This document shows, piece after piece, positions 1 to 64,000 of a DNA stretch of 64,000 nucleotides. Source of the stretch: Roseococcus pinisoli (lineage in GTDB: Bacteria; Pseudomonadota; Alphaproteobacteria; Acetobacterales; Acetobacteraceae); assembly GCF_018413645.1 (NCBI RefSeq), contig NZ_JAHCDA010000001.1:434001-498000 (forward strand). Direction: 5' to 3'. The position numbers were made by a program, and so were the translations under genes. Under the pieces are notes generated by a model. It did not search any database. It was not told where the DNA came from and saw only the letters and a list, made by a program, of their open reading frames with translations. Position 1 is the stretch's first letter. Each line of letters starts with the position of its first letter.

Positions 1-2
1 CG

Positions 3-638
3 CCGAGCTGCGGCCAGGGCCTCTCCAGCCTCGCGCGCCTGCCGGCCGCCTCCATCGAGCTCCAGGCCGCCCAGCAGGTCATGGGCGCGACGGCCGCCGA
101 GCGCCGCACCGGCGACGCCTTCACTGCCGCATCCGTCCGCAGCGCGCGGCTGCGCGACTACCGCGTGCTGCACTTCGCCACCCATGGCGTCCTGCCCGGC
201 GAGCTGAGCTGCCTCACCGAGCCCGCCATCATCGCCTCACCGGCGCCGAACGGCCCCGACGCGACCCAGGCGCTGCTCACGGCAGGCACCATTCTCGACC
301 TCGACCTGGACGCCGATCTGGTGGTGCTCTCGGCCTGCAATTCGGGCGGTGGCGCGGCGGCGGGCGAGAGCCTCTCGACCCTGGCGCGCGCCTTCTTCTT
401 CAGCGGCGCGCGCTCGCTGCTGGTGACGCATTGGTACGTGAACGACGTGGCGGCGGCGCGCGTGGCCTTCTTTACGCTGCAGAACGTCCGCAACGGGGAC
501 GCCCCGGCCGAGGCGCTGCGCAAAGCGCAGCTCGACCTCATGACCGCGGCGGGGCTCGGCCATCCCGCGCTCTGGGCGCCCTTCGCCATGATCGGCCCGG
601 GCCCGACGCACGTCGCGCGCACGGCCCGCGCGGGGTAG
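3..638 (+). CDS. CHAT-domain protein, C-terminal part (5' end outside window)
   Basis: This is the carboxy-terminal part of a CHAT (caspase-like, HetF-associated with TPRs) protein. The reading frame is open from position 3, so the start lies upstream of the window. The two caspase-clan catalytic motifs are visible: HFATHG around 175-192 (His) and SACNSG around 331-348 (Cys). They are followed by the conserved GESLSTLARAFFFSGARSLL and PFAMIG segments that end the fold. CHAT proteins usually carry N-terminal TPR repeats and are predicted cysteine proteases, some in defence or programmed-proteolysis roles. The N-terminus that would reveal partners is missing. A glycosyltransferase-like gene follows 16 bp downstream on the same strand, so the two may share a transcript. 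The domain call is firm; the biological role is not. Confidence 0.85.
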   Translation, partial: PSCGQGLSSLARLPAASIELQAAQQVMGATAAERRTGDAFTAASVRSARLRDYRVLHFATHGVLPGELSCLTEPAIIASPAPNGPDATQALLTAGTILDLDLDADLVVLSACNSGGGAAAGESLSTLARAFFFSGARSLLVTHWYVNDVAAARVAFFTLQNVRNGDAPAEALRKAQLDLMTAAGLGHPALWAPFAMIGPGPTHVARTARAG

Positions 639-654
639 AGCGAGGCGGCGGCGC

Positions 655-1434
655 GTGGCAGGCTGCGGCATGCCGCTGCAGCTCGAACACCGCCCCGCCC
701 CGCCCTGGATCGCCCCCTCGGCGCCGGTCTTCCGCTCCGATATCGAGAGCACCGGCCTCATGGTCGGCGTGCCCTGCTACGGTGGCATGGTGACGGCGGC
801 GGCGCTTCGCGGCCTGCTGGACACGCAGCAGGCCTGCCAGAGGCTGGGCCTGCCCATGGCGGTGGCGACGCTGACCAACGAAAGCCTGATCCCGCGCGGC
901 CGGAACGCCCTGGCGTCGATCTTCCTGCGCTCCTCCGCCTCGCACCTGCTCTTCCTCGACAGCGACATCGGCTTCGGGGCGGACGCCGTGCTGCGGCTGC
1001 TGGGGCATGGGCGCCCCCTGATCGGCGGGGTCTATCGCAGCAAGCGCACGGACCGCGCCGAATGGGTCGCGACCTTCCCGAGCGGCGAGGATGCGAGGAT
1101 CCGCCGCGACGCCGAGACGGGGGCCGTCCAGGCCGAGGCCGTCGGCACCGGCTTCCTGCTCCTGCATCGGGAGGTGCTGGAGAAGCTGGCCGCCGCACAC
1201 CCGGAAGGCCGGTACCAGACCGAGGCCGGCCCCGCCCAGGCCTTCTTCGAGGCCGGGATCGACCCTGCCGCCGCCCCCGGCGAAGGGCGCTACCTCAGCG
1301 AGGACTACCTCTTCTGCGCCCGCTGGCGCGCCCTGGGCGGCGAGGTGTGGTGCGACCCTGCCATCCTGCTGGAGCATCACGGGCAGGTTGCGCTGACGGG
1401 CGATCCGATGGGGATCTTCTCGCCCGCGCCGTAA
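655..1434 (+). CDS. GT-A-fold glycosyltransferase-like protein
   Basis: The gene encodes a protein of about 259 residues resembling small GT-A family glycosyltransferases. A Rossmann-like N-terminus (LMVGVPCYGG) leads to the metal/nucleotide-sugar DxD motif in HLLFLDSDIGFG (Asp-Ser-Asp at about residues 102-104). A later YLSEDYLFCARWRALGG segment resembles the acceptor-side ED motif of these enzymes. No signal peptide or membrane helix is seen, so it should be cytosolic. Two starts are possible, GTG at 655 and ATG at 670; the GAGGCGG stretch just upstream suits either. It lies directly behind the CHAT gene with a 16 bp gap. Donor and acceptor cannot be read from the sequence, and a glycan or cell-surface substrate is only a guess. 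Confidence 0.72.
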   Translation: MAGCGMPLQLEHRPAPPWIAPSAPVFRSDIESTGLMVGVPCYGGMVTAAALRGLLDTQQACQRLGLPMAVATLTNESLIPRGRNALASIFLRSSASHLLFLDSDIGFGADAVLRLLGHGRPLIGGVYRSKRTDRAEWVATFPSGEDARIRRDAETGAVQAEAVGTGFLLLHREVLEKLAAAHPEGRYQTEAGPAQAFFEAGIDPAAAPGEGRYLSEDYLFCARWRALGGEVWCDPAILLEHHGQVALTGDPMGIFSPAP

Positions 1435-1465
1435 AACGTTTCATATCCGGACCGGAAAGGACTAT

Positions 1466-1480
1466 GTTGCACCGCACAAC
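1466..1480. promoter_or_regulatory. Candidate PhaR-like operator (TGC-N3-GCA) before the PHB-depolymerase-family gene
   Basis: GTTGCACCGCACAAC lies about 66 bp before the esterase start codon. It has outer GTTG/CAAC arms and a central TGC-N3-GCA core. TGC/GCA-type half sites are known for PhaR/AniA-type repressors of polyhydroxyalkanoate genes, which fits the downstream product. The assignment is inference from position and core motif only. Confidence 0.35.
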
Positions 1481-1545
1481 GCCTTCCGTCCTGAAGCGTT
1501 AGGAAAGTGCCGGCGACCATTCCTCCGGTGCGCAAGGAACCTTTC

Positions 1546-2613
1546 ATGCGGACCCTGTCCGATACCATCGCCCGCCTGACGGCCTTCCGTCGTGCGGGGG
1601 AGACGGCCGAGATGCCCTCAGGGGATCTCGCCGAAATCACCGAATTCGGCTCCAACCCCGGCCGGCTCCGCGCCTTCTTCCATGTCCCGGCCATCCTGCC
1701 GCCACGGGCGCCGCTCGTGGTCGTGCTGCACGGGTGCACGCAGAACGCGGCCGGCTACGACGCCTGCTCCGGCTGGTCCCGCCTGGCCGAGGCGCAGGGC
1801 TTCGCGGTGCTCTTCCCCGAGCAGCAGCGGGCGAACAACGCGAACCTCTGCTTCAACTGGTTCCAGCCTGCGGATACGCGCCGCGACGCGGGCGAGGCGC
1901 TCTCCATCCGCCAGATGGTCGAGCGCATGGTCCTCGACCATGGGCTGGACCGGAGCCGTGTCTTCGTCACCGGGCTTTCCGCCGGCGGCGCCATGGCCTC
2001 GGTGATGCTCGCTGCCTATCCGGAGGTCTTCGCCGGCGGGGCGATCATCGCCGGCCTGCCCTATGGCGTGGCCGAAAGCGTGCCCGAGGCCTTCGACCGC
2101 ATGCGCGGCCACGGCCTCCCCGATGCGGGGCGGCTGGAGGCCCTGGTGCGCGGCGCCTCCGACCATGCGGGACCCTGGCCGACCGTCTCGGTCTGGCAGG
2201 GCAGCGCGGACAAGACGGTCAGCCCCTCCAATGCGGATGCGATCGTGGCGCAGTGGCTCGGCCTGCACGGCGTCGGCCCCCGGGCGACCCGGGCCGGGGC
2301 GGAAGGCGGCATCCCGCATGCGGTGTGGTGCGACCGCCAGGGGCGCGCGGTAATCGAGCGCCACGACATCCCGGGCATGGGCCACGGCACGCCGCTGGAT
2401 TCCGCCGAGGCCGACGAGACGGCGGGGCCCTATATGCTGGACGTGGGAATTTCGTCGACCCGGCATATCGCCCAGTTCTGGGGCATCGCACCGGCGGCCG
2501 CCACCGTTCGCGAGGCGCCGAGGCGGGCGGCGGCAGCCGCGGCTCCGGAGCCTGTCAGCGGCGTCCGGCAGACCATCGAGGCCGCGCTGCGCCAGGCCGG
2601 CCTGATGCGCTAG
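1546..2613 (+). CDS. PHB-depolymerase-family alpha/beta-hydrolase esterase
   Basis: The product is about 355 residues and belongs to the extracellular PHB depolymerase (LpqC/esterase_phb) family of alpha/beta hydrolases. HGCTQ at residues 62-66 matches the oxyanion-hole region, GLSAGG places the nucleophile at Ser145, and GMGHG near the C-terminus carries the likely catalytic His. An Asp in WQGSADKTVS is the probable third triad member. The ATG at 1546 is preferred because AAGGA lies 7 bp before it; the frame also allows a GTG at 1507 without suitable spacing. There is no clear signal peptide, so an intracellular polyester or a small ester is as plausible as a secreted role. A near-perfect hairpin terminator follows the stop. 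Confidence 0.85.
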   Translation: MRTLSDTIARLTAFRRAGETAEMPSGDLAEITEFGSNPGRLRAFFHVPAILPPRAPLVVVLHGCTQNAAGYDACSGWSRLAEAQGFAVLFPEQQRANNANLCFNWFQPADTRRDAGEALSIRQMVERMVLDHGLDRSRVFVTGLSAGGAMASVMLAAYPEVFAGGAIIAGLPYGVAESVPEAFDRMRGHGLPDAGRLEALVRGASDHAGPWPTVSVWQGSADKTVSPSNADAIVAQWLGLHGVGPRATRAGAEGGIPHAVWCDRQGRAVIERHDIPGMGHGTPLDSAEADETAGPYMLDVGISSTRHIAQFWGIAPAAATVREAPRRAAAAAAPEPVSGVRQTIEAALRQAGLMR

Positions 2614-2633
2614 GCGTCTCCCAGGCGATCGAT

Positions 2634-2665
2634 CCGGCCGAGGGCAGAATTCAGCCCTCGGCCGG
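2634..2665. terminator. Bidirectional hairpin between the convergent esterase and maeB genes
   Basis: There is a perfect 12-bp inverted repeat, CCGGCCGAGGGC and GCCCTCGGCCGG, around an AGAATTCA loop. It sits in the 68-bp gap between two convergent genes. No strong T-run follows on either side, so it may act as a strong pause or bidirectional terminator. Confidence 0.75.
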
Positions 2666-2681
2666 TCAAAGCTTGATGCTG

Positions 2682-4949
<2,268 letters not shown>

Positions 4950-5002
4950 CAGTAGTGATCCTCCAGGCCATTGAAAATGCGCGTTGAACGCGGGGGAAGC
5001 AA

Positions 5003-5016
5003 CCGGCCTTTGCCGG
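5003..5016. terminator. Small hairpin downstream of the HicB-like gene
   Basis: CCGGC-CTTT-GCCGG forms a 5-bp stem with a 4-nt loop, located between the end of the HicB-like gene and the start of maeB, both on the minus strand. It is short and lacks a T-run, so it is only a possible attenuator or terminator. Confidence 0.3.
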
Positions 5017-5051
5017 AAGGCGGCGGAAACACTGGCAATCCCGGCATGGTT

Positions 5052-5282
5052 TCAAAACATCACCGAAACGACCGGCCGCTCCCGCGGCTCGCTCGGCTCG
5101 GGCAGGATCATGCCGTCGTTCAGCGCGTTCCAGACGGCGGTCTGCAGCGCCTCCGCGCCATTGCGCAGCGCCTCCTTCTCATCGGCGCCCCAGGCCTGGA
5201 CGCCTGGGAAATCCGGGAAGGAAACGGTCACCCCGTCGACCCGGTCGACCAGTTCGGCGGGGTAGCTCACGGTCTCGTTCAT
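5052..5282 (-). CDS. HicB-like antitoxin-family protein (orphan)
   Basis: A 76-residue protein carries the HicB beta-alpha fold: a GVTVSFPDFPGVQAWG strand-turn is followed by a DEKEALRNGAEALQTAVWNAL helix. It ends abruptly at RPVVSVMF, where longer HicB proteins continue into a helix or DNA-binding tail. No HicA-type toxin (small dsRNA-binding-like protein with a catalytic His) is encoded next to it. The ATG at 5282 lies 19 bp after the stop of the flavin monooxygenase, so the two probably share a transcript. HicB domains alone may bind HicA toxins in trans or act as small regulators. A frame extending upstream overlaps the monooxygenase and is not favoured. Confidence 0.7.
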   Translation of the reverse strand: MNETVSYPAELVDRVDGVTVSFPDFPGVQAWGADEKEALRNGAEALQTAVWNALNDGMILPEPSEPRERPVVSVMF

Positions 5283-5301
5283 CGCTGTCTCGCTTTGGGG
5301 C

Positions 5302-6633
5302 TCATGGCGCGTGGCGGTGGCGCGGCGGCACAAGGCCGAGATTCTCGCGCAGGGTGGGGCCAGCATACTCGTCGCGGAACAGGCCGCGGGCCCGCATCTC
5401 CGGCAGGACCATCTCCACGAATTCGTCGAGGCCGAGCGGCAGCACCGGCGGGCAGAGATTGAAGCCGTCGGCCGCGCCCGCCTCCACCCATTCCTCCATG
5501 CTGTCGACGATGTCCTTGGGCGTGCCCACGAAGACGCGCCCGCCGAAGCCGGCCGCCACCTTGGTGTAGAGCTGGCGGATGGTGAGGTTGTCGCGCCGCG
5601 CCAGCGCCAGCGCCTTGGCCGCCATACTGCGGATCCGCGGGTCCGGCGGCTCTGGCACGGGCCCGTCCACTGGATAGGCCGAGAGGTCGCCCATCTGCTG
5701 GTAGAGGTAGGAGAGGCCGAGCTCGGGATCGACGAGGGCGTTCATCGCATCGAACTTGTCCTGCGCCTCCTGCCGCGTGCGGCCGATGAAGAGCGTGAGG
5801 CCCGGCATCACCTTCAGGCTGTCCGGCTCCCGCCCGTATTTCGCGAGGCGGCCCTTGAGGTTCGCGTAATAGGCGCGCGCCGGCTCCAGGTCGAAGAAGG
5901 AGCAGTAGACCACATCCGCGCTGGCCGCCGCGATCTCGAGCCCCTGTTCGGAGGCGCCGGCCTGGACCAGCACCGGGCGGCCCTGCGGCGTGCGCTTGAT
6001 GGTCAGCGGCCCCTCGACCTGGAAGTGCTTCCCCTTGTGATGGAGCGTGTGCATCTTCGACTGGTCGAACATGATGCCGCTCGCCTTGTCGAAGACGGGC
6101 GCATCCTCCTCCCAGCTGTCCCAGAGGCCCTTCACCACCTCCACGAACTCGGCCGCGCGCTCGTAGCGCAGCTCGTAGTCCATGTGCTTCTCGCGGTTGA
6201 AGTTGCGCGCCTCGATCTCGGACCAGGAGGTCACGACGTTCCAGCCTGCGCGCCCGCCGCTCAGATGGTCCAGCGAGGCCCATTTGCGGGCGACGTGATA
6301 GGGCTCGTTGTACGTCGTCGAGGCCGTGGCCACGAGGCCGATATGCGAGGTGACCGAGGACAACGCGGAGAGCAGCGTCAGCGGCTCCAGCTCGAAGGTC
6401 TGGTGCGAGCGCCGCAGCGCGCCGGGCGGCCGGTCCTGCGTGCGCAGGCCCACGCCGTCGGCCAGGAAGACCATGTCGAGCTTCGCCTTCTCGGCGGTCT
6501 GCGCGATGTAGCGGTAATGGCTGAATTTCGACGCGGCGTCGGGATCGGCCGACGGATGCCGCCAGGCGGCCGCGTGATAGCCGAGATAGCGCATCGACAG
6601 GCCGAGGCTGATCTGCTTCGGGCCAGGCATCAT
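5302..6633 (-). CDS. NtaA/SnaA/DszA-family FMN-dependent monooxygenase
   Basis: The protein, about 443 residues, is a flavin-utilising monooxygenase of the luciferase-like superfamily, NtaA/SnaA/DszA branch. These enzymes use FMNH2 from a separate reductase to oxidise aminopolycarboxylates, organosulfur compounds or antibiotics. Recognisable blocks are LDMVFLADGV near the N-terminus, LSGGRAGWNVVTSW, and the VLVQAGASEQG flavin/phosphate region. The frame is open up to 6903, but ATG at 6633 is preferred: GAGGG lies 6 bp upstream and the family-type N-terminus (KQISLGLSMRY) starts just after it. The upstream stretch also overlaps the divergent kinase gene. No flavin reductase is adjacent. The substrate is unknown; a HicB-like gene follows directly. 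Confidence 0.87.
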   Translation of the reverse strand: MMPGPKQISLGLSMRYLGYHAAAWRHPSADPDAASKFSHYRYIAQTAEKAKLDMVFLADGVGLRTQDRPPGALRRSHQTFELEPLTLLSALSSVTSHIGLVATASTTYNEPYHVARKWASLDHLSGGRAGWNVVTSWSEIEARNFNREKHMDYELRYERAAEFVEVVKGLWDSWEEDAPVFDKASGIMFDQSKMHTLHHKGKHFQVEGPLTIKRTPQGRPVLVQAGASEQGLEIAAASADVVYCSFFDLEPARAYYANLKGRLAKYGREPDSLKVMPGLTLFIGRTRQEAQDKFDAMNALVDPELGLSYLYQQMGDLSAYPVDGPVPEPPDPRIRSMAAKALALARRDNLTIRQLYTKVAAGFGGRVFVGTPKDIVDSMEEWVEAGAADGFNLCPPVLPLGLDEFVEMVLPEMRARGLFRDEYAGPTLRENLGLVPPRHRHAP

Positions 6634-6889
6634 CCGGCCCTCGCAAGGGTGGCGGGAGATCGGGAGATGGAGCGGTGTCGTCGGCCGTTCATGCCCCATC
6701 CTGGCCCGGAAACGCCGGGGACGCACGCCGCGGTGCCGCATGGCGAGGATTGATTTTAAGGAAATTGCGCCGGCAAATGCGTCATCCTCCTTTTCCTGCT
6801 CTCGCCCCCGCTGAAAGCCGCCCCTGGATGAATGGTCTGCCGCGCAAGGATGGGTCGGAAGACGGGCGCCCCGGAAGCCGGATGCCCGC

Positions 6890-8587
6890 ATGAGCACCGA
6901 CAAGTCCGCGCCGAGGGTGATCGCCGACCGCTACGAGGTGCGGGACCTGATCGGCCGCGGCGCCTTCGGCGAGGTCTTCGAGGTCTACGACCATCGCCTC
7001 AACCGCCTGGTCGCGCTGAAGACGCTGCCCATCACCCAGGGCGGCGGCTCGGAGGCGGAGGAGGAGCGGCGGCGCTTCCAGATGGAGGCGCGCTCCGTCG
7101 CCCGGCTGTCCCATCCGGGCATCGTCACGGTCCACGACTTCGGCGAGACGCCGGACTTCGCCTGGATCGCGATGGAGCTCATCATCGGCGAGACGCTGAA
7201 GGACGTCCTCGACCAGGGCGACCGGCCGAGCCTGGCGGAGACGGTGCGCGTCGTCTGCGCGCTGCTGGACGCGCTGCACTACGCCCATGGGCGCGGCATC
7301 GTGCACCGGGACGTGAAGCCCGCGAACGTCCTGCTGGCGCTGGGCGCCGAGGACGGGCTGGGCGCGGTCCGCCTCGCGGATTTCGGCATCGCGCGCATCG
7401 GCGAGGCGCAGACCGTCGCGGGCCAGATCATCGGCACGCCGACCGCGATGTCGCCGGAGCAGGTGCGCGGCGAGGAGGTGGACCTGCGCTCCGACCTCTG
7501 GTCGGCCGGCGTGGTGCTCTACCAGATGCTGACGGGCAAGCGGCCCTTCTCCGGCCAGATGCCGGCGATCTTCAACAGCATCCTGACCTCCCGGCCGGCG
7601 CCGCCCTCCGAGCTCGTGCCGGAGCTGCCTCAGGCGCTCGACGAGGTGGTCGCCAAGGCGCTCGCGAAGAATCCGAAGGACCGGTATCCGGACGCCCTGA
7701 CGATGGCCGCCGCGATCCGCGCCGCCGCCACGCCCCCGCCGGTCTGGGACATCTTCCACGATTCGCAGGGCGACACCGTCCGCCTTCCCGCGCCGCCGCC
7801 GGCACCTGCCCCGCCGCCGGCGCCCGCCCGCCGAAGCTTCGGCGTCCCGGCGCTGGTCGCGAGCTTCGGCGCGGGCCTGGTCTGCGGCGTGCTTCTCTGC
7901 CTCGCCTTCTGGCCGCGCGACCTGATCGGAACCGGAGTGCCTGCGGCGGCGCCAGTCACCGAATCGGCGGTCCCTGTCCCGTCACCGCTTGCCGGCAGCG
8001 GGAACGCGCTGCTGTCGCCGGCGGGCGAACCGCCGCCCCTCCCGCCCGAGCCCGCCCTGCCGAGCCAGGCGGATTTCTGCATGGTGCCGGCCAAGGACCC
8101 CCGCGTGGTCCGCCCGTTGGCCGAGCCGGTCGCCGAGGAGCCGCAGGAGGCGGCGCCTGTGCCGCCTCCCGCTCCCCCCGTCGAGGCGCCCTCGTCGCCG
8201 CCGGCGGCCACCGCAGCGCCCCTCCCGGCCCCGGTCGTCCGCAGCGCCGCCGGGCCGCATTGCGGGGCCCAGCGCCTCGCCGTCGAGCCCAGCGACCATG
8301 CCGGATTCGGGCGTATCGCCCTCAACTGGGGCGTGCCGATTCGCTACAGCTTCCGCCTGGTCGAGGGAGGCGCCTCCGTCCGCTTCCCGGGCGCCGACTG
8401 CCTGCCGGACCTCGCCCAGGCCGAGATGCCGCGCAACGTGCGGGGGATCCATGTCGAGGAGGACGGCCAGGGCGTGCGGATCGAGGCCATGCCCGGCGCG
8501 CGAATCCAGTTCTTCCGGCAGAATCGGAACCGCGCCGTCATCGACATCTTCGACACGCCCGAGTCGCACGCCGCCGCCCCGCGCTGA
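6890..8587 (+). CDS. Transmembrane Ser/Thr protein kinase with periplasmic AMIN-like C-terminal domain
   Basis: This 565-residue Hanks-type kinase has all key catalytic features: glycine loop GRGAFG (22-27), Lys44 in VALK, HRD at 139-141, Asn146, DFG at 164-166, and SPE in place of APE at 188-190. A proline-rich juxtamembrane segment leads to one transmembrane helix (about 319-341). A long Pro/Ala-rich stretch then connects to a folded-looking region at about 465-556. Its alternating strand pattern (GRIALNWGVPIRYSF, GVRIEAMPGARIQFF, AVIDIFDTP) resembles AMIN-type peptidoglycan/polymer-binding domains. Cys397, Cys458 and Cys504 would lie in the periplasm. It is divergent from the monooxygenase gene. 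The signal sensed and the substrates are unknown; a cell-envelope sensor is inferred from topology. Confidence 0.88.
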   Translation: MSTDKSAPRVIADRYEVRDLIGRGAFGEVFEVYDHRLNRLVALKTLPITQGGGSEAEEERRRFQMEARSVARLSHPGIVTVHDFGETPDFAWIAMELIIGETLKDVLDQGDRPSLAETVRVVCALLDALHYAHGRGIVHRDVKPANVLLALGAEDGLGAVRLADFGIARIGEAQTVAGQIIGTPTAMSPEQVRGEEVDLRSDLWSAGVVLYQMLTGKRPFSGQMPAIFNSILTSRPAPPSELVPELPQALDEVVAKALAKNPKDRYPDALTMAAAIRAAATPPPVWDIFHDSQGDTVRLPAPPPAPAPPPAPARRSFGVPALVASFGAGLVCGVLLCLAFWPRDLIGTGVPAAAPVTESAVPVPSPLAGSGNALLSPAGEPPPLPPEPALPSQADFCMVPAKDPRVVRPLAEPVAEEPQEAAPVPPPAPPVEAPSSPPAATAAPLPAPVVRSAAGPHCGAQRLAVEPSDHAGFGRIALNWGVPIRYSFRLVEGGASVRFPGADCLPDLAQAEMPRNVRGIHVEEDGQGVRIEAMPGARIQFFRQNRNRAVIDIFDTPESHAAAPR

Positions 8588-8754
8588 CGGCTTGCCGCCC
8601 CGCGCCGCACGACCCATTTTCGCCGGAGCAAGGGCCCCTCCCCCGCTGGACAAGGAGGGCCGTCGCCTTCAAGGCGGCGTCGGGCGCGAAGGCGCCAGCC
8701 CACGAGGCGGGGCCGAGGCTCCGGGACAAGGACTAAGGATTTGAAGATTGGGAA

Positions 8755-8840
8755 TGGTGCGGTCGAGAAGATTCGAACTTCCAAGGGGTTTCCCCCACCA
8801 GCACCTCAAGCTGGCGTGTCTACCATTCCACCACGACCGC
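8755..8840 (-). tRNA. tRNA-Leu (anticodon GAG)
   Basis: An 86-nt leucine tRNA with a long variable arm reads on the minus strand from 8840 to 8755. The acceptor stem GCGGTCG pairs with CGACCGC and is followed by the encoded ACCA end. The anticodon arm CCAGC/GCTGG encloses TTGAGGT, giving anticodon GAG for CUC/CUU codons. The T arm contains GTTCGAAT. CCA is genomically encoded. Confidence 0.95.
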
Positions 8841-8850
8841 AGACGGGGGC

Positions 8851-8879
8851 CGTGTAGCGCATGATTTCGAAAGCCACAA
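8851..8879 (-). promoter_or_regulatory. Candidate sigma-70-type promoter of tRNA-Leu, inside the lipB start
   Basis: On the minus strand TTGTGG (-35) is separated by exactly 17 bp from TACACG (-10). The -10 ends 10 bp before the mature tRNA 5' end. It overlaps the first 19 bp of the lipB coding region on the other strand. This is a consensus-like match judged by eye. Confidence 0.5.
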
Positions 8880-9568
8880 CTCACCCCGACGCGGAAATCC
8901 GCTGGAAGATGTCGGAAGGCCTCACGCCCTACCCGGAGGCCCTCGCCGCCATGGAGGCGAGGGTCGCCGGAATCCGTGCCGGCACGGCCGCGGAGGCCGT
9001 CTGGCTGGTCGAGCATCCGCCCACCTACACCGCCGGCACCAGCGCCAGGCCCGAGGAGCTGATCGACCACCGCTTCCCGCATTTCGCGGCGGGGCGCGGC
9101 GGGCAATGGACCTATCACGGGCCCGGACAGCGCACGGCCTATGTGATGCTGGACCTCCAGAAGCCGCACGGGCCCGTGCCGGCACGCGACATCCGCGCCT
9201 ATGTCCACGGCCTCGAGGAATGGATGATCCGCGCGCTGGACCGCTTCAACGTGCGGGGCGAGCGGCGCGAGGGCCGGGTCGGCATCTGGGTGACGAAGCC
9301 GGGCGAGGGCTCGCGGGAGTTCAAGATCGGCGCCATCGGCGTGCGGGTGACGCGCTGGGTGAGCTGGCACGGCATCGCGCTGAACGTGGAGCCGGACCTG
9401 TCGCATTTCGGCGGCATCGTGCCCTGCGGCATCGCCGAGCACGGCGTCACCAGCCTGCACGACCTCGGCATCCTCGCGACCATGGAAGAGGCCGACGCGG
9501 CCCTGATGGCCGCCTGGGGCGAGGTCTTCGGGGATCAGGCGGCGGTCGCCCAGCCCACCGAGGCCTGA
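8861..9568 (+). CDS. lipB: Octanoyl-[acyl-carrier-protein]:protein octanoyltransferase LipB
   Basis: LipB moves octanoyl groups from acyl carrier protein to lipoyl domains of 2-oxoacid dehydrogenases and the glycine cleavage H protein. The 235-residue protein has the family landmarks: [13 protein letters not shown], the WTYHGPGQ loop, catalytic Lys in FKIGAIGVR and nucleophile Cys in GIVPCGI. The start at 8861 keeps the family-typical [10 protein letters not shown]-terminus. No Shine-Dalgarno is seen before the ATG, and the start is only 20 bp from the 5' end of the divergent tRNA-Leu. Its own promoter must therefore overlap the tRNA gene, or the message has almost no leader. lipA is not in the window. 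Confidence 0.93.
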
Positions 9569-9586
9569 CGGCTCCCTCAAACGCGA

Positions 9587-9614
9587 AGCGGCGGCCGTTC
9601 GCACGGCCGCCGCT
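9587..9614. terminator. Bidirectional terminator hairpin between lipB and the DEAD-box helicase gene
   Basis: AGCGGCGGCCGT and ACGGCCGCCGCT form a perfect 12-bp stem with a TCGC loop in the 71-bp convergent gap. It is followed by CCTCATTTC on the plus strand and TCGCGTTT on the minus strand, so it may serve both genes. Confidence 0.8.
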
Positions 9615-9639
9615 CCTCATTTCGGACTGATCAGAGGGA

Positions 9640-11040
9640 TCAGCGGCCGCGGGCCATGAACCCGCGCGACTGGTTCCCGCCGCCCGAGCTCGGGCGCTTC
9701 CGCCCTTCGCTCGCCGGCTTCACCCAGTTGCGCTGCTCCTGCGCCGGGCGGGCCGCACCGCGCTGCTCCTGCCGGTCGCCATGCTCCGAACGCGCACCCT
9801 GGTGGCCGCCGTGATCGCGCTTCGGCTGGCGATGCTGCTGCTGCTGGGGCGCACCGCCCCGGCCGCGCTGCGGGCGCGTCGGCGTGGCGCGCTCGTTCAG
9901 CGGGATGGTCGGGTTGGAGCGCTGGTCCTCGGTGTCGATCTTCTGGCGCGTCGTCCGCTCGATGGCGCGCAGCAGCCCCACCTCGTCCGGCGCGACCAGC
10001 GCGATGGCCTGGCCCGAGGCGCCCGCGCGGGCCGTACGGCCGATGCGGTGCACATAGGTCTCGGGCACTTCCGGCAGCTCGTGCTGGATGACATGCGTCA
10101 CCTCCGGCACATCGATGCCGCGGGCGGCGATGTCGGTCGCCACCAGGATGGGCGCCTTGCCCGACTTGAACTCGGCCAAAGCGCGCTCGCGCTGAGACTG
10201 ACCCTTGTTGCCGTGGATGGCGTTGGCGTTGAGGCCGTCCATCTCCAGGTTCTTCACGATCTTGTCCGCACCATGCTTGGTGCGGGCGAAGACCAGCACG
10301 CGGCCCACGCCCTCGCCGCGCAGGATGCCGGCCAGGGCGCCGCGCTTGGCCGCGCCGTCCAGGATGATCACGCGCTGGTTCACGCGCTCGGCCGTCGTGG
10401 CCACGGGCGTGACTTCCACCCGCACCGGCTCGGTCAGCATGGCATCGGCCAGCTTGGCGATCGCCGGCGGCATGGTGGCGCTGAAGAACATCGTCCGGCG
10501 CTCCTTCGGCACCTGGGCGACGATCTTGTTGATGACGGGGAAGAAGCCCTGGTCGAGCATCTGGTCGGCCTCGTCGAGGACGAGCACCTCCGTCATGTCG
10601 AGGCGCGCATGGCGCGTCTGCATGTGGTCGACCAGGCGGCCCGGCGTCGCCACGAGGACGTCGACGCCGCGCGCCAGGGCACGCTGCTGCGGCACATGGC
10701 CGACGCCGCCGAAGACGGTGGCGACGGAGAAGCCCATGTGGCGGCCGTAGCTCTTGAAGGACTCGGCGATCTGCGAGGCGAGCTCGCGCGTCGGCGAGAG
10801 CACCAGCACGCGGCAGCCGCCGCGCGGCGGGCGCCCGCCGCCCTCGGCGAGGCGGTGGAGGATCGGCAGGGCGAAGGCGGCGGTCTTGCCGGTGCCGGTC
10901 TGCGCGATGCCCAGGATGTCACGGCCCGTGAGGGCCGGGGGAATGGCCTGCGCCTGGATCGGCGTCGGCGTGGTGTGGCCGGCCTGCTCCAGCGCAGTCA
11001 GGAGGAGCGGGTTGAGGTTCAGCTCGGCGAAAGTGGTCAT
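9640..11040 (-). CDS. DEAD-box RNA helicase, RhlE-like
   Basis: An ATP-dependent RNA helicase of about 466 residues. Helicase motifs occur in order: AQTGTGKT (46-53), PTRELA, TPGRL, DEAD (156-159), SAT (187-189), ATDIAARGID and HRIGRTARAG (about 331-340). A low-complexity Arg/Gln/Gly-rich tail from about residue 375 is typical of RNA-binding extensions in RhlE-like helicases and ends in SRGFMARGR. The ATG at 11040 is chosen because the MTTFAELNL N-terminus is family-like; the open frame to 11211 is leader. About 200 nt lie between a candidate promoter and this start. Such helicases remodel rRNA or mRNA structure, often at low temperature. Confidence 0.93.
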   Translation of the reverse strand: MTTFAELNLNPLLLTALEQAGHTTPTPIQAQAIPPALTGRDILGIAQTGTGKTAAFALPILHRLAEGGGRPPRGGCRVLVLSPTRELASQIAESFKSYGRHMGFSVATVFGGVGHVPQQRALARGVDVLVATPGRLVDHMQTRHARLDMTEVLVLDEADQMLDQGFFPVINKIVAQVPKERRTMFFSATMPPAIAKLADAMLTEPVRVEVTPVATTAERVNQRVIILDGAAKRGALAGILRGEGVGRVLVFARTKHGADKIVKNLEMDGLNANAIHGNKGQSQRERALAEFKSGKAPILVATDIAARGIDVPEVTHVIQHELPEVPETYVHRIGRTARAGASGQAIALVAPDEVGLLRAIERTTRQKIDTEDQRSNPTIPLNERATPTRPQRGRGGAPQQQQHRQPKRDHGGHQGARSEHGDRQEQRGAARPAQEQRNWVKPASEGRKRPSSGGGNQSRGFMARGR

Positions 11041-11255
11041 GATGAGTCCAGCTGCACGGCGCGCGTCGTCGCGGCCGTGGGAGAGTAGGGTGGACACCCC
11101 GCGTGGCTGGGTTGTTCCGGGAGAGCGCATCGAAAGGTCCGGCAGTTCGGCTGCCTGTGTCGCCCGACCCATGATCCTAGAAGGACAATGGACAGGCATG
11201 GCGCCGCTCACGCGGCCGGACCCTGGCGAGCATGCGAGCCCGCTTGGATGGGGCA

Positions 11256-11284
11256 GATATGCTGCATTGCAAAAGAAAAAGCAA
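11256..11284 (-). promoter_or_regulatory. Candidate promoter of the DEAD-box helicase, giving a leader of about 200 nt
   Basis: On the minus strand TTGCTT is separated by 17 bp from CATATC, in the only AT-rich patch of this gap. Transcription from here would give an untranslated leader of about 200 nt before the ATG at 11040. Cold-shock-type RNA helicase genes often have long structured leaders. Confidence 0.4.
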
Positions 11285-11314
11285 GGACGAACGCGTCGCC
11301 CCTGCCCTACAGCC

Positions 11315-11899
11315 TCAGCGATAGATGGCTTCGATCAGGTATTCGTAGCTGTCGGCGTTCATCGCCGCCGTCGCCGGATCCTGCTTCGCCAGGATGATCG
11401 ACCGCTGCGGCTGGTAGGCCACGTCCCGCGTGCGGATGGAGATGTGGCTGACCTCGTGCACCACGATGCCGAAGCGGCTGTCTTGCCCGCGATCGGCGGC
11501 GCGGAAGAAGGTCTCGCAAAAGCCCAGGGCACCATCGCTGGGGCGCGCATAGGCCGCGGGGCGGTTCTGGCAGTGGCTGGAATGATTGCAGGCCGTGTCT
11601 TCCGGCCGTCCCTGCGCGGCGCGGGCGGCGATGCGCTCCAGGTTGCTCATCACCAGCTTGGTCGGCGTCGTGCCGAACCAGCGGCGCAGCTCCGGATGGC
11701 GGGGATCGGCGGCGAGGCGCTTGAGCGAATAGCGGATCGCGCCATGCGCCTCCACGAAGGCGGCGTCGATCAGCGCCAGCTCCGCCGCGCTGCAGGTCCC
11801 GTCGGGGGGCGGGGTGTCGACGGTCTTCACATGGGATTGCGCACCGGCCGGGCTGGCCAGCAACGCGAAGGCGACGAGGACGACGCGGAACAGGGTCAT
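11315..11899 (-). CDS. Exported aspzincin-like (M35-type) metallopeptidase
   Basis: A 194-residue secreted protein begins with a clear signal peptide (residues 1 to about 21, ending SPAGAQS). The core has the zinc motif HEVSH (148-152) followed by Asp159 and Tyr162. This fits the HExxH plus downstream Asp pattern of the deuterolysin/lysine-specific endopeptidase (M35, aspzincin) group, and NADSYEYL near the C-terminus is also typical. Cys36, Cys104, Cys110 and Cys128 probably form disulfides. It would act in the periplasm or outside the cell. The gene is transcribed toward the helicase, about 57 bp ahead of that gene's candidate promoter. The family call is strong; the substrate is unknown. 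Confidence 0.82.
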   Translation of the reverse strand: MTLFRVVLVAFALLASPAGAQSHVKTVDTPPPDGTCSAAELALIDAAFVEAHGAIRYSLKRLAADPRHPELRRWFGTTPTKLVMSNLERIAARAAQGRPEDTACNHSSHCQNRPAAYARPSDGALGFCETFFRAADRGQDSRFGIVVHEVSHISIRTRDVAYQPQRSIILAKQDPATAAMNADSYEYLIEAIYR

Positions 11900-12117
11900 G
11901 GCCGGCTTTCTCAGATCATATTCCCCGGCAATTTTCCAGACGCCACGTGGCGAAATTGCGGTGGGCGGGCCGTCTTCGCGCCCGCGCAGGCCCCTGGCAT
12001 GCGCAACTGTCTGTAGGCGGCGCGGCGCGAATCCGGCATGACCGCGGACCACCCCGGGGCCAGCCCCTGGGCCATCCCCCGGATCAATTTCCTGGGGCAC
12101 CGGACGGTGACGCACCC

Positions 12118-13833
12118 ATGCTGAGGCAGTTCCTCACCTTCTACCGGCCGCACAAGCGGCTTCTCCTGCTGGATTTCGGCTGCGCCGCGCTCTCGGGCAT
12201 GCTCGAGCTCGGCTTCCCCATGGCCGTGCGCGGCTTCCTGGACCACCTGCTGCCCCAGCAGGACATGCAGCTCATCGTCCTGGCCGTCATGGCGCTGCTG
12301 ATGGTCTATGTCGCCAATGCCGCGCTGATGGCCATCGTGACCTATTGGGGCCACGTGCTGGGCATCGCCATCGAGACCGAACTGCGCCGCCGCGCCTTCG
12401 ACCACCTGATGAAACTCTCCTTCCGCTTCTACGACAGCCAGAAGACCGGCCACCTGGTGGGCCGCGTGACCAAGAACCTCGAGGATATCGGCGAGGTGGC
12501 GCATCACGGGCCGGAAGACCTGCTGATCGCCGTCCTCACCTTCCTCGGCGCCTTCACGCTCATGGTGCTGGTGAGCCCGGGCCTCGCCCTCATCACCGCC
12601 GCCATCGTGCCGATCATGGCCATCCTGGTCGCGCGCTACGGCGGGCGGATGACGCAGAACTGGCAGGCGCAGTTCGGCCGCGTCGGCGCCTTCAACGCGC
12701 GCATCGAGGAAGCCGTCGGCGGCATCCGCGTCGTGAAGGCCTTCGCCAACGAGGCGCATGAGCGCGCGCTCTTCGAGAGCGACAACCAGCAGTACCGGAC
12801 CACGAAGCTCGAGGCCTACCGCATCATGGCGGCCAGCCAGACGCTGAGCTACCTCGGCATGCGGCTCGTGCAGCTGGTGGTGATGCTGGCCGGCGCGGTG
12901 ATGATCGTGCGCGGCAGCCTCTCCGTCGGCGACTTCGTGGCCTTCCTGCTGCTGGTCGGCGTCTTCTACCGCCCGCTCGACAAGATCAGCTCGGTCATCG
13001 AGACCTATCCGCGCGGCATCGCGGGCTTCCGCTCCTACCTGAACCTGATGGCGACCGAGCCGGACATCGCCGACCGGCCCGGCGCGCGCCCGGCCCCGCC
13101 CCTGCGCGGCGAGCTCCGCTTCGAGAAGGTGAGCTTCGGCTACACGCCCGACCGGCCGATCCTGCGCAGCCTCGACCTGCATGTGGAGGCCGGGAAGACC
13201 GTGGCGCTCGTCGGCCCCTCGGGCGCGGGAAAGACGACGATCTGCTCGCTGCTGCCGCGCTTCTACGAGGTGGAGGCGGGCCGCATCACCATCGACGGCA
13301 TCGACCTGCGCGACATGACGCTGGAATCCCTGCGCGGCCAGATCGGCATCGTGCAGCAGGACGTCTTCCTCTTCGCCGGCACGCTGCGGGAGAACATCGC
13401 CTATGGCCGCCTGGGCGCGACCGAGGCGGAGATCCGCGAGGCCGCGCACCGCGCCCGGCTCGACGAGCTGCTGGCGGACCTGCCGCTCGGCCTCGACACC
13501 CCGATCGGTGAGCGCGGCGTGAAGCTCTCGGGCGGGCAGAAGCAGCGCCTGGCCATCGCGCGCATCTTCCTGCGAAACCCGCCCATCCTGATCCTCGACG
13601 AGGCGACCTCCGCGCTCGACACCGTGACCGAGGGGCTGATCCAGCAATCCCTGGCCGAGCTTGCCGAGGGCCGCACGACGCTGGTCATCGCCCATCGGCT
13701 GGCCACCATCCGCGGGGCCGACCGCATCCTGGTGGTGACGGAGAGCGGCATCGCCGAGCAGGGCTCGCATCGCGAGCTCATCGAGGCCGGCGGCATCTAC
13801 CGTGGGCTGCACACCGCCCAATCGGATATCTAG
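12118..13833 (+). CDS. ABC transporter, fused permease and ATP-binding protein (exporter type)
   Basis: A 571-residue half-transporter fuses a six-helix type I exporter membrane domain (about 1-310) to a nucleotide-binding domain (about 335-571). The ATPase has Walker A GPSGAGKTT (about 366-374), signature LSGGQKQR (about 471-478), Walker B ILILDEATS and the H-loop HRL. It would work as a homodimer, like MsbA-type lipid or multidrug exporters. The ATG at 12118 is chosen because the preceding frame is not protein-like. It is divergent from the aspzincin gene. The substrate cannot be told from the sequence; a lipid, lipopeptide or drug is possible. Confidence 0.9.
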   Translation: MLRQFLTFYRPHKRLLLLDFGCAALSGMLELGFPMAVRGFLDHLLPQQDMQLIVLAVMALLMVYVANAALMAIVTYWGHVLGIAIETELRRRAFDHLMKLSFRFYDSQKTGHLVGRVTKNLEDIGEVAHHGPEDLLIAVLTFLGAFTLMVLVSPGLALITAAIVPIMAILVARYGGRMTQNWQAQFGRVGAFNARIEEAVGGIRVVKAFANEAHERALFESDNQQYRTTKLEAYRIMAASQTLSYLGMRLVQLVVMLAGAVMIVRGSLSVGDFVAFLLLVGVFYRPLDKISSVIETYPRGIAGFRSYLNLMATEPDIADRPGARPAPPLRGELRFEKVSFGYTPDRPILRSLDLHVEAGKTVALVGPSGAGKTTICSLLPRFYEVEAGRITIDGIDLRDMTLESLRGQIGIVQQDVFLFAGTLRENIAYGRLGATEAEIREAAHRARLDELLADLPLGLDTPIGERGVKLSGGQKQRLAIARIFLRNPPILILDEATSALDTVTEGLIQQSLAELAEGRTTLVIAHRLATIRGADRILVVTESGIAEQGSHRELIEAGGIYRGLHTAQSDI

Positions 13834-13845
13834 GCCCTCTATTCC

Positions 13846-13868
13846 GGCCGGATCTTCGGGGCCCGGCC
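13846..13868 (+). terminator. Weak hairpin after the ABC exporter gene
   Basis: GGCCGG and CCGGCC pair across an 11-nt loop, followed by TTC. The stem is short and the T-run minimal, so termination strength is doubtful. Confidence 0.3.
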
Positions 13869-13936
13869 TTCAAATCCCGAATTCCAGCCGCGCCGGCGAT
13901 GGCCGCGCGGCGCCGCAAATCTGCTAAGGTCTGACC

Positions 13937-14908
13937 ATGTCCGTCGTACTCCTCACCGTCCCGCCCGCCGAGGCGGATACCCGCCTCGACCGCTGGCTCC
14001 GGCGGCGCTACCCGGCCCTCACCCAGGGCGCGCTCCAGAAGATGCTGCGGACGGGCCAGATCCGCGTGGACGGCAAGCGGGCCGACGCCAATACCCGCCT
14101 CGGCGCCGGGGCCGAGCTGCGTGTGCCGCCGATGCCCAGCAAGCCTGCGCCCAAGGCCGAGCCGAAGCCCATTTCCGAGACGGTGGCGGCCGAGATCCAG
14201 TCCCGCGTGCTCTATCGCGACGACAGCGTGATCGTCATCGACAAGCCCCCCGGCCTGGCCGTGCAGGGCGGCCCCGGCATCACCAAGCATGTCGACGGCA
14301 TGCTGGATGCCCTGGCCGATGGCGGCGAGAAGCCGCGCCTCGTGCACCGGCTGGACCGCGACACCTCGGGCGTCCTGGTCGTCGCCCGCACCGCGGCTGC
14401 CGCGGCCCATCTCGCCAAGGCCTTCCGCGGCCGCGACATGGAGAAGACCTACTGGGCCATCGTGGTCGGCCAGCCCGAGCATGCCGGCGGCCGCATCTCC
14501 ATGCCGCTGGCCCGCGAGAACGGCCCGCGCGGCGAGCGCACTGTCCCGGCCGCGCCGGGCGAGACCGGCCTGCGCTCGGTCACCGACTACAACACGCTCG
14601 ACGCCGCCAAGCGCCGCGCCGCCTTCCTGGAGATGAAGCCGCATACGGGGCGCACCCACCAGCTTCGTGTCCATTGCGCCGAGGGGCTGCGTTGCCCCAT
14701 CCTGGGCGACGGCAAGTACGGCGGCGAGGCCGCGCATCTGGAGGGCCTGTCCGGCAGCCTCCACCTGCACGCCCGCTCGCTGAAACTGCCGCATCCCGAG
14801 GGCGGCACGCTGGAGGTCAGCGCCGCGCCGCCCGCCCATTTCGAGGCGACCATGGGCTTCTTCGGCTTCGACAACCCGGCGCCCTACAAGCCGCGGCGCC
14901 AGAAATGA
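13937..14908 (+). CDS. RluA-family 23S rRNA/tRNA pseudouridine synthase (RluC/RluD-like)
   Basis: A 323-residue pseudouridine synthase. An S4 RNA-binding domain occupies about residues 12-75 (DTRLDRWLRRRYP, LRTGQIRVDGKR). The RluA catalytic domain follows, with the signature HRLDRDTSGVLVVAR carrying the catalytic Asp, and the GRTHQLRVH segment. The architecture matches RluC/RluD enzymes that modify helices of 23S rRNA, though the exact uridines cannot be deduced. It opens a tightly coupled group: its TGA overlaps the ATG of the AsmA-like gene, and ATP12 and acylphosphatase genes follow. Confidence 0.92.
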   Translation: MSVVLLTVPPAEADTRLDRWLRRRYPALTQGALQKMLRTGQIRVDGKRADANTRLGAGAELRVPPMPSKPAPKAEPKPISETVAAEIQSRVLYRDDSVIVIDKPPGLAVQGGPGITKHVDGMLDALADGGEKPRLVHRLDRDTSGVLVVARTAAAAAHLAKAFRGRDMEKTYWAIVVGQPEHAGGRISMPLARENGPRGERTVPAAPGETGLRSVTDYNTLDAAKRRAAFLEMKPHTGRTHQLRVHCAEGLRCPILGDGKYGGEAAHLEGLSGSLHLHARSLKLPHPEGGTLEVSAAPPAHFEATMGFFGFDNPAPYKPRRQK

Positions 14909-17283
14909 AGAAGATCCTCCTCATCGTGGCGGCGGTGATCGTCGCCATCCCGGTGCTCGCGATCGGCGGCTTCCTGCTGTTCTTCGATGCCGACAGCTTC
15001 CGCCCGCGCCTGGCCCAGGCCGTGCAGGACGCGACGGGCCGCGAGTTCCGCATCGAGGGCCCGCTGCGCCTCTCGCCCGCGCTGACGCCGACCGTCTCGG
15101 TCAATGGTCTCTCGCTCGCCAATATCCCCGGCGGCAGCTCGCCCGAGATGCTGCGCATCGCCCATGCCGAGCTGCGCCTGGGGCTGATCGCGCTGATCGG
15201 CGGGCGGATCGAGGTCGCGAGCCTGACGCTGGAAGGCGGCCGCCTGCTGCTGGAGAAGCAGAACTGGCAGATGGGCCGCGCGCCCGCGCCGGCCCCCGCC
15301 ACCCCCGCGCCCGCCGCCGCGCCCTCGCGCCCGCTGGTGCTCGACATCCGCAGCGCCACGCTGAAGGACTGGGTCGTCACCTATGAGGGCGAGGAGATCC
15401 GCGTCCCGCAGGCCCGCCTCACCGGGACGGGCGCGGATTCGCCGCTCGACCTCACCGCGACCATCGTCGCCCGGGGCGCGGAGACCCTGCTGGAGGGCCG
15501 CATCGGCCCGCCCATGCGCTTCGCCGCCGCCGATCCCTGGCCCTTCCGCCTCTCGGCCGTGCTACCGGGCGCGCGCGTCTCGGCCGAGGGCCGGAAGACG
15601 GGCAACGACTGGCAGGCCGCCCTTTCCGCCGATGTGCCCCGCCTGGAGGCGCTGAGCGCCCTCGCCGGCCGTCCGCTGCCGGCGCTGACCGGGATCGACC
15701 TGCGCGCCCAGGCGGCGCTGACGGGCGGCGTGCCGAGCCTCGCCGGGATCGAGGGCCGCATCGGCGGCGGCGAGATCATCGCTGGCCTCGTCGTCACCAG
15801 CGCCACCGTCACCCAGGCCTCGCTGCAGGGGCCCTCGCAGGTCGCGGCGGCGGGGACCTATCGCGGCCAGCCCGTCACGCTGCAGGGCGAATTCCTGCCG
15901 GCGGCGCTCCAGGCGGGCACGCCCGGCCCCGTCACGCTGCGCCTCGGCGCGGCCGGCGCCAATTTCACCCTGCAGGGTTCCTGGCCCGGCGAGCTGACCC
16001 TGGAGGGCACGGCGCCCGACCTCGCGGCCCTGGCCGCGCTGGCGCAGCAGCCGCTGCCGCCGCTGCGCGACGTCACGCTGCGCGCGACCGTGGCGCCCAT
16101 CGGCGACCGCTTCGCCCAGGGCGCGCGGATCGGCCAGTTCGCCCTTGCTTCCTCGGGTGGGGACCTCGGCGGCGCGCTGGAGCTGCAATGGGCCCCGCGA
16201 CCCAGCGTGAAGGGCCGCCTGACCTCGACCCGGCTGGATGTCGCGGCCTTCCGCCCAGGGCCGGCCACGGCACCTGCTGGCCCGGCACCCGCCGCTCCCG
16301 CGGCCGCCCCGCCGCCGCCGCCAGCCTCCGGCCGCCTCATCCCGGACATCGCGGTCGACGTCGCGCCGCTGCGGCTCTTCGACGCCGACCTGACCTTCGA
16401 CCTGGCGGAGCTGCGCAACGGCGCGCTCACCGCGCGGCAGGTGCGCGGGCACCTCGTGAACCAGGCGGGCGCCGCTCGGCTCGATCCCTTCTCGGCCACC
16501 CTGCCGGGCGGCACGCTGAACCTGCGCCTCGCGGCCGACGCCAATGCCACGCCACCGGCCCTGCAGGGCGCCGGCGGCGGCCAGGGCCTCGACCCCGTCG
16601 CGCTGCTCCGCGCACTGGGCATCCAAAGCCCGCTCTCCGGCCGCACCGACCTCGCGATGGACCTGCGCGGCCAGGGCGCGACGACACGGGCCCTCGCGGC
16701 CACGGCGACCGGCCATCTCGGCCTCGCCGTGACGGAGGGGCGGCTTTCGGGCCGCCCCGCCCAGACGCTGGCGCAGATCCCGGGCCTGAACGGCGAGATG
16801 ACGCTCTCCTGCCTCGCGATCCGCGCCGAGGCCGATCGCGGCATCGCCGCCATGCGCCCGCTCTACCTCGAGGGCGCGCCGGGCCGCCTCGGCGGCGAGG
16901 GCACGCTGAACCTGCGCGACGAGACCCTTTCGATGCGCTTCACGACGGACCTGCGGGTCGCGGGCGTGCGGCTGCGCGCGCCCGTCCCGCTGACCGGCAC
17001 GCTGGCCGCGCCGCGTCTGGAGATGACCGGCGTGGCGCAAGGCGCGCTCGCGGGCGAGCTGGGCGACCGGCTGGAGCGGGCGATCCCCGGCATCGGCGGC
17101 TTCCTGCCGCAGCAGAGCGGCGGCCCCTCCCTGCCCGATTGCGCCTCGGCCCTGGCCGCGGCGCGCGGCGGCAGGCCGGGCCCGGTTCCCGCGGCACGCG
17201 AGGCCCCGGCGCCCGCGCACGCCCCGGCGGAGCGGCGCCAGCCGGATCTGAACAATCTCCTGCGTGGAATCCTGGGACGGTAG
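14905..17283 (+). CDS. AsmA-family protein
   Basis: A 792-residue AsmA-like protein has one N-terminal membrane anchor (about residues 4-27) and a long periplasmic region of repeated beta-rich segments. The AsmA N-terminal block is recognisable (DSFRPRLAQAVQDATGR, then NGLSLANIPG). The C-terminal block contains GHLGLAVTEGRLSGR and a LSMRFTTDLRVAG strand. Pro/Ala-rich linkers occur near residues 130-150 and 455-485. AsmA/TamB-type proteins are proposed to form lipid-conducting bridges between inner and outer membranes. The ATG overlaps the stop of the pseudouridine synthase (ATGA), implying translational coupling. It may complement the Lpt and Mla genes elsewhere in this window in envelope maintenance. 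Confidence 0.88.
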   Translation: MKKILLIVAAVIVAIPVLAIGGFLLFFDADSFRPRLAQAVQDATGREFRIEGPLRLSPALTPTVSVNGLSLANIPGGSSPEMLRIAHAELRLGLIALIGGRIEVASLTLEGGRLLLEKQNWQMGRAPAPAPATPAPAAAPSRPLVLDIRSATLKDWVVTYEGEEIRVPQARLTGTGADSPLDLTATIVARGAETLLEGRIGPPMRFAAADPWPFRLSAVLPGARVSAEGRKTGNDWQAALSADVPRLEALSALAGRPLPALTGIDLRAQAALTGGVPSLAGIEGRIGGGEIIAGLVVTSATVTQASLQGPSQVAAAGTYRGQPVTLQGEFLPAALQAGTPGPVTLRLGAAGANFTLQGSWPGELTLEGTAPDLAALAALAQQPLPPLRDVTLRATVAPIGDRFAQGARIGQFALASSGGDLGGALELQWAPRPSVKGRLTSTRLDVAAFRPGPATAPAGPAPAAPAAAPPPPPASGRLIPDIAVDVAPLRLFDADLTFDLAELRNGALTARQVRGHLVNQAGAARLDPFSATLPGGTLNLRLAADANATPPALQGAGGGQGLDPVALLRALGIQSPLSGRTDLAMDLRGQGATTRALAATATGHLGLAVTEGRLSGRPAQTLAQIPGLNGEMTLSCLAIRAEADRGIAAMRPLYLEGAPGRLGGEGTLNLRDETLSMRFTTDLRVAGVRLRAPVPLTGTLAAPRLEMTGVAQGALAGELGDRLERAIPGIGGFLPQQSGGPSLPDCASALAAARGGRPGPVPAAREAPAPAHAPAERRQPDLNNLLRGILGR

Positions 17284-17295
17284 GTTGAGGCACTG

Positions 17296-17994
17296 ATGAA
17301 GCGATTTTGGGACCAGGCCGCCTGCGTGGAGCAGGAAGGCGGCTTCACCGTTCTTCTCGACGGGCGGCCCATGCGCCTCCCCGGCGGCGGCAAGCTCCAC
17401 GCCGGAACGCGGGCGCTGGGCGAGGCGCTGGCGGAGGAATGGCAGGCGGCCGGCGGCAAGAAGGGCGGGGAGATGACCTGGGACGAGCTCCCCCTCACCC
17501 GCCTGACGGGCACCGCCGCCGAGCGCATCGCCCCCGCGCCGGAGGCCACCATCGCCGCCATCGCGAAATACGCGGAGACCGAGCTGCTCTGCTATCGCGC
17601 CGTCGACGAGGCCCTCGCTGCCCGGCAGGCCGAGGCCTGGGACCCCTGGCTCGATTGGGCCGCGCGGGAGCTGGACGTGGAGCTCGCCACGACCATCGGC
17701 ATCATGCCGATCCCGCAGGACGAGGGCGCCATGGCTTCCGTGCACCATGCGGTGGCCCAGCTCTCGCCCGTCGGACTCTCGGCACTGGGCGTGCTGGTGC
17801 CGGCCCTGGGCAGCCTGGTGCTGGGCATGGCCGTGCAGCGCGGCGCCCTGACCAGCGAGCAGGCGCACCGCCTCTCGATCCTCGACGAGCTCTACCAGGA
17901 GGAGCGCTGGGGACTCGACTGGGAGGCGGAGGACCGCCGGCACAAGGTGGCGGCCGACCTCGCCGTCGCCGCGCGCCTCGCCGCGCTCGCCTGA
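17296..17994 (+). CDS. ATP12-family F1-ATPase assembly chaperone
   Basis: The 232-residue product belongs to the ATP12 family, which in mitochondria binds the F1 alpha subunit during assembly of ATP synthase. Features are the N-terminal RFWDQAACVEQEGGFTVLLDGR, the ELPLTRL block, YAETELLCYRA and the C-terminal LYQEERWGLDWEAEDRR signature. The length is normal for alphaproteobacterial members. It starts 12 bp after the AsmA-like gene and its TGA overlaps the ATG of the acylphosphatase gene by one base. No F1F0 genes are in the window. The family is largely restricted to alphaproteobacteria and mitochondria, supporting the taxonomic placement. Confidence 0.93.
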   Translation: MKRFWDQAACVEQEGGFTVLLDGRPMRLPGGGKLHAGTRALGEALAEEWQAAGGKKGGEMTWDELPLTRLTGTAAERIAPAPEATIAAIAKYAETELLCYRAVDEALAARQAEAWDPWLDWAARELDVELATTIGIMPIPQDEGAMASVHHAVAQLSPVGLSALGVLVPALGSLVLGMAVQRGALTSEQAHRLSILDELYQEERWGLDWEAEDRRHKVAADLAVAARLAALA

Positions 17995-18266
17995 TGGCCG
18001 CCCTCGTCCGCATCGCCGGGCGGGTCCATGGCGTCGGCTACCGCCAGTGGCTGGTGCACGAGGCCAGGCGGAACGGCCTCTCGGGCTGGGTTCGCAATCG
18101 CCGGGACGGCACGGTCGAGGCCCTGCTCTCCGGCGAGCGGGACGCGCTTCAGGCGGTGCTCACCGCCTGCCGCCGCGGCCCTCCCGCCGCGCAGGTCACG
18201 AGCGTCGAGGAGGCCTTTGCCGAGCCGCCGGACGAGCCCGGCTTCATCCGCCTGCCGACGCTCTGA
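17994..18266 (+). CDS. Acylphosphatase
   Basis: A 90-residue acylphosphatase hydrolyses carboxyl-phosphate bonds such as those of acetyl phosphate. The active-site loop GRVHGVGYRQW carries the phosphate-binding Arg, and the catalytic Asn lies in LSGWVRNRRDGTVEALLSG. The small alpha/beta fold and length match the family. The ATG overlaps the preceding TGA (TGATG), so it is translationally coupled to the ATP12 gene. It ends only 9 bp from the stop of the convergent MBL-fold gene, with no room for a separate terminator. Confidence 0.93.
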   Translation: MAALVRIAGRVHGVGYRQWLVHEARRNGLSGWVRNRRDGTVEALLSGERDALQAVLTACRRGPPAAQVTSVEEAFAEPPDEPGFIRLPTL

Positions 18267-18275
18267 CCGCCAAGG

Positions 18276-19157
18276 TCAGTCCCGCTTGAACGCCCAGGCG
18301 TAGCCCCGCTCCGCCCGCTTCAGGCGCCCTGCCGTCGGGCTCGGGAAGTGGATGGGCAGGATCAGCGTGTCGGTGTCCGCGACCTCCTCGAAGACCGTCT
18401 TCCGGCTGTCGCCGGCCTGCTTCGGGTCCCAGCAGAAGATGGTGGACATGGTCGGGTCGATGCATTGCAGCTGGTGATGCATCATGTCGCCGGCCACGAT
18501 CGCGCGCTGGCCGCCGCTGCGGATGTCGACGCAGACATGGCCGGGGGAATGGCCGGGCGTCAGGATCAGGCTGATGCAGTCGTCCAGCGTGAAGCTCTCA
18601 TCCACCAGAAGAGCCTGGCCGGCCTTCACGATGGGCTCGCAATTCATCTTCCAGACGCCGCCGGCGCCGCCGGGCTTGTCGATGCCCTCCTTCGCCAGCT
18701 TCTCCCAGGCGGCATATTCGCCCTTGTGGAAGATGTACTTGGCCTTCGGGAAGGTCGGCACCCATTCGCCGTTCACGAGCTTGGTGTTCCAGCCGCAATG
18801 GTCGATGTGCAGGTGCGTGCAGAAGACGTAGTCCACGTCCTCGACCGTCAGGCCCTGCGCGGCCAGGTTGTCCAGCCAGGGCTGCTTCGGGAAATCCATC
18901 GGCGGGCCGTAGCCCTTGTCCTCGCCCGTGCAGGTGTCGACGAGGATGACGTGCTTGGGCGTGCGCACCACGAAGGTCTGGTAGGTGATGACCATCCGGC
19001 CGGAGGACTTCTCGAAGACCTCGGGCTCCAGCTGCGCGATGTCGGCGGCCTTGGCCGCGCTGTCGTAGTTCAGGAAGAAGTCCTCGGGCCGGCGCCAGGG
19101 ACCGTCGCGCTCGATGATGCTCGTGATGGCGACGTCGCCGATCTGCAGACGCTTCAT
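18276..19157 (-). CDS. Metallo-beta-lactamase-fold hydrolase
   Basis: A 293-residue MBL-fold enzyme has the zinc motif HLHIDH (His115, His117, Asp119, His120), then TPGHSPGHV with the next metal His, and the VAGDMMHH metal Asp further on. The group resembles quorum-quenching-lactonase-like and related hydrolases, but the substrate is not determinable. There is no signal peptide, so a cytosolic location is likely. ATG at 19157 is preferred because the MKRLQIGDVAIT N-terminus is family-like; the open frame upstream to 19310 runs into rsmA. It is 76 bp downstream of rsmA on the same strand and may be a read-through member of that operon. Confidence 0.85.
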   Translation of the reverse strand: MKRLQIGDVAITSIIERDGPWRRPEDFFLNYDSAAKAADIAQLEPEVFEKSSGRMVITYQTFVVRTPKHVILVDTCTGEDKGYGPPMDFPKQPWLDNLAAQGLTVEDVDYVFCTHLHIDHCGWNTKLVNGEWVPTFPKAKYIFHKGEYAAWEKLAKEGIDKPGGAGGVWKMNCEPIVKAGQALLVDESFTLDDCISLILTPGHSPGHVCVDIRSGGQRAIVAGDMMHHQLQCIDPTMSTIFCWDPKQAGDSRKTVFEEVADTDTLILPIHFPSPTAGRLKRAERGYAWAFKRD

Positions 19158-19233
19158 GGATGTTTCTTCCCCTTGCTTCGTTCCGCCATCCTGCGGCGAG
19201 GCCGCCGGGGCGTCCAGCATGGGGCACCCGATT

Positions 19234-20058
19234 TCAGGCGGGCCGTTCCGCCACCACCCGCGCCAGGGCGTCGAACTCCGACACGCTGAGCTCCTCGGCC
19301 CGCCGCTCACCCGCGATGCCGCAGGCGGCGAGCAGGGCCTCGGCGGAGCCCAGCGCCTTCAGGGAGCCGCGCAGCATCTTGCGACGCTGCCCGAAGGCGG
19401 CGGCCGTCACGCGCTCCATGGCCCGGAACAGCTCCGGCGCGGGCTGCTCGGCATGCGGGGTCACGACCACCACGGCCGAATGCACCTTGGGCGGCGGGCG
19501 GAAGGCGCCGGGCGGGAGGCGGAGCCCGATGGCGCAATGCGCCACCCACTGCGCCAGCACCGCCAGGCGGCCGTAATGCTCGGTGCGCGGCGGCGCCACG
19601 ATCCGCAGCGCCACCTCCTCCTGGAACATGAGCGTCATCCGCTCCCAGGCGCCGGCCTGGCGCAGCCAGCCGATCAGCAGCGGCGTGCCGACATTATAGG
19701 GCAGGTTCGCAACCACCTGCCGCGGCGTCGGCAGCGTCGTGCCGTCGAAGGTCATCGCATCCTGTTGCAGGACCGTGAGGCGCCCCGGAAAGGCGGCCTC
19801 CACCTCGGCCAGCGCCACCAGGGCACGCGCATCCAGTTCGACGGCGGTGAGATGGGCGATGGGCGCGGCCAGCAATGCGCGGGTCAGGCCGCCCGGCCCC
19901 GGACCGACCTCCAGGACATGCCGCCCCTCGAGATCGCCGGGCAGGCGCGCGATGCGCGCGCAGACCGTCTCATCCAGGAGAAAATGCTGGCCCAGGGCCT
20001 TGCGCGCGTCGAGCCCGTAGCGCCCGACGACCTCGCCGAGCGGCGTCAGCTCAGACAC
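19234..20058 (-). CDS. rsmA: 16S rRNA (adenine(1518)-N(6)/adenine(1519)-N(6))-dimethyltransferase
   Basis: RsmA (KsgA) dimethylates two adjacent adenines in the 3' hairpin of 16S rRNA during small-subunit maturation. The 274-residue protein has ALGQHFLLD at the N-terminus, the SAM-binding VLEVGPGPGGLT loop, and the catalytic NLPYN motif IV. The C-terminal helical domain carries RRKMLRGSL. It follows the SurA-like gene with a 9-bp gap and closes the LPS-transport/OMP-folding operon. In many alphaproteobacteria pdxA lies between surA and rsmA; it is absent here. Confidence 0.96.
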   Translation of the reverse strand: MSELTPLGEVVGRYGLDARKALGQHFLLDETVCARIARLPGDLEGRHVLEVGPGPGGLTRALLAAPIAHLTAVELDARALVALAEVEAAFPGRLTVLQQDAMTFDGTTLPTPRQVVANLPYNVGTPLLIGWLRQAGAWERMTLMFQEEVALRIVAPPRTEHYGRLAVLAQWVAHCAIGLRLPPGAFRPPPKVHSAVVVVTPHAEQPAPELFRAMERVTAAAFGQRRKMLRGSLKALGSAEALLAACGIAGERRAEELSVSEFDALARVVAERPA

Positions 20059-20067
20059 GTGCCCGGC

Positions 20068-21405
20068 TCAGCTCCGCGTCTCGATCACGGCGCGCCGGCG
20101 CAGCTCGCGCTGGAGCTGGCGGGCCAGGACCTCGACGCGGTCGCGCAGGATCTGCTGGCGGGCCGCATCGGCGGTGAACTCCTCCTGCTGCGCCTGCTCG
20201 CGCGAGCAGACCATGAGCAGCAGGATCCCGTCCGGCGAGATGACCGGCTGACTGGGGCGACCGATGGGAAGCGAGGCCAGCATCTGGCGCAGCGGCGGCG
20301 GGCTCAGGGTCTCGAGCCGGATCGGGCCGGGGTCGGCCGGGCGGTCGCCGCTGCGGGGCTGGGCGTCCATCTGCTCGCAGCCGCGGAGCGTCTGCGACAG
20401 GCGCTGCGCGCGCTCGAGGATGGCGCGGTGCTGCTCGGTCGGCGCCTGCGGGTCGAGGCGGCTGGCGAAGGGCAGGAAGAGCTGGCGGACCGAGAGCATG
20501 GTCGCGTTCTGGATGCGCCCGTTCTCGCGCTTGCCGCGCAGCGTGACGATCTGGAAGCCGCCGGCCACGCGGATGGCGTTGCTGATCGCGCCCACGGGCA
20601 TGCGGTCGGCGATCGCCGCCACCTCGGGGTCGAGCTGCGCGGTCGTCACCCAGCCCAGATCGCCGCCCTGGACCGCCGTCTGGGCCTGGCTGAACTGCGT
20701 GGCCACGACCTGGAAGGGCGAGCCACGGCGCAGCTGGCCCACCACCTCCTCGGTGAAGCGGTTCACCTCGGCCTCGGTCGAGGGATCGTCGACAGGGATG
20801 AAGATCTCCCCGATGAGGAACTCCGTCTGGCCCTGGCGTGCGCGATGGTTGGCGATGGCGCCCTGGATGTCCTGGTCGCTGATCTCGGCCAGGGGGCCGA
20901 GCATCTGGCGCAGCATCCGGCCCCAGCCGATCTGGGCACGGATCTGGTCGAAGAGCACGCGCGGCTGGATGTTCGCGCCGCGCAGCTGGGCCCGGAGGGC
21001 GCCGGCGGGCAGGCCGTTGCGCCGCTCGATATCGGCGATGGTCTCGGCGATGTCGTTGTCGCTGACGGGAATCCGGCGCCGCGTCACCTCCTGGTTGCGC
21101 AGCTTCTCGTCGATCACGAGGCGCAGGACCTGGGGCCGGAGCCGGTCGATCACCTCGGGCGAAAGGGCCACGCCGGTGTTCAGGGCGAAGAGCCGCGCGC
21201 GGGAGGAGATCTCCGCCTGGGTGACGACGTCCCCGTTCACCACGGCGAGGATGCGGTTGCTTCCTGGCTGCGCCGGCGAGGGGGCGGCGGCGGCGGGCCG
21301 TCGCTGGGCCTGGGCCTGGGCCACCTGCGGAAGGGCGGCGAGGCACAGGAGCGGCGCCAGGACGGTGGCGAGGAGCGTGGTGCGGGGCATGATTCTATGT
21401 CTCAT
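20068..21405 (-). CDS. surA: SurA-like periplasmic peptidyl-prolyl isomerase/chaperone
   Basis: A periplasmic folding factor of about 445 residues. A signal peptide (about residues 1-30, ending QVAQAQ) precedes a SurA N-terminal chaperone domain starting at ILAVVNGDVVTQAEI. It contains a long helical segment and a PpiC/parvulin domain (GEIFIPVDDPSTEAEV, GGDLGWVTTAQLDPE, GGFQIVTLRGKR). A shorter C-terminal helical part follows. It helps fold outer-membrane proteins such as the LptD encoded just upstream. Starts at 21405 and 21390 are both possible; neither has a strong ribosome-binding site. It is 69 bp downstream of lptD and 9 bp upstream of rsmA. Confidence 0.88.
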   Translation of the reverse strand: MRHRIMPRTTLLATVLAPLLCLAALPQVAQAQAQRRPAAAAPSPAQPGSNRILAVVNGDVVTQAEISSRARLFALNTGVALSPEVIDRLRPQVLRLVIDEKLRNQEVTRRRIPVSDNDIAETIADIERRNGLPAGALRAQLRGANIQPRVLFDQIRAQIGWGRMLRQMLGPLAEISDQDIQGAIANHRARQGQTEFLIGEIFIPVDDPSTEAEVNRFTEEVVGQLRRGSPFQVVATQFSQAQTAVQGGDLGWVTTAQLDPEVAAIADRMPVGAISNAIRVAGGFQIVTLRGKRENGRIQNATMLSVRQLFLPFASRLDPQAPTEQHRAILERAQRLSQTLRGCEQMDAQPRSGDRPADPGPIRLETLSPPPLRQMLASLPIGRPSQPVISPDGILLLMVCSREQAQQEEFTADAARQQILRDRVEVLARQLQRELRRRAVIETRS

Positions 21406-21474
21406 AAGGCAGAATCCCCGTGGGGCAACCGGCGGATGGGGAGAGGCCACGGGCCGGGGCGCCTTGCATCCCGA

Positions 21475-23997
21475 TCAGATGGCCCGGAAGAAGTAGTCGC
21501 CGACCGTCTTGAAGCCCACGCGAACCAGGAAGACGGTGTTGCCGACGAAGTCCTGATGCGTGACGAGGTCCTGCGCGTAGCGCCGCATCAGGCGCCCCTC
21601 CAGGATGAAGCATTCGTCCTCGTAGCCCAGCGTGGCCTGGACCAGGACCGGCCGCTCCAGCTTCAGGTCGTAGCGCATGGTGGCGCTGGCCCGGTACACC
21701 GCGCCGGAGGCGGTGCGATATTGGGCGCCGCCGCCGAAGGAGACCTCGTTGCGGCCCTGGTCGCCCGCAAAGAGCAGGGGCTGCGGGCGCTGATAGAGGT
21801 AGCCGGCGCTGAGATAGGTGTTGTCGAGCGGGCCGACCCGGCCAAGCTGAAGGCTGGCAACGGCCTCGCTGGCGCGGTGCTGGCCGGATTCGCTGTCCAG
21901 CCGCGCGCGACCCAGGATCTCGACCCAGGAGACCGGCGAGAAGGTCGCCCGCCCCACCCAGTCGGAGGCGCGCTGGTCCAGCCCCTGGCCAGGGGGCAGG
22001 TTGTTGGTCCCGGCGATGCGGTAGGAGCGTCCCACGAGGCCCTCGACCCGGCCGCCATTCGCGAAGTTCCAGCTGGCGCGCATCGCCGCGTCCACCCGCG
22101 TGCCGCCCTCGAGCCGATCGCGGCCGTTGAAGCGGTTGAGGTTGAACATATTCGCGTCGGTGAACTCGAAATCGAGGCTGTCCTCGTTCGGGAAGCGCAG
22201 CTGGTGGCCCATGTTCGGCCCAGTCACGAACTGCACCCGCGGCTCGATCAGCTGGGTCCCCCAATCGCCCGCCGAACGCATGAAGGGCATGCGCCAGTCC
22301 AGCGCCGCACGGAAATTGGCGTTGACGTGGGTGCCGTTGGCCGCGGGCAGGTTGGTGGGCGAGATGTCCTGGCCGCCGGCGTAATAGCCAAGGACGTCGG
22401 CCTGGGTCCGCACCGTCCAGATGCCGCCCTGGCCGTCCTGGAAAGGACGATCCCAGGTCGCGCGGGTCGAGAGCCGCTGGCTGAAGGTGCCGATCTCGCG
22501 GGTCAGGCCCAGCAGCCCGACATCGGTGGTGAGCCAGCCGCCGGCAATCTGCTTGCGCGGCGCATGCTCGAAGATGGCGTTCGGCGCGACATAGGGCGTG
22601 CGCGACGTGTCGTCGGTGCTGCGCAAGCCCTGATAGGCGCGGGCGTCGATGCGGGCGTAGCTCTCGGTGCCCCAGAAGCCCTCGGCATAGGCCTGGCTGG
22701 TGAGGACACGCCGGTATTCGAGGCGGAAGGTGCGAAGGTAGGAATCGCTGGAAGCGCGGTTCAGGTCGAAGCCGACACGCCAGTTCTCGTCGATATTGAA
22801 GCGCCCGCGCGAGAAGATATGGCCCGAGAGGTGCCTGTCGATCTGCTCATTGGCGCCGGCGCCCAGGCGCTGGGCGGCGTCATTGTCGAAATAACCGATC
22901 GAGCCCTGGATCTGCAGTTCGCCGCTGTTGAAGAGCCGGCGGTACTCACCCGCGAGATTGGGGTACACCTTCTGCGCGAAGGTCGGCGTGATCAGCAGGT
23001 CCGACTGGTCGTCGATCGCCCAGAAATACGGGGTCTGCGCAAAAGCGCCGAGCAGCCGGGTATAGCCGAGCGTCGGGAACAGGAAGCCCGAGGCGCGCGG
23101 CGTCTGCGGGTCGGGATGCGAGAAGAACGGCGTGTACAGCACCGGGACGCCGCCGATCCGGATCGTGGCATCACGATAGGAAATGCGCTGCGTGTTGCGG
23201 TCCTGCGTCGCCATGCGCGCGCTCATGGTCCAGAGCGGCGCGCGCGTGGGATCCTCGGCGCAGAGGTTGCAGGACGAATAGACGACGCGACTGAGGTCGT
23301 TGATCGTGCCGTCCGTCCGCCGCGCACCGTTGCCGGCCATACGGGCGTTCTGCGCGAGACGCGCGCGGACCTCGGTCAGCACGCCGTCGCGGAAGCCTTC
23401 GCCGAGCTCGGCCTCGTCGGCGTAGAAGACCTGGCCGTCGGCCTCGATGATCTGGACATTGCCCTGCACCACCGCGACGCGGGTGTTGCGGTCGTAGGTG
23501 AAGCTGTCCGCCCGCAGGAAGCGACCGTTCTGCCAGGCCTCGACATGGCCCCGGGCGACCACGCGGGCGCGATCGCGGTCGTATTCGACCTCGTCCGCCG
23601 TGAAGGTGACCGGCCCGTCGTCACCGGCTGCCCGGCCCACAACGGGGGGAGCGGCGGCGGTTCCGGTGGCGGCGCCGGGCGCGGGCGCGGGCGCGGGCGC
23701 CGTCGAAGGAGCGGGCGCCGTCGCGGGTGCGGCCCCACCCGTGGGGGGCGAAGGCTGGACCAGGTCGCGCAGCGTGTCGCCCATGGGCTGCGGATCGGCG
23801 AAGAGCGGGGACGTGCCCTGCTGCGCCCGCGAGCCGGTCGGCATGGCCAGGGCCGCCAGCAGCCCGGCCACGAAGGTCGCATCCCTCCAGGCCCGGCGGG
23901 AGGGGCGGAGCCCGAGACGCAACGCGTCACGGCGCCGGAGGCGGCGGCGCGCGCTACGGGTCAGGCTGGGGCAGCGGGCGGGAGGCAGACGCGGCAT
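21475..23997 (-). CDS. lptD: LPS-assembly protein LptD
   Basis: LptD is the outer-membrane beta-barrel that inserts lipopolysaccharide into the outer leaflet. The 840-residue precursor has a long basic N-region and a signal peptide ending near TGSRAQQ. A low-complexity Pro/Ala linker and an OstA-type N-terminal jellyroll follow (VTFTADEVEYDRDRARVVARG, YDRNTRVAVVQGNVQ). The SSCNLCAED pair provides candidate disulfide cysteines, then come the LptD core (VPVLYTPFFSHPDP) and the barrel strands. The protein ends in GDYFFRAI with an aromatic near the end, as outer-membrane proteins do. ATG at 23997 starts 4 bp after the lptG stop; 24009 would overlap lptG. Confidence 0.95.
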   Translation of the reverse strand: MPRLPPARCPSLTRSARRRLRRRDALRLGLRPSRRAWRDATFVAGLLAALAMPTGSRAQQGTSPLFADPQPMGDTLRDLVQPSPPTGGAAPATAPAPSTAPAPAPAPGAATGTAAAPPVVGRAAGDDGPVTFTADEVEYDRDRARVVARGHVEAWQNGRFLRADSFTYDRNTRVAVVQGNVQIIEADGQVFYADEAELGEGFRDGVLTEVRARLAQNARMAGNGARRTDGTINDLSRVVYSSCNLCAEDPTRAPLWTMSARMATQDRNTQRISYRDATIRIGGVPVLYTPFFSHPDPQTPRASGFLFPTLGYTRLLGAFAQTPYFWAIDDQSDLLITPTFAQKVYPNLAGEYRRLFNSGELQIQGSIGYFDNDAAQRLGAGANEQIDRHLSGHIFSRGRFNIDENWRVGFDLNRASSDSYLRTFRLEYRRVLTSQAYAEGFWGTESYARIDARAYQGLRSTDDTSRTPYVAPNAIFEHAPRKQIAGGWLTTDVGLLGLTREIGTFSQRLSTRATWDRPFQDGQGGIWTVRTQADVLGYYAGGQDISPTNLPAANGTHVNANFRAALDWRMPFMRSAGDWGTQLIEPRVQFVTGPNMGHQLRFPNEDSLDFEFTDANMFNLNRFNGRDRLEGGTRVDAAMRASWNFANGGRVEGLVGRSYRIAGTNNLPPGQGLDQRASDWVGRATFSPVSWVEILGRARLDSESGQHRASEAVASLQLGRVGPLDNTYLSAGYLYQRPQPLLFAGDQGRNEVSFGGGAQYRTASGAVYRASATMRYDLKLERPVLVQATLGYEDECFILEGRLMRRYAQDLVTHQDFVGNTVFLVRVGFKTVGDYFFRAI

Positions 23998-24001
23998 AGG
24001 C

Positions 24002-25126
24002 CTACCCATCCTCCAGATGGAGCAACAAAGCCAGAGCCAGAAGCAAACCGGCGATGGTCGGCACCCAGGCCGCCAGCCAGACGGGCAGCGTCCCGGCCTC
24101 GCCGAACTCGCCCGTGATGCGGTCCAGCACAAAGAGGCCGAAGCCCGCGGCCACGCCGGCGGCGATGCTCTGCGCCACGCCGCCGCGCCGCGTGTTGCGC
24201 ATGGAGAATCCGGCCGCGAGCAGGGCCATGGTCATGGCCAGAGCGGGCGTGCTGAGCATGGACTGGAACTGCAGCCGGTGCCGCAGCGCCGAGAATCCCG
24301 CATGCTCCAGCACCGCGATGAAGCCCGGCAGCGCCCAGAAGGAGAGCGTGTCGGGCGAGGCGAAGCTGTCCTCGATGCGGTCGGGCGTGAGGTCGGTCGG
24401 CAATTCGATGGTGGCGGCGGGCCGCGGCGTGCGATCCGCCCCGAAGACCACCGCGTCCCGCAGGACCCAGCGACCGGGCGCCAGCCGGGCCTCCGGGGCC
24501 TCGATGCGGCCGAGGCTCTGATCGTTGGCCGTCAGGCGCCAGACGCTCACATCCGTCAGGACGAAGGCCGCCGTCCGGTCCGTACCCAGCAGGCGCGCCG
24601 GCCGCCCGGAGAGGATGGCCACGCCATTGGGATCAAGCCCGCGATCGCCCTGGCGGAGCCAGAGCCTGCCCCCCGCCAGCGCCGTGACGCCGCCGCCGGC
24701 ACGCAGGAAGGAGGCATCCAGCCGCTCCGCCCGCGCCAGCATGGCGGAGGAGATGGGCGAGACCGCCATGATCCCCACGGCGCCGAAGAGCATCGCCACG
24801 GCCATCGGGCCGAGAAGGAAGCCCCAGGCCGACACCCCGGCGGCGCGCGCCACGATGAGCTCCGAGGAGCGGGTGAGGCGCCAGAAGGCCAGGATCCCGC
24901 CCAGCAGGATGGCGAAGGGCATGATCTGCATGCCGACGAAGGGCATGCGCAGCCCGGCGATGGAGGCGACGAGGCCGAAGGTCGCGTCCGGCCGGGTGGC
25001 GGCGCGGCGCAGCAGCTCGATGAAGTCGAACATCGAGACCAGCAGGGTCAGCGCCACCAGCATGGCCGCCGTCGCCGTCAGGAAGCGGCGACCGACATAG
25101 AAGGTGAGGGTCCGCGCGAGGATCAT
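24002..25126 (-). CDS. lptG: LPS export ABC transporter permease LptG
   Basis: LptG is one of two inner-membrane permeases that extract LPS for transport. The 374-residue protein has paired helices at each end (about 15-35, 55-80, 95-120 and 275-370) around a periplasmic beta-jellyroll. The MRNTRRGGVAQSI segment in the C-terminal part and the RAAGVSAWGF coupling-helix-like region fit the YjgP/YjgQ family. It overlaps lptF by 4 bp (ATGA) and is followed by lptD after 4 bp, so the three are translationally linked. The ATPase LptB is elsewhere. Confidence 0.95.
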   Translation of the reverse strand: MILARTLTFYVGRRFLTATAAMLVALTLLVSMFDFIELLRRAATRPDATFGLVASIAGLRMPFVGMQIMPFAILLGGILAFWRLTRSSELIVARAAGVSAWGFLLGPMAVAMLFGAVGIMAVSPISSAMLARAERLDASFLRAGGGVTALAGGRLWLRQGDRGLDPNGVAILSGRPARLLGTDRTAAFVLTDVSVWRLTANDQSLGRIEAPEARLAPGRWVLRDAVVFGADRTPRPAATIELPTDLTPDRIEDSFASPDTLSFWALPGFIAVLEHAGFSALRHRLQFQSMLSTPALAMTMALLAAGFSMRNTRRGGVAQSIAAGVAAGFGLFVLDRITGEFGEAGTLPVWLAAWVPTIAGLLLALALLLHLEDG

Positions 25127-26253
25127 CGCGCATAACTCCTGATGGCGGCCGGTGCCCCGGGCAGGCCCGAGAGTGCCCAGGCCGAGATCAGCCCGGGCAG
25201 CAAGGCCTGCACCCAGATGAGCGGCAGCAGCGCGGACTGGCGTGCCGCGACATTCCCGATGCCGAGGCCCAGGGCCAGCAGCCCCACCATGAGGATGCAG
25301 CCGGCGAAAAGATGGAAACCGCCGCCGAAGCGCCGGAACTGGCCCGTCAGGGCGACCGCCAGGGCCAGCAGCGAGAAGCTGACCGCGGTGATGGGGCCAC
25401 TCAGGCGCTGATGCGCCTCCGCCAGGAAGCGGCCGCGATCGCGGATCGAGACGCCTTCCTCGGGATTGAACAACTCGCTCAGGCTGCGCTCCTGCGCGTT
25501 GCGGAAGCGCTGCCCCTCGGCGCGATTGGCGCGCGCCAGGTCCACGCTGTTCTCCTGGAAAGAGAGGACCGAGAGGCGCATCACCGTCGTGCCGTCAGGC
25601 TGCACCACGCGCTCCACCTGCTGCCGCTGGCCGTTGAATAGGGTGACGCGCGGCCCCTGCGGCGTGGAGGTGATGCGCCCCGTCTCGGCGAGGATGGTCA
25701 CCGGCGCACCGCGCTCCCGCGCGTCATGCACCATGATCCCCTTCAGCATACCGGAGGAATCCCGGTCGCGCGCATAGACGGTCAGGTCGTCGCCCACGGA
25801 GCTGAACACGCCCTCCTGCAGCAGCAGGCCCGCCATCTGGTTCCGGATCTCGAACTGCCACTCACGGAAGGCCTCGTGCGAGGCGGGCGTGATCCAGAGA
25901 TTGAGGACGAAGCAGATCGACATGGCCATGGCCGCCACGCCCAGCGCCGGCTTCGCCAGCTGCCAGTTCGAGAGCCCCGCCGCGCGCATCACCACGAGTT
26001 CTCGGTCCGAGGAGAGGCGGACATAGGTGAAGAGCGTCACGACGAAGGCCGTGATGGGCAGGATCACGCCGAAGAAGCTCGGCAGCAGCAGGCCCGTGAG
26101 CTCGAGGAAGACCCAGATGGACAGGCCGCGGTCCAGCACCAGCTCGATGAAACGAAGCGACTGGGTCAGCCAGACCAGCGCGGCCAGCCCGGTCGTCACG
26201 GCGATCAGCGACAGCCCGAGCTGCCGCATGATGTAGATGTCGATCCGTTTCAT
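25123..26253 (-). CDS. lptF: LPS export ABC transporter permease LptF
   Basis: LptF pairs with LptG in the LPS extractor complex. The 376-residue protein begins MKRIDIYIMRQ, has helices near residues 10-30, 48-75, 98-120 and 285-365, and a central periplasmic domain with a TLFNGQRQQVE strand pair. MRAAGLSNWQL marks the coupling region contacted by LptB. It is the first gene of the lptF-lptG-lptD-surA-rsmA run. The FAD-linked dehydrogenase gene ends 19 bp upstream on the same strand, so the operon promoter could lie in or before that gene. Confidence 0.95.
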   Translation of the reverse strand: MKRIDIYIMRQLGLSLIAVTTGLAALVWLTQSLRFIELVLDRGLSIWVFLELTGLLLPSFFGVILPITAFVVTLFTYVRLSSDRELVVMRAAGLSNWQLAKPALGVAAMAMSICFVLNLWITPASHEAFREWQFEIRNQMAGLLLQEGVFSSVGDDLTVYARDRDSSGMLKGIMVHDARERGAPVTILAETGRITSTPQGPRVTLFNGQRQQVERVVQPDGTTVMRLSVLSFQENSVDLARANRAEGQRFRNAQERSLSELFNPEEGVSIRDRGRFLAEAHQRLSGPITAVSFSLLALAVALTGQFRRFGGGFHLFAGCILMVGLLALGLGIGNVAARQSALLPLIWVQALLPGLISAWALSGLPGAPAAIRSYAR

Positions 26254-26272
26254 GCGGGCCGGCGGCCGGCCA

Positions 26273-27700
26273 TCAGGGCAGGACCTTGCCGGGATTCATG
26301 ATGCCCTTGGGGTCGAGCGCGGCCTTGATCGCCTGCATGGCGGCGAGCTCGGCGCCACCGCGCCAGGCTTCCATCATGTCGGTCTTGAGGCGGCCCACGC
26401 CGTGCTCGGCACTGAAGCTGCCGCCGAGCTCGCGGACGATCGCGTTCACGCAATCCATGATGTCGTGCGCGCGGGCCAGGAAATCGGCTGCCGGCATTTC
26501 CGGCGGCTGCTCCAGGTTCATGTGGATATTGCCGTCGCCCATATGGCCGAAGGGCACCGGCCGGCTGCCGGGAATGAGCTTCACCAGCTCGGCCGAGGAG
26601 CGCCGGATCAGCTCCGGCACCGAGGAGACCGGCACGGAGACATCGTTCTTCACGCTGGCGCCGGCGCGCTTCTGCGCCTCGGGATGCTCCTCGCGCAGGC
26701 GCCAGATGGCGGCGCGCTGAGCCTCGGATTCGGCGAGAGCGGCATCCAGCACCTCGCCGGCCTCCATCGCGGCTTCCAGCACCTGCTCCAGCAGGTTGCG
26801 CAGGCCCGCGCCCTCACGCGAAGCGGAGAGGTCAACCAGCACGAAATGCTCGAAGCCAGGGGCCACGGGCAGGGTCGCGCCCTCGATATTGTCCATCACC
26901 AGGCCCATGCCGATGCCGGACATGTATTCGAAGGCCCGCACCGCGCCCTCGTCGGCCGCGCGGAAGCGGCGGAACAGGGCCAGCGCGGCATCCTCGGAAG
27001 GCACGGCGCAAAGCGCGGTCGCGGTTTCCTTGGCCGCCGGGAAGAGGCGCAGCACCGCCGCCGTGATGATGCCGAGCGTTCCCTCGGCGCCCACGAAGAG
27101 GTGGCGCAGCGCGTAGCCGGTATTGTCCTTGCGCAGGCGGCGCAGCCCGTTGATGACGCCGCCATCCGGCAGCACGACCTCGAGGCCCAGCATCAGCTCC
27201 CGCGCATTGCCGTAGCGGACGGTGGTGTTGCCGCCGGCATTGGTGGAGAGCAGCCCGCCGATCATGGCCGAGCCCTCGGCGCCCAGGCTGAGCGGGAAGA
27301 GCGTGCCGTGGTCGGCCGCGACCTGCTGCGCCTTCTGAAGGATCAGCCCGGCCTCGACCGTCATGGTCATGTCGGCCGTGTCGATCTCGCGCACGCGGTT
27401 CATGCGGGCGAGGCTGAGGATGACTTGGTTGGGCTTGGCCTCGGGCGTGGCGCCGCCGACCATCGAGGTGTTGCCACCCTGCGGGATGATCGTGATGCCC
27501 TGCTCGGCGCAAAGGCGCACGCAGGCGGAGACCTCCTCCGTGCTGGCGGGGCGCAGCAGCGCCATGGCCCGGCCGCGGTAGAGGCCGCGCCAGTCGGCGA
27601 GGTAAGGCTCCAGGTCGGATTCCGCGGTGAGAATTCCGTTGGGGCCCAGGATCCGGCGGAAGGCATCGAGCGGGCCGGGGGAGCGGAGGTCGTCAGGCAT
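26273..27700 (-). CDS. FAD-linked 2-hydroxyacid dehydrogenase (D-lactate/D-2-hydroxyglutarate type)
   Basis: A 475-residue FAD-binding oxidoreductase of the GlcD/DLD/D2HGDH group, oxidising a D-2-hydroxyacid and passing electrons to a membrane or protein acceptor. The FAD-binding domain (about 30-220) has the PQGGNTSMVGGA and GGLLSTNAGGNTTVRYG phosphate-binding segments. The C-terminal half has FGHMGDGNIHMN with metal/substrate His residues and ends with the family HGVGRLK and GIMNPGKVLP. The ATG at 27700 starts the family-like N-terminus; an upstream frame to 27823 is leader. The substrate is not resolvable here. A 20-bp palindrome lies 70 bp upstream in the divergent gap. Confidence 0.9.
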   Translation of the reverse strand: MPDDLRSPGPLDAFRRILGPNGILTAESDLEPYLADWRGLYRGRAMALLRPASTEEVSACVRLCAEQGITIIPQGGNTSMVGGATPEAKPNQVILSLARMNRVREIDTADMTMTVEAGLILQKAQQVAADHGTLFPLSLGAEGSAMIGGLLSTNAGGNTTVRYGNARELMLGLEVVLPDGGVINGLRRLRKDNTGYALRHLFVGAEGTLGIITAAVLRLFPAAKETATALCAVPSEDAALALFRRFRAADEGAVRAFEYMSGIGMGLVMDNIEGATLPVAPGFEHFVLVDLSASREGAGLRNLLEQVLEAAMEAGEVLDAALAESEAQRAAIWRLREEHPEAQKRAGASVKNDVSVPVSSVPELIRRSSAELVKLIPGSRPVPFGHMGDGNIHMNLEQPPEMPAADFLARAHDIMDCVNAIVRELGGSFSAEHGVGRLKTDMMEAWRGGAELAAMQAIKAALDPKGIMNPGKVLP

Positions 27701-27769
27701 CGGGGGGTTATAGCCGGGCGCGGGGATCACTCCATCCTCCCGTCGCCCCCCGGGCAAGAATTCCTGACA

Positions 27770-27789
27770 GCGCAATTGAATGATTGCGC
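27770..27789. promoter_or_regulatory. Perfect palindrome in a divergent gap, candidate operator
   Basis: GCGCAAT and ATTGCGC are perfect inverted repeats separated by 6 bp. They lie between the divergent dehydrogenase gene (start 27700) and the small membrane-protein gene (start 27844). The size fits an operator for a dimeric helix-turn-helix regulator. No regulator gene is adjacent. Confidence 0.45.
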
Positions 27790-27843
27790 CCCACCCCGGA
27801 ATTGCTAAAAAAAGAGTGAACATCCTTGGATTGAGGCACGGCC

Positions 27844-28149
27844 ATGGCGCCAGGACGATTTTTGGTCACCCTCGTCCTCTTCGTGATCTTCGCCACCGGC
27901 ATCTTCGCCGCGGCGAGCTGGTGGCAGCGCACGCAGGTGCAGCATGCAGGAAACACCTATTATCAGTCGGCCAGCGAGCCGCGGGTGATCAATCGCCTTG
28001 AGGGCTGCGAGGGCTTCAACCAGTCGATCGACGAAGCCATCGCGCTCCAGAACCGCATCGGCCACCCCCATAATTCGGAGCGGCTGCGCCCGCTCAAGCG
28101 GGACTGCACCGGCGAACAGCAGGAACATTACCGGGTCATCAACCGCTAG
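27844..28149 (+). CDS. Small single-pass membrane protein, unknown function
   Basis: A 101-residue protein of unknown function. One N-terminal hydrophobic helix (about residues 6-26) precedes a soluble, mostly helical domain predicted to face the periplasm. That domain contains Cys75 region RLEGCEGFNQSIDEA and a second cysteine in KRDCTGEQQ, which could form one disulfide. TGAGG lies 7 bp before the ATG, supporting translation. The upstream region is AT-richer and holds the palindrome at 27770-27789. It converges on tsaC with a 29-bp gap. I do not recognise the family. Confidence 0.7.
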   Translation: MAPGRFLVTLVLFVIFATGIFAAASWWQRTQVQHAGNTYYQSASEPRVINRLEGCEGFNQSIDEAIALQNRIGHPHNSERLRPLKRDCTGEQQEHYRVINR

Positions 28150-28158
28150 TTGCGGATC

Positions 28159-28172
28159 GCCCCCGACGGGGC
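28159..28172. terminator. Short hairpin between convergent small-protein gene and tsaC
   Basis: GCCCC and GGGGC pair around a CGAC loop in the 29-bp gap between the two stops. No T-run follows, so it is only a candidate. Confidence 0.4.
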
Positions 28173-28178
28173 TGCCAC

Positions 28179-29132
28179 TCAGTCCCTCGGCGCCGCCGCG
28201 CGGGCGAGCCGGTCGCGGATCGCGGCACCCAGGCCTTCGGCGGGGATGGGCATCGCGGCGATGCCGCGCGCACCGGAGCCGTCCAGCGCCCTGAGCCCCG
28301 AGAACAGGCGCGACGCCGCCTCGCGCAGGTCCCGCCCTTCCGAGAGCTGGTAGACCTTTCCCGCACCCGGCAGCGGTGGCCCGAAGGCCAGCAAAGCCTC
28401 GTCCGGCGCCACCTCGGCCGCGTCCAGCCGCAGCGGCAGCGAGGGCGCGTAATGCGACTGCATCATCCCCGGGCTGCGCAGGGCGTGTCCGGCCGCCTCC
28501 GCGATCGGCAGCCCCCGCCCCACCGGCCCGATCAGAGCCTCGATGGCTTCGACCGGCACGCCCCCCGGGCGCAGCAGCACCGCTTCGCCGGCCGAGAGGT
28601 CCAGCACGGTCGATTCGACGCCGACCGCGCAGTCGCCCCCCTCCAAGACGGCAGCGATCCGGCCGGAGAGCTCCTCCATCACATGGGCGGAGGTGGTCGG
28701 GCTCACCCGGCCCGAGCGATTGGCCGAGGGCGCAGCCACCGGTGTGCCCGCCGCCCGCAGCACGGCGAGCGCGCCCGGATGGGCGGGAACGCGGACCGCC
28801 AGCGTGTCGAGCCCGGCGCCGGTCAGCAGCGCCACGCGCGACTCGGGCCGGCGCGGCAGGACCAGCGTCAGCGGCCCGGGCCAGAAGGCCGCAGCCAGCG
28901 CGAGGGCGCGCTCGTCCGGGCATACCTCGGCCCAGGCCGACTCGGCATCGGGGAAGTGGCAGATCAGCGGATTGAAGTGCGGCCGGCCCTTGGCCTCGAA
29001 GATCCCGGCCACGGCCTCGCCGTTCCGGGCATCGGCGCCGAGGCCGTAGACCGTCTCGGTGGCGAAGGCGACCAGCTCGCCGGCCCGCAGCAGGGCGGCG
29101 GCATCCTGCGGATCGTCCAGCAGCATGGTCAT
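28179..29132 (-). CDS. tsaC: L-threonylcarbamoyladenylate synthase (TsaC/Sua5 family)
   Basis: The enzyme makes threonylcarbamoyl-AMP from threonine, bicarbonate and ATP for the t6A37 modification of ANN-decoding tRNAs. The 317-residue protein is the two-domain Sua5 form. The YrdC domain (about 1-200) has FATETVYGLGADA, EAKGRPHFNPLICHF and APSANRSGRVSPTT; a C-terminal Sua5 domain follows the SPGMMQSHYAP linker. ATG at 29132 overlaps the stop of the cysQ-like gene (ATGA); a second ATG at 29126 is in frame. The pair is therefore translationally coupled. Confidence 0.93.
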   Translation of the reverse strand: MTMLLDDPQDAAALLRAGELVAFATETVYGLGADARNGEAVAGIFEAKGRPHFNPLICHFPDAESAWAEVCPDERALALAAAFWPGPLTLVLPRRPESRVALLTGAGLDTLAVRVPAHPGALAVLRAAGTPVAAPSANRSGRVSPTTSAHVMEELSGRIAAVLEGGDCAVGVESTVLDLSAGEAVLLRPGGVPVEAIEALIGPVGRGLPIAEAAGHALRSPGMMQSHYAPSLPLRLDAAEVAPDEALLAFGPPLPGAGKVYQLSEGRDLREAASRLFSGLRALDGSGARGIAAMPIPAEGLGAAIRDRLARAAAPRD

Positions 29133-29914
29133 GCCGGCGGCATCGCCCCCCAGGCCACGAAGCCCGGATTGCGGTAGCCGGGCTTGCCGTAGGTCAGGGG
29201 CGCACCCGCCGCGTCCACCACCCGGCCGCCGGCCGCCTCCAGCAGGGCCTGCCCCGCCGCCGTGTCCCATTCCATGATGCCGGAGTTGAGGCGCGGCATC
29301 ACATCCGCCCGCCCCTCGGCCATCCAGGCGAATTTCAGCGCCGAGCCCAGCCGCGTGGTGCCCGCGATGATGAGGTCCCGGCAGAAGGCCTGCGTCGCCT
29401 CGTCGTCGCGATGCGAGCGGCTGTCCAGCAGCTGCAGCCCTTCCGTCGGCGGGAGCCGCGCGGTAATCGGGTGCCGCGCGCCGCCGCGCTCGACCCAGGC
29501 CAGCCCCTTCTCTCCCGAGCCCACGATGCCGGCATAGACGTCGCCGTTCGAAGGCACGCCGATCACGCCCAGCACCGGGCGCCCTGCCCGGATCAGCGCG
29601 ATGCAGGTGACGTATTCGTCCCGGCCCGCGGCGAATTCACGCGTGCCGTCCAGCGGATCGACCAGCCAGAAGGTCTCCTCGGGCGCGGGCATGCCGTGCT
29701 CGGAGCAGGCCTCCTCGCCGACCACGAGCCAGTCCGGCCGGGCCTTCAGCAGCCCCTCGGTGATGATGCCCTCGGCAAGGCGGTCAGCCGCCGTCACGGG
29801 GCTCGCATCGCCCTTGCGCTCGATGGCGAAGCCGGCGCGCCGTACGGCCTCGATCGCCCCGCCGGCATCGCGGGCGAGGCCCACGGCGAGCTCGAGCAGG
29901 GCGGTGGAATCCAT
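29129..29914 (-). CDS. cysQ: 3'(2'),5'-bisphosphate nucleotidase CysQ
   Basis: A 261-residue member of the inositol-monophosphatase superfamily, CysQ branch, which removes the 3'-phosphate of PAP/PAPS formed during sulfate assimilation. Metal-binding motifs are GEEAC, WLVDPLDGTREF and EWDTAAGQALLEAAGG, and the N-terminal DASPVTAADRLAE block is also typical. Assignment to CysQ rather than a general inositol monophosphatase rests on the DPLDGTREF variant and neighbourhood, and is likely but not certain. It overlaps tsaC by 4 bp and is divergent from pepA. Confidence 0.88.
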   Translation of the reverse strand: MDSTALLELAVGLARDAGGAIEAVRRAGFAIERKGDASPVTAADRLAEGIITEGLLKARPDWLVVGEEACSEHGMPAPEETFWLVDPLDGTREFAAGRDEYVTCIALIRAGRPVLGVIGVPSNGDVYAGIVGSGEKGLAWVERGGARHPITARLPPTEGLQLLDSRSHRDDEATQAFCRDLIIAGTTRLGSALKFAWMAEGRADVMPRLNSGIMEWDTAAGQALLEAAGGRVVDAAGAPLTYGKPGYRNPGFVAWGAMPPA

Positions 29915-30080
29915 TCCACGGGTCTATCTCCGCCTCATGGGATGACGCAAGGCGAGGCGGCGCCTATTGTCACGGCGGGTCCAGACCCACCCAGGGCCGG
30001 CCAGCGGCCGGGACCGCCCAGGTTGCCCGGCCTTTTGGAGGGGCTTGGGGCCCAATGACCTAGGAAAGCCGGGAACCCCC

Positions 30081-31553
30081 ATGCTCGACATCGCCTTCGC
30101 CAAGCCGGCCCTCCCGAAAGCGGGTGCCCTCGTGCTTCTCATCGCCGAGGGCGCCGTTCCCTCGGGCCTGGCCGCCGAGCTCGACACCGAGATGGAGGGC
30201 GGGCTGAGCCGCGCGCTTGAGGCCGCGGGCTTCAAGGGCAAGAAGGACCAGGCAGTCACGCTCTGGGCCCCGGTCGTCAGCGTCACCAAGCTGCTCGTCC
30301 TGGGCACGGGGCCCATCGCCGGCCTCGACGCCGAGAAGCTCGGCGGCAGCCTCTACAAGCAGGTCTCGGGCGAGCCGCACTGCACCGTCGCCGCCGACGA
30401 GCTGACGGCGAGCCAGGCCGCCGCCATCGGCCTGGGCGCCGCGCTGCGCGCCTATCGCTTCGACCGCTACCGCACGACCGAGAAGGCCGAGGACAAGCCG
30501 AAGCTCGAGAAGGTCACCATCGCCAGCGCGGATCACGGCGCCGCCAAGGCCGCCTATGCGCCGATGAAGGCCGTGGCCCAGGGCGTCTTCCTCACGCGCG
30601 ACCTCGTCTCCGAGCCGCCGAACGTCCTGAACCCGGTCGAATTCGCCGATCGCTGCAAGGAGCTGACCAAGCTCGGCCTCGAGGTCGACGTGCTGGGGCC
30701 CAAGGAGATGAAGAAGCTCGGCTTCGGCGCGCTGCTGGGCGTGGCCCAGGGCAGCGCCAACGAGCCGCGCCTGGTGACCATGCGCTGGAACGGCCTCTCC
30801 GGCGGCAAGAAGAAGGCCGACAAGCCCGTCTGCTTCATCGGCAAGGGCGTGACCTTCGACACCGGCGGCATCTCCATCAAGCCGGCCGCCGGCATGGAGG
30901 ACATGAAGTGGGACATGGCCGGCGCCGGCACCGTCACCGGCCTCATGGCCGCGCTGGCGGGGCGCAAGGCGAAGGTGGATGCGGTCGGCCTCATCGGCCT
31001 CGTCGAGAACATGCCGGGCGACAATGCCCAGCGCCCCGGCGACGTGGTGACCTCGGCCTCCGGCCAGACCATCGAGGTGATCAACACCGACGCCGAAGGC
31101 CGCCTCGTCCTGGCCGACGTGATCCACTACGCGATCGAGAAGTACGACCCGAGGTTCATGGTCGACCTCGCGACCCTCACGGGCGCGATCATCGTCGCCC
31201 TCGGCCACGAGCATGCCGGCCTCTTCTCGAACGACGAGGAGCTGGCCTCGCGGCTGCTCGCCGCCGGCGTCGCGACCGGGGAGCTCGCCTGGCGCATGCC
31301 GCTGGGCGAGGCCTACGACAAGCAGATCAAGTCCGACATCGCCGATATGAAGAATGTCGGCGGCGGGCGGGCGGGCGGCTCGATCACGGCGGCGCAGTTC
31401 ATCCAGCGCTTCGTGCAGGGCCGGCCCTGGGCGCATCTGGACATCGCCGGCACGGCCTGGAGCAGCAAGGACGCGCCGACCATCCCGAAGGGCGCCACCG
31501 CCTACGGCGTGCGGATGCTCGATCGCCTGGTCGCGGATCATTACGAAGGGTGA
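30081..31553 (+). CDS. pepA: Leucyl aminopeptidase PepA (M17)
   Basis: A 490-residue two-metal M17 aminopeptidase that releases N-terminal residues from peptides and, in some bacteria, binds DNA. The catalytic domain carries [15 protein letters not shown] with the metal/catalytic Lys and Asp, and the family signature [14 protein letters not shown] less conserved N-terminal domain occupies about residues 1-165. ATG at 30081 is chosen from the family-like [11 protein letters not shown] start; the open frame from 29967 is leader. A second M17 gene begins 4 bp after its stop. In many proteobacteria pepA is followed by holC, which here lies two genes further on. Confidence 0.95.
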
Positions 31554-31557
31554 TCCC

Positions 31558-32943
31558 TTGATCAGGCTGAGGCGCGAGCCGACGAAGGGCGCGCGCCTGC
31601 TCCGCCCGATCGCGGAGGGTCCCCCGCACCCGTCGGGCTTTCATGGCCGGCGCGGCGAGGTGCTGGAGCTGTCCCCGCAGGAACGCTGGGTGGGCGCGAA
31701 CCACGCCTCCAGCCGCGCGGAATGGGAGGGCGTCGGCGCCGCCTGCATCGCCGCGGCCGGGCCGCCGGCCCGCCTGGCGCTGGATGCGCGCGGCCTGCCG
31801 CCGCACTGCGCCGTCGGCCTCGGGGTCGGCGCAGCGCTGCGGGCCTGGCGCTTCGACCGCCTGAAGTCCTGCCCCCCGCCCCGCCCCCGCCGGATCGAGC
31901 TCCTCGTGAACGACCCGGCCGGCCTCGCCTCCGCCTGGGCCCGGGCGGAGGCGGCGCTGGCCGGGACGCAATTCGCGCGCGAGCTGGTGGCCGAGCCGGG
32001 CAACCGCCTCACCCCGCGCGAATTCGCCAAGCGCCTGCGCGGCCTGGAGAAGGAAGGCATCGAGGTCGAGGAGCTCGGCCGTGCCGCGCTGAAGAAGCTG
32101 GGCGCCGGTGGCCTGCTCGCGGTGGGCGGCGGCAGCGCCGTGCCGCCGCGCATCGTGATCCTGCGCTGGCGCGGCGAGTTCCGCGTGCCGCCGGTGGCCT
32201 TCGTCGGCAAGGGCCTGTGCTTCGACACGGGCGGCATCTCGATCAAAGGTGCGGCGGGCATGGAGGCGATGCGCGCCGACATGGCGGGCGCGGCCGCCTG
32301 CGCGGGCGCCATGCTGGCCCTGGCGCGGCGGAAATCCCCCTGCCCCGCCGTCGCGATCCTCGCCATCGCGGAGAACGCGACGAGCGCCACCAGCTACCGC
32401 CCCGGCGACGTGCTGCGGATGATGAGCGGCCGCACCGTGGAGGTGGTGGACACCGACGCCGAGGGCCGCCTGGTGCTGGCCGATGCCCTGCACCTCGCCG
32501 CCACGCGCTTCCGCCCCCAGGCGGTGCTGGACCTGGCAACGCTGACCGGCAGCGTGATCACCGCGCTCGGCCATCACCGCGCGGGGCTGTTCCACAACGA
32601 CGCGGCGCTGGGCACCGCCGTCGCCGCGGCCGGCGAGGCGGTGGGCGAGCGGCTCTGGCCGCTGCCAATCGGCGAGCGCCACCGCGAGGAGCTGAACAGC
32701 GACATCGCCGACCTGAAGCAATGCGTGCCGGGCGGGACGCGCTTCGTGTCCGACGCCTCCAACGCGGCGGCCTTCCTGCGCGAATTCGTGGGCACCCTGC
32801 CCTGGGCGCATCTGGACATCGCGGGCATGGAGACGGCCGAGACGGACGATCTCCCCGCCGCGCGCCACACGCCCACCGGCTTCGGCGCGCGCCTGCTCGA
32901 CGCGCTGGTGGAGCGGCATTTCGAGGATCCCCACCGGGTCTGA
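31558..32943 (+). CDS. Second M17 leucyl aminopeptidase-family protein
   Basis: A 461-residue paralogue of PepA, clearly diverged and with a shorter N-terminal domain. All M17 active-site pieces remain: [35 protein letters not shown] and NSDIADLKQC. It should therefore be an active metallo-aminopeptidase, perhaps with different specificity. The start is taken as TTG at 31558, with GAAGG 8 bp upstream and only 4 bp after the pepA stop; no ATG gives a sensible N-terminus. The tandem arrangement suggests old duplication inside the pepA-holC operon. A quinone-oxidoreductase-like gene follows 33 bp downstream. Confidence 0.88.
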   Translation: MIRLRREPTKGARLLRPIAEGPPHPSGFHGRRGEVLELSPQERWVGANHASSRAEWEGVGAACIAAAGPPARLALDARGLPPHCAVGLGVGAALRAWRFDRLKSCPPPRPRRIELLVNDPAGLASAWARAEAALAGTQFARELVAEPGNRLTPREFAKRLRGLEKEGIEVEELGRAALKKLGAGGLLAVGGGSAVPPRIVILRWRGEFRVPPVAFVGKGLCFDTGGISIKGAAGMEAMRADMAGAAACAGAMLALARRKSPCPAVAILAIAENATSATSYRPGDVLRMMSGRTVEVVDTDAEGRLVLADALHLAATRFRPQAVLDLATLTGSVITALGHHRAGLFHNDAALGTAVAAAGEAVGERLWPLPIGERHREELNSDIADLKQCVPGGTRFVSDASNAAAFLREFVGTLPWAHLDIAGMETAETDDLPAARHTPTGFGARLLDALVERHFEDPHRV

Positions 32944-32976
32944 GGCCGGGGCTCCCAACCAGGAGGAACGAAAGCC

Positions 32977-33957
32977 ATGAAGGCGGTCTGGTACGAGAGG
33001 AACGGCCCCGCGCACGAGGTGCTGGTCCATGGCGAGATGCCCCGGCCCGAGCCCGGACGGGGCGAGGTGCTGGTGCGCCTCCATGCCTCGGGCGTGAATC
33101 CCTCCGACTGGAAGACGCGCAGCGGCTCCCGGCCCATGGCCGCGCCGCGCGTGATCCCGCACAGCGACGGCGCCGGCGTGATCGAGAAGCTGGGCCCGGG
33201 CGTGGAAGCCTCGCGCCTCGGCCAACGGGTCTGGATCTGGAACGGGCAGTGGAAGCGGCCCTTCGGCACGGCGGCGGAATACATCGCCCTGCCCGCCACC
33301 CAGGCCGTGGCCATGCCGGATTCGCTGAGCTTCGAGGCCGGGGCCTGCCTCGGCATCCCCGCCCTCACCGCGCTGCGCGCCGTCACGACGGATGGCGGCG
33401 TGGCGGGGCAATCGGTGCTGGTAGCGGGCGGCGCCGGGGCCGTGGGCCGCTACGCCATCCAGTTCGCGAAGCGGCTCGGCGCCGCGCAGGTGATCGCGAC
33501 CGTCAGCTCCGAGGCCAAGGCCGCGCATGCGCGGGAAGCCGGCGCCGACGCCACCATCGACTACCGGGGCGAGGATGTGGCGGCGCGGGTCCGGGAGCTC
33601 ACCGGCGGGCGCGGCGTGGACCGCGTGGTGGAGGTGGACCTTTCCGGCAATATCGCGCTGCTGCCGCAGATCCTGGCTCCCGACGGCATCTGCGTCGCCT
33701 ACGGCTCGACCGAGCGCGAGGTGCCGGTGAATTTCGGCGCCATGCTGCTGGGCGGCCATGCGATCCGCTTCTTCATCGTCTACGAGCTCTCCGCCGCCGC
33801 GCGGGCGGAATGCGAGGCGCTGCTGGCGCGTTTCCTGGCTGAGGGCGACCTGCGGCACGACGTGGCGGCCACCCTTCCCCTCGCGGACTGCGCCGAGGCG
33901 CATGAGCTGGTGCAGTCGGGCCGGGTGAGGGGGAATGTGGTACTGACGGTGCCCTGA
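32977..33957 (+). CDS. Zinc-independent NADPH:quinone oxidoreductase-like MDR protein
   Basis: A 326-residue medium-chain dehydrogenase/reductase of the quinone-oxidoreductase group. The N-terminal GroES-like domain (about 1-115) includes GEVLVRLHASGVNPSDWK and HSDGAGVIEKLG; the Rossmann domain has VLVAGGAGAVGRYAIQFAKRLGA for NADPH. The structural and catalytic zinc ligands of alcohol dehydrogenases are absent, fitting a quinone or enone reductase. AGGAGG precedes the ATG with good spacing. It sits between the second aminopeptidase and holC and is probably cotranscribed. The substrate is unknown. Confidence 0.88.
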   Translation: MKAVWYERNGPAHEVLVHGEMPRPEPGRGEVLVRLHASGVNPSDWKTRSGSRPMAAPRVIPHSDGAGVIEKLGPGVEASRLGQRVWIWNGQWKRPFGTAAEYIALPATQAVAMPDSLSFEAGACLGIPALTALRAVTTDGGVAGQSVLVAGGAGAVGRYAIQFAKRLGAAQVIATVSSEAKAAHAREAGADATIDYRGEDVAARVRELTGGRGVDRVVEVDLSGNIALLPQILAPDGICVAYGSTEREVPVNFGAMLLGGHAIRFFIVYELSAAARAECEALLARFLAEGDLRHDVAATLPLADCAEAHELVQSGRVRGNVVLTVP

Positions 33958-33991
33958 GCGCCGGACGGAACCTGAGCGCGCGGAGAATGGC

Positions 33992-34432
33992 GTGACCGAG
34001 ATCGGCTTCTACCACCTCACCCGCAGCACGCTGGAGCAGGCGCTGCCCCGGCTGCTCGGCCGCGTGCTGGCCGTGCCGGCGCGCGCGCTCGTCTTCTGCG
34101 CGGGCGAGGAGCGGATGAAGTCGCTCGACGACGCGCTCTGGACCTGCGAGGAGCCCGACTGGCTGCCGCACGGCACGCGCGACGCGGCGGACCAGCCCAT
34201 CTTCCTGACCGCCCTCGACGGGCCGCCCGCGAACGGCGCCACGCATCTGTTCCTGACGGACGGCGCGGAGAGCGCGCATCTCGGCGATTATGCCCGCGCC
34301 TTCGACCTCTTCGACGGCGGCGACGAGAATGCCGTGGCGGCCGCCCGCCGCCGCTGGAAGGCGGCCAAGGAGGCGGGCCACAGCCTCGCCTACTGGCAGC
34401 AGACCCCGAAGGGCTGGGAAAAGAAGGCCTGA
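33992..34432 (+). CDS. holC: DNA polymerase III chi subunit
   Basis: The 146-residue protein matches the chi subunit, which links the clamp-loader psi subunit to SSB at the replisome. It begins EIGFYHLTRSTLEQALPRLL, followed by RALVFCAGEERMKSLDDALWT, the WLPHG loop and LFDGGDENAVAAARRRW, all typical. The start is GTG at 33992 with GGAGA 7 bp upstream. The usual pepA-holC adjacency is interrupted by two genes. It is convergent with the Bug-receptor gene, with an 18-bp gap and no visible terminator. Confidence 0.92.
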   Translation: MTEIGFYHLTRSTLEQALPRLLGRVLAVPARALVFCAGEERMKSLDDALWTCEEPDWLPHGTRDAADQPIFLTALDGPPANGATHLFLTDGAESAHLGDYARAFDLFDGGDENAVAAARRRWKAAKEAGHSLAYWQQTPKGWEKKA

Positions 34433-34450
34433 GGCCGGGGCGGCGCCGCC

Positions 34451-35404
34451 TCAGCTTTCCATCATGATCCCGGTCAGCGTCGCCATCTCCTGCCAGCGGC
34501 GCACCTCGGCCAGCTGGAAGGCCGCGAACTCCGCCACGGACATCGGCGCCGCGTTGAGACCCGCCTGGGTCGCACGCGTCGCGACCTCGGGCTGCGCCAG
34601 CGCCTCCAGGAAGGCGAGCGACAGGCGCGAGACGCGCCCCGGCTCCACGCCGCGCGGCGCGAAGAGGCCGAACCAGGCGTCCACCGCCATGAAGGGAACG
34701 CCCGCCTCCTCCGTCGTCGGCAGGTCGGGGAAGTCCGGCAGGCGCCGCGGCGCGCCGATGCTCAGCGCGCGCAGGCGCCCTTCCCGCACCAGCGTCACGA
34801 CGCCGGGCCAGGTCGAGACGTAGAAGTCCACCACCCCGGCCACCGTGTCCGTCGTGGCGGGGCCGCCGCCGCGATAGGGCACATGCACCGCATCCATCTG
34901 GGAGCGGCGAACGAAGGTCTCGGCCAGGACATGGCTCGCCGAGCCGGCCTGCGACGAGGCGTAGGAGACACGCCGCCCGGCGCGCCCCATCTCGATCAGC
35001 CCCGCCATGTCCCGCGCGTGGGAGTTGGCGGGCACCACCGTCGCGTGATGCACCGTCGCCAGCCGCGCCACGGGCGTGAAGCTGTCCACCACGTGATAGG
35101 GCAGGTTGCGCGTCATCCACTGGTTGGAGGCGTGGGTCTGGTTGTGGCCGAGGATGATGGTGTTGCCATCGGCCGGCGCGCGGGCCGCTGCCTCGGTGCC
35201 GATGATGCCGCCCGCGCCGCCGCGATTATCCACCACGATGGGCTGGCCCAGCAGCGCCCCCGCCTTCTCGCCCAGCACGCGGGCCAGGATGTCGGTGCTG
35301 CCGCCCGGCGGCGCCGGCACGATGAGGCGCAGCGGCGGCTGGCTCTGCGCCTGGGCCAAAGCGGGGGCCGACAGCAATCCGGCGGTGAACAGGCGACGCT
35401 TCAT
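34451..35404 (-). CDS. Tripartite tricarboxylate transporter-type substrate-binding protein (Bug family)
   Basis: A 317-residue periplasmic solute receptor of the Bug/TctC family, which captures carboxylates or other small acids. A short signal peptide (about 1-20, ALAQAQS) is followed by the family blocks LRLIVPAPPGGSTDILAR, NRGGAGGIIGTEAAARAPADG and HVPYRGGGPATTDTVAG. No TctA/TctB permease genes are nearby, as is common for the many orphan Bug proteins in betaproteobacteria and Acetobacteraceae. It lies 65 bp downstream of cysG on the same strand. The ligand cannot be predicted. Confidence 0.93.
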   Translation of the reverse strand: MKRRLFTAGLLSAPALAQAQSQPPLRLIVPAPPGGSTDILARVLGEKAGALLGQPIVVDNRGGAGGIIGTEAAARAPADGNTIILGHNQTHASNQWMTRNLPYHVVDSFTPVARLATVHHATVVPANSHARDMAGLIEMGRAGRRVSYASSQAGSASHVLAETFVRRSQMDAVHVPYRGGGPATTDTVAGVVDFYVSTWPGVVTLVREGRLRALSIGAPRRLPDFPDLPTTEEAGVPFMAVDAWFGLFAPRGVEPGRVSRLSLAFLEALAQPEVATRATQAGLNAAPMSVAEFAAFQLAEVRRWQEMATLTGIMMES

Positions 35405-35469
35405 GGGGATCCTCCGACACGGACTATAGGGGCGATGGGCGCGGACGCGCAGGGGTCAGGGGGCGCGGG

Positions 35470-36786
35470 TCAGGCGTCGCGCTTCAGGGGCAGCGCGCCG
35501 AGGGCGACGGCCTCGCCCAGCAGCAGCAGGATCGGCCCGTCTCCCGCCCAGCCCGGAGCCTTCGCCGCGACCTCGGCCAGGCTGCCGCGCAGCTCGCGCT
35601 GGTGCGGGGAACCCCCGCTCTCGATCAGGGCGGCCGGCGTGGCGAGGTCGTAGCCCTCGCGCGCCAGGCCGTCGCGCAACGCCGGCAGGGTGGTGAGGCC
35701 CATATAGACGGCCAGCGTCTGCCGGGAGCGCGCCAGGGCGGCGAAGTCCAGATCCAGCCGGCCCTCACGCGTATGGCCGGTGACGAAGGTGAGCATCTGG
35801 GCCGCGTCGCGATGCGTCAGCGGGATGCCGGCCTGCGCCGCGCAGCCGAGCGCCGCCGTGACGCCGGGCACGACCTCGAAGGCGATGCCGGCCGCGGCCA
35901 GCGCCTGGGCCTCCTCGCCGCCGCGGCCGAAGACGAAGGGATCGCCGCCCTTCAGCCGCACGACGCGCAGCCCCTCCTGCGCCAGCTCCACCAGCAGGGC
36001 GTTGATCCCCTCCTGCGGCACGCAATGCACGGAGCGCTTCTTGCCGACGAAGATGCGGCGCGCGTCGCGGCGCGCGAGGTCCAGCACCTCGGCGCTCACC
36101 AGGCGGTCGTGGATGATGACATCCGCCTCGCCCAGCGCGCGCAGGGCGCGCAGGGTCAGCAGGTCCGCCGCCCCCGGCCCCGCGCCGACGAGCTGGACGA
36201 AACCGCGCGGCGTAGCCTCCGCCGCGTCGAGCATCTGCGCGAAGGCGGCCTCCGCCTCGGCCTGACGGCCGCCGAGGGCGAGCTGGGCGGGCTCCCCGGT
36301 CAGCGCCCGCTCCATGAAGGCGCGCCGCGCCGGCAGGCTCGGCAGGCGCTCGCGGACGAGCTGCTGGAAGCGGCGGCCCAGGGCCGCGACCCGCCCGATG
36401 AGCGGCGGCAGCGTGGCCTCCACCTTCTGGCGGATCAGCCGCGCCAGCACGGGCGCGGCGCCGCCGGTGGAGATGCCGATGGTGATCTCGTCCCGCGTCA
36501 CGATCGCGGGGGTGATGAAGCTGCACAGCTCGGGCCGGTCCACCACGTTCACGGGGATGCCGCGGCGCAGGCAGGCCACTTGCAGGGCGCGGAGGTCCTC
36601 CTCCGGCGCGCCGGCCGCGACGGCCAGCGCGCAGCCGTCCAGCAGCGCCTCCTCGAAGCGCGGGGCCTCGCGCAGCTGCGCGCCAGCGGCCCGGAGCAGC
36701 GCGGCCTTGGCGGCGAGCGCCTCGCCCTGGCCGAGCAGCAGCGCCGGCCGGCCCGCGAGATCCAGGAAGGCTGGGAAATGGCGCAT
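35470..36786 (-). CDS. cysG: Siroheme synthase CysG
   Basis: A 438-residue multifunctional siroheme synthase. The N-terminal precorrin-2 dehydrogenase/ferrochelatase half (about 1-205) starts with a dinucleotide loop LLLGQGEALAAKAALL, where the usual third Gly-rich position is Gln. ITIGISTGGAAPVLAR is the conserved chelatase segment. The C-terminal uroporphyrinogen-III methyltransferase half has VGAGPGAADLLTLRALRAL, RLKGGDPFVFGRGGEE and VPGVTAALG. Siroheme feeds assimilatory sulfite or nitrite reductase, linking it loosely with the cysQ and rhodanese/CDO genes here. It lies 63 bp downstream of cbpM. Confidence 0.95.
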   Translation of the reverse strand: MRHFPAFLDLAGRPALLLGQGEALAAKAALLRAAGAQLREAPRFEEALLDGCALAVAAGAPEEDLRALQVACLRRGIPVNVVDRPELCSFITPAIVTRDEITIGISTGGAAPVLARLIRQKVEATLPPLIGRVAALGRRFQQLVRERLPSLPARRAFMERALTGEPAQLALGGRQAEAEAAFAQMLDAAEATPRGFVQLVGAGPGAADLLTLRALRALGEADVIIHDRLVSAEVLDLARRDARRIFVGKKRSVHCVPQEGINALLVELAQEGLRVVRLKGGDPFVFGRGGEEAQALAAAGIAFEVVPGVTAALGCAAQAGIPLTHRDAAQMLTFVTGHTREGRLDLDFAALARSRQTLAVYMGLTTLPALRDGLAREGYDLATPAALIESGGSPHQRELRGSLAEVAAKAPGWAGDGPILLLLGEAVALGALPLKRDA

Positions 36787-36849
36787 CGGCGGATGTTTTC
36801 GGCTCCGCGCGGCGGGCGGTCAATCACGCCCGGCGGCAGCGACGGCCGC

Positions 36850-37119
36850 TCAGTCCTCGAGCTTGCCGAGGCCGCGCAGGCGGCGGCGCAGGGTATAGAC
36901 CTGGTCCAGCAGGGAGAGGACCACAGGCAGCGCCTCCTCGTTGACCTCCATCACGTCGCGCAGCTCGAGGATGAGCCGCACGCGCTCGACGTCGATCTCC
37001 TGGAAGACGAGGTCGCCGCCCTGCCGCTCGGCGCGGACATGGCCGGCGCCGATCCAGCGCTGCAGGTCGTCCGCCCGCAGCGCCTCGAAGCGGGCGCAGA
37101 GGATCTCGAGGGTGATCAT
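36850..37119 (-). CDS. cbpM: Chaperone modulator CbpM
   Basis: An 89-residue CbpM-type protein that binds the J-domain of CbpA and inhibits its cochaperone activity. The fold is MerR-like: a short N-terminal recognition segment (LRADDLQRWIGAGHVRAERQ), DLVFQEIDVERVRLILELRD, and a helical C-terminus. Its ATG overlaps the cbpA stop by 4 bp (ATGA), the usual cbpA-cbpM arrangement. That context makes the assignment firm despite the small size. Confidence 0.88.
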   Translation of the reverse strand: MITLEILCARFEALRADDLQRWIGAGHVRAERQGGDLVFQEIDVERVRLILELRDVMEVNEEALPVVLSLLDQVYTLRRRLRGLGKLED

Positions 37120-38057
37120 TCCCCGAACTCCATGCCCGCTCGGGGGTCCTCCGGGTTCTCGGGGGACCAGTTGCGGAGGAATTCCTCCAGCGCCGCGTCG
37201 GGCTTGCCGACCGTCACGCGCAGGGTGAGGAAGAGGTCGCCCGCGGGCCGCTTGCCGTGCTCGGCGATACCCTTGCCGCGCAGGCGAATGGTGCGGCCGT
37301 TGTCGCTGCCGGCGGGCAGGTTCACGCGGAGCGCGCCGAAGGGCGTGGACACCACGATGGGGCCGCCCAGCACGGCCTCCTTCAGCGTCACGGGCAGGTC
37401 CATGCGCAGGTCGTTGCCGTCGCGGATGAGGAAGTCATGCCCCTTCACCTCCAGCTCGATGAGCGCATCGCCCGCCAGGCCGCCGTTGCGGCCGGGATCG
37501 CCCTGGCCGCGCAGGCGCAGGACCTGGCCCGAGACGACGCCCGGGGGAATCTTCACGCTGAGCGCCTTGCCGTCCGGCAGGCTGAGCTGCCGGGTCGCCC
37601 CGCGCACGGCGTCCAGGAAATCGACGTTCAGGCGATAGGACTGGTCGGCGCCGCGGCGCGGGCCCGATTCGGCGCGCCGCCGGGCCTCGAAGATGTCGGA
37701 GAAAAGGTCCTCGAACATGCCCGGGTCCACGCCCTCGGGCGCCGCGCCATAGCGCGCGCCGAAAGGCTCCTCGGCATAGCGGCGATAGCTGCCGCCACCG
37801 CCCCCGGCGTTGAAGCCGGGCGGCGCCCTCTCCTGCCCCTCGGCGTCGATCTCACCCCGGTCGAAGCGGGCGCGCCGCTCGGGGTCGGAGAGCAGGTCGT
37901 TAGCGGCGGCGGCGGCCTTGAACTTGGCCTCCGCCTCGGGCTTGCCGGGATTGAGATCGGGGTGGTGCTGGCGCGCGAGCTTGCGATAGGCCGCCTTGAT
38001 CGCCTCGGGCGTGGCGTCGCGCTTAACGCCCAGGACCTTGTAGGGATCTTCTGCCAT
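37116..38057 (-). CDS. cbpA: DnaJ-family cochaperone CbpA
   Basis: A 313-residue DnaJ-like cochaperone stimulating DnaK. The J-domain (about 4-70) has the HPD motif in ARQHHPDLNPG; a glycine-rich linker (FNAGGGGGSYRRY) follows. Two C-terminal substrate-binding beta domains contain LSVKIPPGVVSGQVLRLRGQG and NLPAGSDNGRTIRLRGKG. The Cys-rich zinc finger of DnaJ is absent, fitting CbpA. Its ATG overlaps the DUF1178 stop by one base and its stop overlaps the cbpM start. Confidence 0.93.
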   Translation of the reverse strand: MAEDPYKVLGVKRDATPEAIKAAYRKLARQHHPDLNPGKPEAEAKFKAAAAANDLLSDPERRARFDRGEIDAEGQERAPPGFNAGGGGGSYRRYAEEPFGARYGAAPEGVDPGMFEDLFSDIFEARRRAESGPRRGADQSYRLNVDFLDAVRGATRQLSLPDGKALSVKIPPGVVSGQVLRLRGQGDPGRNGGLAGDALIELEVKGHDFLIRDGNDLRMDLPVTLKEAVLGGPIVVSTPFGALRVNLPAGSDNGRTIRLRGKGIAEHGKRPAGDLFLTLRVTVGKPDAALEEFLRNWSPENPEDPRAGMEFGE

Positions 38058-38536
38058 CAGCCGTCCGAGCGCGGGACCCAGGGCAGGCGCGCGACGTCGA
38101 TGCCATCGTCACGCAGCTCGTCGGCCTCCTCGTCGCTGGCCTCGCCGTAGATGCCGCGCACTTCCACCTCGCCGTCATGAATGCGGCGAGCCTCCTTGGC
38201 GAAGTCCCGGCCGACATAGTCGCAATTGGCCTCGATCTCGTGACGCATGCGTTGGAGCAGCGCCATGACCTGCGCGGGCATCGGGCCCGAGGCATGGCGC
38301 GGCCCATCGGCCGCCGGGGGCGGAGGCGGCGCTTTGGCGGGGACGGCCTCGGCGCGGCCCTTCATCCCCGGCGCCTTCGCGACGGCCGGCGCCATGAGCG
38401 CCTTGGAGACATGGGAGTCACCACAGGTCGGGCATTCGACAAGGCCGGCCTCGAGCATCTTGTCGAAGGCCGTGCTGTCCTTGAACCAGCTCTCGAACTG
38501 GTGGTCGTTTTCACAACGGAGAGAAAAGCGGATCAT
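38057..38536 (-). CDS. DUF1178 family protein
   Basis: A 159-residue protein of the DUF1178 family, conserved in alpha- and betaproteobacteria. The N-terminal zinc-ribbon-like half has MIRFSLRCENDHQFESWF and VECPTCGDSHVSKALMAP, with paired cysteines. A Pro/Ala-rich linker follows. The C-terminal half has RHEIEANCDYVGRDFAKEARRIHDGE and the acidic EASDEEADELRDDGI. Function is unknown. The ATG at 38536 starts the family-like sequence. In many alphaproteobacteria this gene follows grxC and a carbon-nitrogen hydrolase; here the hydrolase is absent. Confidence 0.88.
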   Translation of the reverse strand: MIRFSLRCENDHQFESWFKDSTAFDKMLEAGLVECPTCGDSHVSKALMAPAVAKAPGMKGRAEAVPAKAPPPPPAADGPRHASGPMPAQVMALLQRMRHEIEANCDYVGRDFAKEARRIHDGEVEVRGIYGEASDEEADELRDDGIDVARLPWVPRSDG

Positions 38537-38630
38537 TCCCTGGAACCTCGGCCGGATCGGCCAGGATGGCAATCGGCCCATACCAGGTCACATGGGGAGG
38601 CCGAGAGGCCGTTGACAAGATGGGCGTTTT

Positions 38631-38888
38631 TCACGCCGCCAGGAGGGCGTCCAACTTGCCGGCGCGGTCCAGGGCCACGAGGTCGTCCGAACCGCCGATG
38701 GACTGGCCATCGATGAAGATCATCGGGACGGTCGTCTGGCCGCCCGCGCGCTCCGACGCGTCCTTGCGGGCCTGGCTGCCCCGCGGCGCGTCGATCTCCT
38801 CGAAGGCGACGCCCTTGCGGCTGAACAGCGCCATCGCGCGTGCGCAGTAGGGGCAGAAGGGCTGGGTGTAGATTTCGACTTTTGCCAT
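38631..38888 (-). CDS. grxC: Glutaredoxin 3
   Basis: An 85-residue class I glutaredoxin that reduces disulfides with glutathione. The active site is CPYC (residues 12-15) in YTQPFCPYCARAM, with the cis-Pro segment TTVPMIFIDG and the GG..DL glutathione-binding block GGSDDLVAL. Length is normal. It is 94 bp upstream of the DUF1178 gene. Its expected upstream partner comF lies more than 1.2 kb away across an inserted plus-strand gene. Confidence 0.95.
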   Translation of the reverse strand: MAKVEIYTQPFCPYCARAMALFSRKGVAFEEIDAPRGSQARKDASERAGGQTTVPMIFIDGQSIGGSDDLVALDRAGKLDALLAA

Positions 38889-39344
38889 GCACCAATAAAA
38901 GTAGCGAATTGGCCGGTTTTCAAGCCGTCGGAGCCGACACGCAGCTCCGGGCTGCCATGCCGGAAAGCACCCCCGAGGCTTGGCCGATGACGGCCGGCGG
39001 CCAGAATAAGGGCGGTTGAAACCCGTCCTCCGGCGGGATCGGGGCCGGCAGTTTCAGGCTCTTCGGCTCCGGGCACGCGGTCTTCTGCCATCGCGTCGCG
39101 CTCAAGGACCGGAACACCCCGGAACATCCGCCGAGCCAAGCCTTCCCCTTGAAGATGTAGGACTTCTGCGGCAATGCCCCAGCCCTCTACTCGGCGTTAC
39201 ATCCATCCGCATCCAATACATGCAAAAGGTAGTTCTAAACGTTATTTTGTCTCTCTCTGGTCCATTTTCACGCAGCAAAACCATCGATAACATCGGCAAC
39301 CTAGAGTTGATCTCCGGGCGGAGGTCACGACCGGAGGCTGCTGC
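38889..39344. other. 456-bp intergenic region with no supported gene; AT-rich upstream part of the lone papain-like gene
   Basis: No convincing gene is seen here. A minus-strand frame at 38920-39174 has unusual composition and no recognisable family, and was not accepted. From about 39190 to 39320 the base composition shifts clearly toward A/T, with TTATTTTG, TTTTCACG and CGATAAC patches. This probably holds the promoter of the following gene. It may mark the left edge of a DNA insertion between grxC and comF. Confidence 0.55.
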
Positions 39345-40088
39345 ATGGGTTTCGATCTCACCCGTATCGCTAGGCTGACCCCAGCCTATAAAATCGTCTC
39401 CAACGTGGCAGACGTCATGTCTCCGCCCAAGCCGGCGAAGGCACCCACCGGGCCGCTCGAGCCGGGCGATATCCTCGTCAAGATGAACGACGCCACCGGG
39501 CTCAACTTCCTCATCACCTACGGACAGGTCTTCACCGCGAATGGCGACCATGCGCTGTGGACGCATGCCGGCCTCGCCACCTCGAGCACCATGATCGCCG
39601 AGATGAATGGTGAGGGGCTGCAGCACCACAACCTGACCGGCTCGAACGCCGGCTATACCTACGCGGTCTTCCGCTGCAACTATCGCCAGGTCGCCCTGGG
39701 CGCCGACGAAGCAAATTCGGTGCTCCTCGGACTGGGCCGAGGCAAGGTGGTCTACAGCAAGAGTGGCGCGGTCTCCTCCCTGTTGCCGTCTCTCATCGAC
39801 AGCAGCAAGAAGGGAAGGCTGAAGAAGGCCCTGGATGACATCGACAATAAAAAGAGCCTGGAACTCTTTTGCTCGGAACACGTCGTGTTCTGCTACCTCG
39901 TCGCGCTCGAGGAAGAAAAAAACTTGCCAATGGTCAATAAAGGACCTGAGTTCAGGCACATGCGCATGCAGGAATTCTTCGACAAGGAACCCTGGCAGTA
40001 CAGCCCCGGCTATCTCTACAGCATGCTGCTGTCCAACAAGCTTTTTTCCTACATGGGGCGCACGCGCGGCGCCAAGTGGATAGGCTAG
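39345..40088 (+). CDS. Permuted papain-like (NlpC/P60, YiiX/C92-like) cysteine hydrolase, function unknown
   Basis: A 247-residue protein with the order of motifs expected for permuted papain-fold enzymes of the YiiX/LRAT-like group. GPLEPGDILV comes first, then the catalytic His in LWTHAGLATS, a MIAEMNGEGLQHHNL strand pair, YAVFRC, and the nucleophile Cys late in LELFCSEHVVFCYL. It has no signal peptide or membrane segment. GGAGG lies 7 bp before the ATG. The gene is less GC-rich than its neighbours, with Lys/Asn-rich stretches coded by A/T-rich codons, and it splits the comF/grxC neighbourhood in the opposite orientation. Relatives hydrolyse peptide, amide or acyl bonds; some are toxic effectors. 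The fold is inferred by motif and the role is unknown. Confidence 0.68.
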   Translation: MGFDLTRIARLTPAYKIVSNVADVMSPPKPAKAPTGPLEPGDILVKMNDATGLNFLITYGQVFTANGDHALWTHAGLATSSTMIAEMNGEGLQHHNLTGSNAGYTYAVFRCNYRQVALGADEANSVLLGLGRGKVVYSKSGAVSSLLPSLIDSSKKGRLKKALDDIDNKKSLELFCSEHVVFCYLVALEEEKNLPMVNKGPEFRHMRMQEFFDKEPWQYSPGYLYSMLLSNKLFSYMGRTRGAKWIG

Positions 40089-40110
40089 CCACCTTCCGCG
40101 CCCCCGCCGG

Positions 40111-40902
40111 TCAGCCGGACCGCTCGATCCTGGGATCGGGCACCCGCGCGGCCGCCAGGACGCCCACGGCGGCCGCCCCGCCGCGGAGCAGCGCCTGCGC
40201 GCAGGCATCGGCTGTCGCGCCGCTGGTCAGCACGTCGTCGATGAGCAGCACGCGGCGCCCCGCCAGCTTCCGCCCGGCGCCCCGCGCCAGGGCGAACGCG
40301 CCCAGGAGCGCCGCCTCGCGCTGAAGGGCGCCCAGCTCGCCCAGCGGGACGGTGGCGCGGATCCGGCGCAGCAGCATCGGATCGAAAGCCTTGCCCGAGA
40401 TCCGCGACAGCTGCGCGGCCAATAGCGCCGCCTGGTTGTGCCGCCGCCGGAAGAGCCGCCATCGGTGCAGCGGCACCGGGACCAGCAGGTCGGCTGCGCG
40501 CAGCAGCTCCGCCCCGGCCCGGGCCATCTGGCGGGCGAGCGGCCGGGCCAGCTCGGTGCGGTCGTGATGCTTGAAGGGCAGGATCAGCGCCTTCGCGCCC
40601 TCGTCGTAGCGCAGCGCGGCGCGGGCGACGGAAAAGGCCGGCGGCGCCGCCAGGCAGGCCCCGCAACAGGAGCCCTCGGGCTGGCGCGCTCCGGTGGCGG
40701 CATGCGGGAAAGGCACCCCACAGACCTCGCACATCGGCGCGGTCACGAAGGCCAGGCGCGAGAAGCAGGTGGGGCAGAGCCCTCCCTGCTCGCCCACCGG
40801 GGTCTCGCAGGTCAGGCAGGTGGGCGGCAGAAGGGCGTCGAGAATCCCGACGCCCATTCTTCGAAGCAGGCCCCGCAGCCGGCCCGGACCTTCGAGCGCC
40901 AC
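40111..40902 (-). CDS. ComF-family phosphoribosyltransferase-like protein
   Basis: A 263-residue ComF-type protein. The N-terminal zinc ribbon has CLTCETPVGEQGGLCPTC and CEVCGVPF cysteines, with a further CCGAC pair. The C-terminal type I phosphoribosyltransferase domain carries the PRPP motif VLLIDDVLTSGATADA and the HNQAALLA segment. Such proteins are linked to DNA uptake in competent species, but the alphaproteobacterial role is unclear. It is normally next to grxC and here is separated by the papain-like gene. It lies 94 bp downstream of the rhodanese gene on the same strand. Confidence 0.9.
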   Translation of the reverse strand: MALEGPGRLRGLLRRMGVGILDALLPPTCLTCETPVGEQGGLCPTCFSRLAFVTAPMCEVCGVPFPHAATGARQPEGSCCGACLAAPPAFSVARAALRYDEGAKALILPFKHHDRTELARPLARQMARAGAELLRAADLLVPVPLHRWRLFRRRHNQAALLAAQLSRISGKAFDPMLLRRIRATVPLGELGALQREAALLGAFALARGAGRKLAGRRVLLIDDVLTSGATADACAQALLRGGAAAVGVLAAARVPDPRIERSG

Positions 40903-40996
40903 CGGGTTCCGATCATCGGGCGGTGGGCGGGGCGGCCGATTCAGACCCTCACGCGAAGCCGCGCTCCGGTCACCGGCCGCGCCTGCGGCGTTTCCC

Positions 40997-42532
40997 CTAC
41001 CAGGCGCCGAAGCGCGAATCGCCGTCGCGCTCGACCTCGTGGACGAGGTCGATCTCCCAGGAGAGGTATTCCTTCATCGCTTCCTCGATGCCGGAGTTCC
41101 GGTCGTAGGGGCGGAGGTACCAGTCCACGCAGGCCTCGTCCGGCGGGGTCTGGCGATCGGCCGCGACCGGCAGGCCCGCGGCCTTCCAGGCGGCGACGCC
41201 GCCCTCCAGCACGCGCGCGCCCGGAATCTCGGCGGCGGCGAGATGGGCCAGCGTCGCGTCGGGCGCCGTGACCACCACCGCGCCCTCGATCTTGGGGATA
41301 CGGCCGCGCACCGCCCAGACCGCGCCCGGGATATGTCCAGCCCGGAAGTCGATCGAGCGCGCCAGATCCACGACCGTGACGCCCTTTTCGGCTGCCAGGG
41401 CCTGGGCCGTCACCGTCGTCGCCGGCTTCACCTCCGGCACCTGGGGCTTCCAGGGCCCGGAGACGGTGGCGCCCTTCGACGCTTCCTGCACGACATAGAC
41501 CTCCCAGCCGCCGAGCTGGCGCAGCCAGGCGCCGGTCATGCGGGAACGGACGGTGTCGTCGTCGGCCAGGATCACCCGCGCGCCGCGCACCGCGATCCAC
41601 TGGTCGGTCGCCTGCACGAGCTGGCCGCCCGGCGCATGGCGGAAGCCCGGGATGTGCCCCGCGGCGTATTCGTCGGCCGCCCGGACGTCGAGCGCATAGG
41701 TCGTGCGGCTCTCATCGGACAGCAGTTCCTCGGCAGCGGCGCGGCTGATCACCTTCACGCCGTTCTCGTCGCCGAAGGCGGTGGCACGCTGCAGCGCCAG
41801 ATCAGCGCTCTTCGGCGTGCCGGCGGGGTAGGTCCGGGTCTGGCCGCGCTCGCAGGTGAAGCCGGCCAGCTCCCAGCCCATGGTGCCGTTGCGCAGCGCC
41901 ACGATGCGGTTGGGAACGCCCGCGCGCCGCAGGCTCTCCGCGCCCATGATGCTGCGGGTGCGGCCCGCGCAGTTCACGACGATGGTGGTCTCGGCGTCCG
42001 GCACCATGTCCCCGATGCGGTAGGCCAGCTCGCCGCCCGGCACGTTCACGCTGCCGGGGATGGTCATCTTCACGTATTCGTCCATCGGACGGCTATCGAG
42101 GATGACCAGGGGCTTGCCGGAATCGACCAGCGCCTGGAGCTCGGGCGGGTCCAGGCTCTCGGTGCCGTAATGGTGCTCGACCCACTCGCCGAAGGCCTTG
42201 GACGGGACGTGGACGCCGGTGAAGACGGTGTAGCCCGCCTCCTTCCAGGCCGGCGTGCCGCCCTTCAGCACGTGAACGTCCGAATGGCCGAGGGAGGTGA
42301 GGTAGGCCGCGAGCTTCTGCGCATGCCCCTCGCCGCCATCCACGCAGACCACGCGGGTGGCCTTGCGCGGCAGCAGCGCGCGGGCGCGCAGCTCCTTCTT
42401 CGAGAGGGGGCAGGGCACGGCCCAGAAGAGGTGGCCGTGGCCGAACTCCCCTTCCTCCCGCGCATCGAGGATCGCGAGCTCACCGCCGCGCGAGATCCAG
42501 GCCTTGAGATCGGCCGCCGTGACGAGCGACAT
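40997..42532 (-). CDS. Four-domain rhodanese-like sulfurtransferase
   Basis: A 511-residue protein made of four tandem rhodanese domains at about 2-105, 125-230, 260-350 and 373-455. A catalytic Cys is present in domain 1 (Cys63 in VVCVDGGEGH) and domain 2 (Cys188 in NCAGRTRS). In domains 3 and 4 the loops read ADDDTVRS and TAPDATLA with no Cys, so they look inactive or structural. A C-terminal tail from about 465 is not rhodanese. Rhodaneses move sulfane sulfur between carriers. Its ATG overlaps the stop of the cysteine-dioxygenase-like gene (TGATG), implying a joint role in thiol or sulfane-sulfur catabolism. Confidence 0.9.
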   Translation of the reverse strand: MSLVTAADLKAWISRGGELAILDAREEGEFGHGHLFWAVPCPLSKKELRARALLPRKATRVVCVDGGEGHAQKLAAYLTSLGHSDVHVLKGGTPAWKEAGYTVFTGVHVPSKAFGEWVEHHYGTESLDPPELQALVDSGKPLVILDSRPMDEYVKMTIPGSVNVPGGELAYRIGDMVPDAETTIVVNCAGRTRSIMGAESLRRAGVPNRIVALRNGTMGWELAGFTCERGQTRTYPAGTPKSADLALQRATAFGDENGVKVISRAAAEELLSDESRTTYALDVRAADEYAAGHIPGFRHAPGGQLVQATDQWIAVRGARVILADDDTVRSRMTGAWLRQLGGWEVYVVQEASKGATVSGPWKPQVPEVKPATTVTAQALAAEKGVTVVDLARSIDFRAGHIPGAVWAVRGRIPKIEGAVVVTAPDATLAHLAAAEIPGARVLEGGVAAWKAAGLPVAADRQTPPDEACVDWYLRPYDRNSGIEEAMKEYLSWEIDLVHEVERDGDSRFGAW

Positions 42533-43146
42533 CAGGCCTTCGCGCCCGCGGTCGGCTTCATGAAGTTCTTGTTGTAGTAGGAGACCTCGCCCGTCTTGTC
42601 GTCGAAGGCACGGCGGCCATCCAGCTTCTCCAGCGCCAGCCCGTACATGTGCAGGTGCCGCGTCGGGCGGGTGCCGGTGGTGTGGATGGAGTGGATGTCG
42701 TCGGGCATCAGGCTGATGCCGCGGCCCGGCTCCACCATGATCTCCTCCTTCACGCGCATCTCGCAGCGCTCGGGATCCTTGCCGTCGTCCAGGCGCTCGT
42801 AGACCTTGTTCAGCTCCTGCCCGTCGACGGCGACGACGACGGCCCAGGTGGTGTGGTCGTGCGGCTTGGTGGCATTGCCCGGGTTCAGCGCGTTCATGTA
42901 GAGCGCGAAGCGGTTGTTGCCGTCCTCCTGCAGGAGGTAGCGGTTGCTGCCCTTCTCGCCATTCGGCGGGGGCGGAAATTCGCCGCTGGGAAAGAGGTGA
43001 TCCTGCGCGGCGAGCGCGAGGAGCTCCTCGCGCATGCGATCCAGGGCGGGGCGGGTGACGCCCATGCTGGCCTCGATCTCGCGAATTCGTTCGATCGTCG
43101 CGGCCACGGCGGCGGTGCGGGCCGCCTTCACATCCATCGTGTTCAT
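42532..43146 (-). CDS. Cysteine dioxygenase-family cupin protein
   Basis: A 204-residue cupin of the cysteine-dioxygenase type, a mononuclear iron enzyme that oxidises a thiol to a sulfinate. The first cupin motif PHDHTTWAVV gives His96 and His98. The second, MPDDIHSIHTTG, gives His152/His155 as the third iron ligand, followed by RHLHMYGLAL. It could use cysteine, 3-mercaptopropionate or a similar thiol; the sequence alone does not decide. It is the first gene of the pair with the four-rhodanese gene and divergent from the methyltransferase gene. No sulfite or sulfinate enzymes are adjacent. Confidence 0.85.
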   Translation of the reverse strand: MNTMDVKAARTAAVAATIERIREIEASMGVTRPALDRMREELLALAAQDHLFPSGEFPPPPNGEKGSNRYLLQEDGNNRFALYMNALNPGNATKPHDHTTWAVVVAVDGQELNKVYERLDDGKDPERCEMRVKEEIMVEPGRGISLMPDDIHSIHTTGTRPTRHLHMYGLALEKLDGRRAFDDKTGEVSYYNKNFMKPTAGAKA

Positions 43147-43209
43147 TTGTGGCTCCTCCTGATCCGTCGAACGTTAGTCCCGCTTGCGCGGCCGCGCCAC
43201 CGGTCGCAG

Positions 43210-44103
43210 ATGGAGGCCGTGGAAAATCCGCTCGACATCTTCGACCGTGCCCTCGTCGCCCGCCGCCGGGAGCGCGCGGCCGCCACCATCGGCCAGGTCG
43301 CGCCGGTGCTGGACGCCGCCGCCGTCTGCCTGCTGGACCGGCTGGAGGACACGACGCACCGCTTCTCCCGCGCGCTGGACCTCGGCGGGCGGGGCGCCGT
43401 GGCGCCTGCGCTCAGGGCCCGCGGCATCCCCTTCGTCGTTTCGATGGACCTCTCCCCCGCCATGGCGCGCCGCGCCCAGGGGTTGGACAACGGCAGCCTG
43501 GCCGTCGCGGGCGACGAGGAATGGCTGCCCTTCGCGCCCGGCAGCTTCGACCTGATCGTGGCCAGCCTCAGCCTGCATTGGGTGAACGACCTGCCCGGTG
43601 CGCTGATCCAGATCCGCCAGGCCCTGGCGCCGGACGGGCTGTTCCTGGCCTCCCTGCCCGGCCTCGGCACCTTGCAGGGCCTGCGCGAGGCGCTGAACGC
43701 CGCCGAGGCCGAGACGCGCGGCGGCGTCTCGCCCCGCGTTTCGCCCTTTCCCGAGCTGAGGGACCTGGCCGGCCTGCTCCAGCGCGCGGGGTTCACCATC
43801 CCCGTCGCGGATCAGGAACGGCTGCCGATGATCTATCGCAGCCCCATGGGCCTCGTCGCCGACCTGCGCGCGGCGGGAGAGAGCAATGCGGTGCGCGCAA
43901 GGGATTCCCGCACCCCGCCGCGCGGGTTCTTCCCCCTCGCCTTCTCCCGCCTCGACCTGGAAATGGAGCTCCGCCTCCTGGTGATGACCGGCTGGTCCCC
44001 GCATGAAAGCCAGCAGCAGCCGGCCCGCCGGGGCAGCGCCAATGCCAGCCTCGCGGCGGCGCTCGGCACCATCGAGATCAAGACCGGCGAGAAACCGGGT
44101 TGA
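43210..44103 (+). CDS. SAM-dependent methyltransferase (BioC/NDUFAF5-like)
   Basis: A 297-residue class I methyltransferase. The N-terminus (FDRALVARRRERAA) and the glycine motif RALDLGGRGAVAPALRARG, with SMDLSPAMARRAQG and WLPFAPGSFDLIVASLSLHWVNDLP, match the BioC-like group related to mitochondrial NDUFAF5. The latter hydroxylates or modifies complex I subunits, so a methyltransferase activity is not assured. The start at 43210 gives the family-like N-terminus; the frame upstream is antisense to the CDO gene. In alphaproteobacteria this gene often lies divergent to comF, which here is displaced by the rhodanese/CDO pair. Confidence 0.85.
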   Translation: MEAVENPLDIFDRALVARRRERAAATIGQVAPVLDAAAVCLLDRLEDTTHRFSRALDLGGRGAVAPALRARGIPFVVSMDLSPAMARRAQGLDNGSLAVAGDEEWLPFAPGSFDLIVASLSLHWVNDLPGALIQIRQALAPDGLFLASLPGLGTLQGLREALNAAEAETRGGVSPRVSPFPELRDLAGLLQRAGFTIPVADQERLPMIYRSPMGLVADLRAAGESNAVRARDSRTPPRGFFPLAFSRLDLEMELRLLVMTGWSPHESQQQPARRGSANASLAAALGTIEIKTGEKPG

Positions 44104-44165
44104 ACCGGGCGCCCCCGGGGCGCATCTTCGCGGCACACACACAGTAGCACGCGGACAAGTTCGAG

Positions 44166-44972
44166 ATGGACAACCAGGGCGGCGAATCGCGCCGAATCAC
44201 CCGCCACGCCCCCGAGGATTTCGAGGGCGCCCGCCGTGCCGGCGCGCTGGCGGCCGCCTGTCTCGACATGATCACCCCCCATGTGCGGCCGGGCGTGACG
44301 ACGGGCGAGCTCGACCAGATCTGCCACGACTTCATGCTGGAGAACGGCGCCGTCCCGGCCACGCTGGGCTATCGCGGCTACACCAAGTCCTCCTGCATCT
44401 CGATCAACCACGTCGTCTGCCACGGCATCCCGGGCGAACGGGTGCTGCTGGACGGCGACATCCTGAACATCGACGTGACCCCGCTGCTCGACGGCTGGCA
44501 CGGCGATTCCAGCCGCATGTACGTGTCCGGCACCGCCAACACCAAGGCACGGCTGCTGATGGACGTGACCTATGAGGCGATGATGCGCGGCATCGCCGTC
44601 GCCAAGCCGGGCAACACCTTCGGCGACATCGGCCACGCCATCCAGACCTATGCCGAGAAGCACCGCTTCACGATCGTGCGCGACTTCTGCGGCCACGGCA
44701 TCGGGCGGAAGTTCCACGAGCCGCCGAACGTGCTGCATTTCGGCCGCCCGGGCGAAGGCCCGAAGCTGGCGCCCGGCATGTTCTTCACCATCGAGCCGAT
44801 GGTGAACGCCGGCCGGCCGGAGGTGAAGATCCTCGACGACGGCTGGACCGCCGTGACGCGGGATCGCAGCCTCTCCGCCCAGTTCGAGCACATGATCGGC
44901 ATCACCGAGACGGGCTGCGAGATCTTCACCCTCTCGCCCGCCGGCCTGAAGAAGCCGCCCTACGCCGCCTGA
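44166..44972 (+). CDS. map: Type I methionine aminopeptidase
   Basis: A 268-residue methionine aminopeptidase that removes initiator Met from nascent proteins. Metal ligands can be placed at Asp103 (LNIDVTPL), Asp114 (GDSSRMY), His177 (CGHGIG), Glu210 (FFTIEPM) and Glu241 (QFEHMIGI). The substrate-pocket HGIPG and the conserved GYTKSSCISINHVVCHGIPG block are intact. It follows the methyltransferase gene by 62 bp and is convergent with metF across a gap with two hairpins. Confidence 0.96.
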   Translation: MDNQGGESRRITRHAPEDFEGARRAGALAAACLDMITPHVRPGVTTGELDQICHDFMLENGAVPATLGYRGYTKSSCISINHVVCHGIPGERVLLDGDILNIDVTPLLDGWHGDSSRMYVSGTANTKARLLMDVTYEAMMRGIAVAKPGNTFGDIGHAIQTYAEKHRFTIVRDFCGHGIGRKFHEPPNVLHFGRPGEGPKLAPGMFFTIEPMVNAGRPEVKILDDGWTAVTRDRSLSAQFEHMIGITETGCEIFTLSPAGLKKPPYAA

Positions 44973-45017
44973 CGCGCGGCCCTCAGGGGCCGGCAGAAGG
45001 TTGAAGCCGGGTGCGGC

Positions 45018-45054
45018 CCTGGCGGCCTTCGCCAGGCGCGGGTCATCCCCGCGC
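45018..45054. terminator. Two hairpins between convergent map and metF
   Basis: CCTGGCG/CGCCAGG (45018-45036) and GCGCGGG/CCCGCGC (45036-45054) form two consecutive stems. They are followed on the plus strand by CCCCCAAAAA; the complementary T-run lies just after the metF stop on the minus strand. A bidirectional terminator is likely. Confidence 0.6.
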
Positions 45055-45065
45055 CCCCAAAAACC

Positions 45066-46028
45066 TCAGGCGGCCGGGGGCCGGGCGCCGAGGATATGCG
45101 CGATGGCATAGGTCAGGTCGGGGCGGTTCAGCGTGTAGAAGTGGAACTCGTCCACGCCATTGGCCTGCAGGATGCGCACCTGCTCGGCAGCCACCGTCGC
45201 GGCCACCAGGCGCCGCGTGCCCTCGTCCTCGTCCAGCCCCTCGAAGAGCTTGGCCAGCCATTCGGGCACCGAGGCGCCGCACATGGCCGAGAAGCGCTTC
45301 AGGCTGGCGAAGTTCGTCACCGGCATGATGCCCGGGACGATCGAGGCCGTGATGCCCGCCGCGTGGCAGCGATCCAGGAAGCGCAGGTAGACGCCCGTGT
45401 CGAAGAAGTACTGCGTCACCGCCCGGTTGGCGCCGGCGTCGATCTTGCGCTTGAGGAAGTCGAGATCGGCATCGGCCGAGATCGCGGCCGGGTGGATCTC
45501 CGGATAGGCGCCCACGCTGATGTCGAAGTCGCCGATCCGCTTCAGCCCGCGGACGAGATCCTCGGCCTGGGCATAGCCGCCCGGATGGGGCTCGTACTTC
45601 GCGGCACCGGCCGGCGGATCGCCGCGCAGCGCCACGATGTGGCGCACCCCGGCATCCCAATAGGCCCGGGCCACCTCGTCCACCTCCTCACGCGTCGCGC
45701 CTACGCAGGTAAGGTGCGCGGCCGGGGTCAGCGAGGTTTCCTTCGCCAGGCGCGCCACCGTCTCATGCGTGCGGGAACGCGTGGAGCCGCCCGCGCCGTA
45801 GGTGACGGAAACGAAGCGCGGGGCCAGCGGCTCCAGCCGGCGGATGCAGCTCCAGAGATCGGCCTCCAGCTTCTCGTTCTTCGGCGGGAAGAACTCGAAG
45901 GAGAGCTTCGGCGCCGGCAGGCTCGAGGGCGACGGGAGGGTCCCGACGCGCGGCCCGGTCAGCCAGCGTTGAAGGGTGTTGTTCGGCGAGACGTCCATGG
46001 GGCGATGGTTTGGCGTTCCACCTGCCAT
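45066..46028 (-). CDS. metF: Methylenetetrahydrofolate reductase
   Basis: A 320-residue flavoprotein reducing 5,10-methylene-THF to 5-methyl-THF for methionine synthesis. Family blocks are LSFEFFPPKNEK at the N-terminus with the catalytic Glu, FVSVTYGAGGSTR, AHLTCVG, ALRGDPPAG and RAVTQYFFD for FAD. ATG at 46028 is preferred because GGAGG lies 14 bp upstream at 46043; a second ATG at 45998 is in frame. Just upstream, inside the probable leader, lies an 8-bp-stem hairpin with a nested stem (46068-46100). The gene is divergent from mlaA. Confidence 0.95.
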   Translation of the reverse strand: MAGGTPNHRPMDVSPNNTLQRWLTGPRVGTLPSPSSLPAPKLSFEFFPPKNEKLEADLWSCIRRLEPLAPRFVSVTYGAGGSTRSRTHETVARLAKETSLTPAAHLTCVGATREEVDEVARAYWDAGVRHIVALRGDPPAGAAKYEPHPGGYAQAEDLVRGLKRIGDFDISVGAYPEIHPAAISADADLDFLKRKIDAGANRAVTQYFFDTGVYLRFLDRCHAAGITASIVPGIMPVTNFASLKRFSAMCGASVPEWLAKLFEGLDEDEGTRRLVAATVAAEQVRILQANGVDEFHFYTLNRPDLTYAIAHILGARPPAA

Positions 46029-46067
46029 TATGCAAGAGCCGCCTCCTTGGATCGTTCCGGGACCTTT

Positions 46068-46100
46068 CAAGGGGCCCTGGCCGAGTTGCCACGCCCCTTG
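46068..46100. promoter_or_regulatory. Nested hairpin in the metF leader / metF-mlaA divergent gap
   Basis: CAAGGGGC and GCCCCTTG form a perfect outer 8-bp stem, and TGGC/GCCA form an inner stem within it. It lies 40-72 bp before the metF start. It could be a leader regulatory structure or an operator. It does not match the SAM-II or SAH riboswitch consensus I can recall. Confidence 0.4.
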
Positions 46101-46239
46101 GCGAAGCGTCCCAGAGCTGTCCATCCGCACGGTTCGCAGCACCTGACAACTTGCTGCCGTAGCGGAAAATGTGCATGTAGTTGCAACGGCCTCGCCTCGA
46201 TCAGGTTGGAAGTTCGCTCTGAAAGGTCCGTTAGCCCTC

Positions 46240-47037
46240 ATGCGCCTCGCTCCCCTTTTGGCTTCAGCGATTCTTCTCGTCGGCCTCGCTGGCTGCGCGA
46301 CCCGTCCGCCCGCCAGCGACCCCGAGGCGCTGGAGGAATTCCGCGCCAATAACGACCCGCTCGAGCCCCTGAACCGCACGATGTTCTCGGTGAACAACGC
46401 CATCGACACGGTGGCGCTGCGCCCCGCCGCGCAGGCCTACCGCTTCGTGCTGCCGAGGCCGGTGCGCCAGGGCGTGCGCAACGCGCTGGGTAATCTGCGC
46501 GGCCCGACCATCCTGATGAACGACGTCCTGCAGGGCGAGGTCGATCGCGCCGGCCGCACCGCCGCGCGCTTCCTGATCAACTCCACCCTGGGCATCGGCG
46601 GTCTGATCGACGTGGCCGACTGGCAGTTCGGCGTCCCCGGCCACAGCGAGGATTTCGGCCAGACGCTGGCCGTCTGGGGCGTCGGCGAGGGACCCTACCT
46701 CTACCTGCCGATCCTCGGCCCCTCCAATCCGCGCGACCTGCTCGGCTACGGCGTCGATGTCGTGGCCAGCCCCTGGTTCTGGTTCGGCCAGGGCGATGTG
46801 GTGGACGCGCTGCGCTGGGCCTATGCCGGCATCACCGCCATCGACGCACGCGAGTCGGCCCTCGACACGCTCGACCGCATCCTCGAAACCTCGCTGGACC
46901 CCTACTCGACGCTGCGCAGTCTCTATCGTCAGAACCGCGCCTCGGAGATCGCCAATACCGGGGCCGAAGGACGGGGTGTCGAGGCCGGCGGCGCCGGACG
47001 CGGTGTTCGCCGGGACCCTGTGCCCGCATCGCCCTGA
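46240..47037 (+). CDS. mlaA: Outer-membrane lipoprotein MlaA (VacJ)
   Basis: MlaA sits in the outer membrane and extracts mislocalised phospholipids from its outer leaflet. The 265-residue precursor has a lipoprotein signal ending LAGC (Cys19). The body shows the family core NDPLEPLNRTMFSVNNAID, NALGNLRGPTILMNDVLQG, RFLINSTLGIGGLIDVAD and DFGQTLAVWGVGEGPYLYLPILGPS. ATG at 46240 is chosen for the signal peptide. mlaC follows after 26 bp on the same strand; the inner-membrane MlaFEDB complex is not in the window. Confidence 0.94.
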   Translation: MRLAPLLASAILLVGLAGCATRPPASDPEALEEFRANNDPLEPLNRTMFSVNNAIDTVALRPAAQAYRFVLPRPVRQGVRNALGNLRGPTILMNDVLQGEVDRAGRTAARFLINSTLGIGGLIDVADWQFGVPGHSEDFGQTLAVWGVGEGPYLYLPILGPSNPRDLLGYGVDVVASPWFWFGQGDVVDALRWAYAGITAIDARESALDTLDRILETSLDPYSTLRSLYRQNRASEIANTGAEGRGVEAGGAGRGVRRDPVPASP

Positions 47038-47063
47038 CGACCACAGGCTAGGAAGAAACGACC

Positions 47064-47699
47064 ATGACCTTCGCCGAGGCGCGTCTCGCGCGCCGCGCAT
47101 TCCTTCTCCTCACGGCCAGCCTGCCCTTCGTCGTGCCCAGCGCGGCGCAGGCGCAGATGGATCCGAGCCGCGCCGCCAACTTCATCAAGAGCACGGGTGA
47201 CGCACTCGTGGCCGCGCTGAACAGCAGCGCGCCGGTCGCCCAGCGCCGGGAGCATGTTGCCAATATCCTGAGCCGGGCGGTGGACATCGAGGGGACGGGC
47301 CGCTTCATCCTGGGCCGCTGGTGGCGCGTGGCCTCGGCGGCCGAGCAGCAGGAATACCTGCGCCTCTTCGAGGAGACGCTGATCCGCAACCTCGCCAGCC
47401 GCTTCGGCGAGTTCCAGGGCGTGCGCTTCTCGCTGGGCCGCAGCCAGCAGCGGACCGAGGACGACGCCCTCGTGACCACGATCGTCGAGCGGCCGAACAG
47501 CGGCCCGCTGAACCTCGATTGGCGCGTGGCGGAAGTGGGCGGCCAGCCCCGCATCGTGGATCTGGTGGCCGAGGGCACGTCGCTCCGGCTCACCCAGCGC
47601 AGCGAGTACAGCGCGGTGATCCAGCGCGGCGGCAACCAGGTCTCCGCCCTGCTGACGGCCATGCGGAACCAGCTGCACCAGCTTCAGCAGCGTTCCTGA
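47064..47699 (+). CDS. mlaC: Periplasmic phospholipid-binding protein MlaC
   Basis: MlaC shuttles phospholipids between MlaA and the inner-membrane MlaFEDB complex. The 211-residue precursor has a signal peptide with RRAFLLLTASLPF, ending near AAQAQ. The mature protein has the family segments NFIKSTGDALVAALN, RFILGRWWRVASAAEQQEYLRLFEETLI and LDWRVAEVGGQPRIVDLVAEGTSL. It is 26 bp downstream of mlaA in the same operon and is followed by a strong terminator. Confidence 0.93.
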   Translation: MTFAEARLARRAFLLLTASLPFVVPSAAQAQMDPSRAANFIKSTGDALVAALNSSAPVAQRREHVANILSRAVDIEGTGRFILGRWWRVASAAEQQEYLRLFEETLIRNLASRFGEFQGVRFSLGRSQQRTEDDALVTTIVERPNSGPLNLDWRVAEVGGQPRIVDLVAEGTSLRLTQRSEYSAVIQRGGNQVSALLTAMRNQLHQLQQRS

Positions 47700-47706
47700 T
47701 CGCGGC

Positions 47707-47726
47707 GGGGGCTTCGGCCCCCTTTT
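47707..47726 (+). terminator. Rho-independent terminator of mlaA-mlaC
   Basis: GGGGGC-TTCG-GCCCCC is a perfect 6-bp stem with a stable TTCG tetraloop, followed immediately by TTTT. It lies 7 bp after the mlaC stop. This is the best intrinsic terminator in the window. Confidence 0.9.
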
Positions 47727-47738
47727 GCCGTGACAGTC

Positions 47739-47756
47739 GAGCCCCGACCGGGGCTC
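47739..47756 (-). terminator. Hairpin terminator candidate of the aminotransferase gene
   Basis: GAGCCCC and GGGGCTC form a 7-bp stem with a GACC loop, 4 bp beyond the stop of the minus-strand aminotransferase gene. There is no T-run. Confidence 0.55.
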
Positions 47757-47760
47757 CAGG

Positions 47761-48930
47761 CTACCTCTTCAGCCACTCCGCGAGGCGCCCCGGCGCCTCG
47801 GCCATGGCGGCCTCGGCCCCGCAATAGCTGAAGCGCAGGTACCGGCCGCCGCGCGTCCGGTCGAAATCGACGCCCGGCGTCGCCGCGATTCCGGCGCCTT
47901 CCAGCATCCGGCCCGTGAACTGCACGCTGTCATTCGTCAGGTGAGACACGTCGCACCAGAGGTAGAAGGCGCCGTCCGCCGCCGCGATGCGGTCGAACCC
48001 CGCCTTCGGCAGCCCTTCCAGCAGCAGCGCGCGGCTGCGGGCATAGCCGGCCTTCTTCGCCTCCAGCTCCTCCCCGCAATCCATCGCCGCCTCGGCCGCC
48101 ACCTGGGACAGGTAGGGCGTGGAGATGAACATGTTCTGGGCCAGGCATTCGACGGGGCGCAGCAGATCCTCCGGCAGGACCAGCCAGCCGATGCGCCAGC
48201 CCGTCATGCACCAGTACTTGCTGAAACTGTTGACGACGATGGCGCTCGGGCTGGAGGCGGCGGCCGTGCTCTCGGCGACGGTGCCCCAGGAGAGGCCGTG
48301 ATAGATCTCGTCCGAGACCAGCCGGACGCCCTTCTCGTGGCACCAGCGCGCGATGGCCGCGAGCTCGTCGGGCGTCAGCATGGTGCCGGCGGGATTGCAG
48401 GGGCTCGCGATCACCAGCCCGTCGGGAAGCGGGTCGAGCTTCTCGAGCATCGCGAGGCTGGGCTGGAACCGCGTCTCCGGGCCGCATTCCAACAGGACCG
48501 GCTCCATGCCCAGGGCCGTCAGGATATTGGCGTAGGGCGGGTAGAAGGGCGCGGCCATCGCCACGCGGTCCCCCCGGTCGAAGGCGGCCAGGAAGGCGAG
48601 CGGAAAAGCCCCGGAGGCGCCCACCGTCACGGCGATGCGCGCGGGAGAGACGGCCACGCCGTAATGGTCGAGGTAGTAGCGGGCGATGCGAGCGCGGAGC
48701 GAAGGCAGGCCGAAGGCCTCGGTATAGCCGAGCGGATGGCCGCTCCGCAGCGCGGCCTCCACGGCAGCGACGGCGCCGGCCGGCGCGCCGGTCGCGGGCT
48801 GCCCCACCTCCATGCGCAGGATGCCGGGAGCCGAGGGCGGAAGGCTCGCGGCCCGCGCATTGGCGGCCGCGATCACGTCCATGACGATGAAGGGCGGGGC
48901 CTCGGCGCCCCGTCCCGTCTTCAGGCTCAC
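47761..48930 (-). CDS. Class I/II PLP-dependent aminotransferase
   Basis: A 389-residue fold-type I aminotransferase. The PLP lysine is in NSFSKYWCMTGWR, with the conserved HMEVGQP-like RMEVGQPATGAPAGA, SPCNPAGTMLTP and VSDEIYHGL blocks, plus RFSYC with the C-terminal substrate Arg region. The start is placed at GTG 48930. This keeps the family-conserved PPFIVMDVIAAANARAA N-terminus and overlaps the stop of the Ggt-like gene (GTGA); the ATG at 48882 would cut into that block. Substrate is probably an amino acid, unidentified. Coupling to the Ggt-like lipoprotein gene is noteworthy. Confidence 0.9.
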   Translation of the reverse strand: MSLKTGRGAEAPPFIVMDVIAAANARAASLPPSAPGILRMEVGQPATGAPAGAVAAVEAALRSGHPLGYTEAFGLPSLRARIARYYLDHYGVAVSPARIAVTVGASGAFPLAFLAAFDRGDRVAMAAPFYPPYANILTALGMEPVLLECGPETRFQPSLAMLEKLDPLPDGLVIASPCNPAGTMLTPDELAAIARWCHEKGVRLVSDEIYHGLSWGTVAESTAAASSPSAIVVNSFSKYWCMTGWRIGWLVLPEDLLRPVECLAQNMFISTPYLSQVAAEAAMDCGEELEAKKAGYARSRALLLEGLPKAGFDRIAAADGAFYLWCDVSHLTNDSVQFTGRMLEGAGIAATPGVDFDRTRGGRYLRFSYCGAEAAMAEAPGRLAEWLKR

Positions 48931-50402
48931 CGGTCGGTCGCGCCCAGCGCGACGCCGGCGCCACGGGGATCGGTCACGGTGGTGCATAGGCCCTGGTAGC
49001 CGGGCAGGTAGCGCGGGCACATGCCGAGCTGGGCGCGGCCGGGCTCGGGCACGGTCTGCATCGCCGTGTCGGGGCCGGCATTGCTCAGCATCTGGGCGGC
49101 CACGGGGCCCGCCACCGCCATCGCCGCGGCCTGCTGACCGGAACCGGCCACGGCCATGCGGAAGGCGCGCAGGTTGGGGCTCCAGCCGATCGCCGCGGAG
49201 AGCAGCGGGGGCTGGACACGGCCGGTGTTCGGCGCCGCGGCGCCGAGGAAGCCCATCCCCGGCATGATGCGGCCCGTGCCGAAGAGGTTGTTCATGGTGA
49301 AGGCGCAGGTCACGGCATTGCCGTTGCGGTCATAGACCATGAGGCCCGCGCTGGCCGGCAGGTCGCCCAGGCCGGCGCCGGGCAGGTCGTTCGCAGCCAG
49401 GAGGGCGGTGGGATCGCCACCACGGGCGCGGGAGGCCGCGGCCACGGCCATTGCCCGTGCCTGCGCGGCCTCGGGCGACTGGCCAGCCTGCAGCGCCTGG
49501 AAGGCGGCGGCGGCGGCCAGGCCGCCATCGGCCGGCGGCGGCAGGAAGGCGATGCGGTCACCGCCGCGGCCATTCACCACGACGGGGCGCATGAGCTGCG
49601 GCAGGGCCGCGCGCACTTCGGCCAACGAGATCGCACCCGCGCCGACGAGGCCGGACGCCTCTTCGAGGCGGCGCGCCAGGTTGCCCTGGTGCAGGTCGCC
49701 CACGCCGGAGACGCGCAGCGCGGCCAGCGTGCCGCCGAGCGGCGGGTTCTGGAAGGTGTCGCCCACGGCAACCGGGGTGCCGTTGCGGCTGAAGATGGAG
49801 CGCGCCTCGGGATCGGCGAAGAGCGGCCCCTGCACGGCCACGAGGTCGTTGTGCAGCGCCCGGGACATGGGCGTGCCGAAGCGCGCGGCCTGCTCGGCCG
49901 GGCCCATGAGCTCCTCGAAAGGCCGGCCATTGGGCAGGCGCGTGTGGAGCGCGAAGAGGCCGCGGGCCATGAGGGGCACGGCGGCCGGGCGGTCGGCATT
50001 GGCCAGGCCACCGGCGCGCGCGCCGGGCAGGAAGACGACGGCCTCGGTCTCGTTGCGGAGGCGATTGTAGACGAGGCAGGCGCCGCCGCCGCCGAGACCG
50101 GCGCGGGACGGCAGGGTCACCGACATGACGAAGCCGGCCGCGACAGCCGCATCGGCCGCGTTGCCGCCGGCGGAGAGGACCTCGCGGGCCGTGGCGGCCG
50201 CCACCGGCTCCTCGGCCGCGACGCCGCCCAGGAAGCCCGAGACGAAACCCGGCGTTCCCGCCTGGATGCTGTTCCCGAGGATGCCGGAGGTGATGTTCGA
50301 GGCCGTCTCGCAGCCGGCCAGGGAAAGTCCGGCGACGACCAATGCAAGGGCCCGAGGGGAGGTCAGGCGGCGGGGCTTCGTGGTCCTGGCGGGCGTATTC
50401 AT
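48927..50402 (-). CDS. Gamma-glutamyltransferase-like lipoprotein with Ser in the nucleophile position
   Basis: A 491-residue Ggt-family protein with a lipoprotein signal (LSLAGC, Cys31), so anchored in an outer or inner membrane. The family fold is visible: AAEEPVAAATAREVLSAGGNAADAAVAAGF at the N-terminus and GAGLGGGG-like RAGLGGGGACLVY. The C-terminal small-subunit start reads ASAGLMVYDRNGNAVTCAFTMNNLFGTG. In active Ggt enzymes the new N-terminus is Thr-Thr-His; here the same place reads Ser351-Ala-Gly, so autoprocessing and catalysis are uncertain. The precursor is shorter than typical Ggt. ATG at 50402 is clear. It is coupled to the aminotransferase gene and divergent from the DsbA-like gene. 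Confidence 0.8.
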   Translation of the reverse strand: MNTPARTTKPRRLTSPRALALVVAGLSLAGCETASNITSGILGNSIQAGTPGFVSGFLGGVAAEEPVAAATAREVLSAGGNAADAAVAAGFVMSVTLPSRAGLGGGGACLVYNRLRNETEAVVFLPGARAGGLANADRPAAVPLMARGLFALHTRLPNGRPFEELMGPAEQAARFGTPMSRALHNDLVAVQGPLFADPEARSIFSRNGTPVAVGDTFQNPPLGGTLAALRVSGVGDLHQGNLARRLEEASGLVGAGAISLAEVRAALPQLMRPVVVNGRGGDRIAFLPPPADGGLAAAAAFQALQAGQSPEAAQARAMAVAAASRARGGDPTALLAANDLPGAGLGDLPASAGLMVYDRNGNAVTCAFTMNNLFGTGRIMPGMGFLGAAAPNTGRVQPPLLSAAIGWSPNLRAFRMAVAGSGQQAAAMAVAGPVAAQMLSNAGPDTAMQTVPEPGRAQLGMCPRYLPGYQGLCTTVTDPRGAGVALGATDR

Positions 50403-50540
50403 GCGGGTGGCGCTCGATTCCCTCGATGGCGGCATTCCGGCCGATCGAGGGGGATTAGACGCGTTCGCTCCACCGGGCAACCGAAGCGCCTTGCCGGGCC
50501 GGAATTTGCCTCGGCCGGCGCGAAGGAGGATGTTGGCCCG

Positions 50541-51269
50541 ATGATGAAGCGACGTGGACTGGTGGCGCTGGGCGCCGCCCTGGTGCCCGGGGCCGCCATG
50601 GCCCAGGCCCTTTCCCCCGAGCAGCGGGCCGAGGTGCTGCAGCTGCTGCGCCAGGCATTGCGGGAGGATCCCAGCATCCTGCGCGATGCCCTGACCGCCG
50701 TGGAGGAGGCCGAAGAGGCCAATCGCAGCTCCGCCCAGACCCGAGCCATCGCCGCGCGGGCCGAGCAGCTGTTCCGCGATCCGGCGGATCCGGTGAAGGG
50801 CAATCCGCAGGGCGCCGTCACCTTCGTCGAGTTCTTCGACGCCCGCTGCGGCTATTGCAAGCAGCTGCACCCGACCATGAACCAGCTGCTCCAGCGCGAG
50901 AGCGACGTCCGCGTGGTGCTGAAGGACCTGCCGATCCTGGGCCCGAACTCGGTGCTGGCCTCCCGCGCGCTGCTCGCCGCGCACCGGCAGAACCTCTACG
51001 TACCGCTCTACGAGGCGCTGATGCGACTGCGCGAGGAGCCGACGGAGCCCGTGCTACGCCGCGAGGCGGAGCGCGCGCGGATCGACTGGGCGCGGCTGCG
51101 CCGGGAGATGGACGACCCCGCGATCACGGCGCGTATCGCCCGCAACCTGGATCTGGCGCGCGCGCTGGACATCCAGGGCACGCCGGCGCTTGTCATCGGG
51201 ACGACGCTGGTCCCCGGCGCCGTGAGCCTGGCCGAGCTGCAGCGGTTGACGGCGGCGGCGCGGGGCTGA
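50541..51269 (+). CDS. DsbA-family periplasmic thiol:disulfide oxidoreductase
   Basis: A 242-residue thioredoxin-fold protein with a signal peptide (1 to about 22, GAAMAQA). A helical N-terminal extension (SPEQRAEVLQLLRQALREDP) is of the ScsC/DsbA-like trimerisation type. The active site is CGYC (Cys103, Cys106) in FVEFFDARCGYCKQLHP, with a cis-Pro in IQGTPALVIG. AAGGAGG lies about 12 bp upstream of the ATG pair at 50541/50544. It could act as an oxidase or isomerase for periplasmic proteins, for instance LptD or the aspzincin-like protease encoded here, but the redox partner is unknown. Confidence 0.88.
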   Translation: MMKRRGLVALGAALVPGAAMAQALSPEQRAEVLQLLRQALREDPSILRDALTAVEEAEEANRSSAQTRAIAARAEQLFRDPADPVKGNPQGAVTFVEFFDARCGYCKQLHPTMNQLLQRESDVRVVLKDLPILGPNSVLASRALLAAHRQNLYVPLYEALMRLREEPTEPVLRREAERARIDWARLRREMDDPAITARIARNLDLARALDIQGTPALVIGTTLVPGAVSLAELQRLTAAARG

Positions 51270-51287
51270 TCAGGCCTGGATGGGGTT

Positions 51288-51304
51288 GAGGGGCGCTGCC
51301 CCTC
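51288..51304 (+). terminator. Hairpin after the DsbA-like gene
   Basis: GAGGGGC and GCCCCTC form a 7-bp stem with a GCT loop, 18 bp past the stop. No T-run follows. The surrounding GC-rich block looks like a dispersed intergenic repeat of the kind common in such genomes. Confidence 0.45.
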
Positions 51305-51464
51305 GAACTCGCCGACAAACGGCACCGCGCGGGAATCCGGCCGCACAGCGGCCGGCGCCGCCCGCTCTACCTACAAGCTTGGCTCATCAGTCGAGCGGCG
51401 AAGCCAAGCCGCCGGAGGCGGCGCCCAGCGTCCGAGGGCAAAATATAACCAGCCCTTAGGCCGA

Positions 51465-52001
51465 TCAGCGCGGCCCGCGGCGGCGGTTCTGCGCCAGCTC
51501 TTCTTCGGTCAGCTGGAAGCCCACCATGATCCGGTAGTCCTGCGCCCGGCGCTGCTGGTTGACCGGGAAGCTGATCTCCACGGGTCGGGAGCCCACCGCC
51601 GCCCGCGTCGTGTTCACGCCGAACTGGGCCGGCAGCACGAAGCTCTGGCGATTGATGACGTTATTGTCCGCGTCGAGCAGGGCGATGAACCAGGGCAGCT
51701 GGACCGCGCGCGAGGGCGCCGCGGGTCCGCGATCAATCTGGAAACGCATGGAAATCGTCGCGTCGACGCTCTGGTCCCTACGGCCACGGCGGCAGCTGGC
51801 GTCCACCCCCGTCACCCGGGCGTCCAGCGCCACGGAGGACAGGTCGGGCGGCGAGCCCGGGCGGTAGCGCGTGAGGTCGGCAAGGTCCGCCGGGAGGGTC
51901 AGGCTGGGACAGGACACCAGAAGGTCCTCTATCCGGGTCGGCTGGCACCCGGTTACCGCCATCGCCGCCAGGACCAGCGGCGGAACAAAAGCCAGACGCA
52001 T
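51465..52001 (-). CDS. Small exported lipoprotein, unknown function
   Basis: A 178-residue predicted lipoprotein with a signal ending VTGC (Cys19). The mature part is a small beta-rich domain: [63 protein letters not shown] and a C-terminal [22 protein letters not shown]. Two further cysteines (about 31 and 75) could pair. I do not recognise the family. It is divergent from ispH and ends near an intergenic repeat-like block. ATG at 52001 gives the signal peptide; a GTG at 52007 is also possible. Confidence 0.75.
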
Positions 52002-52091
52002 GCTCACCCCTCCATCTGCGCTCCGTCTGGCACCGATCGGCCCAAAGGGATAGTCTGGGGCCCGATACCTCGCGCTGGGATTTTGCACCGC

Positions 52092-53054
52092 ATGGCCGAA
52101 AAGCCCCTTCTTCATGTGTTTCTCGCTGGACCGCGCGGCTTCTGCGCCGGCGTGGACCGGGCCATCAAGATCGTCGAGGAGGCGCTGAAGCGCTACGGCG
52201 CTCCGGTCTATGTGCGCCACGAGATCGTCCACAACCGCTTCGTCGTCGAGGCGCTGGAGCGGCAGGGCGCCGTCTTCGTCGAGGAGCTCGACGAGATCCC
52301 GAATGACGGCCAGCCCGTGGTCTTCTCGGCGCATGGCGTGCCGAAATCGATCCCGGCCGAGGCCGAGCGGCGCGAGATGTTCTTCCTCGATGCCACCTGC
52401 CCGCTGGTCAGCAAGGTCCATCGCGAGGCGGAGCACCACTTCAGCCGCGACCGGCACCTGATCCTCATCGGCCATGCCCGCCACCCGGAGGTGATCGGCA
52501 CCATGGGCCAGCTGCCCCCCGGCGCCGTCACGCTGGTCGAGGACGAGGAGCAGGCGCGCACGGTCGAGCCGCCTTCCGACCGGCCGCTCGCCTTCATCAC
52601 GCAGACCACGCTGTCGGTCGACGACACGGCGGGGATCGTGAACATCCTGCAGAGCCGCTTCCCCCAGATCGCCGCCCCGGCGAAGGAGGACATCTGCTAC
52701 GCGACCACCAACCGCCAGGCCGCGGTGAAGGAGATCGCGCCCAAGGTCGAGATGATGATCGTGGTGGGCGCGCCGAACTCCTCCAACTCGGTGCGGCTGG
52801 TCGAGGTTGCGGGCCGGGCCAGCACGGCCAAGGCGGTGATGGTGCAGCGGGGCCGCGACCTCGACCTCGCGACGGTGGAAGGCGTCAGCCGCATCGGCAT
52901 CACCGCCGGCGCCAGCGCGCCGGAGGTCCTCGTCGAGGAGGTGCTGGCACGGCTGCGCGAGCGCTACACCCTCGAGATCGAGGAGATCGTGGTGGCGGAG
53001 GAGAAGGTCATCTTCAAGCTGCCCGCCGCCCTGGCCGCGTCAGCATCGGCCTGA
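52092..53054 (+). CDS. ispH: 4-hydroxy-3-methylbut-2-enyl diphosphate reductase
   Basis: IspH (LytB) is the last enzyme of the MEP pathway, reducing HMBPP to IPP and DMAPP with a [4Fe-4S] cluster. The 320-residue protein has the three cluster cysteines in [13 protein letters not shown] (Cys18), DATCPLVSK and [11 protein letters not shown], with SAHGVP and [10 protein letters not shown] also intact. ATG at 52092 is preferred over TTG at 52083. It begins the ispH-thrB-rnhA run, with thrB starting 4 bp after its stop. Confidence 0.96.
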
Positions 53055-53058
53055 TCCC

Positions 53059-54036
53059 TTGGCCGTCTATACCGAGGTTTCGGACGAGGCGCTGTGCGCG
53101 TTCCTCGCGGACTACCCCCTGGGCGAGCTGCGGGCCTTCCGCGGCATCGCCGAGGGCGTGGAGAATTCCAACTACGCGCTGAAGACGACGGAGGGGGACT
53201 ACATCCTCACCCTCTACGAGAAGCGCGTGGACCCGACGGAGCTGCCCTGGTTCCTCGGCCTGATGCAGCACCTGGTGGCGCGCGGGCTTTCCGCGCCCAT
53301 GCCGGTCGCGGGGCGCGACGGGGTGGCGCTGCGCGAGCTTGCGGGCCGCCCGGCGGCGATCTGCACCTTCCTTCCCGGCGTCTGGCCGCGGCGCGTGCGG
53401 CCGGAGCATTGCGGCCCGCTCGGCGCCGCGCTGGCCGAGCTGCACCTGGCGGGCACGGACTACACCGCGGTTCGGCCAAACGGGCTGGGCGTCGCCTCCT
53501 GGGCGCCGCTGCTGGAGCGCTGCCGCGCGGATGGCGAAAGCGTTCAGGCCGGCCTCATCGCGGAGCTCGACGCGGAGCTGGCAGGCATTCTCGCCGGCTG
53601 GCCGAAGGCGGGCACGCTGCCCTCCGGCCAGATCCATGCGGACCTGTTTCCCGACAATGTCTTCTTTCTGGAGGATGGGGGCGCGCCGCGCGTCTCGGGC
53701 CTGATCGACTTCTATTTCGCCTGCACGGATCTGCTGGCCTACGACGTCGCGGTCTGCCTGAACGCCTGGTGCTTCGAGCCGGATCGCAGCTTCAACGTGA
53801 CGAAGGCGCGGTCGCTCCTGCGGGAGTATTCGGCCCGGCGTCCCCTCTCCGCGGAGGAGCGGGCGGCGCTGCCGGCGCTGTGCCGGGGCGCGGCGCTCCG
53901 CTTCCTGCTGACACGGCTCTACGACTGGGTGAACACGCCGAAAGGCGCCATGGTGACGCGGAAAGATCCTTTGGAATATCTCTACAAGCTGCGCTTCTTC
54001 GCGCAGGCGACGGGCCCGGAGTCGATCGGTGCCTGA
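53059..54036 (+). CDS. thrB: Homoserine kinase, APH-fold type
   Basis: A 325-residue homoserine kinase of the type II (aminoglycoside-phosphotransferase fold) class used by many alphaproteobacteria. It phosphorylates homoserine toward threonine. The N-terminus has [24 protein letters not shown], and the catalytic loop is [18 protein letters not shown] with [15 protein letters not shown] for metal. The start is TTG at 53059, 4 bp after ispH; no ATG gives the full conserved N-terminus. Its end overlaps the GTG start of rnhA by 8 bp. Confidence 0.93.
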
Positions 54037-54475
54037 CAGCCGCGATTTCGTCGAGATCTACACGGATGGCGGCTGCAAGCCCAATCCGGGACCGGGCGGC
54101 TGGGCCGCGATCCTGCGCTTCGGCTCCATGGAGAAGGAACTCACCGGCGCCGACCGTGCGACGACCAACAACCGCATGGAGCTGACGGCCGCCTGCGAGG
54201 CTCTGGAGGCGCTCAAGCGCCCCTGCCGCGTAACCCTGCACACGGACAGCGAATACGTCCGCAACGGCATGGAGCGCTGGATCAAGGGCTGGGTGCGCAA
54301 CAGCTGGCGCAACGCCGCCAAGGAGCCGGTGAAGAACCATGAGCTCTGGCAGCGGCTGCTGGCGGCCGCCAAGCCGCACGAGGTCGAGTGGCGCTGGGTG
54401 AAGGGCCATTCGGGGCACCCGATGAACGAGCGTGCGGACGTCCTGGCGACGCAGGCGCGGGAGAGCCTGGGATAG
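54029..54475 (+). CDS. rnhA: Ribonuclease HI
   Basis: A 148-residue RNase HI that cuts RNA in RNA-DNA hybrids. The DEDD active site is complete: Asp13 in [15 protein letters not shown], Glu51 in NNRMEL, Asp73 in HTDSEY and Asp137 in NERADVLA, with catalytic His127 in KGHSGH. It starts at GTG 54029 inside the end of thrB, so translational coupling is likely. The ispH-thrB-rnhA order is common in alphaproteobacteria. Confidence 0.96.
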
Positions 54476-54544
54476 CCTTGTGAGTGAGGGCGTCGTTTTA
54501 CGCCGAAGCCCCGATCACCGTGAGGTACCGCCGGACAGGCGGGA

Positions 54545-54568
54545 GGCCACCACGAAGAGGTGGTGGCC
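54545..54568. terminator. Hairpin between convergent rnhA and DUF411 gene
   Basis: GGCCACCAC and GTGGTGGCC form a perfect 9-bp stem with a GAAGAG loop in the 102-bp gap. It lies 10 bp from the stop of the minus-strand DUF411 gene. No T-run, so terminator strength is moderate. Confidence 0.6.
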
Positions 54569-54577
54569 CCATCAAGC

Positions 54578-55045
54578 TCAGACCCGCTGATTCCCCCTGA
54601 AGCGCATGAAGACGCCGCGCCCGCCGCCATTGCCGAAGGCGATGACGTCATAGGTGTCGTCGGGCGTGCCAGGCACCTCCATTCCCGGGGAGCCGATCGG
54701 CATGGCCGGGACGGCGAGCCCGCGCACGCCGGCCGGGCGTGTGCTCAGCAGATGCAGGACAGCCTCTGCGGGCACGTGACCCTCCAGGGCGTAGCCGTTG
54801 ACCAACCCCGCGTGGCATGAGGCCAGATCCGACGGAATGCCGAGTATCCGACGCGTAGGCGCCAGTGAGGTGACAAGGTTGTCTTCCACCTGGAAGCCGG
54901 CACCCAGCATATGCTCCTGCCACGCGGTGCAGCATCCGCAATTCGGATCCCGCCATACCCGGAGCTGCAGGGGCCCGGCAGCGATAGCCGGGGCGGTCCC
55001 CGCGGCCATGGCAGTAATCGCTGCCATGAGATGACGTCGCTTCAT
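54578..55045 (-). CDS. DUF411 metal-binding protein, exported
   Basis: A 155-residue secreted DUF411 protein with signal peptide (about 1-23). The Cys-rich motif NCGCC (Cys36, Cys38, Cys39) is followed by SCHAG (Cys77, His78), EGHVP (His90), and the family AVPAMPIGSPGMEVPG. DUF411 proteins are often found in copper- or silver-resistance clusters and probably bind metal in the periplasm. No copper ATPase or CusCBA genes are near here. The role as copper chaperone is inferred from family association. Confidence 0.88.
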   Translation of the reverse strand: MKRRHLMAAITAMAAGTAPAIAAGPLQLRVWRDPNCGCCTAWQEHMLGAGFQVEDNLVTSLAPTRRILGIPSDLASCHAGLVNGYALEGHVPAEAVLHLLSTRPAGVRGLAVPAMPIGSPGMEVPGTPDDTYDVIAFGNGGGRGVFMRFRGNQRV

Positions 55046-55143
55046 GTTTTATCCCTCCGTTCATGCCGCTTTCGCAGCGCCGTAGCCGAGCGGCTTCGGC
55101 CCGGCAACAGGCATCCCCTTCCGTCGTTGAGCGGCATCTCGGT

Positions 55144-56343
55144 TCAGGCTTCCGATCGGAGGGGCGACTTTTCCGGTCTCCGGAAAGCCTGCCGCAATCG
55201 GGCGTTCAGAGGCTCCGTGTAGAAGCGCGCGACGGTCCAGGCCGCAAGGGCGGAAAGCCCGACGAAGGCAGCCATGGCCATGCCCTTGTCGCCATAGGCC
55301 AGCGTGCCGCGAGGCCATGCGCCTCGCATGAGGCCGAGCACGATGATGTGGAACAGGTAGAGCTCGTAGCTGTGCCGTCCCATCCAGCGGATCGCAGCAA
55401 GGAATGGGTTCCGATGTGCCGGACGCCGAGGAGCCTCGCCATGGATGACCACCAGCAGCGCCGCGGTGCCGAAGGCGATCAGGGTGAAGCCGAAGGTCTC
55501 ATTCCCGCGAATGCCGCGAAGATAGGTGACGGTCACGAGCAGCGCGGCCAGCAGGCGGAGCAGCAGTGCCGGCTTTCCGCCGACGCGCCACCGCTCGGCC
55601 AGGAGGGCGGCGCAGCAGCCGAAGGCGATCGCGTCGAAGCAGGCCGGGTAGGCATACAGGAAGCGGATCTCGTCCTCCGCGTGATGGCTGCGATAGAGGG
55701 GACCGATCACGATGGCCACCAGGCAGATCGCCGCCAGGGCCCAGGCTCGCCGCAAGGCGACGCAAAGCACCGGAAAGAGGAGATAGAACATCTCCTCCAC
55801 CGAGAGCGACCAGTAGATGTTCATCGCGTAGTTGAAGTACCACGCATGCTGCATGAGCACGTTGTGCCAGAAGGTCAGGACGGAGAGCAGCGCGAGCGGA
55901 AAGCCGACCTCGGGCCATCCGGGCTTCGCGATGTTCATGAAGGCCGGCTGGCCAGCCAGCCCCAGCCCTAGGATGATCAGCAGGGCGAGGACCAGCCCCG
56001 GCATGATGCGGGCGAAGCGGAAGGCGTAGAAGCTCCGCAGATCGACTTTCCCGGGCTCGCCATGGCGGCGCATCGTGGTGCCCGTGATCAGGTAGCCCGA
56101 GATGACGAAGAACATCGTCACGCCGTAGTTGCCATTGCGCGCCACCGCCTGGATCGCGTCCTCGGGCAGCAGAAGCGCAAGCGGGCTGTCGACCAGGGAA
56201 TAGCTCAGGTGGAAGTGCAGCAGCATCACGAGCGAGATCGCGATCCCGCGCAGCGTATCGATGGCCGGATTTCTTGTGGCGGTGACTGGCGCCGGCAATG
56301 CCGCCGGCCGCGCCAGGTGAGAAACGGGTTTCAGCGCGCCCAC
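55144..56343 (-). CDS. Membrane acyltransferase family 3 protein (OatA/OafA-like core)
   Basis: A roughly 400-residue integral membrane acyltransferase with about ten helices. The conserved N-terminal pattern IDTLRGIAISLVMLLHFHLSY carries the catalytic-type His. FFVISGYLITG and LRSFYAFRFARIMPGLVLAL follow; no C-terminal SGNH domain is present. Such proteins acetylate or acylate sugars on LPS, peptidoglycan, Nod factors or antibiotics. The exact start is uncertain: GTG at 56343 overlaps the end of the beta-lactamase-like gene by 13 bp; TTG at 56298 is an alternative. Coupling to the beta-lactamase-like gene suggests a cell-wall or surface-glycan role. Confidence 0.85.
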   Translation of the reverse strand: MGALKPVSHLARPAALPAPVTATRNPAIDTLRGIAISLVMLLHFHLSYSLVDSPLALLLPEDAIQAVARNGNYGVTMFFVISGYLITGTTMRRHGEPGKVDLRSFYAFRFARIMPGLVLALLIILGLGLAGQPAFMNIAKPGWPEVGFPLALLSVLTFWHNVLMQHAWYFNYAMNIYWSLSVEEMFYLLFPVLCVALRRAWALAAICLVAIVIGPLYRSHHAEDEIRFLYAYPACFDAIAFGCCAALLAERWRVGGKPALLLRLLAALLVTVTYLRGIRGNETFGFTLIAFGTAALLVVIHGEAPRRPAHRNPFLAAIRWMGRHSYELYLFHIIVLGLMRGAWPRGTLAYGDKGMAMAAFVGLSALAAWTVARFYTEPLNARLRQAFRRPEKSPLRSEA

Positions 56344-57182
56344 TCCACGATGGCCGCGCCCACCTCGCGCAAGGCCGCCTCGCGCGCATCCAGCCCCACG
56401 CCCGGCGCGTCGTAATAGGCCGCGACCAGGAGCGGCGCGCGTTCGGGCGGGCGGATGATGGCGTAGTCGTTCGTCTGGCGGCTCAGGCTGGTACCGGGCC
56501 GGTCGCCTGCCACCCAATCCGGCGGCAGGGCCGCACGCAGGCGGCGACGGCCCGGGGTGCAGGCCACCATCCAGCCTTCGAGCTTCGCCTGCGCTGCGGC
56601 ACCGAGCGCCGATCCCAGCAGGATGGCGCGGATGGAGGTGACGACGGCACGAGGCGAGGTCGTGTCGAAGTCGCCGCTGGGCTCGTTGGCCTGGGGCTCA
56701 TAGCGGTCCATCCGCGTCGTCTCGTCACCCAGGCCGCGCAGGAACCGGGTGAGCGCGGCAGGCCCACCGCTGGCGCGCATCAGCAGGACGGAGGCGGTGT
56801 TGTCGCTGACCTCCACCATCGCCCGGCACAGATCCTCGACGGAGAGGCCGCCTCGGCCGAGATGGGCCTTGGTGACCGGCGAGGTGAAGATGAGGTCCCG
56901 CGCCCCATAGGGGAGGAGGCGATCCGGCCGTTCCAGGCCGCCCTCGATCCGGGCCAGCACTTGCGCCGCGAGCAGCCCCTTGAAGGTGCTGCACATCAGG
57001 AACCGCTCCTCGGCGCGATGCGCGCAAACGCGCCCGGTGCCCGTGTCGAGCGCAAAGACCCCCAGACGCCCGCCGCGTCGCTGCTCGATCGCCGCCATCG
57101 CCCCGGTGCCGGCTACGGCCGCGCGTGCGTCGAACAGCCCCAGCCCGATCGGCAGGACGGGCAGTGACCGTCGGGAGATCAT
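56331..57182 (-). CDS. Class A beta-lactamase-like serine hydrolase with RPG in place of KTG
   Basis: A 283-residue protein with the class A beta-lactamase fold and a signal-like N-terminus. The SxxK motif is STFK (Ser65, Lys68), SDN is at 126-128, and an omega-loop Glu-like segment reads YEPQANEP (Glu162, Asn166). The third box, normally KTG, reads RPG (228-230) in GDRPGTSLSRQTNDYAII. The usual Lys that binds the substrate carboxylate is thus Arg and the Thr is Pro, which could alter or abolish activity. GTG or Cys-Cys carbapenemase pairing is absent, as there is Cys64 but no partner near 232. It overlaps the acyltransferase gene. Activity on beta-lactams is unproven. Confidence 0.82.
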   Translation of the reverse strand: MISRRSLPVLPIGLGLFDARAAVAGTGAMAAIEQRRGGRLGVFALDTGTGRVCAHRAEERFLMCSTFKGLLAAQVLARIEGGLERPDRLLPYGARDLIFTSPVTKAHLGRGGLSVEDLCRAMVEVSDNTASVLLMRASGGPAALTRFLRGLGDETTRMDRYEPQANEPSGDFDTTSPRAVVTSIRAILLGSALGAAAQAKLEGWMVACTPGRRRLRAALPPDWVAGDRPGTSLSRQTNDYAIIRPPERAPLLVAAYYDAPGVGLDAREAALREVGAAIVEWAR

Positions 57183-57319
57183 CGTTCAGCTTCTCCTGGG
57201 CGGGCTCCAGCGAGCCCCGAATCCTGGCCGAAGCTAACGCCAACCGGGAGGCGGCGCCCCGCCCGATCCGGGATGCCTGGGTTGCCTCCTGCCGGGTTGA
57301 TCGGAGGGTGTATCGCTCT

Positions 57320-58564
57320 TCAGGCGATGATGCGCGGCCGCGAGCGCAGCAACGGCAACGACATCGCGACGACCGGCAGCACGAGCATCGCCCAGGCGGC
57401 CGAGTAGCCGACGTGATCCACGACGAGGCCGAAGAGCAAGGGACCCAGCGCCATCACCACCATGCAGAGCGTCGTCGCGAAGGCCACGGTCGCGGCGATC
57501 GATCCCTTTGGGGCGCATTCCGCGATCTGGAGCAGGTAGAGCGGAAACCATCCGATCCCGAAGAACCCTAGCACGACGAGGATGGCGGCAATGGCGGGCA
57601 AGGGCGTGCCGATGGGCAATGCCGCGAGAGCGACGGCCGCACCGGCGCTCAGCAGCGAGACGACGCCGAATGACTGGACCCTGCGTCCCGACAGGAAGCG
57701 GTCGCTGGCCCAGGGCAGCAGCACCCGCCCCGGGATGCCGGCAAGTTGTGCCCCCGCGAAGAGCGAGGCCGCGAGGACCATCCCCAGGCCAAGCCCTTCC
57801 GCCACGAAGCCGATGACATGCGCCGTGAAGGTGAACTGGAACGCGCACATGGCGATACCAAGCCGCAGGACCGGCCAGAAGGTGGGCTCCCGGCCCACGA
57901 CACGGACAAGGGCGCGCGGCGAAAGAGGCTGATCCGCCTTCGCCGCAACCTCGCCGCCCTCCCGATAGAAGCACCAGAACAACCCGGCGCCCAACAGCGA
58001 GACACCGGCGCCCGCCCACGCCGCCGCATGCCAGCCGTGATGCACCGCCAGGAAGGGCAGCAGGCCGGCGGCGATCATCGTGCCGAAGGGCACCGCGGCC
58101 TGCCGGAACCCGGTGGCGAGGCCGCGGTGCCGGGGCGGGAACCAGCGCAGGATGGCCCGCGTGCCGCCCGGCTGCACCGCCGCGTAGGTGCCGCCCAGGA
58201 ACGCCATGCAGAGGAGAAGCGCCGGAAGGCCTTCCGCGAAGGCCGCGGCGCCCGCCAGGGCCAGCGCCATGCCCAGCATCGCCAGCCCCACGACGGTTCG
58301 CTCGCCATGCCGATCGATGGCGCGGCCGAGCGCGAACATCGTCACGATCTGCGCGCCGTTCATGACGGTGACGGCGAGCGAGGCCGAGGCGAGCGAAACG
58401 CCGAAGGCCTCCCGCCAGAAGGGCACGAGGATGTAGATCCCCTGCGCCGCGACCGACCCCGCCGTCTGCGTCGCGACGGCCACGGCCAGCACCGTCCAGA
58501 TATAGGGATCGGCCCGCGCGGCCGAAACCGGCGAGCGGGATGGGAGGGGATCGGCGGAAGCCAT
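57320..58564 (-). CDS. MFS transporter
   Basis: A 414-residue major facilitator superfamily protein with 12 predicted helices. The loop 2-3 signature region reads GRAIDRHGERTVVG, helix 4 has MAFLGGTYAAVQPGG, and the centre has a cytosolic loop around residue 205-220. The FLGGTYAAVQPGGTRAILRWFPPRHRGLATG stretch is typical of drug or organic-acid MFS families. It is divergent from a LysR-type gene, a frequent pairing where the regulator controls the transporter. The substrate is unknown. Confidence 0.88.
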   Translation of the reverse strand: MASADPLPSRSPVSAARADPYIWTVLAVAVATQTAGSVAAQGIYILVPFWREAFGVSLASASLAVTVMNGAQIVTMFALGRAIDRHGERTVVGLAMLGMALALAGAAAFAEGLPALLLCMAFLGGTYAAVQPGGTRAILRWFPPRHRGLATGFRQAAVPFGTMIAAGLLPFLAVHHGWHAAAWAGAGVSLLGAGLFWCFYREGGEVAAKADQPLSPRALVRVVGREPTFWPVLRLGIAMCAFQFTFTAHVIGFVAEGLGLGMVLAASLFAGAQLAGIPGRVLLPWASDRFLSGRRVQSFGVVSLLSAGAAVALAALPIGTPLPAIAAILVVLGFFGIGWFPLYLLQIAECAPKGSIAATVAFATTLCMVVMALGPLLFGLVVDHVGYSAAWAMLVLPVVAMSLPLLRSRPRIIA

Positions 58565-58640
58565 GGCGGGAGATCCGATGTTGCCGCGCTAGTGAAATCC
58601 CAGGCGAACCGGACAGAAACCATGGCCATGGATATCTCAG

Positions 58641-58659
58641 TGATTATCGTCTGTTATCA
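58641..58659. promoter_or_regulatory. LysR-type operator box, TGAT-N11-ATCA
   Basis: TGATTATCGTCTGTTATCA is a partial palindrome with TGAT/ATCA arms and the T-N11-A spacing typical of LysR-family binding sites. It lies 6 bp before the LysR start and 77 bp before the MFS start, in the only AT-rich part of the gap. It may serve autoregulation and control of the transporter. Confidence 0.55.
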
Positions 58660-58664
58660 TCGCC

Positions 58665-59510
58665 ATGCGCCCGCTGGATCCCGATGCCGTCGAGGCTTTC
58701 GTTCTCGTCGCCGACCTTCGCTCCTTCACCCGCGCCGCGGGCGTGCTGAACACGACTCAGGCCGCCGTCTCCCTGCGTCTGCGGCGGCTGGAAGAAAGAC
58801 TGGGCCAGCGCCTGCTGGAGAGAACGCCGCGGCAGGTGCGGCTCTCCGCCGCGGGAGAGCAGTTCCTGGTGCTGGCCCGTGACCTCGTCGCCGCCCAACG
58901 CCGCGCGGCCGAGGCTTTCGAGGAGGCGCCCACGCGCTTGTCCGTCGGGGTGACGCATCACCTCATGGGTCCCGATCTGCCGAAACTCCTCCGGCGCATC
59001 GGAGAGCACGATGCGGGCGTGACGCTTCATCTCCGGACGGGCAGCACCAGGGGGCTGCTGGACCTCTACGACGCGGGAGAATTGGATGCCGTCGTCGTCA
59101 TGCGCTACGACGAAAGCCGCCGGGACGGCGAGGTGCTGCTGACCGAGGATTTCGGCTGGTTCTCCGCCCCCGACTTCGCCCTGCCCGCGGGCTCGCCCCT
59201 GCCGCTGGCGATTCAACCCGAACCCTGCAGCCTTCGAGCCATGGCGATCCGCTCGCTCGACGCGGCGGGGGTGCGCTGGCGGGAGGCGTTCGTCGGCATC
59301 GGCGCGGCGGCGGCGGGGGCCGCAGCGGCGGCAGGGCTGGCGGTCGCTCCCCTCGCCCGCCGGGCCGCTCCGGCCGGAACGATCGAAGTCGGACAAGGGA
59401 TCGGCCTGCCGCCTTTGCCGGGGCGCGAGGCGATACTGCACTCGAAGGTCGCCGGTGCGCGGGCCGGTGCTGTTCTTCGTCGTGTCGCAGGTGCGTTCCG
59501 CTCGATGTGA
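58665..59510 (+). CDS. LysR-family transcriptional regulator
   Basis: A 281-residue LysR-type regulator. The N-terminal winged helix (residues about 5-64) has FVLVADLRSFTRAAGVLNTTQAAVSLRLRRLEERLGQRLLERT. The effector domain begins about residue 88 (RLSVGVTHHLMGPDLPKLL) and ends in the usual alpha/beta two-lobe form. It is divergent from the MFS gene, with a LysR box in between, so it most likely regulates that transporter. The effector is unknown. Confidence 0.92.
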   Translation: MRPLDPDAVEAFVLVADLRSFTRAAGVLNTTQAAVSLRLRRLEERLGQRLLERTPRQVRLSAAGEQFLVLARDLVAAQRRAAEAFEEAPTRLSVGVTHHLMGPDLPKLLRRIGEHDAGVTLHLRTGSTRGLLDLYDAGELDAVVVMRYDESRRDGEVLLTEDFGWFSAPDFALPAGSPLPLAIQPEPCSLRAMAIRSLDAAGVRWREAFVGIGAAAAGAAAAAGLAVAPLARRAAPAGTIEVGQGIGLPPLPGREAILHSKVAGARAGAVLRRVAGAFRSM

Positions 59511-59660
59511 GCGGTCGACGGCCTTGCGAACCGCAGGGTCCCGAACGGCATGATCGCTCACAAAGCCGCAATCCGGAAAATTTGAGTTGCGGACGATAAG
59601 GGTCTGGAATCTGTTGGCATAAGCGGGCGGAGAAGGGCTTTCCCACCGCGGGAGACGACC

Positions 59661-61226
59661 TTGAACCGAACGCGCGTCATTGTCCTGGCCGTCATGCTGG
59701 CCGTCATCGGGGTGATCATCCCCATGGCCGCCACCGTCTACTACTCCTGGACGCGGGCCGTCCGGAAAGAACAGGCTCTTCTGGAGGCCTATGCCCAGCG
59801 CGTGATCACCCGCGCCGGCGTGTCGATCGCCGAGGTGCGAAGCGCGCTCAGCGCCGCGGCGGAATTTACGGAGACGCCCTGCTCGGACGAGCACATCGCC
59901 CGCATGCGCGCGGCGACCTTCCGCACCCATTCGATCGAGCAGATCGGATATCACCAGGGCGGCGTGCAGAGATGCACCTCCTGGGGCGTCGATCATTCCG
60001 GATTCCGCCCGCCCCCGAGCGACTTCACGACCGAGGACGGCGTCCAGATCTGGAACCGAATCAGGCCAATGGCGAATCCCGAGGTCGAGAAACTCGCGAT
60101 GATGCTGGGCTCGTACAGCGTCGTCGTCGACCCCGAGAGGGTCGTGGACATCATGGCCGATCCGGGCATCCGGCTCGCCCTGGCGACGAACACCGGTGCC
60201 GTTCTGGGCGTCCTCAACGCCCCCAACCCGACCCTGGTCGCGCGCCTGATCGCCGACCCTCACCACGGCCTCAACGAGGACTATCTCTTCGCCACCGTGC
60301 GTCAGGCCGGCTGGACCGCGGTCGCCGTGGTCTCCCGCGACCAATTGCTCCACCGCGTGCAGCGGGAGCAGCTGATCTTCCTGCCGCTCGGTGGCTTCAT
60401 TTCGGCCTTCATGGTCGGCATCGTCATCTGGCTGTCGCGGCGGCGGCTTTCCCCGCTGGGCGAGCTGACGGTGGCGGTCCAGAATCGCGAGTTCATCGTC
60501 CACTACCAGCCGATCATCGAGCTCGCGACCGGCCGCTGCATCGGCGCCGAGGCCCTGGTCCGCTGGCAGCGGCCGGATGGATCGCTGGTGCGGCCGGACT
60601 TCTTCATTCCCCTGGCCGAGGAGAGCGGATTGATCCTGCCGATCACCGACCAGGTGATCGATGCCGTGGTCGCCGAGGTAGCCTCGCTGCTCGTGGCCGA
60701 TCGCTCGCTGCACATCTCCATCAACCTGTCGGCGGACGACATCCTCTCGGCCCGGTTCCTTCCGATCCTCCACCGCGCCATCGAGGGAAGCGGCATCGCC
60801 ATCACCCAGATCTGGCTCGAGGCGACCGAGCGCGGCTTCGTGGACGTCCAGGCGGCCCGCGAGACGATCCGGAAGGCGCGGGACCTCGGCCACACCGTCG
60901 CCATCGACGACTTCGGCACGGGGTATTCCAGCCTCTCCTACCTGCAGGGCTTTCCGTTGGATGTGCTGAAGATCGACAAGTCCTTCGTCGATACGCTCGG
61001 CCTGGATTCGGTGACGAGCTCCGTCACGCCGCACATCATCGCCATGGCGAAGGCGCTGGATCTCAAGATCATCGCGGAAGGTGTCGAGACGCAGCGGCAG
61101 CTCGACGACCTGCTGCAGCGCGACATCGAATACGGGCAGGGATGGCTGTTTTCGAAGGCCCTCAGCGCGCCGGACTTCATCGTCTATTGCCGCCTTAATC
61201 GGGACACGACCGCGCTGGAGGGATAG
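59661..61226 (+). CDS. CSS-domain, membrane-bound EAL cyclic-di-GMP phosphodiesterase
   Basis: A 521-residue protein with a helix at about 8-28, a periplasmic region to about 234, a second helix (235-257) and a cytosolic EAL domain (about 265-515). The periplasmic part has two cysteines, Cys74 in TPCSDEH and Cys105 in QRCTSWG, as in PdeC-type redox-sensing CSS domains. The EAL domain keeps EALVRW, the NLSADD Asn, DDFGTGYSSL, KIDKSF and EGVET. It should therefore hydrolyse cyclic di-GMP. The start is TTG at 59661 with GGAG 7 bp upstream. It stands alone, with no adjacent GGDEF gene. Confidence 0.9.
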   Translation: MNRTRVIVLAVMLAVIGVIIPMAATVYYSWTRAVRKEQALLEAYAQRVITRAGVSIAEVRSALSAAAEFTETPCSDEHIARMRAATFRTHSIEQIGYHQGGVQRCTSWGVDHSGFRPPPSDFTTEDGVQIWNRIRPMANPEVEKLAMMLGSYSVVVDPERVVDIMADPGIRLALATNTGAVLGVLNAPNPTLVARLIADPHHGLNEDYLFATVRQAGWTAVAVVSRDQLLHRVQREQLIFLPLGGFISAFMVGIVIWLSRRRLSPLGELTVAVQNREFIVHYQPIIELATGRCIGAEALVRWQRPDGSLVRPDFFIPLAEESGLILPITDQVIDAVVAEVASLLVADRSLHISINLSADDILSARFLPILHRAIEGSGIAITQIWLEATERGFVDVQAARETIRKARDLGHTVAIDDFGTGYSSLSYLQGFPLDVLKIDKSFVDTLGLDSVTSSVTPHIIAMAKALDLKIIAEGVETQRQLDDLLQRDIEYGQGWLFSKALSAPDFIVYCRLNRDTTALEG

Positions 61227-61265
61227 GCTGCCTTCGCGCCGAAATGACGGCCTCGGCCTGCGTGC

Positions 61266-61556
61266 TCAGTGCTTGTCGCGAGGCTCGAAGCCATGGGTAT
61301 AGGGAACCGCTCCGCCATACACGCCGCGCAGAACGGGCGTCTCAACCCAGGCGATCACGGTGCCCGATGAATCGACGAGACGCGCTCGGCACGGCCGGAC
61401 GCAATCCGGCGGCAGGGGCCTGTCGGCGTAATCCGCCAGCCAGCGTTCGGCCCACCTCATCCCTTCAAGCTGGGCCTCGGTCCACATGACCGGCGGAAGC
61501 CCGAGGTCGCCGGGATCACGTGCGTAAAATTCAATGGTGTAGATGCCCCTGGCCAT
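61266..61556 (-). CDS. Hypothetical protein, 96 residues
   Basis: A 96-residue protein with GAGGG about 8 bp before its ATG. It has no signal peptide or membrane segment. The sequence is Trp/Arg-rich with ARGIYTIEFYARDPGDLG, MWTEAQLEGMRWAERWLADY and a C-terminal LVDSSGTVIAWVETPVLRG strand pair. I recognise no family. It could be a small cytosolic accessory protein; a coding role is supported by composition and the ribosome-binding site only. Confidence 0.55.
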   Translation of the reverse strand: MARGIYTIEFYARDPGDLGLPPVMWTEAQLEGMRWAERWLADYADRPLPPDCVRPCRARLVDSSGTVIAWVETPVLRGVYGGAVPYTHGFEPRDKH

Positions 61557-61696
61557 CTCTCGCCCTCGACCGATTTTCGTTCGAGCGCGCTTGCTGCGCG
61601 CCGTTTCCGATCACACAACGTCGTGCAGATCGCACCGGTTTCGCCGCCCGCAAATCTTAACATTCGGGGGCTAAAGGCGCCGCTGGCAGGCGGGAA

Positions 61697-62002
61697 TTAC
61701 GCTTCCGCGAGGTCCCGCGCACCCACCTCCGTCAGGGCTTTCCGAAGGGCATCGCCGCCCGCCGCCGAGAGCTCGACGGAAACCTCCACGGCGCCATGCA
61801 GGGCAGCGTCGTCGCGCTCCCGCGTTCCCACCTGGGCGTCCGGCGCGTCCGAACCGGCGATCCGGGTGCCCACCGTGTTCCTGGCCCCCACGGGGTGAGC
61901 GGAAACACCTTCGCGCTTCACGCCATGCTTCTGCACGAGGTGTTCAATCGCCAGTTCCGCTTGGCGACGCGTGTCGAATCGGGCGGTCAGGGTGCGGGCC
62001 AT
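61697..62002 (-). CDS. Hypothetical stress-protein-like protein, about 101 residues
   Basis: A small protein beginning MARTLTARFDTRRQAELAIEHL, resembling the N-terminus of general-stress (YflT/17M-like) proteins where an RxFDT strand precedes a pairing helix. The middle is Asp/Gly-rich (GSDAPDAQVGTRERDD), and the end VEVSVELSAAGGDALRKALTEVGA forms a second strand-helix unit. ATG at 62002 has GGAG 8 bp upstream; 62014 is an alternative start. Function unknown. Confidence 0.6.
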   Translation of the reverse strand: MARTLTARFDTRRQAELAIEHLVQKHGVKREGVSAHPVGARNTVGTRIAGSDAPDAQVGTRERDDAALHGAVEVSVELSAAGGDALRKALTEVGARDLAEA

Positions 62003-62084
62003 CTCGTTCTCCATCTTCGCTGTCAGGATTCAGAACGTGGTGCAGGCGAGCAAAGTTGCCGCGGAGCGCTTCGGCGCGTCACCG

Positions 62085-62990
62085 TCAGGCGACAGAGATG
62101 ACGAGCTTGCCGGTGACGCGGCCCCTGGCACTGACCTCCAGCGCCTCCACCGTCTGCACCAACGGAAAGCTCCGCTCTACGCGCAGCCCGAAGAGGCCTT
62201 CGACACAAAGCAGCGCCACATTCGCGAAGATCCGCTCCGGATCCTTCGGCGGCCCGTGGGAGAACTTCGCGCCGTATTGCTCCGCCGAGAAATCGGCAAC
62301 GGAAAGCACGCGCGACGCCTCGCCGACGATATCGATCAGCTCTGGGATGATACCGGAGCCGGCAAGATCGAGGGCCGCGTCCACTCCCCCGGGCGCGAGC
62401 TCCCTCACCCGCGCCGCCAAGCCGGGCCCGTAGGTTGTCGGGATGGCGCCGAGGCTGCGCAGATAGTCGTGCTTCGGTGCACTCGCCGTGCCGATCACGA
62501 CAATTCCGCGCAGCCGCGCAAGCTGCAGGACGGCGGAGCCGATCCCACCCGCGGCGCCACTTGCCAGCAGCGTCTGGCCGGCTGTCACGCCCACTTCGTC
62601 GAGGGCGCGCGTCGCCGTGTCGACGATCACGGGGAGGCCACCGGCGACCTCGAAGGAAAGGTCCTCCGGCTTGCGGGCCCAATGCGTGAGGACCGCAAAT
62701 TCGGCCATCGTGCCTTCACCGAAGCCGAAGACCGCATTGCCGACCGAAACGCCGGAAACGCCGGCGCCGACCTCATCCACGATGCCTGAGGCCTCGACGC
62801 CGATACCCGCGGGAAAGGTGACCTCCTCGAAGTTGCGATACTGCCCGTCCCGCCGCTTCCAGTCCGAGGGATTGACCCCCGCGGCCCTGACGGCGATCCG
62901 CACCTGGCCGGAGCCGGCATGAGGCTCCTCGACCTCGACCACCTGCACGACCTCCGGCCCGCCATATCCGCTGAGCTGAACTGCCTTCAT
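62085..62990 (-). CDS. MDR-type NADPH:quinone oxidoreductase
   Basis: A 301-residue zinc-free medium-chain dehydrogenase/reductase. The N-terminal domain has RIAVRAAGVNPSDWKRRDG and IGVEASGIVDEVGAG; the Rossmann domain has TLLASGAAGGIGSAVLQLARLRG for NADPH. It is more like enone/quinone reductases than the gene at 32977, and shares only the fold with it. Its ATG overlaps the stop of the MFS gene (ATGA) with AGGAG inside the end of that gene, so the pair is coupled. A detoxification role with the efflux pump is plausible but inferred. Confidence 0.9.
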   Translation of the reverse strand: MKAVQLSGYGGPEVVQVVEVEEPHAGSGQVRIAVRAAGVNPSDWKRRDGQYRNFEEVTFPAGIGVEASGIVDEVGAGVSGVSVGNAVFGFGEGTMAEFAVLTHWARKPEDLSFEVAGGLPVIVDTATRALDEVGVTAGQTLLASGAAGGIGSAVLQLARLRGIVVIGTASAPKHDYLRSLGAIPTTYGPGLAARVRELAPGGVDAALDLAGSGIIPELIDIVGEASRVLSVADFSAEQYGAKFSHGPPKDPERIFANVALLCVEGLFGLRVERSFPLVQTVEALEVSARGRVTGKLVISVA

Positions 62991-64000
62991 GGGTTTCTCC
63001 TTTCGGTTGTCTGCGGGGCCCGCGCCCAGGCGTGGACGCCACGCGCAAGGCAGGAAGTTGGGGTGCCCCAGAAAACCAGTGGGATCGCGATGGCGTAGAC
63101 GACGACCACCGAGAGCCAGACGGCCCCGGGCCAGTCCTGCTGGGTGGCGAGATAGAGTGTCGAGAAGGCGAGCGGCCCCACGATGGAGGCCAGGCTGATC
63201 GCCGAGGCCAGGACGCCCTGGAGCTGGCCCTGCTGGGCGGGATCGGCCTGCCGCGTGGCCAGGGCCTGGAAGGCCGGCGTGCCCATCCCGCCGAGCGCGA
63301 AAATCGGCATGATGGCGAAGACCACCCAGCCCTCGCTGGCGAAGGCCATGACAGACAGCGCGAGGCAGGCGAAGCCGATCCCGGCGACCACGGCCCAGCG
63401 CTCGCCCAGCAGCCTCGTCGCGGGGCCGGGCAGGAAGGCCTGCACCATCGTCTGGCAGATGCCAAGCATACCCAATGACAGACCGATCCAGAGGCCGTTC
63501 CACTGGAAAGTGTCGAAGCCCCACAGCGCCCAGCAGGTGCCATAGGATTCCCCGGCCCCGGCCAGGAGGAAGTACACGAAGACGATCGGCAGAAGCCCCT
63601 TCCGCGAGAAGACCCAGCGCAGCGGCCGAAGCGGATTGAGCGCGGCCAGCTCGATCTTCTGGCGGGACGGCGTGCGGGATTCCGGCAGGACGAAGAAGGC
63701 CAGCAGCAGATTGCAGGCGTTCAGCACGGCGGCGGCGATGAAGGGCAGTCGCAGCCAGTGGTCACCGAGCAGCCCGCCCAGGACCGGCCCGATGATGAAG
63801 CCGATGCCGAACATGGCGCTGTTCAGACCGAAGCGGCGGGCGCGCTCCTCCTCGCGCGAGATGTCGGTGATATAGGCCGTGGCGACGGAAACATTGGCGC
63901 TGGTCAGGCCGGCAATGGCGCGGCCCAGCAGCAGCATCCAGAGCTGCGGCGCGAAGGCCATCACCAGGTAGTTGATGGACGCCCCGGCGAGCGAGATCAG
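62987..64000 (-). CDS. TetA-like MFS drug transporter, 5' end outside window
   Basis: The frame is open to the window end and lacks its N-terminus, about the first two helices. Remaining helices and the motif RAIAGLTSANVSVATAYITDIS, FGIGFIIGPVLGGLLG and a central loop match the tetracycline-resistance (TetA/TCR) branch of MFS. These proteins export tetracyclines or other amphiphilic compounds by proton exchange, but many relatives have other substrates. It is coupled to the downstream oxidoreductase gene by a 4-bp overlap. No TetR-like regulator is in view; it could lie beyond the window. Confidence 0.85.
   Translation of the reverse strand: MISLAGASINYLVMAFAPQLWMLLLGRAIAGLTSANVSVATAYITDISREEERARRFGLNSAMFGIGFIIGPVLGGLLGDHWLRLPFIAAAVLNACNLLLAFFVLPESRTPSRQKIELAALNPLRPLRWVFSRKGLLPIVFVYFLLAGAGESYGTCWALWGFDTFQWNGLWIGLSLGMLGICQTMVQAFLPGPATRLLGERWAVVAGIGFACLALSVMAFASEGWVVFAIMPIFALGGMGTPAFQALATRQADPAQQGQLQGVLASAISLASIVGPLAFSTLYLATQQDWPGAVWLSVVVVYAIAIPLVFWGTPTSCLARGVHAWARAPQTTERRNP

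Follow-up and report, generated by a model that had tools for sequence, protein, structure and literature searches.

The window, which is the whole 64,000-nucleotide stretch of Roseococcus pinisoli DNA analysed in this study, carries at 6890..8587 on the plus strand an ORF starting with ATG and encoding a protein of 565 aa, which was annotated from the ORF itself, Pfam matches and orthologues as a transmembrane Ser/Thr kinase with a predicted C-terminal AMIN domain. The Hanks-type protein kinase domain covers residues 15-266 (6932..7687; Pfam PF00069, E 1e-47) with its motifs intact, the G-loop, HRD and SPE motifs being all found and the catalytic set being complete (K44, E66, H139-D141 and D164). 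Lys44, Glu66 and DFG 164-166 are unvarying in all six aligned kinases, the DFG position being taken from this six-kinase alignment. Downstream of the kinase domain, on the same strand, are located a putative single transmembrane helix at about residues 322-340 (7853..7909), assigned by hydropathy only (Kyte-Doolittle peak of 2.40 over 19 residues), a Pro/Ala-rich linker of 115 aa (residues 341-455; 7910..8254; 47% P+A), and the AMIN domain (residues 456-556; 8255..8557), delimited by HMM boundaries, an AlphaFold2 model and the structural match to AmiC and PilQ. This domain includes a Cys pair, Cys458 (8261..8263) and Cys504 (8399..8401), that is invariant in the kinases of this type. The location of the tail after the hydrophobic segment and the Pro-rich linker would place it in the periplasm or envelope, and the Cys pair is compatible with an oxidising compartment. 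In the other six readable kinases the linker ranges from 59 to 271 aa [note that the value of 213 aa for the Roseococcus kinase is overlong, the hydropathy peak having fallen on an Ala-rich stretch and missed the true helix, which is visible in the alignment].

Neither PASTA nor WD families were found among the Pfam matches at E<=10 or among the NCBIfam matches for the 565-aa protein. All the NCBIfam matches are confined to the kinase region, and the PASTA-kinase model NF033483 stayed below its cut-off of 450 bits with a score of 290, aligning with residues 8-285 only. The original prediction of a Ser/Thr kinase followed by a transmembrane helix, a Pro-rich linker and an extracytoplasmic tail that is neither PASTA nor WD agrees well with these results, and a chance layout is ruled out by the full-length relatives with the same layout in other genera.

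The kinase gene is located between a gene for a luciferase-like monooxygenase on the opposite strand and the tRNA-Leu gene, which is followed by lipB. The end of the monooxygenase gene is overlapped by a HicB-like antitoxin ORF (5052-5366; PF15919, 28.0 bits for a cut-off of 27). Neither a sigma-70-type promoter nor a terminator was called in 6500-8900, and a PP2C_2 search of the genome gave a single match, on contig C7, away from the kinase. As to the conservation of this arrangement, the six neighbours of the kinase were searched around ten relatives. lipB adjoins the kinase in Roseococcus sp. SYP-B2431 (L096), with maeB and a DEAD helicase gene nearby, and in a Rubritepida MAG (L109) on a cut contig. 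At the other eight loci, including one from the genus of the window (L101, genome G014), none of the six was found, four of these eight being short or cut (L095, L097, L099 and L103). No conserved operon partner was thus found among the six neighbours at the ten loci.

The identity of the tail was examined first by sequence. The tail from the window gave no Pfam match at E<=10, the AMIN-like family PF24837 and the AMIN family PF11741 included, and since PF11741 found no match at E<=0.001 across the whole genome, the domain is invisible to the direct profile in this genome. A PDB sequence search with an alignment of 8 rows returned nothing but 2k4v at E 0.34. Using an alignment of 36 homologous domains, PF24837 matched 34 rows and PF11741 matched 10 at E<=0.1, and His15, Arg20 and Asp97 are unvarying across all 36, kinase tails among them. 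After scanning the eight kinase-type tails singly, one from Neoroseomonas (L080) was above the AMIN cut-off (23.1 bits for 20.5), six matched one or both of the two AMIN profiles below the cut-off, and that from the window matched neither.

Two AlphaFold2 models were then compared with known structures. Model 1 was built from the 8-row alignment, of which three rows are kinase tails and five are N-terminal domains from other proteins (pLDDT 82.9), and model 2 from the 36-row alignment (pLDDT 92.3). In model 2 the C-terminal 100 residues or so form one eight-stranded domain. Z-scores were obtained by structural realignment of the best 1000 chains from Foldseek. The best match of model 2 was E. 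coli AmiC (4bin; Z 11.4, 2.9 A over 101 residues), followed by PilQ (4av2, Z 10.9; 4aqz, Z 10.8; 3jc8, Z 10.5), the Synechocystis protein 5h3k (Z 9.6), of which the AMIN status is not established, and PflA (9leq, Z 8.6). For model 1 the identical six entries were on top with Z of 8.5-10.1, the next being 7.2. The Foldseek E-values themselves are weak, with none at <=0.001, PilQ B2 being first (3.9e-3) and AmiC second (1.9e-2). Small heat-shock chains appear from 3.3e-2, close to PilQ 4av2 at 3.2e-2, and make up most of the fold-search lists, as would be the case if the domain were a generic beta-sandwich of the alpha-crystallin/CS type unrelated to AMIN. After realignment, however, the small heat-shock chains reached Z of 7.9 at best against 8.6-11.4 for AmiC, PilQ and PflA, and their TM-scores by query length stayed at or below 0.53 among the rows listed against 0.62-0.71 for AmiC and PilQ; in addition, the sequences of the relatives pick the two AMIN profiles. 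The small heat-shock fold was rejected for its lower structural rank despite the close Foldseek E-values, and we consider an unrelated sandwich very improbable. On the predicted structure, then, the tail of the kinase is an AMIN domain. The single beta-rich, AMIN-like domain proposed originally for residues 455-565 was confirmed in this modelling, with similarity above all to the AMIN domains of AmiC and PilQ, and the range was correct, the folded part being about 456-556.

In order to know how widely the fusion is distributed, several sets of genomes were searched. Among 41 genomes including that of the window, the full kinase was found again in G008 and G014, and a fragment representing 76% of the kinase at a contig end in G001. 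When two peptide patterns taken from the kinase were run against genomes representing 84,980 species, a search in which diverged relatives may escape detection, 42 relatives were obtained, of which the eleven nearest (L095-L104 and L109) were examined for the tail. Six carry it: Roseococcus sp. SYP-B2431 (L096, the same record as G008), Neoroseomonas nitratireducens (L098, G269), Rhodovarius lipocyclicus (L100, G107), R. crocodyli (L102, G257) and two Acetobacteraceae MAGs (L099, and L101 from G014). Three others are cut by contig ends (L095 from Plastoroseomonas hellenica, L097 from Roseomonas rubea and L109 from Rubritepida sp.), and L104 is a short kinase without the tail. The remaining one, L103 from a MAG (frame 2699-3997), belongs to the same kinase clade and keeps the transmembrane helix without the AMIN tail, owing either to loss or to an effect of MAG assembly. 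The readable fusions, seven in total with that of the window, are all from Acetobacteraceae, and the expected presence of the fusion in other genera of this family was indeed found.

A profile of the kinase tail, which reaches close AMIN relatives only, was used for a wider scan. Within 397 genomes of the family, six gave matches of at least 108 bits (G008, G000, G269, G257, G107 and G202), the G202 match being a tail fragment truncated at the contig start, so that any kinase part would lie beyond it. The next match under these is at 88.5 bits, and from there on most are in long MotK-like frames (see below). In the class (385 genomes) and the phylum (299 genomes), only the tail of the window itself exceeded 72 bits, the lower matches being mostly in frames longer than 900 aa, and none of the 29 new loci from the class scan had the domain and a kinase motif in one frame. 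No match was found for the tail in 72,556 plasmid records. Given the reach of the profile, independent kinase-AMIN fusions may exist in far phyla. The rarity of the fusion and its scattered distribution, seen even inside the genus of the window, indicate that it is not a core regulator of the wall.

The origin of the fusion was analysed with two trees. The kinase tree included the best 33 of 68 distinct domains, rows shorter than 220 aa being dropped and the L109 fragment hence being absent. In this tree ten kinases lie on one side of a branch with support of 93/92, recovered in 96% of the bootstrap trees; seven of them have the tail, two are cut by contig ends and L103 lacks it. Sister to this group stand four kinases from the same genus, all of them shorter. 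The tail tree was built from 36 hand-picked rows out of 56 distinct ones [note that the label TPR in this tree is the default for any row other than kinase, secretin or PG-binding], and the seven kinase tails and the G202 fragment (L067) form one clade with support of 98/94. The simplest reading of these sequence trees would be a single fusion event in an ancestor of the carrier genera, with later loss or uneven retention; transfer of the fusion between genera is also possible.

The nearest non-kinase relatives found for the tail are the N-terminal domains of MotK-like flagellar proteins, and the computation shows that the tail and these AMIN domains are of common descent. The name MotK-like was given to the long non-kinase copies because an AMIN-like N-terminus is described for MotK of Cereibacter sphaeroides, a protein required in the rotation of Fla2, and the genes for MotK homologues are described near motE (PMC10954123). 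The genome of the window carries one such copy, a protein of 977 aa with an N-terminal AMIN-like domain (L031 4761-7694; also in L198) and without Pfam TPR matches at E<=0.01, at the end of a flagellar cluster (L198 10128-16694, contig C6 of G000). Pfam identified in this cluster FliL, a CheY-like receiver and, in a MotE-like ORF, a weak match to MgtE_N, and flgH, flgA, flgG, flgF, fliM and cheZ-like genes were recognised by eye. The tail profile matched 157 of the 397 family genomes, those with the kinase counted in, and 126 of the 385 class genomes, most of the frames listed for the latter being about 1000-1400 aa and several carrying two copies. Other proteins with this domain were also noted. 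This AMIN-like domain is also found N-terminally in two secretins (L075 3217-5466 and L077 2100-4271). In Pfam, L075 matched T2SS-T3SS_pil_N and Secretin as well as BON, the last just short of its cut-off, with L077 similar by eye, which suggests AMIN on a secretin of the Cpa/Tad type, not of the PilQ type. L076 2500-3852 and L078 2472-4070 encode apparently secreted proteins (by eye) in which the AMIN-like domain is accompanied by a match to PG_binding_1 that exceeds the cut-off in L078 but not in L076, giving each protein two possible wall-binding modules.

The kinase tails are distinguished from these other copies by the Cys pair. Among 113 distinct domain copies, all seven kinase tails have Cys at the positions corresponding to Cys458 and Cys504. 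The other 106 copies include 104 that lack Cys at either position and one that has just the first; the single copy among them with the full pair is the contig-cut L067, which groups with the kinase tails. The association is significant by Fisher's test (p 2e-10), with the reservation that the copies are related and the test is hence not an independent one. The two Cys occupy positions 3 and 49 of the domain, where the model has the first immediately ahead of strand 1 and the second following strand 4, and they probably form a disulfide staple in the AMIN domain of the tail. The same restriction of the pair to the kinases could be taken for a redox switch through which the kinase detects oxidative or envelope stress in the periplasm, but the simpler assumption for an oxidising compartment is a disulfide with a structural role, and we regard such a switch as doubtful.

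The results of computation in this study are the presence of a kinase domain and a hydrophobic segment, the AMIN fold, the descent of the tail and its recurrence in one clade; the function of the kinase-AMIN protein is a good but provisional inference. We propose a single-pass inner-membrane Ser/Thr kinase with the catalytic domain in the cytoplasm at the N-terminus, the topology being predicted, of which the transmembrane helix and the long Pro/Ala linker would carry the AMIN domain, probably disulfide-stapled, into the periplasm. The AMIN domains of AmiC and PilQ are described to bind septal or polar peptidoglycan (PMC10653833, PMC12403147). By analogy with these, the AMIN domain of the kinase probably binds peptidoglycan of the septal or polar wall and places or gates the kinase there, a reading that we favour. 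Binding to the wall would concentrate or dimerise the kinase, leading to autophosphorylation, and in this way the protein would operate much as a PASTA kinase does, but through an unrelated module for wall binding. A more specific version, offered tentatively, is that the septal or polar mark read by the AMIN domain of PilQ, and perhaps of MotK, might be converted to cytoplasmic Ser/Thr phosphorylation, linking maturation of the pole or septum to motility or division, with the disulfide tuning or gating the response.

The AMIN domain could instead be only an address label that keeps a constitutively active kinase near substrates at the division site or pole, with no signal passed. AMIN is reported as the localisation module of amidases and PilQ (PMC10653833, PMC12403147) and proposed as a wall anchor in FliO and MotK, and a linker as long and as rich in Pro and Ala as that of the window's kinase is a poor route for conformational change. 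Clustering, however, needs no rigid linker, so that this explanation and the clustering proposed above overlap, and an address label alone leaves the kinase-specific Cys pair unexplained; we hold it possible, at clearly lower confidence than the wall-binding reading in general. AMIN domains may also serve in protein complexes, since the N-terminal region of PflA (AMIN plus a loop) was solved with PflB, although the contact described is by the loop (PMC11870540). Accordingly a periplasmic protein partner, for instance a flagellar component, might be the ligand in place of peptidoglycan. The nearest non-kinase relatives are MotK-like and lie beside flagellar genes in the genome of the window, MotK interacts with MotE and MotB2 (PMC10954123), and the six kinase genomes (G000, G008, G014, G107, G257 and G269) and G202 each have a further match outside the kinase, that of G107 in a contig-cut frame. 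This co-occurrence is weak evidence, such matches being common in the family anyway; the interactions of MotK, as described there (PMC10954123), are not assigned to its AMIN part, and the genes that adjoin the kinase in the window are not its neighbours in other genera, lipB in L109 apart. We consider a protein partner rather unlikely and keep peptidoglycan binding as the preferred reading.

Comparison with known systems places the protein between several of them. With the AMIN domains of AmiC and PilQ it shares the fold over the whole domain (Z 10.5-11.4) and, in its relatives, weak but repeated profile matches; the difference is that AMIN is here C-terminal, is joined through a transmembrane helix to a Ser/Thr kinase and has the Cys pair. 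MotK, a motility protein of the periplasm, contains no kinase, and its layout of an N-terminal AMIN, a long helical-repeat region and secretion is unlike that of the kinase at the N-terminus, transmembrane helix and AMIN at the C-terminus; the Cys pair is likewise absent from nearly all the non-kinase copies. The PASTA kinases PknB, StkP and PrkC have in common with it a Hanks kinase and, by prediction, the layout of one transmembrane helix and an extracytoplasmic module, the helix and topology of the window's kinase being assigned by hydropathy only, and differ in the PASTA repeats, none of which are listed for this protein. The PASTA module of these kinases is thought to read the cell wall. 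Within the same genome a paralogous kinase (L038 3237-5339, contig C7 of G000) has 44% identity over residues 13-456 and also a long Pro-rich linker, but it carries a DUF4384-like C-terminus (E 3e-4, below cut-off) and stands on a separate branch of the kinase tree. No AMIN-kinase is described in those parts of the literature that were searched, a scope outside which the 2008 AMIN paper falls.

Two known parts, a kinase and an AMIN domain, are thus joined in this protein in a combination that is both new and rare. On wall amidases, PilQ, FliO, PflA and MotK, the AMIN domain is described to place or anchor machines of the envelope (PMC10954123, PMC12403147, PMC11870540, PMC10653833). The kinase-AMIN protein of these Acetobacteraceae would be a membrane receptor built from such a wall module, and it may report the state of the wall inward. 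To our knowledge, few wall-sensing Ser/Thr kinases are understood in Gram-negative bacteria. The fusion would allow a direct question to be asked, whether a defined state of the septal or polar wall switches phosphorylation.
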